A DNA stretch of 64,000 nucleotides from Naganishia liquefaciens (lineage: Eukaryota; Basidiomycota; Tremellomycetes; Filobasidiales; Filobasidiaceae): positions 558,001 through 622,000 of the forward strand of contig BLZA01000007.1 in the NCBI GenBank assembly GCA_013423385.1. The letters run 5' to 3'. Made by a program: the position numbers and the translations under genes. The notes under the pieces are model-generated. The model made no database searches, was not told where the DNA came from, and worked only from the letters and a program-made list of their open reading frames with translations. Below, in pieces: positions 1 through 64,000 of the stretch; position 1 is the first letter of the stretch; each line of letters starts with the position of its first letter.

Positions 1-1568
1 TTCTCATTGCTAAAGTCGATGGTTATTCGTTGGAGATGGGTGAGGATTTGATGGGAATTGCCGGGTATCTGGGGAATCCGCCCGTGTCAAATTACGTCCA
101 GCTTTTCGGGCTTCCCCTATAACGACTTGCTTACTGATGCATCTACTTGCTTTGTTCAGAACCGAGAGTTGCAAATAATGCGGCTCGTCTCGCATCCGAA
201 CGTTGTCGAGCTGAAAGCATTCTTCTACTCAAACGGCGAGAAGGTGTGTGTGACGGCATTCGTGTCAACCTTGAATTGACCTAATCTTCTCCAACTTTTC
301 AGAAGGATGAAGTGTACCTCAACCTTGTTTTGGAGTTTGTGCCAGAGACCGTCTACCGAGCTTCCAGGCATTATGCCAAGCTCAAGCAGGTCATGCCAAT
401 GTTACAGGTCAAATTGTACATGTACCAGGTGAGTCTGCATACATAAGTGCTGGATCGCTATTGAGACTAATGCTGTTCACAGCTCTTCCGATCATTAGCC
501 TACATCCACTCAGTCGGAATCTGCCATCGAGACATCAAGCCGCAAAATCTGCTCCTCAACCCTGCCACCGGTGTTTTGAAGTTGTGTGACTTTGGTTCAG
601 CCAAGATCCTTGTTGCCGGAGAACCCAACGTCAGCTACATCTGTTCGAGGTACTATCGTGCACCCGAGTTGATCTTTGGCGCTACCAACTACACCACAAA
701 CATCGGTACATGGAGAAATTTATTGGTTTCGGGACCTTGAGCGCTGATTCTCACATTTCAACAGATATCTGGTCAACCGGTTGTGTTATGGCGGAATTGA
801 TGCTTGGACAACCCTTGTTCCCTGGAGAATCAGGAATTGATCAGCTGGTAGAAATCATCAAGGTGTTGGGAACCCCGTCGCGAGAACAGATCAAGACAAT
901 GAACCCGAACGTAAGTCCCGTCGACGCGATTGACCGCGGCAGCATCTGATTTTCGCTCCCTTCTAGTACATGGAACACAAGTTCCCGCAAATCAAGCCTC
1001 ATCCTTTCAGCAAGGTGTTCCGACCGCGAACTCCTCAGGATGCTATTGCATTGATCACCAACCTGTTGGAGTACACCCCTACAGCCCGACTGACGTACGT
1101 CTCCTTGGATGAGGCGCAATGTCGTTACTGATACTCGGACTTTGCGACATTATTAGAGCTCCGAAGGCGCTGTGTCACGAGTTCTTCGACGAATTGCGGG
1201 TCGAGGGGGCTCGACTTCCGAACGGAAAGCCTATGCCCGAGCTGTTCAACTTTACCCGCGAAGGTACGACAAGGCTGAGAAACGATCATGGCCGATCTTG
1301 ACCCGCTGTTTCGTAGAGTTGTCCACCGCACCCGAGCTTATACGCAAGCTTGTCCCGACCCATGCTGAAGCTGAACTGAAGAGTGCGTTCGCTGCTCCCG
1401 CCTTGGCGGCATACCATCTGACGGATTCTTTTATAGGCAACGGTATCGACGTGGATAACTTCGTGCCAATCCCCATCGAACAGCTCAGAATCAGTCTTGA
1501 TGTAAGTAACACTTCTTTCACAGGCAAGACGATGTTTCTGAACACCTTCCGGCCGTCGTCTGCAGTAA
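1..1568 (+). CDS. GSK3: Glycogen synthase kinase 3 family Ser/Thr kinase, 5' partial
   Basis: The product is a GSK3/shaggy-type protein kinase. In fungi these act in stress, differentiation and cell-cycle signalling. Coding is clear from 160, where an exon opens with [20 protein letters not shown]. The glycine-rich loop and the ATP-binding lysine lie upstream, outside the window or in 1-159, which I could not assign. Downstream exons give [17 protein letters not shown], the catalytic loop [14 protein letters not shown], and the activation segment [16 protein letters not shown] with the family's regulatory tyrosine. These are followed by [16 protein letters not shown] and the C-lobe motif [13 protein letters not shown]. 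Introns are about 50-70 nt; one spans 1264-1316. The end is uncertain. Splicing from 1503 to the AG at 1565 puts TAA directly after LRISLD (1568), whereas reading through reaches a stop at 1621. Family assignment is secure. Confidence 0.93.
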
Positions 1569-2538
1569 CTCGCCCTCTGTTAGCTGCTCGGCTTCCAGAA
1601 CTCTTCGAACTTTGCGATTAACGATGGAACGACACGTAATGGAAGCAGCACACACGTCCCCCACGAATGACGTTCCGGCTCTGCCAATCCTTCTCTCACC
1701 TGGTCTTGTCCGCAGCATGCTAGCAGCGTCCTTCGACACGCTTTGCGACCTGGCAGTCCCCCCATGTTTTGAGAGGATGTTGGTAGAACGCGACGATCTC
1801 ATTCCCGCATATTATCTCCTTCTTCTCCATCCTGTCGGTTTGCATGTTTCTCACCCTTTCTGTCTTCCAATGCCACATGTACACTGTATTATGCGTGTCC
1901 GATAAATAATATTCCAAGCCATGACAGTCGTACTGACTACTCGTCGTCATGCAAGAGTTTCACTAATACGACTGCTCTATGCCCGCACGCCTAGATTGTA
2001 GGAAAGCACCTTCAACCCGCGATGTTGGCGCACCAGATGCCCGCGACACTTTTGCGCTGTGCTCTCCCCTCTTTACTTTGTAATCATCATTGAAACTTAC
2101 ACGCTGCATCCTTGGTGAGTCATTCATGATCAATGGTCAAGGAGTTTGCAGCGTTACGGAGGTGCGCCGCCAGTCGTGTTTCGTGTGCACCTTTTCGGGT
2201 AAAAGGCGTCGGAGACAGAAAATTAGCCGCTCATCACTGACAGGTGTATCAGTGGATTGCAGACACCTCTTTTCATGCCACGACGCTTTAGCCGTCCGCT
2301 GGACGCCTCGGGCGAACTCAGAGCTGTATGATGCTGCTTGTCCAACCTCGCCTTCGGGCGAGCGTCGCCCCGCCCGATGATGCTGCGAGCCAATCTGCGC
2401 GGGGCAATTTGGCCTCGATCGCACGGCCAGAGGCGAAATGTGGTACGCGCTGTCACCAAGATTTCGGCGATTTCAACGATTTCAACGTTATTCATCACCT
2501 TGCCTTGACAGTCTTCTGCATCTCACCTTTCAAACAAG
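1569..2538. other. Intergenic: GSK3 3' region and ILV3 promoter
   Basis: This stretch of about 970 bp separates two genes on the same strand. Its short open frames have no recognisable protein sequence. It probably holds the 3' UTR of the kinase and the promoter and 5' UTR of the dihydroxy-acid dehydratase gene. I see no RNA gene or repeat in it. Confidence 0.55.
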
Positions 2539-4837
2539 ATGCTGACACGTGGTACGCTTCCTCGATCCGCTCGCCTTGCCGGCAGGGCCGCGTCGCTGCA
2601 CACTTCGGCATCTGCGCAGATGGCGAAGCCGGCTCTGAACAAGTACTCGAGGAATGTCACGCAGGACAAAAGTCAAGGGGCTTCTCAGGTAAGTTTTCAC
2701 AGCACATGATCCGGTCAGGGCCATTCATTGTACTTGTGACACAGGCTATGCTTTACGCCACGGATGGCGTTGAGGAGGAGAGCGATTTCCAGAAGCCCAT
2801 GGTCGGTGTTGCCAGTGTTTGGTATGAAGGCAACCCGTAAGTCGCAATAAGCTCGGTCAGCCGCCTGGACGCTCAAATCTATTACCAACAGCTGTAACAA
2901 GCACCTTCTCGGTCTGGGTCAACGAGTCAAGCAGTCCATCGCCAACGCCGGTCTCATCGGCTACCAATTCGGCACAGTCGGTGTCTCTGACGGTATTTCT
3001 AACGGAACATTTGGCATGGCCTACTCGCTTCAATCTCGAGACTTGATTGCCGACTCCGTGGAGACAGCCGCAGGTGGACATTGGCTGGACGGCATGGTCG
3101 TTGTTCCTGGTTGTGACAAGAACATGCCGGGAACGCTGATGGCGCTCGGACGGCTGAACAGGCCAGGACTGATGATCTATGGTGGAACGATCAAGCCCGG
3201 AACATCGTGCAGTGGAGAACAACTTGACATCGTGTCAGCATTCCAGGCATACGGAAAGTATCTCGAAGAAGGTCAAACACCCGAAGCCGAGAAGAAGCGA
3301 CAGGATGTCATTCGAAACGCTTGTCCAGGAGCCGGCGCGTGCGGTGGCGTGAGACTCGCTCTTTATCTGTCACTCGACATCTCGCTGACTTTCTGTTTTT
3401 CCAGATGTACACTGCCAACACCATGGCATCCGCTGCTGAAGCCCTCGGCATGACCTTGCCCGGCTCTTCCTCCTTCCCGGCCGAATACCCGGAAAAGCAA
3501 GCCGAGGCAGACAGTATCGGTGCGACTATGAAGAACTTGCTCGAGCTAGACCTCAAGCCGCGGGATATCATGACTCGAGAATCTTTCGAAAACGCCATGG
3601 TACGCACATTTCGTCTTCGGATGCGCTGGAGCTGATCTTGCTGCTTAATAGGTCCTCACCATGGCGCTTGGCGGATCGACCAACGCCGTCCTGCACCTGA
3701 TTGCCATCGCCCACTCTGTCGGCATCGAGCTCACTCTCGACGAATTCCAGACTGTTTCCGACCGGATTCCGTTCTTGGCTGACCTGAGGCCCAGTGGAAA
3801 ATACGTCATGGAGGATGTCAACCGGATCGGTGGTATTCCGAGTAAGTCTGGTTCCCTGCCCCTATCCTTCGTGACTCATGTCTCCTTTCAGGTGTCATGG
3901 CGTTCCTGATCAAGGAGGGGCTAATGACTGGTGAAACGATGACTGTCACTGGTAAGACGCTCGGAGAGAACGTGGACAGGTGGCAGGTCAAGCACAAGAA
4001 GGACTGGGAGGGCCAGGATATCATCCGACCTGTCAGCAACCCAATCAAGAAGACGGGTCACATTCGGTAAGTGGGCCTCTACTGCTAGTTACGGAAAATT
4101 GATCCCTCTCTTATCTCAGAATTCTCAAGGGCAACCTCGCCCCGGGAGGTGCTGTTGCCAAGATCACGGGCAAAGAAGGTCTTACCTTCTCGGGTAAATG
4201 CCGAGCTTTCGATGACGAAGACTCGTTCGTGCACGCCATTGAAGCTGGAAGCATCAAGAAGGGCGAGAAGACGGTGGTCGTCCTGAGGTATCTCGGACCC
4301 AAGGGCGGACCGGGAATGCCGGAGATGTTGAAGCCGACGAGTTTGATCATGGGCGCTGGTCTGGGACAGGATGTCGCTTGTTTGACCGATGGACGATTCA
4401 GTGGAGGGTAAGTAAAACCGCGAAATCAAGATGGCTTCAGGCTGAAATCTTTTCTTCAAAAAGCTCTCATGGTTTCGTCATCGGTAAGCAGTCTCTTCTG
4501 AGCGCCTTCTCAAGCTAGTCTGAGTGTTGTCTCGTCCTCCAGGTCACGTTTGCCCCGAAGCCGCTGTTGGTGGACCCATCGCACTCGTCCAAGATGGCGA
4601 CATGATCCACATTGATGCCGTTGCGAACAGCATCTCGATGGATGTCAGTGACGAGGAACTTGCGCGTCGGAAAAAGGAGTGGTCTGCGCCGGCACCCAAG
4701 GTCACTCAGGGTACGCTTTACAAGTACACCAAGTTGGTGTCGGATGCCAGTAAAGGATGTGGTATGTAACTCTCGGAAACCTTTGGGCAACCCTAGGCTG
4801 ACTCTTCTTCACGTTCCCCGCAGTCACCGACTTGTAA
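2539..4837 (+). CDS. ILV3: Dihydroxy-acid dehydratase, mitochondrial
   Basis: The enzyme is an iron-sulfur dehydratase that turns 2,3-dihydroxy-isovalerate and 2,3-dihydroxy-methylvalerate into the 2-oxo acids of valine and isoleucine synthesis. The start at 2539 gives a Ser/Arg/Ala-rich leader ([18 protein letters not shown]), a typical mitochondrial presequence. Ten exons and nine short introns follow. Visible family motifs are GCDKNMPG and GACGGMYTANTM, which carry iron-sulfur ligands split by an intron, plus [35 protein letters not shown] and [11 protein letters not shown]. The protein ends SKGCVTDL, with the last codons in a tiny terminal exon. The intron inside SGGSH uses an unusual AAG acceptor but keeps the frame. 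Length and motif order fit a complete, functional ILV3. Confidence 0.97.
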
Positions 4838-5213
4838 TCGCAAAATGAGCGAGACTCCCTAAAAGAATAATGCATTCATTTGTAGATTATTGACAGTTGT
4901 CGCTCGCCAAAGCCATTGTATCCATCTTCATGCTTTGCCTTGCATTTCGACAATGCTGGTCCGACTGACGAGCTGACTGCCGTACGTCGTCGTGACCCGG
5001 GAGAAAACAATTAGCCTGATAAGGCTCCGGATATGATGACGCGGCGGGTGAGGTGATAAGCGGAAGCAACTGCGGGAGGGTATATCATCCCGCGCCCGAC
5101 GACGTGTTCCGTGGGCTATTGTCCGCGGCACAGAGCATTGATTCCCTTGGAGACGCCACACACAAGCCAACCCCGCATCCCCTACACCACACTGTTTCGA
5201 CATTGAACACACC
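4838..5213. other. Intergenic: ILV3 3' end and promoter of the perilipin-like gene
   Basis: These 376 bp hold the ILV3 3' UTR and the promoter of the next gene on the same strand. An AAAAGAATAATGCATTC stretch just after the ILV3 stop is AT-rich and could help 3' end formation. I see no other feature. Confidence 0.5.
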
Positions 5214-7002
5214 ATGGTTGTCGCTGAATTCACAGACGCAAACGATACCCATCCCAAGGTCGTTGCTGGCACCGAGCCCAGCGGCGAGCAGACCACCGCA
5301 ACCGGCCAGTCGTCGACTTCGACCTATGCCGAGAAGGCTGCCTCGGGTAAGTCTATCCCTGGCTTCATTACTGTGAGCAAGGCTGAGTGACGTGTGGTAT
5401 GACAACCCAGACCTCAAAGACAAGGCAGAATCCTCTACTTCGGCCACTGGCTCTGACATCAAGGACAAGGTTGACTCGGCGACTTCGGATCTTCAGTCTA
5501 CAACCCAGTCAACACTTGCCGATGTTCAAAAGAATGCCGAATCAACACTCTCCGATGCCCAGAAGAATGTCGAGTCGTCAACTTCTGACAACGTTGGCGA
5601 GGGCCTTCCTGGTATGCAGCGTCTTTTTAGAGTGTCATCACGCTCTTATACATAGCTTGGCCACTTCAGACGTGAAGTTTGTCCAGCGAGTTGGCAACAT
5701 CCCCCTTGTGGCTGGTGGTATCGAAAAGTTCGAGTAGGTCAAGTTTCTCGACACACGAGCGATTCCAAATTGATCGACTTCCCCTAGGTCCGTTGTCAAC
5801 TCGACGCAGATCACCTCGTCCATGTACGCAACCGCTGGAGCAATCGCTGCTAGTATGTCTCTCCGCAATGTTGCTTAGGTATTGATCTGTCTTTACTGAT
5901 GTACGAATTTTACTGCCGTCAGAGGGTCTCGACGTCGCTTCTCCCCTTATCACGACCGCTGCGCCGTTGATCAACAAAGCAGACGATTACGCCAATCAGG
6001 GTCTTGACATGGTCGAATCTAGGTTTCCTTGTGAGTGACAGGTCTGTTTCACTCCATGGACGGCATTTTGAACGATCCCCTTGCCAGCTGCGTTCAAGGC
6101 TACACCCAACGACGTCCTCGAGTCCGCAAAGCAGCCGGCAAATCAGGGCATGGCAGTTGCCAAGAACGTCTATGACGGAGTACGTCCTTCGTACCAGGCG
6201 TTGGCGCCCTCGACTGACCTATCATTTTGCCAGCAAATCGCTCCTTTGCTTCAAAACGAGATCGTTGCGCGGGCTATCGAGCAGTTGTCCAACATTAACA
6301 AGGTCTTGACCGATGGATTGCACCATCTCAAGGAGGTATATTTTGTTCTGAGACTTCTCTCATTGGGCATCGCTCATCGTGAGCCTTTCCCATCTTGCAG
6401 CAAGTCGTCGCTACTACGCACGTAGCATCTGAGCAGGCGCATGACCTCACTTCGAAGCTTGCAGACCAGCTGCACACCTTGCAGGTACGTCGCTTGCCGA
6501 CACGAAGTTGGGCAGACTGACGAATATCGCTTGTCCAGGTGCACGGCAAAGAGCTGCCGCCCATCATCCGAAACGTAGGTGCTCATCTGGTCGTCCATAG
6601 CCCTGAGCTCACCTCTGATGTCGACCCGCAGAGCATGTCTACCGCTTACACGGATGTCAGGCAAATCATGGGCGACCAGGAAAAGTCGACGCAGCAGAAG
6701 GCCACGGATATTGCACACTACGTCCAGGTAAGTCGGCTTTTTCGGCGTCGAGGCAAAGAGAGCGCTGACGCGTAGACCGTCGATCTCGAACAGTCAATCA
6801 TCCAGCCCGAACTGGACAAGGCTCAGGCTCTCCTCTTCCAGAAGAAGGCAAGTATTTTTTGAGAGACGTCTCAATCCGCTTGGGTTGACACTCCGTGTTG
6901 ATGTTGCAGGAGCAGGCCAAAGACGCTGCCGGTGATGCCCAGGCGGAAGTCGAGAAGACGGCACAGGACGTTGGCAAGACTGCTCAGGAAGCCACCCAGT
7001 AG
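5214..7002 (+). CDS. Perilipin-like lipid-droplet protein
   Basis: I read this as a perilipin (PAT) family protein that coats lipid droplets, related to fungal MPL1 and LDP1 proteins. The start MVVAEFTDANDTHPK leads into a Ser/Thr/Lys-rich segment with imperfect 11-residue amphipathic repeats (ADVQKNAESTLSDAQKN). The core reads VQRVGNIPLVAGGIEKFESVV, then AAPLINKADDYANQGLDMVE followed by SRFP, which matches the PAT signature of 'RVxxLPLV...' and 'YAxxGLDxxExxxP'. A helical region follows, with a charged Ala/Gln/Glu tail ending in AQEATQ. There are many short introns, and the model depends on several splice choices (for example removal of gtacgtccttcg...ttgccag near 6180-6230). The protein has no signal peptide or long membrane segment, as expected for a droplet-surface protein. 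The family is inferred from motif resemblance. Confidence 0.78.
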
Positions 7003-7188
7003 ATCATTTGCGTCTACACGCTTGGAACTCGTCGGCTCGGTGATTTGGGTGGATCGCGAAGGGATTCAATTGGAACATAGAACTCTGGACTGTACTTGGT
7101 GGAATGTCTAGACAAACGCTCGCAGTCATTGACCAAGTTTGAAGCATTTGCAATTCTAAATTCTGGTTATATATTGGATGGCGACCTT

Positions 7189-7824
7189 TTACAACAGGCC
7201 GATGTAATACGCCCTCTGGGTGTACGCCCAGTACGTGCTAACAGCTGCGAGAGGTGGCGCTGCGGTCAGTTCTCCGTGACTCCGTGATACGTAGAATGGC
7301 TGCGACGTACAAGCTACGATCAACGGGGACAAGACTCCCGGGCCAAGCGAGGCTGAACGGAAGATGAGCAGTTCGCTGAAGAAGTGGGTAAACGCGAGCG
7401 CATAGGTGAAGAGGGTGATGTCGTAGAATCTACAGAGCAAGGAACGTTAGTGACCGACAGTGTCGAGCAAGATCCTCGACACTTGCCCTTGATCGGTAAT
7501 GTGGTACGCGGTGTACAGCCTCACAGCGGACGCCAGGAGTGTCCAAGTACCGAACAAACGGGATGTGAGCGGTGTCACTATCGGAGCCAGTCAGCTATCA
7601 TCAATCTCCCTCTCGCTCGGCATCACTCGAGCGTCCCGCGAGTACGTACCTTGCTGCGGCTTTCGGCTGTACACCCTCTTGCTCAATTTGGGCGAGATGA
7701 AGCATTGCACGGTGTTGAACACGCCCAGCACGGTGGAAAAGGCGATCCAGAGCGGAAGGGCGCCGCTGTTGAAGGGTGCCGAGGGCAAGATGCTCGCGAT
7801 CAAGTCGCCGGCGGAGACGGGCAT
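7189..7824 (-). CDS. ERG28: Ergosterol biosynthesis scaffold ERG28
   Basis: Erg28 is a small ER membrane protein that tethers the C-4 sterol demethylation enzymes (Erg25, Erg26, Erg27). Four exons are seen: 7824-7650, 7577-7487, 7429-7311 and 7244-7189. Exon 1 carries LPLWIAFSTVLGVFNTVQCF. Exon 2 carries VTPLTSRLFGTWTLLASAVR followed by LYTAYHIT. Exon 3 carries FYDITLFTYALAFTHFFSEL, then LIFRSASLGPG. Exon 4 ends TYWAYTQRAYYIGLL. The order of membrane segments and the motifs PLTSRxFGTWTLLSAxVRxY and GHFLSEWLVF-like match the family. The second intron appears to start with GC (GCAAGT at 7486) rather than GT. An alternative GT donor a few bases on would also keep the frame and add one residue. 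The gene converges on the perilipin-like gene and shares a short divergent promoter with POL31. Confidence 0.92.
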
Positions 7825-7892
7825 GGCAACGTGTAGGAGTGATGGTGATAGTCTGTGGTAGAGTCACGAGGTGAAGCCGGGGAGATGTGAAT

Positions 7893-7916
7893 GGAGGAGG
7901 AGGAGGAGGAGGAGGA
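7893..7916 (+). repeat. (GGA)8 microsatellite
   Basis: Eight perfect GGA units form a polypurine tract in the 274-bp divergent promoter between ERG28 and the polymerase delta subunit gene, 69 bp upstream of the ERG28 start. It may lie in the ERG28 5' UTR, where it would read as CCT repeats in the transcript. I infer no function. Confidence 0.9.
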
Positions 7917-8098
7917 TGTGCCTGTCTCTCTATGAATTCGCGCTTGACGCGTCTCGCTCGCGCGAATGTGGCCGACTCGACGGGACGCCAGCCAACATGA
8001 GCCATATTAATTGATTCATGCCATTTGGTACAATCCAGCCTGCATATGTAACAGAAGGCCGTTCTCGTAACGTGCAAGCAGCCTTCTATCCGTCCAAG

Positions 8099-10310
8099 AT
8101 GTCCATCAAAGAGTCCGTACTCCAACGCTTCTGCTGGACACAGTATTGACGGTGCTTTTATTCCAGTTACGACGACCTTCCTGAAGCAGGTCCGTCAAGA
8201 CGACCTCGAGCCGACTATGCTCCCCTTCCGCTGCTCAATCAGCCGTTTCTCCTCAATGATGCGCTCACCCGGACGTACAAGGCCCAGTATTCGAACATTT
8301 ACTTCCAACGGCTGCTGCAGCTCAAGGCAACCGTCGCCGCGGCCGCAAAGCAGAAGTGGGCTCATGTTCAGGGTGAGCGAGCCGCCAAGCGCTGAATCGG
8401 TTAGAACAGGCGCTGATGATCATCTGCTCGTGCGGCATAGGCTCGCCGCAATTGTTGCCGAATATTTTGAAGGTAGAACGCTCCAAACTCGGATACATCA
8501 TCGGCACAATCTACATGGAAATGCCGCTCAAACCTAATATTCTCGAAGACCTCGCTCGGGATGTATGTGATTCCCCCCTCCCCCTTCTCCCCCAATATTA
8601 TCGTCGTATGTATGCCGATCTGTAAGCAATCGCACAGAACTGGACTGCCCCTCCGCCACCTCGACCGAAATTCTATTCGCCAAACGACGTGATACATTTA
8701 GAGGATGAGCGAGGGCGCGTGACGCTCGTGGGCGAGCGACTTCGTCAGGAGATTGAAAAGCCCGGAGGCGGATTAGTGACGGGTGGGTCCACAGTAGATA
8801 GGTAGCGATGCCGGCGTACTGATCTGCTGTTCCTCGTACAGGTGTCGTCGTTGCGGCTCTTGGAATGGAGACGGCCTCGGGGGACTTTGAGGTCATTGAT
8901 ATCTGCTACGCCGGCCTGCCTTCACTGGCAGAACCAGCCAGCGTTTCCGGCAACCGCGCCCTCGAAAAGGCGCCCGAAAAGAGACCCGCAGCGAAGGGCA
9001 AGGGGAAAGGCAAGCAGGAACCTCTGGTGGTGAAAACGATTGCAAAACAGGAGAAGACGGGCATGGACGTTGACGGAGACGAGGGTGACAAGGGGGATCA
9101 GGATCCCAAGTGGGTTGCCCTCATCAGCGGAGTTTCCGCTGGCTCGGCAGAGGTGCCGGAGGACTTGAAGGTACAGTTGCTGATAGAGTGGCTCGTGGGC
9201 GAGGGCGGTGGCGTTGAGGCAAGTCTTTCCGTCTGGGGACAACGCGAGCTATTCTCAAGCCTTTGCCGATAGGATCAACTCGATGGAGCTCGAGTGACCA
9301 GCTTGATATTAGCCGGAAACTCTCTTTCGCAGCCTGTCAGGAACGAAGATGATCGCAAACCGGTATGTCATCCCCCTTCCAGCTACGCTGGTTTCACGAG
9401 AACTCAATGGCGAGACCGCAGAAACGCTACGGATACGACGCCTCGACCTACACACCACATCCGACCCAAACGCTCGATGCCTTCCTGACCGATGTCCTCT
9501 CATCGGGCCTACCAGTTCAAATCTTGCCAGGAGCAGAGGATCCAGTAGGCATCACGCTGCCACAACAGCCTTTCCCGCGAGCCATGATGAGGAACGCCGC
9601 CATGGGCGCGGGTGAGGCGCTCCGCATGCTGACGAATCCGTCTTGGTTCGAACTGAACGGCAAGAGGTGGGCGGTCTCCATTGGTAGCAGGGGTAGTTCG
9701 GTGCTTACTGGTCACCATCTTACCACTCTAGCTTCCTCGGAACCGGCGGACAAACATTGGACGACATTTACAAATATCTGCCGTCGGACGATAGACTAAG
9801 CATGGCTCGGAGAACATTGGAATGGCGTCACATCGCGCCTACCGCACCTGATACGCTCTGTATGTGATCCATGGGCAGCTCGGAGCTTGATGGGTATTGA
9901 CGCCAACACGACAGGGTGCTTCCCGTTTGCCGATAAGGATCCCTTCATTATTGAAAGACGCCCACACGTCTACTTTGTGGGCAATCAGCCCGAATTCAAG
10001 ACATCTTTGGTCGGCGGTAAACTCTTTGTGTATTCGACTTTGGATTTGTCTGACTGACTTGGATTGACCAGATTCCGGAGGATGGACGCGGATCGTGCTC
10101 TTGCCAAAGTTTGCTGATACGGGTATCGTCACACTCGTCAACGTCAATTCGGCGGACTTGGAATGCAGAACATTGCAGATCGGCATACCAGAATGGGATG
10201 CAAAGAAGGTCAGGGTGACTTTAACAGAAGCAGAGATCGAGGCGGAGAGGCAACGCAGCGCGATCGTCAGCAGTAATTTGGACATGCTGAATGAAGACGA
10301 AGCATGGTAA
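8099..10310 (+). CDS. POL31: DNA polymerase delta small (B) subunit
   Basis: This is the regulatory subunit of DNA polymerase delta (POLD2/Pol31/Cdc1), which bridges the catalytic subunit to the other accessory subunits during lagging-strand synthesis. Recognisable blocks, in order, are NQPFLLNDALTRTYKAQYSN, KLGYIIGTIYMEMPLKPNIL, a basic low-complexity insert with KAPEKRPAAKGKGKGKQEP, and the calcineurin-like but catalytically dead domain. The last includes PRAMMRNAAMGAGEALRMLT, NPSWFEL, FLGTGGQTLDDIYKYLP and HVYFVGNQPEFKTSLV. The protein ends LDMLNEDEAW. There are several short introns. The start MSIK is the weakest part of the model: it needs a tiny first exon and a gtccgt donor at about 8113. 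The 3' end is only 123 bp from the convergent catalase gene. Confidence 0.93.
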
Positions 10311-10433
10311 TTGTACAGCTGCACCTGTAAACGACTATTGTGCATTCTGCTTTATCTATTATGAGTATGAGTACAACTGTCAAACTGAGATACTGCGGTA
10401 TCTAGTCAGCAATGTCCACACCGATCATGTTGT

Positions 10434-13201
10434 TTAGACCGGAATGTGATCAGTGGGTCGCTCCCAACACCTATGCTTGGCCATCTCCTCCATGATCGTG
10501 CTGTTCAGCTCGACCCCCGCTCCAGCATTAGGTACAAAGATGACTCCCTTCTCCAACTTGATACCACCAGCAGACTTGACGTCGGCCGTAAACTCACCCG
10601 GAAGGGCAATGTCCGCTCCCCATCCGATGGTGTTACCGTGGAAGACAACAAGCTTCTTATGAGCGTACGCCTCCATGGCGGCGTGTCTCAGTCGGCCCAA
10701 TTTCCTCAACTTGTCAACGTATTCGGTGCTGTCGTCGTTGGCACCAATGAACATGACAGCGTCAAAGTGCGTGGATCGGCAGGTCTCAAAGGTGAACTGA
10801 GTGTCGAAGCTGACCGATCCCGAAGAGACGGGTCCCTTGGCCGGACCGACAATCATCACGATGACGCCCTTGGCAGTAAGAGCGGCCTTGACTTCTGAGA
10901 CAACGGTGGCGCTGAAGCCGGGCAACAAGAAGATACCAATCTTTCGTCCAGTGGCGGTGAAGGTCTGGCCCTTGCCAGTAACCTGAGACAAATATTCGGA
11001 TTTGCGGCCGTGGTTGGGTGTGACCTCATCCGGGACGGTCAAGCCTCCGAAGTTGGAGGCGATTTTGACGGCCAAGTCGTGATCGATGACGTTGAAGCGC
11101 TCGATCATGCGTTGTTGCACAATCTGCTCGTCACACTTGCCAAGCTCGAAAGCCGCCGCGCTCTACGCATATAACAAGATAAGTCATGCGGAATGCAAAG
11201 TGCCATGTGCGCGACTCACAACGAGGTGTTCCTTCTCGACATCCGACAGCGAGTTGTAGAACAAGGTGGCTTGACTATAGTGATCCTTGAACTTCGGACC
11301 CAACATCCTGTCTTGAATACCGCTGACCTTTGCCTTGTAGTTGGTGTAAGCTCCCTGCTCCGGCGTGTTCTGCGGGGTGGTGTCATGACGGTTGGGGAAG
11401 TAAGGTGTTCGGTTCTTGTCGATGTAGGTCCTGTGTTGACCGTCCCGGTGATTGAATCGGAAAGGACAGACAGGCTGATTGATCGGGATCTGGTCGTGGT
11501 TGATACCAAGACGGCTGATTTGCGTGTCCTGGTAAGAGAAGTTTCGCCACGAGAGCAGAGGGTCGTCGGTAAAATCGATTCCCGGTACGATCTGTCGAAG
11601 ATGCATGAATCAGTCTTGATTTAAGTGCAGTATCGCCTGACCGCGATGGTTGACTCTCTTCCTGGAATAGACTGTATCGTCGTGTTCTCAGATGCCAGAA
11701 CGCAGAAACTCACATGGGTCGTACAGAATGCTACTTGCTCAGTCTCTGTTGTGTGGAGCGTAATTAGTCGCACTCTCTCGGTAGTCGGAACGATCTTGAC
11801 TCACCAGCAAAGTAGTTATCGGGGTTCCTATTCAGCTCCAGAGTACCGATATATTGAACTGGAACCTGGTCCTCGGGGATAATCTTTGTGCTGTCCAGAA
11901 GGTCTGCAGTGCGGTCAGCATTGCCATGTAAGCAAAATGATCATTCCAGAGTCGTGAACCTACCGAAGTCGAAGTTGTGCTCATCCTCCTCCTTGACGAT
12001 CTGCACTCCGAACTTCCACTTGGGATACGCTCCGGCCTCGATGGCATCGTAGACTGGTAGCGCAAGAATCAGCCTACGAACTGAATGTGACGATACAAAT
12101 GCTACTCACGATCCCGTCGATGGAAATCCGGATCTTGGCCTGCAAGTTTTAATGCCTCGTCCCAGACCAGACTGTGCGTACCCAATTCCGGAGTAAAGTG
12201 GAATTTGACAAAAGTGCTCTTGCCTTCAGCATTGATAAGTCGCCAAGTATGAATCCCGAAGCCTTGCATCATCCGGTAGGACCGCGGGATCGTGCGGTCC
12301 GAGAGAATCCACATGGACATGGCGGCCGATTGCGGGCTGAGACTCATCCAGTCCCAAGCATTGTCGTGAGCAGTTTGCGCTTGCGGAATTTCGTTGTGCG
12401 GCTCAGGCTTGAGAGCGTGGACAAGATCTGGGAACTGAATCGAATCCTGAATGAAGAAAATGGGAATGTCTAGAAGAGAGAAAACGTTGAACAAGAAAGG
12501 AGGCAAAAATTCCGGGCAAAAATCGCGGAGATCGCAACAGTGGCGATAATCAATCACAAATTGCGCAGGAGGGCGAGAAAAAGCTACGAACTGTTCCCGA
12601 CCATGTCCCAGTTTCCCTCGTCTGTGTAGAACTTGATAGCGAAACCTCGAACGTCACGGACGGTGTCCGCGCTGCCGCGAGATCCGGAGACGGTACTGAA
12701 ACGCAAAAACACGGGAGTCTCCCTCGAAGTGTCCGTAAGGAACCCAGCCTTGGTCAACTCCGGGATGGCGGTATGTAGCTTGAAGGTACCGTGAGCGGCG
12801 GCTCCTCGAGCATGGACTAGGTAGAGGTGGAAAAGATAAATTAAGGGCGCGAACGCGACTGTAGACGCTTGTCGACTTGCCAATTCGCTCCGGAATACGC
12901 TCATGATCAAACTTTTGAACTTTCTCCCGTGCGTGGAAGTCATTCAACACGGTAGGGCCTCGTTCTCCGGCTCGAATGGACACATCCGTCTTGTCCATCT
13001 GAGTTCCCCAGTAAGTGGTCAAAGGGCCCGAGTCTTGCGGGTTGACGGCATATTGGTTCAATTGCCTCTGCTTGGCATCTCCTACGGTCCTGGACGCGAC
13101 TATTGAGGGGCATTGGTTATGCTGGTTCCGAAGTGGTAGACAGCCAAACACACACCTTTCTCGCCAGCATTGGCAATTCGGTCAGCAATGGATGGGGTCA
13201 T
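10434..13201 (-). CDS. Large-subunit catalase (clade 2) with C-terminal GATase1-like domain
   Basis: This heme catalase breaks down hydrogen peroxide. The minus-strand start [15 protein letters not shown] at 13201 is followed after an intron by a catalase core: [42 protein letters not shown], and [15 protein letters not shown] with the active-site histidine. Next come [10 protein letters not shown] with the catalytic asparagine, [18 protein letters not shown], and [13 protein letters not shown] with the proximal heme tyrosine. A second domain of about 150 residues ([20 protein letters not shown] ... [20 protein letters not shown] ... GVIFVPNAG) is the flavodoxin/class I glutamine-amidotransferase-like extension that defines large-subunit catalases. 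It ends RPTDHIPV. No signal peptide is evident, so a cytosolic enzyme is likely. It shares a divergent promoter of about 800 bp with the ABC exporter. Confidence 0.96.
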
Positions 13202-13998
13202 CTTGAACGTTGATCAGAAAGTGGAGACAACCTGGAGAAGGAGTCTTCAAAAATACAGGCATTCGTTCATATATGCATCGTTGGTGGCAAGCAGCTTGCC
13301 TCGTTCCGGTACATTACGGCTATAGGCCATTCGCAGTCGCATTGATTGGTTGTTGAGCAAATGAGACACGTGGGAACGCTGCACACGTCATGAAACATTC
13401 TCTGGGAAGCATGTCGGAACCCGTTCATGACGACACTTTGTGGCAATGCCGCCCAAGCGGCGACGCTTTTCGGTAGCGCTTCTTGCCGAAGCTGCCGAAC
13501 TAGCTTTGCGTCAGGGGCGCGGGATGCATGTCCGGCTACACAGCTGCTGGCCATACCGGACGAGCTGACGGACGGCACCGATCGTCGTGTACAACGCACA
13601 TGGAGGGCAAAGACTCGATCGAAAGCGTCCGTTTCTCCGGTTCCCCGCGTTTTAGCGCGCTCGCAGACAATAGAGAAAGGTGAACAATGCAAGGTATCTT
13701 TGCATCAATTCGCGGCCTGAACAGACTTTTGCTCAGCAAGCCGGAAACGGGAGAGTGGTATCGCCCAGCATAGTGAGGGCTATCGTACCCTCTGTGACTG
13801 ATACCACCCAGCTACCACCTTGCGCATGCCGTTGCGGAGCTGCCAGTCGATAAATTCATCTGCACTCGCCTGCCTGTTCGATATGCTGTCGCTGTCGACC
13901 ACAGAAGTCCCTTTGGGCATCGACCTGAAACGCTGTTCACTCATCTTCTACTATCTTCCATCAGAAAGAAAACGCACAGCGAAAACAAAGCATCCGCC
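13202..13998. other. Divergent promoter: catalase / Ste6-like exporter
   Basis: The 797 bp between two divergent starts hold no gene I can support. Open frames here have no protein-like features. An inverted CCAAT (ATTGG at 13345-13349) lies about 145 bp upstream of the catalase start on its strand and could be a HAP/NF-Y-type site; this is motif resemblance only. Confidence 0.5.
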
Positions 13999-16900
13999 AT
14001 GTCCCGTCAACCGACAACACCAAAGCAGTGCTCTCCGGCGGAATCCCGTGTCACGAGCCCAAGGATAGCTTTGCGACGACCAGAGCCGGGACAGCTCTAC
14101 TCGCCATCGACACCTCAAGATTATCGCCAAAATTACGGAGCCAGCCTTTTGGCTTCGCCTCTCGCTGCTCTTAGCGGAACCTCTACTCCTCGCTCGCCAC
14201 ATCGACAGCAATCGAATCTTGCTGGAATTCGCGCAGCAGACGAGGATCTGGAGTTGGCCCAGCTGCCGACTCTATCGCGGTCGCCATCGGAAAATCATCA
14301 CTCAAGTCCTTTCCACGACTCGCAAGCGTGGAAACGCACACCTCACTTTTATAGCGGGGCTTCTTCGAGCGACTCGCCGGAGATGCGAACCAATGCAGGG
14401 CGCCAGTATTCCCAATTTCCCAAGACGTCGGAAGATTCAACGGATTGCGACCTCATCAAACCCCATAGCTCTGGCTCACCGCAAAAGGAACAAGAATTGC
14501 TACAAGCCCTCGGATACGAGATTGAGTATGAAACACGCTTCACTCCCAATGACGCTTCCAGTGTTCTGTCGCGGCAACCTCCAAAAACGTTCATCAACAT
14601 CGCTCAACATACCGAAGAGCCCAAGTGGAAGTCCCCCCGTCCATCACTGCTTCTGCTCTTTTCGCTGTGTACTCGAAAGGACTTCTTTCTCCACATGCTC
14701 CCTTGCATTATCTTTTCCATCGGTGCCGGTGCGGTCCCGACTGTCATGACTTTGCTCGTGGGGGACGCTTTCGGTGCGTTCTCTAACTACCCTGCAGATG
14801 TCACGCAAGCGACTTCAGACCAGCGTTCAGCACTTGTGAAATCCATCTCGCATTCTTGCCTCATCCTCTTTGGTGTCGGTCTCGCCGGCTGGGTAGTCAA
14901 CACCCTCATGTTAACCTACTGGACAAGACTGGGGGAAGTGATCGCCAATCGACTTCGTGCCGAAATATACCGAAGCGTCATGGCAAGGGGAATGGAATGG
15001 TTCGATCTCGGAATGGGCTTCAAGCAGGATGCATCTGATAATCAAAGGGTCGAAGAAGAAGGGGGGAAAGCCGGTGTCGGTGCAGGAGGACTGGTGGCGA
15101 AATTTACCAGGCATGTGGTTTCTATGCCTTCTTTCCAATACCAGTGAGCTGAAACACATCTACTATTAGAGAAACCGACGATGTTCGAATCGCCACCGGG
15201 TCCGAGATGGGACACGCCGTTCGAGAGGTCACGATCTTTCTGGCATGCTCGATCCTGGCTCTCGTCAGATCATATTCACTCGCGCTGGTGACTCTCTCCG
15301 CCATCCCGCTTGCTCTATTCATACAAATCGCTACGCAAGTTGTCGCGAATCCGCTATTCGCTGCAGAGCGAAGGGCATTAGAAGAATCTAGCACTACCGT
15401 CGAGCGCTCCACGAATGCGATCTCGACCGTCAAGGCGTTCAATGCAGAGGCTGTCGAGACCGATAAATTTGCCCGGGGAATCGACTGGGCGTTGCGGAAC
15501 TATGTCAGGCAGGCAATCGTCTGGAGTATCAACAACAGCATTACGAACCTGGTACTCAATATCATGTTCGTTGCTGGATTTTGGTTTGGCTCAAAACTCG
15601 TTGGATCAGGGCAAGTTTCCCCGGCCGACGTCATGACCGTTTTTTGGGCTTGCTTGTTGGGCAGTTCGTCGCTGCAAGCGGTGGTACCTCATTTGGTAAC
15701 CATTTCTCAGGGCAAGGCCAGTATGGCAAGTCTCGTCGGATTGATCCGCTCGCCAGGATTGCAGAGGAAATTCATTCTGCAGGTCCCGTATTCCGGACGA
15801 TCTTTCGGCGTCGACACCGACGAAAATTACTCGCCTTCCCCAATCTCGCCTCTCAACCGATCGGTGGCGCCAACACAAGACCCGATGGTCGAAGCTGTTG
15901 CAGACACCGTGATGCCTTCCAAGGCTTACGGAGAATTTTCGCTGCGCAATGTCACTTTCGTATATCCTGCACGACCTGAAACTCTCGCGCTCGATGACGT
16001 CTCCATCTTCCTTCCGGCTGGAGAGACTACATTTATAGTAGGTGCATCCGGGTCGGGAAAATCGACAATAGCACAACTGCTGTTACGGCTGTATCAACCC
16101 GATGGCGGGGAGATCTTCATGGATGACCAACCATTGGAACGCTTGGATCTTGCTTTTACCAGGGAACATATTTCCGCTGTCCAGCAAGGGTGCATCATGT
16201 TTGACATGACCCTGCACGAAAACGTCGCTATGGGTTTGGCTGGCTTGCCGGACCGGAAGCCCGAAGACGCAACCCGAGAACAAGTAATTGAAGCGTGCAA
16301 GATGGCCATGTTGGACGACTTTGCCCAAAGCTTGCCTGAGGGGTATGAGACTAGATTGGGAACCAAGGGCTCCAGTCTCAGCGGCGGACAACGGCAGCGT
16401 CTAGCAATCGCTCGAGCGCGTCTGCGAGATCCGACGATCCTGGTGCTTGGTGAGTGAAAGTGATGTGAGAATACGGACAGGGCTGATGCATGAATCCGCC
16501 TGCAGACGAAGCCACTTCAGCTCTGGATGTACATTCCCGGCTTGTGGTATTCGACAACATTATGAAGTGGAGACAGAATCGTACCACAATCGTCATCACT
16601 CATGATCTATCCCAAATCCGGCCTCAGGACTTCGTGTACCTGATGAAGAACGGGGTTTTGTTCGAGCAAGGCTACCGAGCAGATCTGTTGTCAACTGAAG
16701 ATAGCGAATTCGGCAAGATGGCCACAATGCAGGCTGAACAGCCGTTACCGGAAGCGGACAGGGATCCTTGGACCGACGCAGACGACGAAATCGAGATGAT
16801 CTTGAGCGATGTTGACCAGCGGGCTACCCGAAGGATGACCCTGCGGCCCTCTACCATGCAAATTGCACCCAGCCATCAAAGTAGAGGCTACCTGGATTAT

Positions 16901-19181
16901 ATCACCTTCAGCACTGATGTCGAAAAGCCTTCGTTATCAACATCCGTGGACACGGTCGCTGCCAGAACGTCCGCTCTGGCGAAGCTCGAAGCGAGGCGAA
17001 CGAGTGAGATGCATTCCAATCAACACTCATTCTTATCGACTTTCCAATCACCTCGTCTTTCAGTCACTGCGCCTCAACTCAGCTACCGCTTCGAACATCA
17101 AAGTCCTGAAGCTCCTTATCGTCTAAGCCGGACCGGCATTCCAAGGCACAGCATGTTCGTGATAACCACCGATCCAAAAGTCGGATATCTCGGTGAAAAG
17201 GAGCACATAAATGAGATCGATCCTGACGCGGAATTCGTGGTCTCCGTCGACAACGCTCCGAAAATCATCAAGATTCTGCGCAAATACTTTTCGGGCATGC
17301 CGAAGAAGTGGCTGATCGTACTCGGAACGATCTGTTCCGTCAGTCACGGCATCATCACTCCTCTATGGTCAAAATACATTGCGATTCTAATGGCCTGTGT
17401 CAGCTATGGGCCGATTGATCCGGCGCAAGTAACTCAAACTTCGGTCATCGTCGTTGGCATCACTATAGCCAATTCGGTGGCTCTTGGTGGCCAGTACTTC
17501 TTCTTCGATATCATGTCAGCATTATGGATTAGCAAGCTTAGGAAAGCTGTTTACGAAAAGGTTTTGTCACAGCCTCAATCCTGGTTCGACAGACGAAGTA
17601 ATAGTCCGGGGCGCCTCGTGCAAATATTGATCAAAGATGTCGAAGACATGAAAGCCATTCTTTCGACTATAATCGGTAGAGGTCTTACTGCGGGAACTAT
17701 GATCATCGCCGGTGTCGCCTGGGCGATGGCTACTGGATGGAAACTTACCATGGTCGGATTGGCCCTCGGTCCGATTTTTGTCCTCGTCATCACGATATCA
17801 GCAAGAGTCAACACAGTGTTGGAAGCCAGGAACAAAGAAGCCAGGGAGCAAGTGTCACGAACATTCTACGAAGTCAGTCAAACTATGAAGCGTGGATTTA
17901 CTTGTACAATTGACACTGCTTCATTTGGAACCAGAGTGTTGCGAATGTGCGTAGCATTAGGGCAATGGCTTTGGAAAAGACATTTCTCTCAAAGTTTCAA
18001 GGAGAACTTGCCGTTGCCCAGCGTACCGGTTTCATGTCCGCCGCAGGTGCAGGGGCTGGCACTGGAATCACAGCTGCGGTGCCCTATTTCGCGCAAGGTG
18101 AGCCGGAAGTGACGGACGAAGCGGGGAGAGGATTAACTGACCTTGACCGCTATCAGCCCTCATGATATACCTAAGCTCGATCTTCATGACGAAAAATCTC
18201 TACAACTTCGCCACTATGATGCAAGTGTATACATTAGTACTGTTCAGTATTACCTTTGGCTCCCAATTTTTGGATTTCAGTATGTGGCTATTTGTGAACG
18301 ACTGTCTTCATGACTGATGTGTCAACCCTCGTTCCCCAATAGTACCGTCTGTCGCCAAGAGCAGAATGGCTGCAGCTTCTTTCTCGCGCCTACATGATAT
18401 GAGCTCGGAGTCGGGCGAATCGGAGGGCGAGCTTCGAATACCCATCAGTGGCCGCGTTACATTCGACAAGGTCGCTTTCAACTACCCGACCCGTCCCGAT
18501 GCATCCGTTCTTCAGAACATCTCTTTCGAGCTCAAGAAAGGGGAATGTGTTTGCCTGGTAGGGCCTTCCGGTAGCGGTAAATCCTCCATCTCCGCTCTGT
18601 TGCAGCGCCTCTACGAACCACTGCAAGGAACGATACAGATCGACGATCGTGCTCTGAGTCAGATTGACGTAAAATGGCTTCGGCAGCACGTCGCGGTCGT
18701 CAGTCAACAACCTCACCTATTTGACGTGAGTGTCGCCGAGAATATAGCTTACGGCTCGGAAGGGGTGTCCACCGAAGACATTCACCGTGCCGCACAGACG
18801 GCAGCCGCTCACGACTTCATCATGTCGCTCCCGCAGGGATACGACACCAACCTTGGGGAGAATGCGAGCTTGATCTCTGGTGGCCAAGCGCAACGGCTGC
18901 AGATCGCTAGAGCGCTTCTGAGGCGCTCTTCGATTCTGATCCTCGACGAATGTACGTCGGCACTCGATCCAGAAAATCAGCGGCATATTCTGGACACGAT
19001 CATGCGAATCAAAGGTGACAGGACAACGATATTCATCACACACAAGGCGGATGTGATGAAGCGTTGTGATCGTGTGTTATGCGTCTCAGAGGGTCGCATC
19101 GCCGAAGATGGCAGCTATGCCCAGTTGATGGCGAGGCGCGGAGTGTTCTCAAGACTTATGCAAGCCGCAGAGTTTGAGTAG
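13999..19181 (+). CDS. STE6: Full-length ABC-B exporter, Ste6 (a-factor exporter)-like
   Basis: This ABC-B transporter has two membrane domains and two nucleotide-binding domains, and most resembles fungal Ste6, which exports farnesylated peptide pheromone. The N-terminal extension of about 220 residues is Ser/Pro-rich. The first membrane domain begins near LLLLFSLCTRKDFFLHMLP. NBD1 has Walker A GASGSGKST, signature LSGGQRQRLAIARA and Walker B ILVL-DEATSALD, with an intron inside Walker B. NBD2 has GPSGSGKSS, signature ISGGQAQRLQIARA and ILILDECTSALD, so both catalytic glutamates are present. The second membrane domain contains QPQSWFDRRSNSPGRLVQIL and KDVEDMKAIL. Five introns are placed; the first (15111-15169) seems to use a GC donor. 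A broad multidrug exporter of the same class is the main alternative. I see no pheromone gene nearby. Confidence 0.88.
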
Positions 19182-19618
19182 GTGCTTCGCGGTATGTGCG
19201 AGCAGGATCTGCCATCTTCCTGTTCCAGCGGTTGAAGCTGGAGTCGTATAAGCTTTGTAATTATGTGTTGTTGTAATCCTCTCACGCTGATGTAGAACTG
19301 GGTTTGAGAAAGGCCTAACATTCAAGCTGTGACAAGATCCATTTGCGAGTTGCGGAAAAGACCGTGGTCAGCCCTCGATCTAGTCTGTTGCCTGTCAGCG
19401 CAAGGCAGACGGAGAATCTGGTCATTGCGATATTGTCTGAATTCGAGACCAGCAGTGGACATGTTTCGTAAAATCATGAATAAGTGTACATGAACCCATG
19501 CTGCAGAAATTACTTTTGCTGTATCGAAGAAAATTGCCTTGACGCAATACTTGTGATCGATGTTGGGAGTCCAACTGGACTCCATGCTTCCATCTTGCGG
19601 GATAAAATAAAGTTGCGT
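19182..19618. other. Intergenic between convergent STE6-like and KGD1 genes
   Basis: These 437 bp separate two convergent stop codons and presumably hold both 3' UTRs. Short frames on both strands are unremarkable. I see no RNA gene or repeat. Confidence 0.5.
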
Positions 19619-22600
19619 CTACTCTTCAAATGCCATACGGCTGATAAGAGCGATCTCGGCCTTGTGAGCACTCTTGGAACCGGTAGCGACAGATGATGTC
19701 GGGTTTCGTCCAGCGTATCGGGGAACCTTGCCCTTGTGGTGTTCCGTGTTGTTCATGGCCGTGATCAGACGAGGCTGAACGTATGTCCAGGCACCGTTGT
19801 TCAAAGGCTGACAAGAAGATGGTGTGAGCGTTGGGAGTAACGCGTGAACCCAGATCTCGACGTACCTCTTCCTGACACCACATCAGCTCGGCGTTGGGGT
19901 ACTTGTCCAGATGAGGCGTGATCTAAAAGGACATCAGTTCTCAAGCAATTGCTAAGAGAAAACAGAGAACTTACGAGGTCGTAAGGTAAGGGTGACAGCT
20001 GCTCGACTCGCGAGATAGCGACGTCCGTGATGCCCTTGTCTTCTCGCTCCTTCAACAATTGGTAATAAACTTGACCAGTACACAGAATGTGACGCTTAAT
20101 TTTTTCCGGCGCCTGCAGGTTCTCGGGATGAACATCCGGCAAGTATCGCTGGAAGATGGATTCGCCGGTCATGTCTTCAAGGTTGGATCGCGCCATCGGA
20201 TGACGCAGCAGGTTCTTCGAGAAGAAGACGACCAAAGGCTTTCGGAATTCTCGCAACTGCTGTCGTCGCAAAACGTGGAAGTAGTTTGCGGGCGTGGACG
20301 GGTATACGATCTGCATGTTGCAATCTTGATGCTGTCGTTCAAGCTTCTCGGGAGGAGGGAAAACTCGAGGATCATCATCCGTCAATTGAAGGAATCGCTC
20401 CAGTCGACCGGAGGAATGTTCGGGACCTTGACCGTCGTATCCGTGCGGGAGCGAAAGGACCAAGCCGGTTCGCTGCAGCCATTTCCTCTCGCCAGCCGCG
20501 ATGAATTGGTCGATAATCACCTGAGCGGTGTTGCTAAGCAAGACAATATGCATTGGCGACATAGTTGATTTGGCTAACGCTTGCACTTACACAAAGTCTC
20601 CGAATTGGGCTTCCCACATTGTCAAAGAGTTGGGCGAAACGAGCGAGTAACCCAGTTCGAAGCCCAAGACACCGTATTCGGAAAGATGCGAGTTGCAAAT
20701 AGTGAATCCTCCCTGGTTGGGGTCGAGGTGCTTCAAAGGCCTGTACTGGGTCTCGTTCTCCTGATCATGCAGGACAGCGTGTCGTTGAGAGAAGGTTCCT
20801 CGTTCCACGTCCTGACCGGAGACTCGGACATGAGTGCCTTCCATCAACAGGGAACCGAAAGCGAGCGCTTCAGCGGTGGCCCAGTCAATGTTCTTGCCCT
20901 CTTCCACCGTCTTGCCTCGAGTGCTCAAAATTCGACCCAAGTTTCGGTGAACGGTAAAGCCCTCGGGATAGGTGGAAACGACCTTTCCAATGTGCTTGAG
21001 CTTATCAGCCTCAACCCCGGTCGGGTGATGCGGCAGAATGTTTTCGGCCAACTCCTTAGGGGTGGGGAAGCCATCCCAGGATGAGGAGAGCCACTCCTTC
21101 GCAGATGGGCTGTAGTCCTTTGAGGCTTCAAGAGCCTTTTCGAGAGTGCCCCAGACCCATTGCTTGTGTTCGTCAATCTCCTTCTGAGTAAAGGTGCCTT
21201 CCTCGAGCAATCGCTTGGCGTATTGGTCAAGCGCGGTCGGCTGGTTCTGAATGGCCTTGTACATCCTTGGCTGGGTGAAAGAGGGCTGATCGGTTTCATT
21301 GTGACCGAATTTTCGGTAGCAAACAATATCAACAACAACATCCTTCTTGAATTTGGCTCGGAAATCAGCAGCAAGCGTGCAGACGAAGTTGACGGCTTCG
21401 ACATTGTCTCCATTGACGTGGAAGATAGGCGCGTCGATAGACTTGGCAATATCGGAAGGGTATGGCGTAGATCGTGAGAATCGAGGATCAGTGGTGAAGC
21501 CGATTTGATTATTAACAATCAGGTGGATTGTACCACCGGTTCCGTAGTTGGCCAAGTGGTGCATACCCATGGTCTCGTAAACGACACCCTGGCCGGCGAA
21601 AGCTGCATCACCGTGCAAGAGGACACCCATGGCTGTCGCGTGCTCCGTCTCGTCACCCTCAAAGTGCTGGATAGCTCGAGTCTTACCCAAGACGACGGGG
21701 TCCTCGGCCTCCAGATGAGAAGGATTGGCGACCAAGGACAAGGATACCTTCTTCCCGGAAGGCGTGGGACGAACGAAGTTGGCGCCCAAGTGGTACTTGA
21801 CATCACCTCCTCCGTCATCGTCGCCTGCAGAGTTTCCTGCAAACTCGTTCAAAATGGCTTCGATTGGTTTGCGGATGACGTTGCCGAGCACGTTCAATCT
21901 TCCTCGATGCGGCATACCCATCACGATGCTCTTGATGCCCTGGTCGACCGATCGGTCGATCATGGCCTTCATACCCGGAATCAAGGATTCACATCCTTCC
22001 AGACCGAATCGCTTCTCGTTCGGGTACTTGCTAGCAATGAATCGCTCAAAGTGATCCGACCAGATCAATCGGTCCAGAATCACTCGCTTCTCCTCGGTAG
22101 AGTATTTCCATTGGGATGGAATCTCGATTCGTTCACGAAGCCAGTTGCACTGGTCTCGGTCCGGGATGTGAACATACTGAATACCGATGGAAGTGCCTAG
22201 ATGAGATTATGAAAATTAGCTTTTATCAAGACAAAGCTTGTGTCTCTAACTTACAGTACATCTTTTTGAGCTCGCCAATGATCTCTCGCAAAGTCATCTT
22301 ATCCTTGCCGGTTTCAGCGTACCTCGGCAAGATACCGGGACCGAGGGTGAATTCTTTGTCCAGATCCTTCTCGGTCCAGCCGTAGTAGTTCAATTCCAGC
22401 TCGGCAGGATGGTGATCGGCCAGGTCGACGTCGTTGATGCCCAAAGGATCGAGCTTGGCGATGTGGTGTCCACGAACTTGGTACGCTCGTACCAAAAGTT
22501 GCACCTAATTCGATAGAAAACGAGCGATTAGAAATGTGAACAACGCTGAACTGGTACAACTTACCTTGAGGTGATCAGCCAATTCGCTGTTGCCGCCTAC

Positions 22601-23078
22601 GCTCAAAGAGGGAGCCCCATCGGCAGGCATGGGTGCTGCGGCCAAGCCTCCCGAGTACTGGGGAGGAGGAGAGAAGGCTTGTCCAGAGGGAAGACCACCG
22701 TCGAGACCCTTGAAGTACGTTTGCCACGAAATATGGACGGATTTCGGATCCTGAAGACGACCCAGGTAAGGCGCATGTCCAGAGTCTGAATGCTAGTGCA
22801 CATACCTCTTTCCAATTTCGATACATCCTAGAGATTAGAGATAGAATGCGAATCAGCGAGAATTCTTCTTTCACGACTCATTTGAAGCGAGTTTGTACGA
22901 ATTGGTCAACTCACTCTTCGACATAGTAAGCGTTGGTACCGTTGGCGAAAGCATCATTGGAGGACACCTGAGAGGCATACAATCTCGTAGGTGCAGCGGC
23001 AATGGGCGCAATCCGTCGAGAAGCCGTGGTTGCGAACCGCGCGGTCGCTAACGGTGTCGATGAAAGACGTCTCAACAT
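19619..23078 (-). CDS. KGD1: 2-oxoglutarate dehydrogenase E1 component, mitochondrial
   Basis: This is the thiamine-diphosphate E1 subunit of the TCA-cycle 2-oxoglutarate dehydrogenase complex. The start at 23078 gives [20 protein letters not shown], a clear mitochondrial presequence. Exons then give [38 protein letters not shown], and the long exon with [40 protein letters not shown] and [20 protein letters not shown]. Next come [20 protein letters not shown] and [20 protein letters not shown]. The C-terminal part shows [20 protein letters not shown]-type sequence (here [16 protein letters not shown]), followed by [36 protein letters not shown] and the final exon [20 protein letters not shown]. 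Size (about 1,000 residues) and motif order match a complete enzyme. Confidence 0.97.
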
Positions 23079-24163
23079 GGTTGAGTGATAGGTCTGAGTG
23101 GTAGCAAGCCGAATGGCAAGATTGTGTCTCTAGAAGAGGCGGAGGAGTTGAAGCAGCAAGAAGATTTCAGACCTTTGAGGCAAACCGAGCGGTGTCGGTT
23201 GCAGGAATGGGCTGAGTCGCGACCTGCAGCAAGATCCGCACTTCCGCTGGGCGCGTCATCAAAAATCACGCGGAGGACGGCAATCGGCTAATGGATCAAT
23301 GGATGGCATTCCACCAAAAATGCTATGCGCATCGCAGCGACGCCGCAATTCGACGGCGTTCTGCGCCAGACAGTTCCTAACCATCTGAGGAGGAATTGCG
23401 ACGTCTCCCCAATGTGTCCACACCGCCTTTTCGCATTTCAATACCAATGATAGAGATGGAGACCTGAACGACTCAGAGTCACGTGAACACGTCTTCGCTC
23501 TCGGTCCATCGCTTTTCCTCGGACCTAAAGGGAATTCAGTGAAAGGTGCCCCCGGTCGAGAATCGAATTGGCCGGTTTACTCTTTGTCGTCTGTGCGAAC
23601 GCGGTCAGGTGGGCTACGGCTACGGCATATACTGAAGAATTGAGCGAGACAGCGCGGCCGCGAACGATGATGCTTCATCAGATAGCGGCATGCACTCCGG
23701 CGAGCTCGCTCAGCTCATGCGGCTCTAGGTAGATCTCAATGTCATGGAAGACATGTACGTCTGGCTTGCCTTGTCATCGATTTTCGTTATTGCGTTGCGC
23801 TCCATTGCCCGTATGCATTTTTTCGAAGATCCGCGATCAAGAGCTAGGGTTTCACGTTACATGATGATCCCAAAGCAGTTCCTCAACGGTGCACCGGCGA
23901 CCGCGGGTATCTTGTGGCAATGGCAAGAGCGGATTATGCATAATGTTACTACACGCAAAACACAGGATCGAATTCACCATTTCTCTTTATCGTTCATACC
24001 AAGGATTCTGAAATCACAAGCAAGCGGAATAGTGCTATATGAGACCGTGCTTCGCCAGTGGAGATCGTGCAACGAATTCCGGCGGTGAGGTCATAAATGG
24101 CATGGTGTATAGAGTCGTAACAACATTGGGAGAAGAAGGGCGATAGGGCAGAAGGCTGAACTT
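23079..24163. other. Intergenic: KGD1 promoter and GLC7 3' region
   Basis: About 1.1 kb separates two minus-strand genes: it is the KGD1 promoter and the region after the GLC7 stop. The clearest motif is the palindrome TCACGTGA at 23479-23486. A 114-codon plus-strand open frame at 23744-24088 begins with a hydrophobic stretch, but I recognise nothing in it and do not call it a gene. Confidence 0.5.
23479..23486. promoter_or_regulatory. E-box palindrome TCACGTGA in KGD1 upstream region
   Basis: This perfect 8-bp palindrome contains CACGTG, the core bound by bHLH regulators such as Cbf1 in fungi. It lies about 400 bp upstream of the KGD1 start. The site is visible; binding is inference. Confidence 0.35.
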
Positions 24164-25563
<1,400 letters not shown>

Positions 25564-27557
25564 GTTGCGAGTAGATGCTGTGGAGATACTGCGAGATATG
25601 GAAAGTCTGTCAGCATATGAGCTACGCAGCATATATGAATGAGCAAGGTCCGTGTGACACCGGGATGCTGGGATGCGAAGCGCCGATGGCCCCTTCAGAC
25701 GTGCAGGGTTCACGCTCCAACCCAAACGATACTCCAAAATAGCCACAGCCGCATCGAGAAGTCCTGTATATCCACCATGCCCTTCCTCCGCACCGGAGCC
25801 TCCGGCTCGCACTGCACAACACAACGGAACGTACCTGTTTAGCTGGGTATGTGCGTCACAAAGTCAAATGCCTGTTGCCAATCCAAATTGCGGGGATGAG
25901 AATCCAAACGAATATGTAATATCGCCTAGAGATACCCACCCAAGTCGCGTTACTGATCGAGACTGTGTGAAGACGGCGATGCGGAAGTGGCAAGGGCGGC
26001 TGCTGATGACCAAGCGAACGATCAGATTCAGATCTTCCGGAAATGGGACTATTTGCTGTTTAACGCGAGTTTGCTTGGATACTCGATAGCGAATCCTGAA
26101 GGCCGTTGAAGTTGATCCGGACGAAGAACGCGAGCTGTCTGTGCCTTCAAGTCGTCTAGGTACCGAGGTCGTGAACGGTGTCGATGGTCAAAGGGCTTCT
26201 ATGCGACCGGAAAAACACGCGTGTTGACCGAATGATGGGGGTCCGTCGTTCTCTATTTGGGTAAGAGAAGCCGGCAGCGAAGGTGGGATGTGACAGAGAT
26301 GTACTGTCTATGACAACCTTCCCGAACACAAGTGGTAGGTAATCAGAAGGAAGACAAGCCGTGGACCCGCCGGCGCGTCGGTTGCAACGTCAGACGATGA
26401 TAATGGCTGTGTGGATGGATGGTGCCTCTGCGCTCCTCGCGACTCAGGCCGCCTGAGCGGAAAACCAGCAGCAGCTTGCGCGCACCGCGGATTGACGTGT
26501 CAATTTGTGTCGTGCCAGCTGTCTTGCGTGGGATAGTTTCTGTACAAACAATCGTCCCGGCCTGCTTGTCTCTGTGACCACTCCAGCATGAAGCAGCATA
26601 TAATGGCGGCGGGATCACCCAATACTCCCTTGAACACCGCGCGGAGAACTGTTGCTCGTGTGCAACGAATATTCAACATTTCAACAACTCCAGCTTCCGA
26701 TTCATATCTCGCCGCCGGCAATAGTTTGATGACGTTTGAGCGCGTAGTAAGCAAGTCGCCTCGCGCTCGAGCGTTACGTTGGGGAATAAGCGTGCTTCAG
26801 TCGGTCGTTTGGAGCCTTGCATGTCAACCCGGTCTGATGTCCGCGATTGCATCGACGTAAGAAGCAGTAGCAGGGCTTGTCAATTACTCGTCCTCTTGGA
26901 ACGAATAGCGGGTTGAGTTGTAAAGTCCCCGAGCTAGTCGCAAGTTCAAAGAGACTTTCAGATCAGCTGGCATGGCAGACCACATTCGTCATCTTGTTGA
27001 CCAAATTTCCACCGTGCCCCCGTCGGCAGTCCGACGATGATGATCGCATATGTGCCAATGGCTCTGGTACACTGCTGATATACCACTCTATCGCGTCACA
27101 TCTTCGCTATACGCTATCAGTGGTAGTCCATAGTCCCGCAGAAATATCGCCGGATCGCATAGCTGTAGAAGCTGCTTCAGCCGAGTACGCGCTGTACGAA
27201 ACAGTGAACAGTAGGGGTTCACTGGCCGCCAACGACATGCATCGTTTTTCACGACAACGAATGCGAAGCTGATATGAGGGTGTCATCAAGCAAAGTGCCC
27301 TTTGTTTGCTAAGGCCTGCCCCAAGACGGACTGAATCGTGCTTGACGGTATAGCGAATATAGAGTGCCCTTCCCTTCTCACGGTGGCGGCCCGTTTCTGC
27401 TTACTTTTGCTAGAAGCATTTAAAGGCGCGTTTCAGAATTGCGCTTACCCAACATTTTCAACGCGTGGAGGAGTTAGCCAGCACGAAACCATTCAAAAGA
27501 GCCCTGCGCTCCTGCTTCCTACTGCACTGTGACATCAACCACACATACTACATCACA
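25564..27557. other. Long intergenic region between GLC7 and EF1-beta, with unresolved coding-like pieces
   Basis: This is the largest gene-poor gap, about 2 kb between divergent genes. Two stretches read like coding ends that I could not build into genes. On the plus strand, 25957-26109 ends FRKWDYLLFNASLLGYSIAN plus PEGR and a stop. On the minus strand, a frame ending near 25723 reads KGMVDIQDFSMRLWLFWSIV. The two may belong to small multi-exon genes. From about 26,700 to 27,557 I see only promoter-like DNA for the EF1-beta gene. Confidence 0.4.
25957..26109 (+). CDS. Possible terminal exon of an unidentified small gene
   Basis: An open frame of 50 codons before the stop at 26107-26109 reads CEDGDAEVARAAADDQAN, then DQIQIFRKWDYLLFNASLLG and YSIANPEGR. 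Its alanine/acid-rich helix-like start and the aromatic FRKWDYLLFN stretch look protein-like. It has no start codon, so upstream exons would be needed between about 25,640 and 25,950; I could not place them with confidence. I do not recognise a family. It may be spurious. Confidence 0.22.
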   Translation, partial: SRLCEDGDAEVARAAADDQANDQIQIFRKWDYLLFNASLLGYSIANPEGR

Positions 27558-28900
27558 ATGGCATTCTCCGATCTGAAGCAACTTGAGGAACACCTCGCCT
27601 CGCGAGCCTACATCGAAGGGTGAGTTTCCTTTTTCACATCTCGCCGTGACGTGCATTCGGTCTGGCATCCCGCATGTCTCCGGTGCATTCCTCAATGATG
27701 AACTTCTGTTTTGGTCCGTGTTTCCGAATCTGCATTCTTCCTGCAATGGGAAGGACCCTTCATCCGCGAGGATTCCGCATACAACCTAGCCATGTCTTCA
27801 TCGCTTTAAAGGATCCGACCTCGGCTCATGGTCGCAATGATCTTGGGTTTACCGTTCAGTTTCGCTGGACGGGGAGCGCTTCTGCGGCGTAAGACCCCGC
27901 AGGAGAGGCTTTAGAGGTGGTCCGCTATGCCGGTCCATAGGACTAGCGAGCGATGCCTTGTCTTCGGAGGGACATGGTCGGGGCGGGCATAAAGTAAGGG
28001 AAGTTGACGACAAGGTACCCTCCAAACACTCTGAGCTTGCCTCACGGCGACGCAATGGTTCTCAAAGTTGATTTCCTGTCGGACGCTGATGAGAACCATC
28101 TTGCAGTTTCGAGCCCACCCAGGCCGACGTCGCTGTCTACAAGGCCGTCAAGCGTAAGCAGGCCATCTTCATCCCATGTTTTGGCCCAGACTGATTTTTC
28201 CTCCTTTCACAGAGGCCCACCCCGACTTCGAGTACACCGCTGTCGCCCGATGGTTCGCTCACATCAAGTCTTACGAGGCTGAGCACTCCGCCTTGCCCGG
28301 AGATGCCTCCGCTTCCGCCGGCTTGTTCGGTGGTGCTTCCTCTTCCGCCCCTGCCGCCAAGGCCGCTGAGCCTGCCGCGGAGGAGGACGATGACGAGGTC
28401 GACCTCTTCGGCTCCGATGACGAGGCCGACGACGCCGAGACCGAGCGAATCAAGGCTGAACGAGTTGCCGAGTACCAGGCCAAGAAGGCTGCCAAGCTCG
28501 CTGAGAAGGGTCCCGGACCTGTCGCCAAGTCCATCGTCACCCTTCAGGTCAAGCCTTGGGATGACGAGACCGACATGGAGGCTCTCGAGAAGAGCGTTCG
28601 ATCCATCGAGAAGGACGGTTTGGGTAAGTGCTATCGATCATGCAGGTCTGGTGCAGGTCGCTGATCCCTTATTCTCAGTTTGGGGTGCTTCCAAGCTCGT
28701 CCCCGTCGGTTACGGTGTCCGAATGTTGCAGATCAACTTGGTCATCGAGGACGAGAAGATCTCTTTGGACGAGCTCCAGGAGGAAATTGCCGACTTCGAG
28801 GACTACGTCCAGTCCAGCGATGTCGCCGCCATGCAGAGTACGTTTTTCTGGACATACTCATTCGCGCAATCACTGACTGTTCGTTTTTACAGAGTTGTAA
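27558..28900 (+). CDS. EFB1: Translation elongation factor 1-beta (eEF1B alpha)
   Basis: This is the guanine-nucleotide exchange factor that recharges eEF1A with GTP during translation. Exon 1 (27558-27619) encodes [20 protein letters not shown]. After a 487-nt intron come [15 protein letters not shown] and [20 protein letters not shown], the GST-C-like N-terminal region. An Ala/acid-rich linker [20 protein letters not shown] follows, then the catalytic domain [20 protein letters not shown] and [20 protein letters not shown] plus [17 protein letters not shown]. The protein ends [10 protein letters not shown], with the last two residues in a separate exon. Codon use is strongly biased to C-ending codons plus CGA for Arg, as expected of a highly expressed gene. 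The model is complete. Confidence 0.96.
27620..28106 (+). other. Long (487-nt) first intron of EFB1
   Basis: This intron is about eight times longer than the usual introns in the window. It has a good donor (gtgagt) and acceptor (cttgcag). It contains a strong hairpin at 27879-27905 (9-bp stem with one G-T pair, 9-nt loop) and a second at 27920-27943. In budding yeast the EFB1 intron carries the snoRNA snR18, so an intronic RNA is conceivable. An ATGATGA box occurs near 27694, but no matching CTGA box follows at a fitting distance. No RNA gene is called. Confidence 0.6.
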
Positions 28901-29353
28901 ACTGCCAACTTCGCATGGTCTGGGAGTTTCCATGTTCATTTCGGGGAATAATCGGTTTGTAATTAGATAAAAATGTATAGACGGTCTTCATGGCCAGACA
29001 TAGGGGATGAACATGGTTGCCTCGGAACTCTTTCCCCACCCGTCACTGCCACCAGGTCATTGACTGCGACACTTGTCTCATCTGAGTGGCTTGAGGTCGC
29101 AACCTGGGTTAACATCAGGCTCGATGAACGATATGCATCTGGCATTATCTTTTCTCTTCCGTTGAAGTCTGGGCTTTCACTGTCGTGTCTATCAAAGAGA
29201 GGATCTCGAGGGATTACCGAACATCACTGGGCAAAGCGATAATAGAACTGCCGCTATGTGGTGAGTATCTTACGGCTTGAGCGCGGCACCCGATTCCCCA
29301 CAATGCCCCTCCTGCGGCGGATGTCTGCCGGTATATGCTATGTCAACATACTT
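28901..29353. other. Intergenic between convergent EFB1 and TLG1-like genes
   Basis: These 453 bp lie between two convergent stops and should contain both 3' UTRs. A TTTGTAATTAGATAAAAATG stretch shortly after the EFB1 stop is AT-rich and may mark its 3' end. I see nothing else. Confidence 0.5.
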
Positions 29354-30444
29354 TTACATCAGTATCACAAGAAGAAGTAGAATTATCAAGACTATTATAA
29401 GAATGACGATACACCATGATGACGCCGTTTCTGCATATAGACGCGGACGGCAATTTCAGCGCGAAATCGTAGATAAGGAGGATTCACCATACCTTCATTC
29501 TGGCGTATGAATTGTTGCATGCGTTTGTTCGCTCTTGTCAGTCTATTGTCCGTTGCATCAACGCGCGTTGAGAGATCATCAAGCATCCTGTCGAGAGAGA
29601 GTCAGCAACGCCGTCCTTCTAACCTCGCCTTTCCTTGCAGCTCACTCATTTTGCACCATCACTTCTTGCCCTATCAGTCCTGCCTGCTGCGCCAGCGTTG
29701 TCAAAGTGTTAGATATGCGGTAGACAGCCGTATCCTGTTGTTGCAGCATTATCTGTGCCCATTCGTGGCGTCAGCTCAGCCTCCGAATCAATCAGACCGA
29801 GTATGATCACAAACACATACCTGCTGCTGTTGCATCTCATACTCCTCAAGCTCGTCGGACCGGCGCTCGGCATACGGATCATCCGAATATGCAGCGCCAT
29901 TGTTCCCTTTCCGAGTCGACGACGCGCCAGTCTGTCCAAGTTCGACATCGGAGAATGGATCGCTGCCGCGATGCTTGCCGTTTAGATGGACGGACGCAGA
30001 GATCGGAGACTGTCCTTCTGAAATGGTATTGCGCATTTTCTGGTACATTTAGGAGCGGAGCACAGGTCAGCAAGAACCCCGCAACACAAACCCGTGCGTA
30101 CCTTGACATCCGCCTTGATACTCTCTAGCGTTCGCCTTCGCCGCTCAACTTCCCCATGGCTGAGACCCCATCTTGATCCGCTCTCTTCAACAGCCTTCAC
30201 ACTGTCCTCCATGTCCTCGATATCTACCTCAAGGAGACCGAGACTGGTTTCCAGATCTTGCCGAGCATCGCCTATCACCCGTTGATTGTTTGATGTCGAT
30301 GTAAGACGAAGATACGAGTTGTATAGTTCCCTGGCCTGAGACTGCGCATTTTCGACCTCTCTGGACCAAAACGCTGTCAGTCAGGAATGCATATCGAAAG
30401 CACGCATCGTACCTCTTCACATCGAGATATGGATCTCGCGACAT
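29354..30444 (-). CDS. TLG1: Syntaxin-6/Tlg1-like Qc-SNARE
   Basis: This is a tail-anchored Qc-SNARE for endosome-to-late-Golgi fusion. The start MSRDPYLDVKR is followed by EVENAQSQARELYNSYLRL and ARQDLETSLGLLEVDIEDME with DSVKAVEES, matching the syntaxin-6 N-terminal three-helix domain. A polar linker contains DPYAERRSDELEEYEMQQQQ. The SNARE motif then reads IMLQQQDTAVYRISNTLTTL, AQQAGLIGQE and LDDLSTRVDATDNRLTRANK. The last exon gives SSWCIVILIIVLIILLLLVI plus LM, a C-terminal membrane anchor that ends right at the stop, so almost nothing faces the lumen. The anchor exon is in a different frame from a longer shadow frame and is chosen because it yields the transmembrane helix. There are several introns. 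Confidence 0.88.
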
Positions 30445-30762
30445 CGCGACTTGCAGTGCACGCTGCTCTGCTCACAGTGACGCGTTCGTGCAGTGTCCTT
30501 GCTATATCGCTGCGTCTTATTCGCTCCTCTGGAGGCTTATGGAATAGGCATCACTATCACTTGAAATCAGAAGGACCCGAACGATCATGCAGCCTCACTA
30601 GCGGCATGCGTTCAGCGTTTCAGCCTCAAACGCCGTTCGATCACTTCTACTGCAATCGAAGTGTACTCATTCTCGCAGCCAGGTTTCGCTTCGGTAATGA
30701 CGAAAGGTAGTGCATCTTCTGTTGCTCTACGTTTTTCAGAAGGCGCTCAACATGTTCAGAAC
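30445..30762. other. Divergent promoter TLG1 / BST1
   Basis: This 318-bp region between divergent starts has nothing recognisable beyond promoter-type DNA. An upstream in-frame ATG for BST1 lies inside it at 30697. Confidence 0.5.
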
Positions 30763-33700
30763 ATGAGCACACCGCTGTCCAGTGAGGTATCGGTCGGTGT
30801 CGGAGGACAAGCTGGTCCAGCTTCTCCGCTTCGCAAGAGCCTTGCAGCGTCAAAATGGATAATCCTGGCGAGTTTGCTCTCGTTCGTTACTGTATACTGG
30901 ACAACGTGTTCATATCTGGACATCCAAGCGGACCTTGGAAGATGGGGATGTCGGATGAGCTGGATGAGTCCGAACTATGTCCGGCTCGCCGGGCCTTCTG
31001 GATCAGCCGTGAGAGGTTTAGAGCGGAAATATGGCCTTTGGCTGTATAGGGAAGGTGGTCTACAATCCGACGTACAGGTGAAGACTCAAGCGGCGACAAC
31101 TCCGGCTTCGCTAATCTAACCTTGCTTCAGCCTAGAGGGATGCCTGTGTTATTTATCCCTGGAAACTCCGGATCTTTCAAGCAAGTGCGATCCATAGCCT
31201 CCTCCGCCGCGCACCAGTTCTACGAGCGAGCCGAAAGATCAGGCTCGGCCATCGGCTTCGTGGAGGATCGCGCAGCGAGCGAGCGATGGCAGGAGCTCGA
31301 CTTTTTTGCTGGTAAGCCTTGATGCGTGAATAGCAGGCCATCCGCTCAGCCCTCCATTCAATACAGTGGATTTCAACGAAGAGTTTTCGGCATTTCACCC
31401 AAACACCCTTCGCGATCAGTCTCTTTACGTGGCTCATGCTATATCGTACATTCTGTCTCTATATCCGGCCGAATCGCCGGCCTCGCTCAATATAATTCTC
31501 GTTGGACACTCTATGGGCGGGATAGTCGCACGACATGCGGTAACTCGTTCGAACAGCTCTTCGGTTTCCGGCATCATCACGATGTCTACTCCACACTTGG
31601 TCCCACCTGTCACCTTCGAGCGAGGTATGCAAAGGCTTTACGATGAGCTCAATTCGAAAGTTTTATCTACCCATCAAACAAGAACGGCACTTAGTCTTGC
31701 ACAACCGGTCCCTCCAGTCCTCGTATCCATCTGCGGAGGCACGGCGGATACGCAGATCTCGTCCGACAGCTGCGCATTGAAGATCATTCAGATGGGATCC
31801 GGCGGCGATCCTCAACACTCGCGAGGACGTATTGACAATGGCTCTTTTGCGGTCTTCACGACCGGGATGGAAGGCGTCTGGACCGGTGTCGACCATCAGG
31901 CGATGGTATGGTGTGATCAGGTGCGACGGGTGGTGGCTGCGACCCTGCTTGATATGTCGGCAGCGAATCGCGACCGCAAACATGCCGATCCAGTCGAACT
32001 AGTCGATCTACGCGAGAAGCTATCGCAGAAAGCACGACGGCGGTTACTCGGTGAAAGAACGGTACAAGAGCTTCGCGGGAAAGCAACGGGGATGGGAGGG
32101 TTTTCGGAAGGGGATGCTGTGGAGATTACACTTGAACAACCCACTTTCAATCATGTTGGCTCGTCACATGCGGTATACATCGTCAAAGTGCCTCCGACCG
32201 TCAAAGGCGTACAGGTAATCGGCAACATGCGAGTGAATGGCGTAGGAAGGGCGGGCGGGTCAAAGATGACGATCCATCTTGGGATTTCTAAAGCGGCCTT
32301 GCATGGGGAAACGCTTCCCCTGTCGACGCTGCGTGTCTTGCCGAGTTCACCGAGCGCATCTGTAAATGCTGGATCGCATAAGGCATTTCCGCTTCAAGGT
32401 GAGGGCGTCAAAGATGACGATCTTATGACCTTTGCGGAGGCCGTTCTCGAGCCTGCAAATCATGATCGGGAACTTTTCCTGCAATTGGACGGGCCTGCAA
32501 GGGGTTCGATCGCGCTTCAGGGAGGAGCCCAGAGTCGTAAGCTATTTTGTTTTTCCCGCAGATCGACCATCTCGTTTACGACATTCTTCAGCGTCTTGGC
32601 GACCGATCAAGCAGTCCAAAACCTTCCCGGATGTGACTCAAAGTTCTGTAATTCTGCGAGAATTGCAGATTCGTCGACCTCCAGGGTGTTCTGGTAAGAG
32701 CTTCAGCTTGGAAGGTGCGGACGCTCCGCGCTGATCATTGTCCAAATGTACAGCGTCAGCGTCCGCGGCTTTCAGCACCTTAGTCGAGCACGTTTCGCCG
32801 GCGACTGGATCTACGGTGGAAAGCCGGATGTATCCTCGAGTTGACACGCACATCCCCATACATTCCCATCTCACTGCCGCCCCTTATATCAGTCATTCGG
32901 ATCATAAAGCTCACCAGTCCACCAAGACAGGGCTCACAGTCAACGTGTGGCAAGATCCAACTGACCGCTGTGCGGTGCAGGCTGTGTCATTTCGCGTGAA
33001 ATGGGTGACATCTCTAGGACTCCTGGTAACGAGGTACAGGATGACTATTTTGGCCTGGATGATAGGGCTTGGCTCTTTGGTCGTTTGCGCGCAGTACCAA
33101 CAATATCGTCGCACTGGTAAGTCCTCTCCATATACCAGAAATCCGAGACCTGATCTTTCGGTTAGGTGTCTTTCCTGCTTTCCTCGATGTAATGGGGCGT
33201 TTGAATGGGAAACCCTTGATGGGACTCTTGTCGTCTCTCGTCGTCGCTTGCATCGTGCAAGCAAGTCCGCTCTTCCGCCTTGTCCACAATCCAGAGGACT
33301 ACCTCTTAGGCGTCCCGGAATGGTTCTCCGCCTTGCTGGTTTTTCCCGTCCTTGGATTATCCTACTTCTGCCTCCTAGCTTCTCACTTTGCCATTTCCGC
33401 CTTGAGTATGGCTTTCAGGCTGTTGATGGCAAGAACTCGGCTTCTTGGCGTCCCGCGGTGGGTAAATGAGGTGCGGCTTCATGATCTATTGCAGCTGACA
33501 TCTTCGGGTTTCTTCTAGCTCTTCCGACGATAGACAGCATTTTGAAGCGCGACACCTGACTTCAATACTCGCGCTCTCGGTTTTGGTCAAGCTTTTCTTT
33601 CCGCATCAATTCGCTTTTTTGGCTGCGTTTACAGTCCAACTACTAAACGTTTCCAGCTGTGATCGAGCATTAGTCCGTATCCGCCCAGCTTTCTCGTCGT

Positions 33701-34251
33701 TCTGGGGCTGATACTCTGTTACAGCATGCCGCCTCGAATCGTCCTGCGCTATACCATAGTCTCCTGTTGGTGCTGCTCTGGCTTCTTCCGGCACATGGTG
33801 CAGTGCTCTTCGTCTGGATTCGCAATCTGCTTGTTCTGGTTGAGAAACGGCCTCAAAATGGAATGACAGGCGGAACACGAGGCTCGCCTGGATTTGCGGA
33901 GAACACTTTTCTAACCGGTGAAGATCATGCGCTTTGGCATGTCTTCGCCATTTTGATCATTGTCGAGGCTTGTTCTGCAGGCAAGACGCTGGAGATAAGT
34001 CTGAAATAGTGAGTAAAGTCTAAAGTAGCTATTGGTGGTGATCTGACAGTACATACTGTTCCACTGTCAGCCAACCATTCTGCTATGCGACAGAATTCAG
34101 CTTGCTGCTTTTCGCTAGCACCGCCTTCCTCGTGGGACCCCGATATTTTTACGTTGTCGTGGAGACAGCGCAGGTTTTTATGTTCGTGCAGGCAGCTTGG
34201 TATCTCGCTCCGAGTGTCGTCGCTCGATTCCGCCAGTCAGCGGAGCCATGA
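30763..34251 (+). CDS. BST1: GPI inositol-deacylase (PGAP1/Bst1)
   Basis: This ER membrane lipase removes the inositol acyl chain from GPI anchors and supports ER exit and quality control of GPI proteins. The N-terminus has a membrane anchor ([20 protein letters not shown]) followed by [15 protein letters not shown]. The lipase domain shows [34 protein letters not shown] and the nucleophile elbow [19 protein letters not shown] beta-rich middle and a polytopic C-terminal half follow ([77 protein letters not shown]). The protein ends [10 protein letters not shown]. The start is uncertain: MSTPLSSEV at 30763 or MTKGSASSV at 30697. Splicing around 32,540-32,755 is also uncertain, because a 25-nt pseudo-intron could shift the frame. 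Confidence 0.9.
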
Positions 34252-34836
34252 GCCGATTAGTGGGAATGTAAGGATGAGTGCACAACGGTCTCCTATCCGC
34301 TGCTTGGACTGGGCGCGAATAAGTTCCCTCGGACTGCACGCAGTTCCTGCTCTGTATGAACTTTCGAGATGTGCGCAACAATACACCTGCGAGTCTTCCC
34401 GCAGGACAACGCCAGATATTACCTCAATCTGCCCGGCTCGAAATTTTGGCGAATAATGACTCCGTCGAGCTGAAACAGCACCAAAAGACCTTCTGCTCTC
34501 CTATAACAATTAAGAACTGGAACCATTTGCTTCCGGCTTCGTCTGGCCTCTTCCTTTGGAGGTCCTTCAGCCTTCCTTTAATACTGGCATCGGGCACAAG
34601 TTGCGAAATTTCCAGACAGCTGGTATTGTGCATATCGCTGGTATGTACGCGAGGCTGGAATGGCTGAAATTCGAAATCGAGATATAAATCACATATCGCT
34701 CGAATTAATATCCTGAGGATGGTAGATTCATCGATCCGGTACCATTCCTCCACCGAGCAGCACGAAGCTTTCTTCACCGTCCCTCTGAGACCAACAAATT
34801 GTACATCCCAGATCCAATAGTCCAGCCTGATCAATT
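34252..34836. other. Intergenic: BST1 3' end and promoter of the secreted repeat protein
   Basis: These 585 bp hold no protein-like frame. They should contain the BST1 3' UTR and the promoter of the secreted repeat-protein gene. The 3' half is AT-richer (for example GATATAAATCACATATCGC near 34680), with a possible TATA-like element about 155 bp before the start. Confidence 0.5.
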
Positions 34837-36761
34837 ATGCGACGAATGCTCATCTTTTCCGTTTTGGGGGCAATCACTGTCGGTGCTCTCCTTGTACAAA
34901 CTGCACCCTTGCCATTAGATGGAAGAAAAAGGGACAGCGTGAGTCTCAGCGTGTCTCCAGAGAAGCAGCAGCAAGCTAATCGGCTCATTGCTTTAGTTGC
35001 CTCCAACGCTAGAAGCGCCTCATACAAGTGCTATGCCCGCCTCTCATCGCTTGGTTTCCTCCATCGATCCTCATTCCTACATTCTCGGAGTCGGATCTCC
35101 TGCAAGGCTGAAGGGGCGTCGTCTGCCCGACGAGGATCAAAGCTCTGTATCGGCGCTTTCAACGGGATGGGGAGATGCTCCTAAAGGAAGAATGGGAAGC
35201 CGGCCTAAGACGGGAATTGGCGGCAAACCCAAGAAGAGAATTGGGGAGAAACCCAATCAGGGAATGGGCCGGAAGCCCAAGACAGGTATGGGCCAGAAGC
35301 CGAGAGGCTCCTTCGATTACGAGAAAGGTCAGTGACCGCCAATGTCGAAAAGGACACGCGCATTCCACATTTTGACTGACACTCTGCTCAGATATCAGGA
35401 CTGGAAGAGCTGCAGGCAATCCGGCCCCTCCCAATAGCTCGAGAGGAGGCCCTCTTCCCGGCGGTGACGCCTACATCCCGGAGAATCGGATGATGGCAGA
35501 TGACGCCGGGACTGTAAGCAGAGGAGCGGCCATTGGGAATGAAGTGTTATCTGGAACCACCGGTTAGTAACATGTTTCCTGCGATGAAACAGGACTCAAA
35601 AATAGCCGTTAACACCTCTTCTGGACTCATCATCCCCTTCCCGTATGCTTACAATGTCGCGAAATACCATATATGGGGACCTTCTTGAGCGTAGAATGGG
35701 GCAAACGCGCCGCCGCGATCACAGAAACACCTCGATTTTACAATGAGGCTCATGGCGAAAACCCGAACTCAGCTCCCACGAACAGCAAAGATAATGCCAG
35801 GGCGGATTTAGCTCCCGGATATGGCGATGTCAAGACGTTCGCGGCCGAAAGCGAAGCGGAAAGTCCCTCGACCATCAATCCATCTTCACCTGACATGCAA
35901 AGGGCGAATCAAGTGCCCGCCTTCGATAGTGTCGGAGCGAGTCCTGCCATGAACGGTTTTTCGGAAAGCTCGCGACACACTGATCCGGCAGATGTTGTGT
36001 GGACAAAGCGACAGGATGCAGGCACCAGCGATTCTAGAAGATCGCAGAATAAGATACCTGTCGCCGACATTGTTTGGGACAAGCGGGTTGATACGGGCGC
36101 GAGCGGCTCTCAAAGACTCGATGTCATACAGGCTGCCGGATTTGATCACAGCAGGCGAGAGGATTCAACCGTTGCTGGCCCCCGCGTCTCCGCGATCATG
36201 CAGATCAAAGATTATCACTGGTACAAGCGAGAGAGACCGAGACCCAACGATGCTGCCGAACACAACGCCATGCAAGCCGCTGACATAGTTTGGGACAAGC
36301 GACATAGTAGAGAGGTCAGCGAGCTTCCCTTGCTCGATGACCTGCGGGTTTCGACCGAGTGTGACGAACAAGAGGAAGCGGTTCTACAACATTTCCATGC
36401 ACGAGCCGAAATGCCAGGTGACAATGACCGGCAGATCAAGCGGCAGAGTTCAACCGCGAACAATGCCCTCGAGAGCCAAGACATGCAGGCGGCCAACTTT
36501 GACTGGGGCAAACGTCAAGCCGCAAGCGAATCCGAGAAGTCCACAGCGTCGCAGCAGCGAGCAGGACATCCTGACGGCTTCATTACGGTAGACAGAAGCA
36601 CCTTGCCTAGTGCTGTCGGCGCTTCCGACCGAATCTCGAAGCGAGAGGAAAGCGATATCATCTGGGAGTTCCTGCCCAAAGGGCAATCACGCATTGGTGG
36701 CAGTGGCCAGGCGACTCGAGATCTCGAGGGGCATGACGGTGTATCTGGACCTCGTGGGTGA
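34837..36761 (+). CDS. Secreted repeat preproprotein with Kex2-type (KR) processing sites
   Basis: I do not recognise a named family. Proposed exons are 34837-34938, 34997-35327, 35392-35562 and 35695-36761, giving 556 residues in one frame. Residues 1-23 (MRRMLIFSVLGAITVGALLV and on) form a signal peptide, followed by a GRKR site at 29-32. Residues 97-138 hold five basic Gly-x-Gly-x-Lys-Pro units. The C-terminal half holds an 8-residue core ending in Lys-Arg at residues 300, 325, 349, 373, 397, 444, 468 and 511: ADVVWTKR, ADIVWDKR, AGFDHSRR, KDYHWYKR, ADIVWDKR, DNDRQIKR, ANFDWGKR, ASDRISKR. EWGKR lies at 202-206. The spacing is 24-25 residues in most cases. There is no later membrane segment. 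This is the layout of a precursor cut by Kex2 into several peptides. The third intron (132 nt) is the least certain; without it the first part stops at 35567. Confidence 0.72.
35183..35308 (+). repeat. Gly-x-Gly-x-Lys-Pro coding repeat
   Basis: Five imperfect units of 7-9 residues (GRMGSRPKT, GIGGKPKKR, IGEKPNQ, GMGRKPKT, GMGQKPRG) sit in exon 2 of the secreted preproprotein. The segment is strongly basic, in contrast to the acidic/aromatic repeats downstream. Confidence 0.85.
35988..36515 (+). repeat. 24-25-residue tandem coding repeat with W-x-Lys-Arg core
   Basis: Core starts lie at 35988, 36063, 36135, 36207 and 36279 (75, 72, 72 and 72 nt apart), then at 36420 and 36492 (72 nt apart) after one degenerate stretch of 141 nt. 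Two cores are identical in protein (ADIVWDKR) but differ in DNA, so the repeat is kept at protein level. The segment before most cores is QA, QI or PV. Confidence 0.88.
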
Positions 36762-37706
36762 CAACCGCAGAGTTCTCCAGAACTTCAAAACTTTATCCTT
36801 GTGAATTGATTCACGCCTACTGTCATTTTCTGACTAGGCTTGATCCATACGCTCCGCCTTCTTGACTCCGACGAAGATCTAAATCTCAATACCTGACAAA
36901 GGAGTTGCGAAAACTCACTTTCTGATACCGGCTGACTGGTGCAGCCTGGTCGTACTATCGCAATCAGCAGTATTATCGTCATATCATGCATTAAAATTCC
37001 ACCTCATTTCGCCATCGTTTGTCCACATAAACATCTCTTGCGGAGTCCTCAATACGTTGAGGGACGGCATAACCATGTACGTACGCTTTCTCGACTGGAC
37101 CCTTGCTGGAGCTATCGAATGAAATGGCATCGCGGGAGCAACGCTCGATTGCAGAGATCGTCGGCTCGAGCGTCTCTGCCGCTGTACTGCAGATGACGGA
37201 GATTCACACACCCATATGTCGATACGAGCAGGTGCCTCTTCAGTCTCAGTCGGACCTAATGCTGTATCTCAGTCAAGTCAATATCGGTTTTTATTTTTGT
37301 CTGGTGGCGTTTGACCCATCCTCACATCGACGCGGAGGAATTGGGTAATGCAACACGCTTCCCCCACGTTATGACAAGGCGATCCGTCGTCGCGGCTCTC
37401 TGGCGGACTTCTCGGAGTTCGTGCATAGCCAAACCCGCTATAACGAGCAGCTCAGGACAGCTCTCGGGACCTTGATGGTCGGTTCACGTAACGCGACATG
37501 ACCGACACCGACGGTGGCAATCTGAAGGACGAACCAGGTGGAGGCCCTGTCTCAGCCATTTGTTTCCGCAGCAGGTTCCTTCCTGCCGATCACATTGGGC
37601 ACCGGATATCTAGGATCCATTCCAGCTTGTCCGCGAACGCATCAACGCAGCATTCCCCTCCAGAGGTCGCTAGCTTGCAAGCGCATGTTCCTATATCTGG
37701 CTCACC
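36762..37706. other. Intergenic with one possible small gene
   Basis: This 945-bp stretch lies between the secreted repeat gene and the aldehyde dehydrogenase gene, both on the plus strand. It contains the candidate two-exon small gene at 37124-37501, and otherwise only promoter-like DNA. Confidence 0.45.
37124..37501 (+). CDS. Possible small two-exon protein, unknown
   Basis: Exon 1 (37124-37276) would encode MASREQRSIAEIVGSSVSAA, then VLQMTEIHTPICRYEQ. Joining from a gtcaat donor at 37277 to an acaag acceptor at 37378 keeps the frame into AIRRRGSLADFSEFVHSQTR and YNEQLRTALGTLMVGSRNAT with a stop at 37499. That gives 91 residues. The second part looks helical and protein-like. The donor and acceptor are both weak and the intron (102 nt) is long for this genome. 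I recognise no family, and the gene may not be real. Confidence 0.25.
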
Positions 37707-39561
37707 ATGTCCTACCTCCTCAGACCCGCACGCCACTTCGGGCGACCCCTATCTGAAGTGAGCTTTGCTCGAAGCGCGAGGTTCAACCGAATCTTCATCG
37801 CAAACATGTCCGGGACAACGCAAGAAGCTCGCCAGATCCCCTTGTGGATCAACGGTCAAGACGTCGTGACCTCCAAGACCTTTGAAGTTCGGCATCCAAG
37901 CTCTGGGCGAGCCGCTTCGAGCGTCTGCTCGGCGACCAAGGCCGACGTGTAAGTCGTAATCCCATTCGTTCAGGCTGATGTCATTGACTCCATCTTCTTC
38001 TACCTCTAGAAATCGTGCGATCGAGGGCGCTCGGACTGCGTTCCCCGCATGGGCAAAGACTCCCGCTACGGAACGACGGGACATCCTCTTTAAAGTTGCT
38101 GCCTTGATCGAGGCCAAGAAGGAAGAGCTTGGCGCAGCCTATGTCCATGACACCAATGTCGCTCCAATCGTCGTTTCGGCCGATCAGGGCTTCGCCCTCA
38201 GCCATATGAAGAGCGGAGCCACCATTGCGACCGAAGTTCGCGGCGAGATCCCGCAGACGGCCGATGGCTCGCTCGCGCTTGTGACTCGAGAACCGTACGG
38301 TGTCGTCTACAGCGTCTGCCCCTTCAATATGGGCTTAACACTCTGTGTCCGAACATTCTGCTATGCCTTGGCTTGCGGTAACACTGTCGTCTTGAAAGCA
38401 TCACCTGCAATTCCATTCCTTCACTACTCGCTGGGACCGCTGTTGAAAGAAGCCGGCGTTCCCGATGGCGTGGTTCAAATTCTCCAGTACGCGCCTGGGA
38501 CGGAGGCCGAGTTGACAGAACAAGTTATTGCTCATCCGCACGTTCGAATGGCCAATTTCACGGGATCGACGAAGGTTGGCAGCAGCATCGGCGCCCTGTG
38601 CGGCAAGTATATCAAGCCATGCTTGCTCGAACTGGGTGGGAAAGCACCGATCGTCGTTTTGGAGTCTGCCGACCTCAAGCTCGCAGCGAATAATATCGTC
38701 TTTGGCGCTCTGCTGCACTCTGGGCAGATCTGCATGAGCTCTGAACGAGTGATTGTCGTTGAGAGCGTCGCGGACAAATTAGTACAAGAGATCCAGGAGA
38801 TTGCAAAGAGTGAGCATTGCGACATTCTCCGTAGTCGACCCTGACGCTCCGCCTTCTAGATGAATTACCCGCTTTGGGCCATATGGAGTTGGCGAGCAAG
38901 ATGGGCGTTGAGAAGATGGATCGCCTAGTCAACGACGCCCTGAGTAAAGGTGCGAAGCGTCTGACGGTCGAGTCGGTTTCAGACAAGAAGGTGCAAGAGG
39001 GCGCGAACGCATACATTCCCGTCATTCTGGACAACGTTAAGCCCGACCAGGACATTTACTATCAAGGTACGTCAATGTACTTGTACAATCACCTTCCTAT
39101 GTCTGAAGTCTGAGATACAGAAACGTTTGGCCCCGCCTTTGTGATCATTCGAGCCAAAGACGTTGATCATGCCGTCCAAATCGCCAACGACAACGAGGCC
39201 GGCCTTTCCGCCTCGGTATGGACAAGAGACTACAAGGAGGCCTTGGAAGTTGCCAAGCGAATCGAGTCTGGAGCTGTAAGCTGGAGTGGGAAGCTTGGTT
39301 CTTCTCAGACTGATCCGCCCATGGTACAGGTTCACATTAACGGATCTTCCGTTCACGACGAGCCTAACCTGCCACATGGGGGCATGAAGGTAAAAGACAT
39401 TTTCTAATATGGCTGTTTGCCTAGCTGACTGTTTTGGGTCTTCGCTCCAGACATCTGGCTTTGGGCGGTTCAATGGCATGGCTGCCATTCAGGCGTTCAC
39501 GCAGACCAAAGCCATCACCATGCACGAGCCTCATGCACTGCCCATCGCATACATGAAGTGA
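37707..39561 (+). CDS. NAD(P)-dependent aldehyde dehydrogenase (vanillin/salicylaldehyde type)
   Basis: This is an aldehyde dehydrogenase superfamily enzyme. It most resembles the branch that includes vanillin and salicylaldehyde dehydrogenases, so an aromatic aldehyde substrate is likely but unproven. Visible motifs are REPYGVVYSVCPFNMGLTLC, ACGNTVVLKASPAIPF, NFTGSTKVGSSIG, CLLELGGKAPIVVLESADL with the catalytic glutamate, GQICMSSERVIV with the catalytic cysteine, ETFGPAFVIIRAKDVDHAVQ, NDNEAGLSASVWTRDYKEAL, and the C-terminal SGFGRFNGMAAIQAFTQTK. Several short introns are present. The first ATG gives an arginine-rich, acid-poor leader (MSYLLRPARHFGRPLSEVSF) that could target mitochondria. 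A second in-frame ATG at 37806 would give a leaderless form. Confidence 0.93.
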
Positions 39562-40090
39562 ACGCCGAGAATCGCCTGTATTTCTGTATCGTTGTACGTG
39601 ATTGTATGTATGAGTCACAAACCTAGTCCACCTTGATCAAGCCGATGTGCGTGAATGTTGGCGCGCAAGCCCAAACATTCGGCATGGAGGAGGGATGTGT
39701 GCGCGATCGCTTTTTCGAGTCTCCTCGACGAAGACGAGCCGGGGGAAAGGCACGATCATCGCGCCAGCACTTTCTGCAGTGGAACTACATCTTGAAACGT
39801 CTAAACAGCGCTACCGCGACTAGATCATGAATATGAGCGCGGGTTGCTGAGCGTACTGGAGAGACACGTTTTAGGGGTTTCAACTCCTTCGTGTCGTAAA
39901 TAGCTTCCGACATGCTCGACAGGGTCCGAGTTCAAAATGATGGGTAACGCCTGAAGAGCGAGAATACGGCAGCAAGATGTGAAGGCGATTGTCCGTAGCG
40001 TCACAGGATGACAGAGAGTTAGGCTAGACAGGTCGGCTGCGCCTCAAGAAGTTCCTGGCATATGTGCGAGCCAAAAAAAACACACGAAAG
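39562..40090. other. Intergenic: ALDH 3' region up to the tRNA pieces
   Basis: These 529 bp follow the aldehyde dehydrogenase stop and lead to the truncated tRNA-Lys copy. No protein-like frame or repeat is seen; the open frames here lack family features. Confidence 0.45.
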
Positions 40091-40154
40091 GCCTGGTTAG
40101 CTCAGTCGGTAGAGCGTACGACTCTTAAGCATCTACTGGATGTGAAGGCATCGT
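40091..40154 (+). pseudogene. Truncated tRNA-Lys(CUU) copy: 5' exon, intron and part of the anticodon stem
   Basis: The first 38 nt or so (acceptor 5' strand, D arm with A box, anticodon stem and loop) are identical to the intact tRNA-Lys gene 374 bp downstream. The intron-like 22 nt that follow differ at about five positions, and similarity ends after GCATCGT. The T arm (B box) and acceptor 3' strand are missing, so it cannot fold as a tRNA and is unlikely to be transcribed by Pol III. Confidence 0.85.
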
Positions 40155-40464
40155 GTCAGACAAGAGACAATGCGAAGGGCGATCGACTCAAAGGACTCCT
40201 TTCAAGGCTTCTGATAGAAGGAGACCATGTGTCACATCTGAAACATGCATACCGCGCGCATGCTGCTCTAGGTTGTCGAGACTTGCGATGCGTGGACTCA
40301 ATATTGTGACATCTTGGCCATGAGACAGCTGCACGTCAACATGCTGTCTCCCTTGACCGCAGAGCATGTCGAACGCATTGAGGGATTCGTTCAAACGGCA
40401 GAGTGAGAAAGCCAATGGAGTTTGTTGTAATATATACAACGAAAGCCTTCAGTCAACATCAACG
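40155..40464. other. Spacer between truncated and intact tRNA-Lys copies
   Basis: This 310-bp spacer has no similarity that I can see to the flanks of either tRNA copy and no protein-like frame. Confidence 0.45.
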
Positions 40465-40559
40465 GCCTGGTTAGCTCAGTCGGTAGAGCGTACGACTCTT
40501 AAACATCTTCAGGATGCGAAGGCATCGTACGGTCGCGGGTTCGAGCCCCGCATCGGGTT
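40465..40559 (+). tRNA. tRNA-Lys(CUU), intron-containing
   Basis: The cloverleaf is complete: acceptor GCCTGGT pairs with ATCGGGT (with G-U pairs at 1-72, 4-69 and 6-67). The D arm is GCTC...GAGC, the anticodon stem TACGA/TCGTA, the loop CTCTTA..A with anticodon CTT, and the T arm GCGGG TTCGAGC CCCGC. An intron of about 22 nt follows position 37. The terminal G1-U72 pair is unusual, and the exact ends could be off by a base. Confidence 0.9.
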
Positions 40560-40876
40560 TCTCAGTTTTTTTCCGTTTTTTTCCGGTGGAAGATCCATTT
40601 CCAGAAGCCCTCTTGTACCATAATCGCTGGGACCGCGCTAACCGGTAGCCAACAATTGTTTTTCGTCCCGTGCGGGATGGGCCGGATGGGAAAGGCTCCA
40701 GTAGGATCGTCACCGATTCAGTGGCGTTACGCCAAACCCCAGATTATTGCGAGCCCTCTCAAGCTCTATTGTACTTGTAGCCAGTGCCTGAGAGAATCCC
40801 GCGAGGACAGGAGTCGTTAACGGTTTCCGAGATATCTTCTTTGACATGGATCGTTTTCGCTTCAAGTCTCAAGAGT
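40560..40876. other. Intergenic after tRNA-Lys
   Basis: Apart from the Pol III terminator at its left end, this 317-bp stretch holds nothing I can name. It would contain the promoter of the hypothetical frame at 40877 if that is real. Confidence 0.4.
40566..40582 (+). terminator. RNA polymerase III terminator of tRNA-Lys
   Basis: Two runs of seven T (40566-40572 and 40576-40582) begin 7 nt after the tRNA 3' end, as expected for Pol III termination with a back-up signal. Confidence 0.85.
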
Positions 40877-41374
40877 ATGGCGATATTTGACCATCCAGTG
40901 GAGATGTTCTCAAGAGTCCATATTGGTTGTGTTCAGAACTTATCGGATGACCTGTGGCGAAAGATATGGCTATTCCGGTTCACCAAGTTGAATTTGCATG
41001 TGCGACCGAGTGAGAAACGGAACCCACGTCTGAATCTTATCTGCCAGCTGTTGAGCAGAACGTGCACGAGACATACAAGGGATGCTCAGGCTATCCTCGG
41101 AGCTTGTCTCGCCAGGCGTCGATCTCCTCCGGAGCCCCTGCCGCATTGGTTCAGGCCGGAACCTCACAATTGTCGGGACTTCGAGCCGGAAGCTCTGACG
41201 AAATTATTAGCGCAAGGCTTGTGCCTCGGCGTTTTCATGGTGACGATAGAAGATGCGCTGAAAATGTTCACTGTCGCTGAAGGAAGTCGCGACAGCCAAA
41301 TCCAGCTCAAACCCGTGAACCCCACCGATTTGTTGACCAACTGCTCACAGAAGCAAAGGCCGGTACAAGCATAA
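40877..41374 (+). CDS. Hypothetical protein, single open frame
   Basis: An uninterrupted frame of 165 codons starts MAIFDHPVEMFSRVHIGC and ends TNCSQKQRPVQA. The part LSDDLWRKIWLFRFTKLNL is vaguely F-box-like in its Trp/Leu pattern, but the match is too weak to call. The frame is open a further 31 codons upstream without an ATG. Neighbouring genes are split by introns, so a plain 500-bp frame is modest evidence. It sits between tRNA-Lys and the 3' end of the convergent FMP27-like gene and may be non-coding. Confidence 0.28.
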   Translation: MAIFDHPVEMFSRVHIGCVQNLSDDLWRKIWLFRFTKLNLHVRPSEKRNPRLNLICQLLSRTCTRHTRDAQAILGACLARRRSPPEPLPHWFRPEPHNCRDFEPEALTKLLAQGLCLGVFMVTIEDALKMFTVAEGSRDSQIQLKPVNPTDLLTNCSQKQRPVQA

Positions 41375-41546
41375 CGTTGGTTTGCGATGCGCGCAAATCG
41401 GGAAGACAGCAAGCCTATTGTCGCCCACTCTGCGTTCGCTCATGATATTCCATCGCATATGGGACGTGCGTGGTGTGATACAATGGTGGATACCAGTCAC
41501 ATGCCCTAATTCGAAACTAGAGGTTCATTTCCTATGTGTCTTGTCC

Positions 41547-44500
41547 TTAGTCCCGCTTGTGATGTCTGAATTTGGTAATGAGCTTATTCATTCTGCCCGA
41601 TTTCTTGGCTGCCATCTGATTCTCTAGAGATTGCTGGAAGTGCGTGGGTACATCCAGTGAATGCTGGGAGCTTGCAGGGGATGTCTCCTGGGTTCTATTA
41701 TCATTGTTGGCCGGACCGGCCTCAAGTTGCAAGTCGTCAAGTTGCTGAGGCGTTTTGACCAGAGCCACAACATCTGGCAGGACGGGCGTTGCTGCCTCTT
41801 GTTCCTCCATGCTGTCGATATCCGACGTGTTCCCTATGTCGGCCTTGTTGTAGATGGTGCTCAGATTCGATGGCCCAGCCGTGTACTGGCTGCGGACGGG
41901 TCTTGTCTTCTTCCTGAAAATATCAGAAAGCAATTGGCCTTTCTGATTCCAAGCAGAGCGCAACATATCTGCATGCGGAGACGCTTTAATGAAATGTAGC
42001 GATTGATCATAACAGGGAGCTGACCTTTTCGCATGAACCTTGCCAGATCCTCGAATGACCAGACCTTGTTCTCGTACAACAGTTGGGGTGTCTTGACGCG
42101 GATATCTTGAACATTCGAGAAGGATTTTGCCTTATCGCTCTGTATGCAATGACGGCCGTCAGTCCACAACAAAATCCTTCACAAAAATGGCGCATACCTT
42201 GTAGCTGAAGAGCAGGGTAGTCGGTTCTATGTCGACGAAGATGAATGTTCGGTTCCGAGACGCTCTTGATCGCATCTCCTCGGCTTCTGCCTTCACCTGA
42301 CGTGAAAGTGTCTGCACAGACAGGTCCCCAGACGAATTTGCTCTGGACAAACCTCCCTTGACGAGCGCCATATCGGCGTCAGACGATTGTCGCGACAAGT
42401 TTGGAGAGCCAGCAAGGGCAAGGCTGCGGCTCCCGGCTGGCGCGGGAATCCCCAAATGTTGCTTCCCGCGATAATCGTTTATGTTTTCAAGCTGCTCTCG
42501 ATCTCCGGATCGCTGCTTCTTTTTGGCTTTGCGATCTGGAAGTGTACTAGTTTTTGCAGGTCGATTCGCAAAGACATAATCGTTCAGAGATCTTCCGATC
42601 GCCCTCTCTAGCTGGACTCGAAGAGGGTGCAATTGAAGCTTGAACGATTCCAGGATACTGATACCACCGACTGGAGCCAATGCGGACCAAGAGGCTTGAA
42701 CCATTGGCGCCTAAGATTTCAATGGTTGAGCTATGACGGAGAGTTTCTGCTCATTCTGGAAGGCTCACCTCGTCTCGCAGTCCAGCCTTCTCGTAACGAG
42801 AAATGATTTCCACAAAATAAGCATCTGGACTGGTATTGAGAGCTTGCAGGTCTCTGACGACAAGTGCGTTTTCGGTGGAACTGTCCTTCTTCCTGACCCA
42901 TGTGTAACGTATGTCCTTGATAGCGAGTTTAGCGAGTAGCTTGTCCTCGTCCAGCATGAACCACGCCAACTCCTGAGCATGGGCTTCCAGGCGGAGCGAG
43001 GAGCGTAGTTCAGCGGCTGCTTTGCTATGAATCTGCAGAATGGCTATCGCGTCGAAGATGAGGGACAATTTCTGAATGTCCTCGGACAGATCCGAGCGAA
43101 TACGGCCGACTTCAAGTTTACCTTCATCAGAGAGTCGGTCATAATGCTCTTCGTAAATTCTGTGTGTCGACTCTTGCTCTCGAATCCGGTTTTGTAGATA
43201 CTTGACTTCTGTGCTGTATCGTAAGCGATCTTCGGCGTCGAAGGAATACAGGAATGTATCGAGCTGCTGAGAACGTTGCCGCTGTTCGGGGTCCTGATAC
43301 AAAACAAGATCGGTCAAGATGCTGTACATCGCCGCAAAGTGTCGGGAGTTTGCCACAACGCCAAAAGTCGGGACATTGACAACGGCCAGATCCTGAGCGT
43401 AATACCTAAGGTCTCAGTCATTCGGCATCTACTTACTGGGCAATCCACGTACCTGATGATTTCTGAGATGTTCGGATGACGAGTCGCTGCTCTTGTTTAC
43501 CAATCGGAGTTGGTTGAAATTGTCCAACCTCAAGCTGCATTGGGTACTGGCGACAAGACGATCGAATGCTCTGTTTTCTAGCTTGGCGTTCAGCAGATGC
43601 TCCATGGGCACAAACGTCGGCGACTCCGGAGCTCCGTACGACTTGTCAGATGGGTAGAAGCTCTGCAGGCCATCCAGAGTGCCATAATTTCTAGAAAAGA
43701 AAATGGGAATGTCAGAGTCGAAGAATGGAGAGATACAGCAAGAAGCCATATAAACTCACCGGCGCATTACGACCTCCTTTACCTTGTCGCCTGCATACTC
43801 TCCATCCTCGATCCTGAAGCTACGTAACTCAGCCATGTTGGCCGTAAACAAAACGGTTGCCTCGCTGTCGGCTTCGCTAGACAGTAGGATCTGCGGCTGC
43901 GTCATAACGCCAAACATGCTTTTGCGAATTCCGTATTCTTTCGGCATCCCCTCGTCAGGCGTGATGTCGCAGGAAAATGTGCCTTTACGATTCTTCGCAT
44001 GACCTGCCGTGTTTACGCGCGTATGGTCGCCCAGCAATTGACCCAAGATTCCAGCGGCTAGGGTTGAACCCATCTTGGAAGCGACGTCGTCTAAATCGAG
44101 ATTCGGTTTGGGAATTGCCGGCCGATCGGACTGCTTCTGCTGGAAGCCCTTCTCCAACTGTCTCTGCAAGTCGGCCACCGCTTTATGGGACATGTGATAC
44201 TCGAAGCCCCGTCGCATTCGGCTGGAAAAGTAATACTGTAACAGGATGTTTCGGGTCGTATTGTCGATAGAGAGCCGGGGACAGTGAACATGGAACACGT
44301 TCTCGTATCCGGCACCTTCCCTCTCGGACATGCGCTCTCTGGCATCGAAGCCGTCCACCGAGTTCTTCCTGTCTATTGGATATTCGGGAGTCTGCATTCT
44401 GAAATGCATTCCCTCCAGGCCATCCTCCAGTATCTTGATCCTACCCTCCATCTCTACCCTTTGCTGCGCGTCTACAGCCGAATCGCGCATCTTGCGGAGA

Positions 44501-47500
44501 GCCGCGATCCGCTTGTTCACCAAGAGGTCGGAGAATTCTTCCAGGACCGGAGCCTCCGACAACAGGCATTTGTGCGTAGGCTCCCGTCCGAATTTGCTTG
44601 CTGAAGTTTCCGTCGCATCCAGCTTGCCAGCTTGCAATTTTCCTATGACTTCGGAGCTGACTCTGAGTGCTGGAATATATCTCGAGTACCGACACAAGGG
44701 CGCAGACAGATATGTATAGAGCTCGATCAACGGATTATCGTCAACAGGCCGGACGTCCGTGTCCACGTAATCGTCAACGTGGAACCAGTCTGCATCGTGC
44801 CCTTGCAGCTTCTTGGCATGCGTGCCTCGGCACCTTGTGTGAGTTTCCGTACTCTGATCCGAAGGTCTCAAAGGCTGATCGGCAGGAGAATCGAATACTG
44901 CGCGAATAGCTTTGACCTTGATATCTGTCAGGATGACTTCGCCAGCATAGAAGGCCTTGTGTGTGGGCGTTGTTATTCCTAAAGCGTCACTTCTCCGAAT
45001 CTGGAACTGTTCCCGTTGGTGCAGATCGGCCTGGAATGTGACAATGTGTAGCTTCACTCCCACAGACGATTCGATACCGGTAGCCCAGTCTTGCGAGGAG
45101 TATTGAGGATAGATGTGAGAGATGTACAGGTCGTGTATATCAAATCGATATTTGATTGTAGCCAACGAACGGCCAAATTTTTTAGATTTTGGTGGACTCG
45201 ATGGGAAAAGCGTCCCTTGTCGAATAGGCAGCGACATGACGTGACTGAACAGATTCCACCAAGCGAAGAAATGCGCAAAGCCCTTAGGCGTGAAATGGAA
45301 GCTACTCTCTTGACGCGGTTTCGAGTCTGTGTTCGCGACGATGGACGGCGAGAAGTGGATAAAATCGGATCGGAATCCTTCGTACGAATCCCATTCAATC
45401 CCCTTTACCTGCTCAAGCCTCTTGACTGTTTGTGGCGTTCGAAGTCTGACGGCATGGTGGGGAAGGAAGTCGAAGAAGCGGCATTGTCGCATCGAGGCTT
45501 TGCCCTGGCAGCCGCGCTCGCACGTGTTGTCACGACAAGTACGCTCAAACTTGAACGCAAAGCCTACGCAAACACCCCCTCGGAAATTGGCGCAAGTCTT
45601 GTTCAAGCGTCTATTCAGCAGACTTGGCAGTTCTTCTGTCTTCTTTCCGCTATCAACGTGAGGGTCATGCTTGTCTCCAGTAGCGCTTGGATCCAAGAAT
45701 GCAGTCAGACTGCATGAATTGCTTTAGTACGTCGCTGAGACTGCGGGGTGCGAGTGACATACTCTGGAACCGAGAGGACCATCTGGTCACTTGTAATCTG
45801 AACTAATTCGTGCTCCGGGTTACTGTACCCAATACGGATTCTAGGATTGCCCATCCAAGCCAAGACAAAACCCGCTCCGTATCCAGTGATTTCATAGGGG
45901 TCGCGAGACCCTAGCAAGTTCAAGAGGCCGTTAGCGATGTTTCAGTGCAGATGAGAACGCGCCATTACCTTTCAAGTGTAGATGACACGGAGCTGCAAAA
46001 TCAAAGGCGACTCGCCAATGAAGCGAGTGACGGAATTTATCCCAGAAACCCAATCGTGGCGAGGGATCCCTTGGTGGATGCGAAAAGCCAGCGAATGCCC
46101 GAGTGAGATCGGATATCGCAAAGCCATACGAAACGCCCCATGCGAAGTCGGTTGGGCGTGATGACTGAATCTTGAACTTGATATCTGCGTAGGATTTGAC
46201 GGGAGCCAAGGTCTTTGCGATTTCAAGAGTGAGAGCTGCCGCTTGACTGTCTCCGATGCCTTGAGGTATCACCGTGCACGGAATCAGGAAGTACGTTTCT
46301 TGGTCGTCGGCAAGCTCTTCAGCAAACACTATTGTCAGGCTGCAAGCTAACGCTGGGACGGTGCCGTCTGATTCTCGCATTCGGTCGGCTATCGGCATGA
46401 CTCTCCAGAGGGGAAGGGGATAATCGCGCAAAGTGAAATCTGCATTGTCGGACTGGAATTGGATATCCAGGGGTACCCGTAGCGAGAACTGTTGTTTTGA
46501 AGGGAACGGTCCGCCGTGAGATTCCATATGTGCCAGAAGCGCTGCACTGTCGAAGTTTGGATCCTTTATGCTAACGCTGAGATCGTCCATACTCGAGCGG
46601 AAGAGAGGGGCGAATCGCTGAGGTGCAACGACTTCGATAGGAAGGCCGCTATAATCTGTCTTATAACCGTACTGACGGATCAATTCGCGCTCCTCGCGCC
46701 GATTCTGCGTGTGACGAGCTTTGCGCATCTTCTTGATCCATTTCTCGCTATCGTACAGCCACAGGCGTTCGCGCGCTTCGGGAACGGGTACAGTGTGATC
46801 GAGGGTGACGTTGTACCGTTCTCTGATTCGTTCGAGGTCGCGCTGAGACGTCTGTTTATGTGTTTTTTCCGCCGGGTTCATCGTACTGTTGATCAATGCT
46901 GCCTTGGCGTCAAAATAGGCTCGTCGCTCAGTCCGAGGAGCGCTTTCCGTTTTGCCGACTCTGAAAGACAAGTTCAATTTCGTTTCTAAGGGATCGTCCT
47001 TGATCTCGAATGAGGTGGATTTGAATCTGATATGAATTGACGGGACAGATTTGACGGGCTGCGCCTTCGGAAGTAGTACGGCTCGAAATTCTGACGTATG
47101 CACCGCGTGAAAGAGCAGCTGACTAGCTTTGATTGCCGATTTCACATTCAGAAACAGCCTCGCCGGCTCATACTGGTAAGGCACTCTGATGCGAAATGCA
47201 TCGGCGCTCACCGTTATCATGGGCAGTGATCCTTTATCGATCGTGAAAGCGAGGTTCTTGAAACGCCCCAATTCTTCGAATTTACCAGACTCTCGGGCGC
47301 TGGGAACGAAGAACATTCCACTCCGCAATTTCGCATTCTGACAATGGGGCCGATGGGCGCAATGGAGTTCACTGAAAGAGCCGAATACTCGCTCGCCAAT
47401 GGGAAACAGGAGATCGAGCTCGAAGTAGTCCATGCGCAATCTAAGCGTTGTCTCGATCCGGTGTCGGGCGGACGGCTCGTGTGACGCTTGGCCAACGCTG

Positions 47501-50500
47501 TCTTCCTTTCTTCGGCAGGCTTTAAGCGCATGAATTGCAAGCATCACGCAGTACACATGCGACAGATCTCCGGAGACCTCAGTGTACCCCACTCGAGCGA
47601 TGATCTGTCTTTCCATAGGACCATCTTGAGCCTGTCGTACCACGTTGAGGCCGATACTTGCTTCTGGTACGACGAGAATCGGTCTTCGAATCTGCTGACC
47701 ATACTCTACATTGAAGGGGTCGCGATTATTGGGACCTGGGACTGGAGAGGTAACGGCGGCTTTGTCCTTTTTCTGGAAATCCCATATAGCGATAGACTCG
47801 TGGCGTTTGACCTCGGGCATGACATTCACTTCAGACGTTGCTATCGCAGATGCCCCTTGGTCGGCAGCGTCGGCACCGGCGTTGAAAACAGGTATCACCA
47901 ATACTTCTTTGAACTTGGCTCCGAAGAGGGCTGCCCCGCCACCGCATGGCGCATACTTGTTGGCGAAAGCTTCTGCTTCGACTTCGAGACCAGGCGAGAG
48001 GTGAAGCTTGGAGCGATGTTGCACCTCGAGTAGTAAACGATTCGAACGCTGAGCCTGTGCTTCGTGAGCAAAGTAGCAGTAATCGAGCGTCAGAACCGTC
48101 TGAAAACGGAGGCCCCTGAGGAGCTGTAGCTGACATCGCGGGTTTGGATCCTGGGATGCAAGGGTTACAGCGACGCTGCCAAGCGAGAGCTTGATACTGA
48201 TGCCAGAGGGCAGGCTTCGCAATGGATCCGGTACTACCGCATTTCGAGCGTCATTTCGTGGACGCTGTAGCATTGACTGACAGATTTCCAAGATGGATAT
48301 GAAATGCGCGAGCATTCGCTGAGATTCCGCCCGCCAAAGGCAAACCTCGACGCCGGTGCTCAAGGAGAGCGTTAGACTTCCCATCTTCGAATTGATGTCA
48401 AAGTCGATGTTTCCAGCTGACAGTTTGGATCTTCCGAGCATCGAACCGCTAGATCTTAAGAATCCTTTGCCGATTCGGATGACCTCGATGGTTTCATCGG
48501 TCGCACGGTCGGCATAGGAGCTGAAGGTAACTTTTGTAGCCGCCATCTGTCCACCACATTCCCAATTAATGGCTGACGTGTAACCATCGAATAGCGAAAA
48601 ACGCGGTTTCAATTTGGAGTCCCTCGTAAGTCTTCTCGCTTGTACGTCTTGGTGCTCTGTGTGGCCAGCCAAATGCAAGCCCGTATTGCTTATGCAACAG
48701 TGCACCAGTGGATCGGCTTCTGTATCAGCAAGGTGAATGTCCACTTCTCCAATTCTGCACACGACAACCAGTTTAGGCACTTTTTGACAGAGCTGACCAG
48801 GCTCGTTGCTGGCATTCGACCGGGGCTTGACATGTTTGTTGATCTGGCGCTTCGAACGTCGAGATGCAGCGGCGCTGCGAAACCCGAGGATCAACTGGGT
48901 GACCATGTCGGCACTGGCTTCAAAGCGAAAACGTGTTACCGAGACCTCGAGGTGCAGGAGATATTGGTTGGGTTCGTCAATGTACTTGGGGAAGCTCTGC
49001 CAGCCCATGGGGCCAGAGAAGATGGTAGTCACGGCCGTGACTTGTATTGGGCCTGTGCAGACTATCGTCGACGACGCTTCCCCTTTCGCCGGGCCATGAC
49101 GCTGCAGGAAGACATCTTGCATATTCAGCTTGAACTCTAGTCCTCTGACGAGTTCCCCCCTTCGCTTATCGGCCTCTGTCTGTCGGCCGAAGATATCGCG
49201 GATGGCGGGACTGTTAGCCTGATTGACAGACTGAACTCGTAAATAAAAGTCGTCTATAATGCAAGCCATGCTGAGATTTCCAGGCGAAGCGGCCGCGGCG
49301 GATTGATCTCGTGAGAGACTGGCAGAGATCCCTGAGTCGTGGGAGTCTACAGGGTCGAGGTTTCTTGCAGCCACCTTTGGTGCGAGATAGGACGCTTCCA
49401 AGGAGTGGTGGAAGGTTATCCTCGACACCCTCAGGCTAACAACGTTCAAGGCTCTGCCAATCGCTTTTGCCAGCTGTTTGTTTCGTGAGTCCCTCTTGTG
49501 AGGGTCGTCGAGGCTGATGATTTGACGATGGGCGACACCAACATCTTTTTTCCTTTGCAAGTCGTCCAGCAGTTGCTCTAATTGACGCATTCTAAGCTGT
49601 ATTGGCGGCAGTTGCACGGCGAAATCAAAATTGCTGAAGGCCAGATAGGAATAAGAAGCCAGTAGAGAGGGATGAGGAACTGCCGACTTCTTGACCCTAT
49701 CACTCATTCGGCGATCCTCGAGGGCTCCGAAAGCGATTGCGATTTCGAACGTCGACCTGCCCGCTATCGTTACGATCTCGGTAACTGCCAGAGATTAGGT
49801 GAGTACACAGCCTTGTTTCGTAAACGCGGTAGAGTCTACTCACTGGTACTATCTACTGGCTCAGAGGTCACGCCTCTCAGCAGCCGGCATTGGGAAACAT
49901 TGACGGTCAAATGAATATCCCCACTCGCTCGATACATAACCCTCCTCCAAAGCGAGTCCCATCCACGGCGGCTGGAACGAACGCGAGACCCTTCGCCAGT
50001 ACTGGTAGTCCCAGTGCCTTCTGCATTGACAGACGATAATGAAAAAGTTGGTGGAGGTGCTGGACTTGTTACATCGACTGGCGTTTCTGGCTCCAGAGCC
50101 GATTCAGACGAGATGACGGCGGGAGTCTGATCATATCGGACATCGAAGCTCGCGTCAATGTAATCCGACAGGAACACCACCGATTCATCTTTCGGCGAGA
50201 AACGGACGTTCGAGATTCGAAACATGACGAGATGCAGGATAAATGGGAGATATCGCATGCCCAACGACAGGACGGTTGGCTGGATATAGAGCTTGAGTTT
50301 GGAAGTGACATATCGCTGAAGCTGAGACAGATAAGAACAGCAACAGGTGCACAATCAGCCACAAGTCAGCAGGCTTCGCATTCAATTGTTGCAGTGTGCT
50401 TACCAACTTTGACAGACCCGTAGGATCAGCGATTCGAGCGTTTCCGGAGCTTTTATCCATCCGCCGTAGCTCCGCAAGATCGTGTTGAGTCGACACTTCA

Positions 50501-50757
50501 ATCTGCTCCGCAACAACAACGATGCCCCAACGTCCACCAGGACACCATTCCCACCCGAGCCTTCCCACCCTAAGAGGCGCTGCCGAGTCTCCGCAACCTC
50601 GATCTCGCGGATGCCATTCGATACCTCGTATGTTGCGAAGACTGAAACTTTGAATGCGAATTGGCGTGAAGCGTCCAAGGAGATATGGAACCAGAAAATT
50701 CCGGAGAACGATGAAAGCCGAAGCTAACAAGGCTAAGTAAAGGAGAGCCTTCGTCAT
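41547..50757 (-). CDS. FMP27: FMP27/SABRE/Hobbit-type bridge-like lipid transfer protein (BLTP2 family)
   Basis: This is a giant rod-shaped lipid-transfer protein expected at ER-plasma membrane contacts. The start at 50757 (MTKALLYLALLASAFIVLRN) gives an N-terminal ER anchor; an upstream ATG at 50823 adds 22 residues. The chorein-like start reads NIRGIEWHPRDRG. The main exon of 1,258 codons (45931-49707) contains LPPIQLRMRQLEQLLDDLQR and LGFWDKFRHSLHWRVAFDFA, the diagnostic GFWDK box. Later exons contain LYTYLSAPLCRYSRYIPALR and FEYHMSHKAVADLQRQLEKG. The C-terminal region carries FAAMYSILTDLVLYQDPEQR, AWFMLDEDKLLAKLAIKDIR and LNTSPDAYFVEIISRYEKAG. The last exon ends MNKLITKFRHHKRD. The estimated length is about 2,800-2,900 residues. 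It is divergent from the Cue1-like gene. Confidence 0.9.
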
Positions 50758-51240
50758 GGAGAAGTTGGTTTCTTGAGAACGCGAAGTCGTTGACGATATG
50801 CGAGATGTCGGGCAGGCTCTCATAACATGTCGATGCGCTCTTGTATGCGGTCCATTTCCACTTGAGCAGTTAAGCAGAACGAGATTAGGACCAAATCTCG
50901 CTCAAACATATCAAGGACGTGACAAACTCGACGTCAACGGGATACCAGTTACTGCAGACACGATTTAGCACACTCATCCGCGAGACATGCATCTTCCCGC
51001 CGGCCGGGCCACGCAAGAGAGACGTCATTTTGTTTCCGCTCAGCGTTGCCTCCACCTCGGTGCGTGGGCCCTTGCGTTCGTTCCAGCCATGCGTCACCAA
51101 GCTTGACAATCGAGTGATGCAGACCGACAAGTCTGTCTGGTTTCCCTGTTGCACACGCAAGCGTTACCGTGGGTCATTGGACAAGCGCGCGTCTTGCGCA
51201 CCTCTCCTTCACTCCGATAGCGACGGCGCAAGCGGAAAGG
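50758..51240. other. Divergent promoter FMP27 / Cue1-like gene
   Basis: This region of about 480 bp is shared by two divergent genes. An upstream FMP27 ATG lies within it (50823). No other feature is recognised. Confidence 0.45.
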
Positions 51241-52070
51241 ATGGAAGAGCTTCCAGGTATCATAATTGCAATTGTGGTCATCTTCTTCGTTGCACGATAC
51301 CTTTCAGGCAAGTCATGGCAGCTGAAGAACACTTCCAACATAGCTGATGTATTCTGCTGGTAGGATCAAAGCAGAAGAATGTACCGATAGCCGTGGGAAG
51401 TGATGGCGCGCCCACAGACGGTCCGCTGCGAGGCGTATCGAGCTCTATGGTAAATTCGTGTTTTTGATCAGGTTTTTGAGTCTGATCGACCCTTCGCAGA
51501 TACAAACGGTTCACTCCGCTTTTCCTCACATCCATCATAAGGCCATAGCCTACTCTCTTAGCAAGACCAAGTCTGTGCAGTCGACCAGCGAGACAATACT
51601 GGAGCAAGGTTTTCTCCCGGATGTAAGTGTCAGCCAATACATAATATGGTAGCTAATCGAGTCTTCGCCCTCAAGCCTCCGGCGAGCTTCCCTGTTCATC
51701 CATACATCGCATCATTAGCTCCGCCAGCCCTTCCGATAACGACAGCCCCATCAGCTGCGCCGTCAACAAAGCATCAGTCTCTGATTGAGCGATACAACCT
51801 GACCGCCGCTGTCCGCGCCCAAGAAAAGGGCAAGGGGCGCGCGATCGACGATGAAATGTCAGAAACTGTGCAGAGTAAGGTTTGGAACGCAGATAAGTCG
51901 GCCAGAGAGAAGACACTGCAGGACAGGAAGGCCAAGATGATCCTCGAGGCGAGACAGTGAGTTACGGCCCAACCTTCTTTCAGAAGGTGATCTGAGCTCC
52001 TGTCTTTGTGGAATCCAGGCGAATGTTGGAAAAGCAGGCGGTGCAGAAGGCAAAGCAGGCTCAACTATGA
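51241..52070 (+). CDS. CUE1: ER membrane CUE-domain protein, Cue1-like
   Basis: Cue1-type proteins sit in the ER membrane, bind ubiquitin through a CUE domain and recruit the E2 Ubc7 for ER-associated degradation. The start MEELPGIIIAIVVIFFVARYL gives one N-terminal membrane anchor. After an intron with a probable GC donor (51308-51363), exon 2 reads SKQKNVPIAVGSDGAPTDGP. The CUE domain follows as IQTVHSAFPHIHHKAIAYSL, SKTKSVQSTSETILEQGFLP. Then come HQSLIERYNLTAAVRAQEKG, and a charged helix SVKVWNADKSAREK-like (here QSKVWNADKSAREKTLQDRK) followed by MILEARQRMLEKQAVQKAKQ. The helix fits the C-terminal E2-binding/coiled region of the family. The protein ends AQL. Confidence 0.82.
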
Positions 52071-52746
52071 CCGCAGCTGTGGCGTACCACGCTTCGAACA
52101 TCTATTTTAAATGCAGGTCTAGAACCAGAATACTCGCTGTTAGTTTAGCTTGTATCTTCTGGGTCAACTTGAGTCGGTAATCGCAAAGGCAAGAACCCTC
52201 TGTCTTCGGCCTCATGCGCCGTGAAACATCTCCTCTCTTCGAGCAACGCTGATACTTGATAATGGCAAAGTTCTGTTGTTGAAAGCCTTCAACGCTCACT
52301 GTACCGCCTCTGGGAAGATTTCGGGAACGTTGCATCCCCTCTAGCCAAGGCGCAACTCTCTCCGTTGTGAAGCGTGTACACTGGCGATATTGAGGGTAGC
52401 AATGTACGCAGACATGAAGCTAGTCAAGCTATGTTCGCTGTAAGGCCGCGAGGGATTAATCTTGCGACAGGCGAAGGGGGCGACGAGGCCGACCAACTCT
52501 GAGCAGCTCAGTTCGCGAGGCTCGAACCTGGCCGGCTTGAGTTTGTAACCGGCTCGCCGAACGTTGCTACCGGTGATCGACGAGCGATAGGTCTCCATGC
52601 AATTCGACTGTTCGTAATTGATGGGGCCTAAGGCGAATGTCTCGCACAAGCCAGAGCAATCTCAGTCCAGTTCCCGATCGATATCGACAGTCGTTGAGCT
52701 GATACCACCGGGAGTACCGCTCCACCGCCAGTCCCGCTCTTCCGCA
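52071..52746. other. Intergenic: CUE1-like 3' region and PEX5 promoter
   Basis: These 676 bp contain no supported gene. The PEX5 frame is open upstream of the chosen start to an ATG at 52618, but the conserved N-terminus begins at 52747. Confidence 0.45.
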
Positions 52747-55384
52747 ATGTCTACCTTGTTCACCTCTCCAATGGATTGCGGCCCTGTAAACGACTTGAAG
52801 CGGCTCGGTGGAAGAGTTGATATCGACAACAGTCGGCTATATGATAGGAGTGTTGTCAATGGAAGTGCTTCAAGTTCAGGGTCGAGATCCCAAGGTGCCC
52901 AGGTGAGTTTCTCCATCCTCGAATGAGTCTCGGGAACACCAACCCTTCCTTATCGCAGTCCTTTCGGGCTTTGCCGTCTGCGAATGCAGGATTCTCAGTT
53001 CGACCAGCACAATCGACACAGCCACCGCAGACTTCGTCTAACATGCCTGCCATGATCGGTAATGGGGGACCCGTAAACAGTTCGTCGTGGTCGATGGCGT
53101 TCCAGCAGCAAAATGCGCAACACGCTTTCAGCATACAAAGTAGTGAAAGATCCAGAGCCAACCGAATTCCTTCACCTCACGAGCACTCAGCTTATGCTAA
53201 CTTCTCAAGCAACCTCGCTCCTCAAGTACGCGAGGCCCAGCATCCATCTTCCAGCGCGACCGGTTGGCAGCAGGAGTTCGCGTCGACGTCATTGCAATCG
53301 GCAGCCTTCACACATAATGACCCTTCAAAGCAATATCCCTTGACGGGACAATCAATGCAGCGGCATGTCTTCAACCACGAGTTTCCAGCATTCCAGCATC
53401 ATCCACTTCAACATGCCTGGATGCCCTCGGTTTCTCAGCCTCAGTTTCTCGCGGACGGAAGGCTACAGCAGCCCTCAGGGTTAGATACCATTCAGCAAGG
53501 TTGGAGTGACGTCTTCGACCAGATAGAGCGCGAATTTACTAGTCCAGCCGAGAAGTCCGCCAATGCGACGCAACGAACTTCGACGCCCTTCCTCAATGTG
53601 CCCCGCAATCTGGACGAAGCTTTGTCTCAAGCCCAGTCTGCCCAGTCTGCAAGTTCTGGAAAGCAGACAGAGGGCGCACATGTTCCCGCTACCTCCTCGG
53701 TGCCAGCGGCCAATCTGAACTGGGAGGAAGAGATCACCGACACGGCGGAACAACAGCGATCAACTGATGCCGAACCCGAGGAGGAAGAAGACGATTTCGA
53801 TCAAGCTGGCTTCGCGGCATTCTATGGGCGACAATGGCAACCGGGAGGGACAGCTGAGTCCCGCATTCACGCGGAGCGTGCAGCTACACAAGTGGCTGAC
53901 ATGCAGCGTGACATGCATGGTATTTCTTCCGCGGAAGAGGCAAGCCTCTTGAGCGAAGGTCTCAGCGAGATGGAGCATGAACAGCGTGATATGGCTCGAC
54001 GACTAGGATACATGGTGAATCAGCCAAAGGCGCTTCGTCGAGACGAAATCGGCAGGTATCTGTTCAACAAGGCGAATCCTTACATCGGTCTAGACCAACA
54101 GCAAAAAGCGCGACTGTTAATGTATCAGCAGCAAGGCTTGCAGTATCAGGTCAGATACCGTCGGCGTATGCTTACATTTGGTGCTGGTCTCTAATGTTCT
54201 CATCCTGCACAGAATGTCCTTCAGCACGAAGCGTCGGTTCTGGAAGATCCAGGAGATGCTAGAGCCTGGTTTTCTCTCGGCATTCGGCAACAGGAAAATG
54301 AGCGCGATGATCAGGCCATTCATGCTCTCCTGCAGGGTATTCGACTTGAACCTTCACTTCGGGAAGCTTATCTTGCTTTGGCTGTCTCTTACGCCAATGA
54401 AGGGGATCTATTGGCGGCACACAACGTTCTGGAGAAATGGATCACCATTTTCCAAAATGCCGGTGAAGATGTCGCCAGTGACAACGTCCCTCATGTCGGG
54501 AAATCCAAACGGCATGAAACATTGGCTAATGCCCTTATGGAGATGGCGAGGATGGCGCCACATGGAGACATCGACGCAGATATCCAGATTGCACTCGGAG
54601 TGCTTTTCAACGCCAGCGAGGTAAATTCTACAGACCTATTGAAGTCCACCCAATTCATGCTCAAACGCAATACAGGAATACGACAAAGCACAAGATTGCT
54701 TCCGTGTGGCATTACAGGCGAGACAAGATGTAAGTCCCATTTCTTGACAAAATTTGACAGGTTGAGGAGGAGACTGATTGATCTTACTGTTTGGAATTTC
54801 CGGTTCATAGGACTGGATGCTCTACAACAGATTAGGGGCGACGTTAGCCAATGGCGGGAAACCCGAGGAGGCTTTGCAATGCTACGAGGAGGCACTCAAT
54901 CGGAACCCTGGCTATGTACGAGCGACGTAAGTGGGCATGTAACCTGCTGACAATCACTCCACCGGCTGAGGAGCATATCTTCCGCATTACAGCTTCAACG
55001 TGGGCATCGCCTGTATCAAGCTAGGCAGATACCAGGAAGCATCCGATTATGTCATCAAGGCTCTCCGCCTACAACAAGCAGAAGCACTCGGCAGCTATCA
55101 TAATAACGAATCAGCATTGAAGAATGGAACAAGCGAAGGAATGTGGCAGACGCTTCGAACAGCATTTTCAAAGTGGGTCTTGAAATGATTTTAGTCTTTA
55201 CGCGACTTCTCATTTGCCCTGTGCTTCGCCTGTAAAAGCCTGGACAGGATGGATCTGATTCGCATGTGTGATGCCAAAGACCTCGATGGTGAGTTGCATA
55301 ATTATTAAAGCCTATTGCGAACGCCCATCTGACGATTTCATGATGTGACCAGGTATCGAAGCAGGGCTCGAAAGTACAGGCTAG
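52747..55384 (+). CDS. PEX5: Peroxisomal targeting signal-1 receptor PEX5
   Basis: PEX5 carries PTS1 cargo from cytosol to peroxisome. The start MSTLFTSPMDCGPVND places cysteine at residue 11, the conserved site of monoubiquitination used in receptor recycling. The N-terminal half is disordered and holds Trp/aromatic Pex14/Pex13-binding motifs: WSMAF, WQQEF, WSDVF and an acidic NWEEEI region. Downstream are FAAFYGRQWQ and the TPR array: DARAWFSLGIRQQENERDDQ, ALLQGIRLEPSLREAYLALA, DWMLYNRLGATLANGGNPEE, ALQCYEEALNRNPGYVRA and NVGIACIKLGRYQEASDYVI. The C-terminal helix reads MWQTLRTAFSNLDRMDLIRM, then CDAKDLDGIEAGLESTG. Splicing near 54,200 and 54,620-54,800 is inferred from the TPR frame. An upstream ATG at 52618 would add 43 residues. 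The stop lies inside a 35-bp tandem duplication. Confidence 0.92.
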
Positions 55385-55444
55385 GATTATACAGCATTTG
55401 CCGTAGGAGTACAGGCTAGGCCTATACAGCATTTGCCGTAGGAG
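55375..55444. repeat. 35-bp tandem duplication at PEX5/PPR convergent ends
   Basis: Two adjacent 35-bp copies (55375-55409 and 55410-55444) differ at two positions. The first copy contains the PEX5 stop. The second contains the last codons and stop of the convergent PPR gene (ANAV then TAG, read on the minus strand). The duplication therefore spans both coding ends. Confidence 0.93.
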
Positions 55445-57920
55445 ACCTGTTATCGCTTTTCCAACGATTCATGTAGAAATCTGCTAGCTCATCCTCGGTT
55501 GGCACCAGCTTCGGCCCCAGCCAGCGCACAAGCCAGTCACGGAGCCATTCCCCGTCTGTCATCAAAGCGTACTTGTGCCACCCTTGTTCCCCCGCTCGAT
55601 ATCGCATCTGCTTTGGCGACGCCGAGTTTTCCACCTGTAGCAAGACCATGCAGAGACTCTTCCGTTGAGGCTGAACCTTGAGCCTTCTCATCCATTCAAG
55701 GGTTAAGGCCATCTCATGGCCGAGATTGTGCTTGTTGAGCAAGCTGATGTACGATTGAAAAGTGTCGGCCGTGTAAGTAATGTCGTTGTGGCGAGAGCCA
55801 ATCGGTAACTCGGCTAGTATCTGGGCTGGATCGCAATCCGTCGGTGGAAGTCGGGAAGCAGATTCACGATGACCAAACACCATACTACCGATACCGCCGG
55901 CGATTCCGCCGTCCAACGGAGATCGCACAGCTGAAAGACGGGGATGATTGCGGAATAAAATGTGCCTGAAGAGCGATCTTGCATTCTTCCAGTCCAGCCA
56001 CAATCTGCCTCCTTGAGGTATCTGCCACCAAGGTCGATCTGCTGAAGACACTCGAGCACTTCCTGCATTTGCCGACTCCTCTGGTTCGGGATCTTGCACA
56101 TTCTGGTCATACATCTGAATGTCAGACGTTTCTGAGAAGAACGATCGTTTGACGAGTTGTTTGAAAGAGGTGTTTCGCGTCTCGGGAACGATGCGGGTCG
56201 CGAACAGCATGTTGCCAAGTGCGATTTCATCCGGGCGTATGTCCCATCGCTGATTCATGTCCTCCCATATCCGCTGGAAATAATCCACTCGACCGTTGTC
56301 AGCGCAAATTCGAAGGAGTCCATTGACTATTTTCTTGTCGACAACCGAATTTGAAAGCCGACTACAAGCGTCCACAAGCTGAACAGCCTCATCGAGCTTG
56401 CGGAGTCGAGCGAGAACCTTCAAAACAGCTAAGATTAACGGGCTATCGATCACTGCAGTCAGGTAGAAGCGCTTCCAGATCTTCCACGCAGTTGCCGCCT
56501 GGTCTCGTATGAGATAGCCCTTCAAGATCACGGCAAGGTTCTCTTGAATGACGTTTTGAGGCAGAGTCCGGCAGAGGTCTTGCCATTCGTTGTAGTCGAC
56601 CTGACGGGAATATGCCGCACCGGCGAGTCGAAATGCGTGCGTGAATTCTTGATTGAGCCCGACGCTTCCGGCATCATTAACAGGTTCAGAGACCGTATAC
56701 TGGATGTTGAGGACCTGCTGGTATACTATGCTTCCCGGATCAATATATTGCAAAGAGCCAAGGAGTATCCGGTATGTCTTCTGTATCTCTTCGATATTCG
56801 TCGTGCAGGCGAGATCGGCTTGAAGCAACGCCAGAAGCTCCAAGCTTTGGGTAGCATCCTTCCGCCTAACGGCGTAGCGAAATAGTTCGCGCCTCCAGCT
56901 CGGGCGCTGTTCGAGTTTCCTGCGCCTTCGTACCACCTCCAGCGCCTTGATAAGGGGCTTAGACAGATACTTTCGAAAATACAGAGAGTCCAATATCGGC
57001 AGCGTCAGAACACGGGATTTGGTGCCAGCAAGATGCTTGACGTGGGTCGCCAGGAGTTTTCGAGACAATTCGGCTTGAGCCCGGGATCCACGTCTCTCGT
57101 TGTCGGTTCTGGATACTAGTCGCTGTAAGGCGCGGAGGATAGCAAGTTCCCCTTCGTCTCCACTGTGAGTCTTCGTTGGGAACGAGAACGAGGGCACTTC
57201 AGCGAGGTCTTTGACTTCCCACTGATCAGTCCGTGATCTGTAGAGGGTTTCAATTGCGCTGAGCATCCCATGTTCGGCAAAACGGTCGATAAGAAGCGCG
57301 ACTAAACGATTTCGGGTGGTGGTATCGAAAGCCGGCAGTCGGGGAATTATGGTATGACAAAGATCCAGAAGGGTCTCAGCTTCAGCAGAAAGCCGAAGAA
57401 TGGCCAGCCAGAGCCAAGGCGGAGCGGGCGAAGCCTCGAAACGTAGACCCTGCTGAGTCATCCATACGAGGCAGCGTTCGAGCGAATCAAAGTGCTTGAC
57501 CTGATCAGCAAACCTGTCTTGCAGGCCTTTTGGCCATTCCTCAAGGTCGAGGCAATGAGGTGCCATTCCGTCATCAAATGTCGTCGATTGACATGAATTC
57601 GCTGATGTCAGGGTAGGAAGAATCTCCATCCCGTTCTGCGATATCTGATTTTCTGTAGCGAGGTGGATCATTTTCGAGTGCCGCGATTCTTCGGCCGCAT
57701 CTCTCCATTCTGCTGCATCTGATCTCGATAACACTCGTGCGGGTTCTTGTAGAAGCATAGCCGCACTTGTTGCGAGTCGAGGTTGCCCCTGGCGAAGATG
57801 ATGCGGCCGTGGTTGCAGAGCCTGGTATGAGGCTTCTGTTTGTCGGATTCCAACCGCCCGGCGAAGGGGTGCCCAGCGAGCGGTATTCTGAAGTTTCGTT
57901 GACAAGGATTCGTATATCAA
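55422..57920 (-). CDS. Pentatricopeptide-repeat-like mitochondrial protein
   Basis: This is a single-exon protein of 832 residues. The N-terminal region is rich in Arg, Ser and Ala and poor in acids (STKLQNTARWAPLRRAVGIR), as in mitochondrial presequences. The body is all-helical with PPR-like units: LAVILKGYLIRDQAATAWKI, PLILAVLKVLARLRKLDEAV, VNGLLRICADNGRVDYFQRI followed by WEDMNQRWDIRPDEIAL, and TADTFQSYISLLNKHNLGHE followed by MALTLEWMRRLKVQPQRKSL. Such proteins bind organellar RNA, and a role in mitochondrial RNA processing or translation is likely. The individual target cannot be read from sequence. It converges on PEX5 with 37 bp between the two stops and is the only long intronless gene in the window. 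Confidence 0.82.
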   Translation of the reverse strand: MIYESLSTKLQNTARWAPLRRAVGIRQTEASYQALQPRPHHLRQGQPRLATSAAMLLQEPARVLSRSDAAEWRDAAEESRHSKMIHLATENQISQNGMEILPTLTSANSCQSTTFDDGMAPHCLDLEEWPKGLQDRFADQVKHFDSLERCLVWMTQQGLRFEASPAPPWLWLAILRLSAEAETLLDLCHTIIPRLPAFDTTTRNRLVALLIDRFAEHGMLSAIETLYRSRTDQWEVKDLAEVPSFSFPTKTHSGDEGELAILRALQRLVSRTDNERRGSRAQAELSRKLLATHVKHLAGTKSRVLTLPILDSLYFRKYLSKPLIKALEVVRRRRKLEQRPSWRRELFRYAVRRKDATQSLELLALLQADLACTTNIEEIQKTYRILLGSLQYIDPGSIVYQQVLNIQYTVSEPVNDAGSVGLNQEFTHAFRLAGAAYSRQVDYNEWQDLCRTLPQNVIQENLAVILKGYLIRDQAATAWKIWKRFYLTAVIDSPLILAVLKVLARLRKLDEAVQLVDACSRLSNSVVDKKIVNGLLRICADNGRVDYFQRIWEDMNQRWDIRPDEIALGNMLFATRIVPETRNTSFKQLVKRSFFSETSDIQMYDQNVQDPEPEESANAGSARVSSADRPWWQIPQGGRLWLDWKNARSLFRHILFRNHPRLSAVRSPLDGGIAGGIGSMVFGHRESASRLPPTDCDPAQILAELPIGSRHNDITYTADTFQSYISLLNKHNLGHEMALTLEWMRRLKVQPQRKSLCMVLLQVENSASPKQMRYRAGEQGWHKYALMTDGEWLRDWLVRWLGPKLVPTEDELADFYMNRWKSDNRSPTANAV

Positions 57921-58398
57921 TGCCTATCCCCGTACATGTCACATCGTTCGTAGCTCACCATCATTTCGGCTCCTGTTCAATATCGCTTTCGGAGGTGAAC
58001 GAGACGCATCACCGGCACTTTCGCCGTTGCCTGCTTTCGAGGTTGCGCGGTGACCTTACGAGGAAGATCAAGGAGCTGGTACCCGACAGTGGATATAGAT
58101 GGACAGCGAGTCTCCCTTGCCGATGACGGAAATGTTTAGGACACAGATTGGGAAACTGAGAACAGCAGGCCGCGTGAAGCAGTTTCAGAAGCTCTGCCGT
58201 GTTTCGATCGAATCTCAAAGCGATCGAGCGTCTTCCCCTAGGCTGCTCCCTAGGCGTTGCACTTGCGCACTCGAAACTCACTCGAATTAGGAACTCGCGA
58301 TGGGTGTCTATCCCCTCATTCCCGTCTTTCATATCTCCCGAGGGTGAACGCAGAAGCATTCCATCAGCATAGTGCTAATTTGGGTCAAAGAATCTACC
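57921..58398. other. Divergent promoter PPR / pICln
   Basis: These 478 bp lie between two divergent starts. Small open frames have no recognisable content. I see no other feature. Confidence 0.45.
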
Positions 58399-59250
58399 AT
58401 GTTCACGCCAACAGCTAACCCGCCAACATTCGTGACTCCGGAAGAGCACGCGCAAATAACCTCGTCAACCCCGGAGTCATTCTCCGACATTCCACCAGCG
58501 TTGCGCTTTCATGATACGGAAGTAGATATCGAAGTCGACCCAAAGCTTGACTTCTTAGATGAGAAGGCCAAGGGAACGCTATGGGTCACCGAGAAGTGGG
58601 TCATTATAGCGGAATGTCCACAGCCGACATGACTGAGTTGCTTCTATAATCAGGGCATTCGTCTTCATACCAACCGGATCTGCCAACGGCTCAGAAGCTC
58701 CGCTGCCTACTGGTTTCTCGCTCGAGTACCCTTCCATCACACTACACGCGATCTCACCAGCCAGTGACGACGCTCCGGCAAATCTATATTGCCAGGTCGA
58801 GGACTCGTCCGCGGCGGCCCCTGCCCACACGGAAGCTGAAGAGGAGAATGAGGTAGAGGACGATGAAGACGTGACGCCCATGCGAGAGCTCAAGGTTTTT
58901 GTCAAGACTGCCGAACAACGTAAGTAATCGTTCGGATTCTTGGACTGCCGCAAACTCAAATTAATCACTCCATAGTGAACCAGCTTTTTCATGCGTTGTC
59001 TCTCTGTGCATCTTTGCATCCATCACAAATGTCACCGGGAGACGAATTGTCTGGACAAAGGGGGTTCTTTGGCGGGAACCCGGACGACGAAGATCGAGAG
59101 CTACCATTCCCTATCACTGGATTGCCGAATGGCGCAGATGGAGCATTCCAGGATGCTGCTGAACCGGAAGCCAATGGAGACGACTCTGTCGACGGTGGAA
59201 GGACAAGGTCTGATTATCAAAGTGGCACAGAGAGATTCAGGCCATACTGA
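58399..59250 (+). CDS. pICln (methylosome subunit, Lot5/ICln family)
   Basis: pICln is the Sm-protein chaperone of the PRMT5 methylosome and assists snRNP assembly. Three exons (58399-58595, 58654-58919, 58976-59250) give 245 residues, close to the family's usual size. The PH-like fold reads DTEVDIEVDPKLDFLDEKAK, GTLWVTEKAFVFIPT, FSLEYPSITLHAISPAS and LYCQVEDSS. An acidic linker AEEENEVEDDEDVTPMRELK follows, then VFVKTAEQLNQLFHALSLCA with SLHP. The C-terminus is acidic with EDRELPFPITGLPNGADG. The motif order G-L-x-V-T-x-x, S-x-x-Y-P-S-I-x-L-H-A-x-S, C-Q-V and acidic tail matches ICln. Confidence 0.88.
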
Positions 59251-59445
59251 AAAGATCGATTGGACACTGGACAAGCAATCGGCGGTCATGGAAGCTCCGA
59301 CAAATATGAAGTCGTGTACAATACTTGATTGGAATACAACAGCGTTGAACACGTTTTGTAGACCAGGTTCATATGAGAGACAGGTAGTGGCAAGCGTGAT
59401 ACAAGGTTGTGCTGTCTCTCAAAGACAGCTGACGGGGAATGACAA

Positions 59446-62400
59446 CTAGGGCGATGTCGCAGTATTTGATTGAGCGATCTCGGACGAAAGCTTGGTAGCT
59501 GATACAAGGGCGGCTTTGACCTCGGCTGTACACGTGGAAGGGTTTGATGAATACGGTTCCTGAACATTGTCATCAAGCAGCTGACTCACATGCCATCATG
59601 TCGATGCCGTCCCACATCTGGCCATACGCTTGCAGTCCAGCGAGAATCACTTTGACGTTGGTCCACAAAGCTTCTAGCTCCTCTCTGGCGATTGCCGAAA
59701 CGTCCGTGAAATCGCTAGCTTGCACTGCCAGACAGAGAAGCACTACGCAGGCGAGGACAGCACGCAAGTCAGCTACTCAGGTAACGGTTCATCTTCATGA
59801 CGCACAGAATGAATACGCCCCGCAGACTAAGCCGCACGCGCAGAAGGGCATCCATTTCGGGCTATACGGGAAAGTGTGATCAGTGGGATGCGAGGAAGCG
59901 AAATTATCTACATACGGTCCTTTCCACATGGCCAGCGTCGCTGAACGATGCAAGACCTCGAGCCTGACCACTGAATGAGCCGCTGTAGCGCAGCGTTGGA
60001 GCGAAACCCCGGGCGGGAAAGGTCCGTCGGGTCCTACCACAACAGGATCATCGTCTACGCTGTCGGAGCTGTCGGAGTCTTGCTTGGCTTCGACGCCGGA
60101 CTGCGTCCGATCAACCGCAAGCTGAACAGGAGCCCGTTTGATATCGACTCCCCAGGCTTTATGCTGTTTTGTGGCGCCTTCCGATTGCGGCTGTCTCTCC
60201 GTTGGAGCTGGATCCAACGGATTTTTAGCAGTAAGAGGAGCGGGGCGAGTGATCGGCTGATCCTGAAAACGGGGTTGCATCCTCGCTGCCTGCGTTGGCG
60301 AGATCTCCTGCATACTGGCCGTTGCCTGCGCAGCTGTGACTTGAGACCTGTCAGCCTGATAGCCATTCAAGGGCATGCCGATATAGCCGGTCTCTGCAGT
60401 AAAGATTCCTGGCACAGGAGGAAGATAGGCAGGAGCCTCATTGACAGGCTGATAAAGGGACCCCGCTCCCTTGGGCATCGCAAACCATGGTGCCGGGAAG
60501 GATTGCGGGTACAGCGCTGGGTCCCAGAGGAGCCCTTCCATAGGAAGCTGATCCAGAGCTTGGGCGTTGAGACTCATCGCGTTGCTGTGCTGATAAGTGT
60601 AGGCTGCGGAATTCTGGACGGGCGTGACCGGAAGCGGATAACCGAGGGTTCGAAGCCCGTTGTCACTACCGGAGCCTGCTAAAAGGCTGCCTGAGTCCTG
60701 GTAGCTGGATAGCATCTGGGATCCAGCATATGGTGAACCATTGCCATTTGAAGATCCATTCGGCACAAATGCCTGCGATCCCGAGGAGACTGACAAAGGC
60801 TGTTGAGGAGTTGGTGGTAGAGCGCCGGCCGCCGCCTTTGGCAATCCGCACATTTTGCGACTGAACATGGCAACTTCCGGGAATGCCTGGCGACGATGAA
60901 GCTGTATATGACAACTGTCGAGTTCGAGAGGTAAGCTAGACTAGCTTTGCCAGAGCTGTAATAGCTACTCACACAGCCAACATCATGGAAGCAGAAAGTT
61001 GCTGGTTTCTAACGACCTCTTCCTCTCCACCTGGTACCAAGGGAATCACAGATTTCGCTTCCCCTTTTTTCAATAACTCGAGCACCGTACGATCCAATTT
61101 CAGCATTCTCCTGTGCAGCCTTTTCTTCTTCTGGGCTTCGGCTTTGGCTGCTGGGTCAGTCATGCCTTGGAATTCCTCATCTGAGAAATTGCCTTCTTCC
61201 AGAGCGGATTCTGGCGCATCAGGATTAGGAAAGTTGAAATCAAGGGTCATGATGACATCCATAGCTGCGCAGGCAAGGCCGATAGATTCAATCCAGTTCG
61301 ACCAAGACTGTGCATCAGAATATGAGCGGAAAGGCGGATCCCAGTCCTTGCCTTTGGACTCACGTCGTCGTCTAAGGCGCACGCAGGATAATGAACCGCT
61401 ATACGCTTGTCGTCGTGAGCTACGATAGGTCGCTGATGAAGGACGACATTGATGAATGTGATGATTCTGAGGATTACAGTGACTACTCACAGATCCTGCC
61501 ACCAATCCAGATATGAGCATAGCGGCGAACGCAACCCACCACGTCCGCCTTGCCATGTCTTTGACGACAGATTCGCCTTCAACTGCTTTCGCTGGAGTCA
61601 CTCGAGGCCGAACCGGGTCGGAGCTGTCGAAGTTGGCTTTGTCTGTTTGATGTAATCCCATCTCCATCGCCACCTGGACCGCTTGGTTCATCCTCATTCT
61701 GTTCCGGACTGGATTGCCGTTCTGCGCGAACTCGTATAGGCCGAGCAAGGCTAGAGCCTGTACGCATTCAATGCTCGACGTGGCATCGTCCTCGTGTGCT
61801 TCGGCAAGCATTTCATCGACCCGGTTGGATGCTTCTTGCGCTAACCTCGCCGCCTGAGCCCTCCTCAACGCTCGAGAGGCAAGTGACTTAGCGACAGGGT
61901 CCGCTGGATTTGGGCAGAGAGCGAGAATAGCGCGAATTGCTAGCAGGAACGGTGAATCGGGTGAAAGGCGGGCGGCAATGAACGGTAGATGCTTGACCGG
62001 AGGAAGAAGAGGTTGGAAAGGATGGATCTCCTCCCAGTACGCTGTAAGAATTCCCACGATATCTTGTGGGTGCCACGTACGGACTGCCAAAGCAGGATCA
62101 ACTACTTTACCTTCCGCAAGGTGCAGATCCCCCATGTCAGGAGGCATTTCCATCTTCAAGCCAGCCAAGTCGTCGAGCTGTTTGAGGTATTGAGCGAGAG
62201 GCGTTGGCGCGGGCTCAAGCTGTTCCTTCTTCTTCCTAGCACCGCCTCGGCGACTCTTGACATATTGGCATTCCCGGTCTTTCGCAACGCATTGTCCGCA
62301 AATGGGCTGCACTCCGTCACAACGAGCCTTCTTTGCGCGACAAGCGAGACAAGCATTTTTCACAGGGGGTGCGATGGCGTGTCGGCTCTCGTCACCGCCC

Positions 62401-63252
62401 GAATTGGACTTCTTGTGCTTCTTCCCGTTCGTGTTCCCATCACTCGAATAATCCCCGGGACCAGTACTGCTTCGCTCCGATGTCATAGCGTCGGAATAAG
62501 GCGCTACGTGCTTGATGGGTTGATGACCGTACTGGAACACCTGGGGCTGGATCTGAGGGCCAGGCAGAAGTTGTTGGTTCGGCAGATTAGGGGCCTCTTG
62601 CGGATGGGTTTGCCTGGCTGGCGAGACGTGTTGTGGAGGCATAGTCGAGGTAAAGCCAGTGATGGTAGATGGAGGCTGATGAGCGTTCGCGACATTGTCA
62701 AGTGCTGGTGCGAAGTAAGCAGGATGTAATGACTGGTTGGCATGCTGTGCCTCTTCTGCTCCTCGGCTGTGGGACGCATTGTACCCGGTTACTCCGTCAA
62801 ATTCATTGTGGCCGAATTCGTATCGACCTGGTTGGTGCGGAATTGTATCCCAATCTGGCTTATGATGATACGGATGCTGCTGCGAGTGATAGGTCGCGTG
62901 GTTGTGCGTCGCAAAAGCGGGCTGAGACGCCTGTACGTCTGGGGCATACTATAAATGCCCTTTCACATTAGTGCTTCATCATTCGAAAGTGATAACCACA
63001 ACTTACGAGGGCAGAGTTCCCCGCTGATCCTGCATCAAAGCCTGTTAATCGATTCGCTACATTCCCCTGATACGGTGCTTCCCCTGGCCTGGGCACGTAA
63101 CCCTCATTGTGATAATCGGCGAAGGCTTGAGAAGGGTGAACCGATGTGTACAAGCCTGGAGCATCGCCTTGCACCTCGTGATTCTGCTGATTCCGAGGTA
63201 TGGCATAGAGCTGGCCATCTTGACCCAGAACGTATTCTGGTAGATCCTGCAT
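59446..63252 (-). CDS. Zn2Cys6 fungal transcription factor
   Basis: This is a zinc-cluster transcription factor with a fungal_trans-type middle domain. The start at 63252 (MQDLPEYVLGQDGQLYAIPR) opens a long Gln/His/Pro-rich N-terminal region over two or more exons. Around residues 280-310 the zinc cluster reads CLACRAKKARCDGVQPICGQ then CVAKDREC, a CX2CX6CX6CX2CX6C pattern, followed by the basic stretch KSRRGGARKKKEQ. The middle domain includes DIVGILTAYWEEIHPFQPLL, VQALALLGLYEFAQNGNPVR, MRMNQAVQVAMEMGLHQTD and KDMARRTWWVAFAAMLISGL. The C-terminal part is low-complexity (SSNGNGSPYAGSQMLSS), then SVVRLEVLHRSATLAMWKGP and ASDFTDVSAIAREELEALWT. By my splice reading the last exon ends SSEIAQSNTATSP. 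The 3' exon joins are less certain. Target genes cannot be inferred. Confidence 0.85.
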
Positions 63253-64000
63253 ACTTACCACGCAGTCTACTGCGATGTGCCGCTAGGAAGTCTTGATCCA
63301 GAAGACTGATTCGAGATATCGGATCCTCGGGTCCACACGCGTCGAGGACCAAGGGGAAGTAATCAACGTTCGAAAGTGGTGAGACTGCCGTCTGACGGAG
63401 CGGCTGGTCAAGCGGCGTCCCAGAGAGGTGGCAGTATGACAGAACGGAGCAACCTTGGCGTCAACTGGGGTCGAGTATTTGCGAAACGCACAGCTGGCGC
63501 GAGATATCAGTCTCGCTGCACGGCGCTGGCAACTACTGGCTTGCGAAATGAAGTTGAATTGCGAGATGCGTCTGCTGTCGATCAGCACGTCGATCGTTCT
63601 CGGAACGGAATGCAGACCGGATGGACGTCGTGATGTCGTGATAGCCTCCGCTCAGCGTCAGCGATCCCAAATATGCTCCCGTCTCTCGGTGGGAACTGCG
63701 GTTGATGAACTACCCGGTAATCACCTCGTCCGCTTGATTGGTCCTGGTTCTAAGGGAAATACTGGGCCCGAATAGTCGACGAACGATGTGAGCGATGAGT
63801 GCGTGGATCTCGCTGGTTTAATACGAGTCTCGCAGCTCCCGCTGTAAGCCTAGCAAACAAGTGTCGTCACGGGGTGGCCAACAGATGTGACAGGGGATAG
63901 GGAATCGCTGGGGAGCGGATGAGGGAGCTCAGCCAGTTGTCGAAATTCGGTCTAGCCGGCGCCGTGCGCTTTGCTCGCCCAGATTCTCGAATTGCGCTCT
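63253..64000. other. Upstream region of the Zn2Cys6 gene to window edge
   Basis: These 748 bp presumably hold the promoter and 5' UTR of the zinc-cluster gene. A long 5' leader is likely, since open frames here are short and lack protein features. Nothing else is recognised. Confidence 0.45.

Follow-up and report, generated by a model that had tools for sequence, protein, structure and literature searches.

A gene of four exons lies on the forward strand at 34837-36761 of the window, the 64,000-nucleotide stretch of the Naganishia liquefaciens genome analysed here (assembly GCA_013423385.1, contig BLZA01000007.1, positions 558,001 to 622,000). The spliced model of 1671 nt, stop included, encodes a protein of 556 residues, as the sequence-only reading of this DNA had proposed, and the introns begin with GTGAGT, GTCAGT and GTTAGT and end with TTTAG, CTCAG and CGTAG. 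The protein starts with MRRMLIFSVLGAITVGALLVQTAPLPLDGRKR, which resembles a signal segment and precedes a KR site. The gene is composed of the following features:

34837-34938, forward strand: exon 1, with the start, the hydrophobic signal-peptide-like segment MRRMLIFSVLGAITVGALLVQTA and then KR at residues 31-32
34939-34996, forward strand: intron 1, 58 nt, GTGAGT...CTTTAG, with a branch-like CTAAT
34997-35327, forward strand: exon 2, a pro-region; contains the basic repeat G-[MI]-G-x-K-P-K-x of eight residues (DNA period 24)
35328-35391, forward strand: intron 2, 64 nt, GTCAGT...GCTCAG, with a branch-like TTGAC
35392-35562, forward strand: exon 3, a Gly/Pro-rich linker; the least certain exon, with a weak coding score
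35563-35694, forward strand: intron 3, 132 nt, GTTAGT...GCGTAG; the longest intron, in which the pattern used found no branch-like site
35695-36761, forward strand: exon 4 with the stop, the repeat array and conserved tail, encoding the last 355 residues

The 5' neighbour is a GPI inositol-deacylase gene, with a PGAP1 match in the ORF at 31330-32697 and, on the same side of the gene, a sub-threshold PGAP1_TMD match in the ORF at 33674-34009. An aldehyde dehydrogenase gene (match at 37960-38844) is the neighbour on the other side. Fourteen of the 17 window ORFs scanned have a listed Pfam family (two below the cut-off), all of them housekeeping, transport or regulatory. The 556-residue protein matches no Pfam family at E up to 1, and exon 4 has no sequence match in the PDB at the same threshold. 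A tRNA gene at 40465-40559 is the sole Rfam match above its gathering score in the window.

The signal peptide is called from hydropathy only. The hydropathy value of exon 1 is reached by six of the 900 ATGs that are followed by 34 open codons on both strands of the window, the gene's own ATG being among the candidates; two of the six carry a basic residue at positions 2-5. A proline stands directly after the likely signal cleavage site, and signal peptidase dislikes proline at this position. The in-frame codon-usage scores, on a scale uncalibrated on known genes, are 0.098, 0.072 and 0.016 for exons 1-3 and 0.186 for exon 4, and some reverse frames of exons 1 and 2 equal or exceed the in-frame score. 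The coding status of exons 1-3 lacks codon-usage support and is weaker.

Downstream of the signal region, the protein contains 13 dibasic sites, 10 KR and three RR, where at least eight had been claimed. Six of the seven tryptophans in the last exon sit in a W-x-K-R motif. Among 200000 residue shuffles of this exon, the largest number of tryptophans in such a motif was two, reached in 40 shuffles, and the next best of the 187 stop-to-stop ORFs of at least 100 residues in the window has one W-x-[KR]-R. The motifs, the units that they terminate and the tail are arranged as follows:

35697-35708, forward strand: first W-x-K-R motif, WGKR, residues 203-206
35940-36011, forward strand: unit ending PADVVWTKR, residues 284-307
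36012-36086, forward strand: unit ending VADIVWDKR, residues 308-332; 25 residues, with an internal RR
36087-36158, forward strand: unit ending AAGFDHSRR, residues 333-356; degenerate, having lost its Trp
36159-36230, forward strand: unit ending IKDYHWYKR, residues 357-380
36231-36302, forward strand: unit ending AADIVWDKR, residues 381-404
36444-36515, forward strand: unit ending AANFDWGKR, residues 452-475
36645-36758, forward strand: C-terminal tail EESDIIWEFLPKGQSRI... after the last KR, containing the best conserved 20-residue block

All of the 8-residue cores described earlier occur in the protein (ADVVWTKR, ADIVWDKR twice, KDYHWYKR and ANFDWGKR), but the repeat is sharper than that description: the true unit is 24 residues, composed of 22 residues plus Lys-Arg. 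Consecutive motif ends in the window protein are spaced by 101, 25, 48, 24, and 71 residues. The spacing of 48 comprises two units, of which the first is the degenerate one, and that of 71 is the sum of 47 and 24. Five of the six units in the array end in W-x-K-R and the sixth ends in RR. Cutting at KR and RR yields 14 fragments after the signal, four of which are exactly 22 residues long once trimmed, with a charge of -1 to -3 and a mean hydropathy of -0.21 to -1.12. The C-terminal tail resembles a final unit without a dibasic site.

Six units of the window protein and eight of a homologue, P0001, give the 14-unit consensus xxxxxxxSRxSDxMQAADxxWxKR, in which R24 is present in 14 of 14 units and W21 in 13 of 14. 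Three profile rows were left out of this alignment, two lying outside the array and one out of register. Among the six window units, identity rises from 9% at positions 1-13 to 33% at positions 14-20 and 60% at positions 21-24. These units are old; they have kept their processing end, and their length has hardly changed. Recent duplication as the origin of the repeat was considered and rejected, because the only repeat reported by TRF is the 24-nt one in exon 2, with no array of 72-nt period, and the mean pairwise DNA identity of the six units is 43.1%.

The sequence-only reading had proposed a homologue search with the 556-residue protein. Against 5.77 billion proteins, this search returns one relative, P0001, with an E value of 1.6e-60 and 39% identity, which is 445 residues long and stands for four sequences from two contigs (source lgn). 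The search scored 8000 candidates, both with the single query and with a two-sequence profile built from the window protein and P0001, and the profile again gave P0001 and no other protein at E up to 10; since only 8000 candidates were scored per search, the absence of further homologues is unproved. None of the 8000 candidates scored gave a homologue of the precursor from a named member of the Filobasidiales. As a check of database cover, the neighbouring 833-residue protein returned 12 clusters, namely the window's own, five from Naganishia and six from lgn, ena or jgi; the Naganishia relatives are 47-57% identical and the lgn, ena and jgi sequences reach 70%. The Naganishia matches indicate that the database holds Filobasidiales proteins. 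Within its own genome, the gene has no paralogue at E up to 10 with either the window protein or P0001 as query. P0001 has no match in a Pfam scan.

P0001 contains nine W-x-x-R motifs, spaced by 103, 24, 46, 24, 24, 24, 24, and 24 residues. A 24-residue register is thus common to the two diverged proteins. The W, K and R positions of the motif are kept in P0001 in 17 of 18 cases vs 131 of the 336 other exon 4 residues (Fisher p 2.4e-6), a contrast that is somewhat overstated because the aligner favours matching Trp. Against a profile of the P0001 units, the window protein scores 42.7 bits and the best shuffle 10.0 (1315 reported of 2000); as the two proteins are homologous, this score shows shared units rather than independent origin. 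Conservation of the Lys-Arg sites in homologues had been put forward as decisive for the precursor reading, and was checked in the one homologue found. Both basic residues are kept in five of the six aligned W-x-K-R motifs, but in three of the ten P0001 units the lysine is replaced by Asp or Asn while W and R stay (WSNR, WTDR, and WGDR). One further P0001 unit, judged by eye, has lost both W and KR. Cleavability is therefore not strictly kept. The best conserved of 17 20-residue blocks is the tail block starting IIWEFLP, in which 15 of 20 residues are identical in P0001. Conservation is higher in this tail than in the units, and the main product might therefore be located there.

The P0001 ORF contains no signal-peptide-like start, and its N terminus matches exons 2-3 no better than chance (184 of 2000 shuffles were as good). 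P0001 lends no support to exons 1-3 of the model, signal peptide included.

The genome searched comprises 19.4 Mb in 28 contigs. A kexin gene lies on contig 6, with P_proprotein matches of 1.3e-16 and 8.7e-4; catalytic motifs and a membrane-like segment were read by eye in its frames. DPPIV_N (Ste13-type) matches are found on contig 17. STE3 matches occur at two places, on contigs 4 and 11. Those on contig 4, at 273.8-274.8 kb, lie between two identical 40-residue ORFs ending in CVIA, which are located at about 273226 on the reverse strand and 282916 on the forward strand, inverted and about 9.7 kb apart. A scan for CaaX ends covered 39.6 kb around the STE3 matches and gave six rows, two of them these ORFs. 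The two ORFs are taken for the mating pheromone. The second, weaker STE3 match, at 1051302-1052000 of contig 11, may be that of a Cpr2-type receptor or of a pseudogene; one matched stretch has two TGA codons, which an intron could also explain.

Mating in this species most likely uses the ordinary basidiomycete STE3/CaaX system, as judged from these matches. Given separate STE3 and CaaX pheromone-like genes together with a kexin, the precursor is not the usual mating pheromone. The protein itself, at 556 residues and ending in GPRG, also differs from a basidiomycete CaaX pheromone. The proposal of a Kex2-type multi-peptide precursor distinct from such pheromones is supported.

Secreted fungal proteins of this layout were named KEX2-processed repeat proteins (KEPs) in 2019 and are defined by a signal peptide, four or more fragments after KR/RR cleavage, and at least three similar fragments (PMC6339444). 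A later survey detected 7878 KEPs in 1345 of 1461 strains, 2560 of them without homologues, and an average of 1.00 per strain in Tremellomycetes, where they are reported to be scarce (PMC7329392). The window protein resembles the KEPs of both reports in its signal-like N terminus, 13 dibasic sites and imperfect repeats between them. Its 14 fragments include at least three similar ones, as judged from the consensus and profile rather than the published FIMO pipeline. The kexin needed is represented by the P_proprotein matches and the catalytic motifs seen by eye. The signal peptide and the lack of another membrane segment are judged from the hydropathy value only, exon 1 having no homologue match. 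The window protein differs from the KEPs described in having no Pfam match and a single homologue found.

We therefore consider the gene to be probably a KEP precursor, secreted and releasing several small acidic peptides that contain Trp. This assessment concerns the precursor as such; the alternatives of a wall peptide, a hormone and a RiPP discussed below are roles within it. The earlier statement that no family could be recognised holds for the sequence, and fails for the kind of protein, since thousands of KEP proteins are already known in fungi. The sequence family itself looks undescribed, though it may fall within one of the 838 published KEP types. In full-text literature, figures and supplements aside, the strings ADIVWDKR, AADIVWD and MQAADIVW were not found, and among the matches listed for Naganishia or Filobasidiales with Kex2, no title concerned this gene.

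KEP peptides of basidiomycetes have been detected by mass spectrometry, including mushroom peptides that end in -AADW, such as SGTGEASAADW of L. edodes and SGVAADW of Pleurotus (PMC9769878); an 'XSDW' end is also described (PMC6339444). These agaricomycete peptides and the window units share an Ala/Asp/Trp-rich core end at or near the dibasic site. However, the window units usually have two residues between D and W and one after W (AADIVWD-KR), and are 22 residues long vs 7-11. The likeness is a short-motif resemblance and serves as a lead only. Six kep knockouts of C. cinerea showed no phenotype when grown axenically (PMC9769878), so the function of such peptides may be subtle.

An alternative to the precursor reading itself is that the protein is not cut, and that W-x-K-R is a structural repeat of a secreted or wall protein rather than a protease site. 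The replacement of K by D or N in P0001 units that keep W and R fits this idea, as does the position of the most conserved block in the tail. The intact motif in five of the six window-array units, with RR in the sixth, and the presence of a kexin speak against it, and we regard it as quite unlikely. If the protein is cut, the fragments could be surface-active wall peptides that form fibrils on the cell surface, like those of the Ustilago maydis repellent Rep1. Rep1 and Rsp1 of U. maydis are described as secreted basidiomycete proteins with imperfect tandem repeats separated by KR, and the Rep1 layout of signal, repeats and sites is alike (PMC4617103). The unit length is held near 24 despite sequence divergence, and the whole peptide could pack. 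In addition, no hydrophobin match was found in the genome, in a search that was silent in control genomes too. However, Rep1 units are 34-55 residues long and amphipathic, whereas the window units are 22 residues, acidic and hydrophilic, a comparison that for the window units draws on mean hydropathy and charge rather than amphipathicity; the hydrophilic units of Rsp1, of 18 or 21 residues, are closer in layout. A Rep1-type role is unlikely, if worth keeping in view.

Ascomycete alpha-pheromone precursors likewise contain multi-copy peptides cut at KR, and the Trp-bearing units separated by KR could be read as an alpha-factor-like hormone sensed by a receptor. The DPPIV_N matches would fit such a precursor, and STE13 signatures have been described in basidiomycete KEPs (PMC6339444). 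By eye, however, none of the 13 sites is followed by a run of XA or XP dipeptides and only three by a single one, the protein has no Pfam match, and the genome has STE3 matches beside CaaX-ending ORFs. STE2 has no match in the genome, in a search that is equally silent in control genomes. A hormone of this type is very unlikely. Still less probable is a dikaritin-type RiPP, in which the cores would be crosslinked after synthesis. The precursor layout is compatible (PMC9769878), but tyrosine is present in just one of the six window units, and UstYa (DUF3328) is unmatched in the 17 window ORFs scanned with Pfam and in the whole genome, the latter being weak evidence as control genomes were silent too. 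DUF3328 neighbours are reported at only 103 of 1680 basidiomycete KEPs (6.1%; PMC7329392).

Under the preferred KEP reading, the signal peptide would direct the precursor into the secretory pathway, a Golgi kexin would cut it after Lys-Arg and Arg-Arg, and a Kex1-like carboxypeptidase would trim the basic residues off the fragments. The predicted products are linear peptides, acidic and some 22 residues long, with the consensus xxxxxxxSRxSDxMQAADxxWx, some of which start with Gln and could become pyroglutamate. Most likely, the released peptides would serve an extracellular function, in signalling or in interactions with other organisms, and not that of a mating pheromone. Such a role is likelier than one in the wall, since the fragments, in contrast to those of Rep1, are hydrophilic, acidic and short. 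A bolder suggestion, which we rate as unlikely, is a new Filobasidiales peptide-hormone family: acidic 22-mers of nearly fixed length ending in Ala-Ala-Asp-x-x-Trp-x, with several variants per precursor, sensed extracellularly, independent of CaaX/STE3, and possibly sharing a function with those mushroom KEP peptides that end in Trp.

The Cryptococcus peptide Qsp1 comes from a short single-peptide precursor that is processed otherwise than the window precursor. It provides an example of a secreted peptide signal in a tremellomycete (PMC7537855) and has a role in quorum sensing. For most KEPs no role is known, and in Tremellomycetes, which include Cryptococcus, they are reported to be scarce. 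A conserved, well delimited set of 22-residue peptides in a yeast-like relative would make non-mating peptide roles testable.

The basic 8-residue repeat of exon 2, which the P0001 ORF lacks, lies at 35207-35282 with a 24-nt period and 3.2 copies by TRF, or about five by eye. It may form a distinct segment that binds the wall or polyanions.
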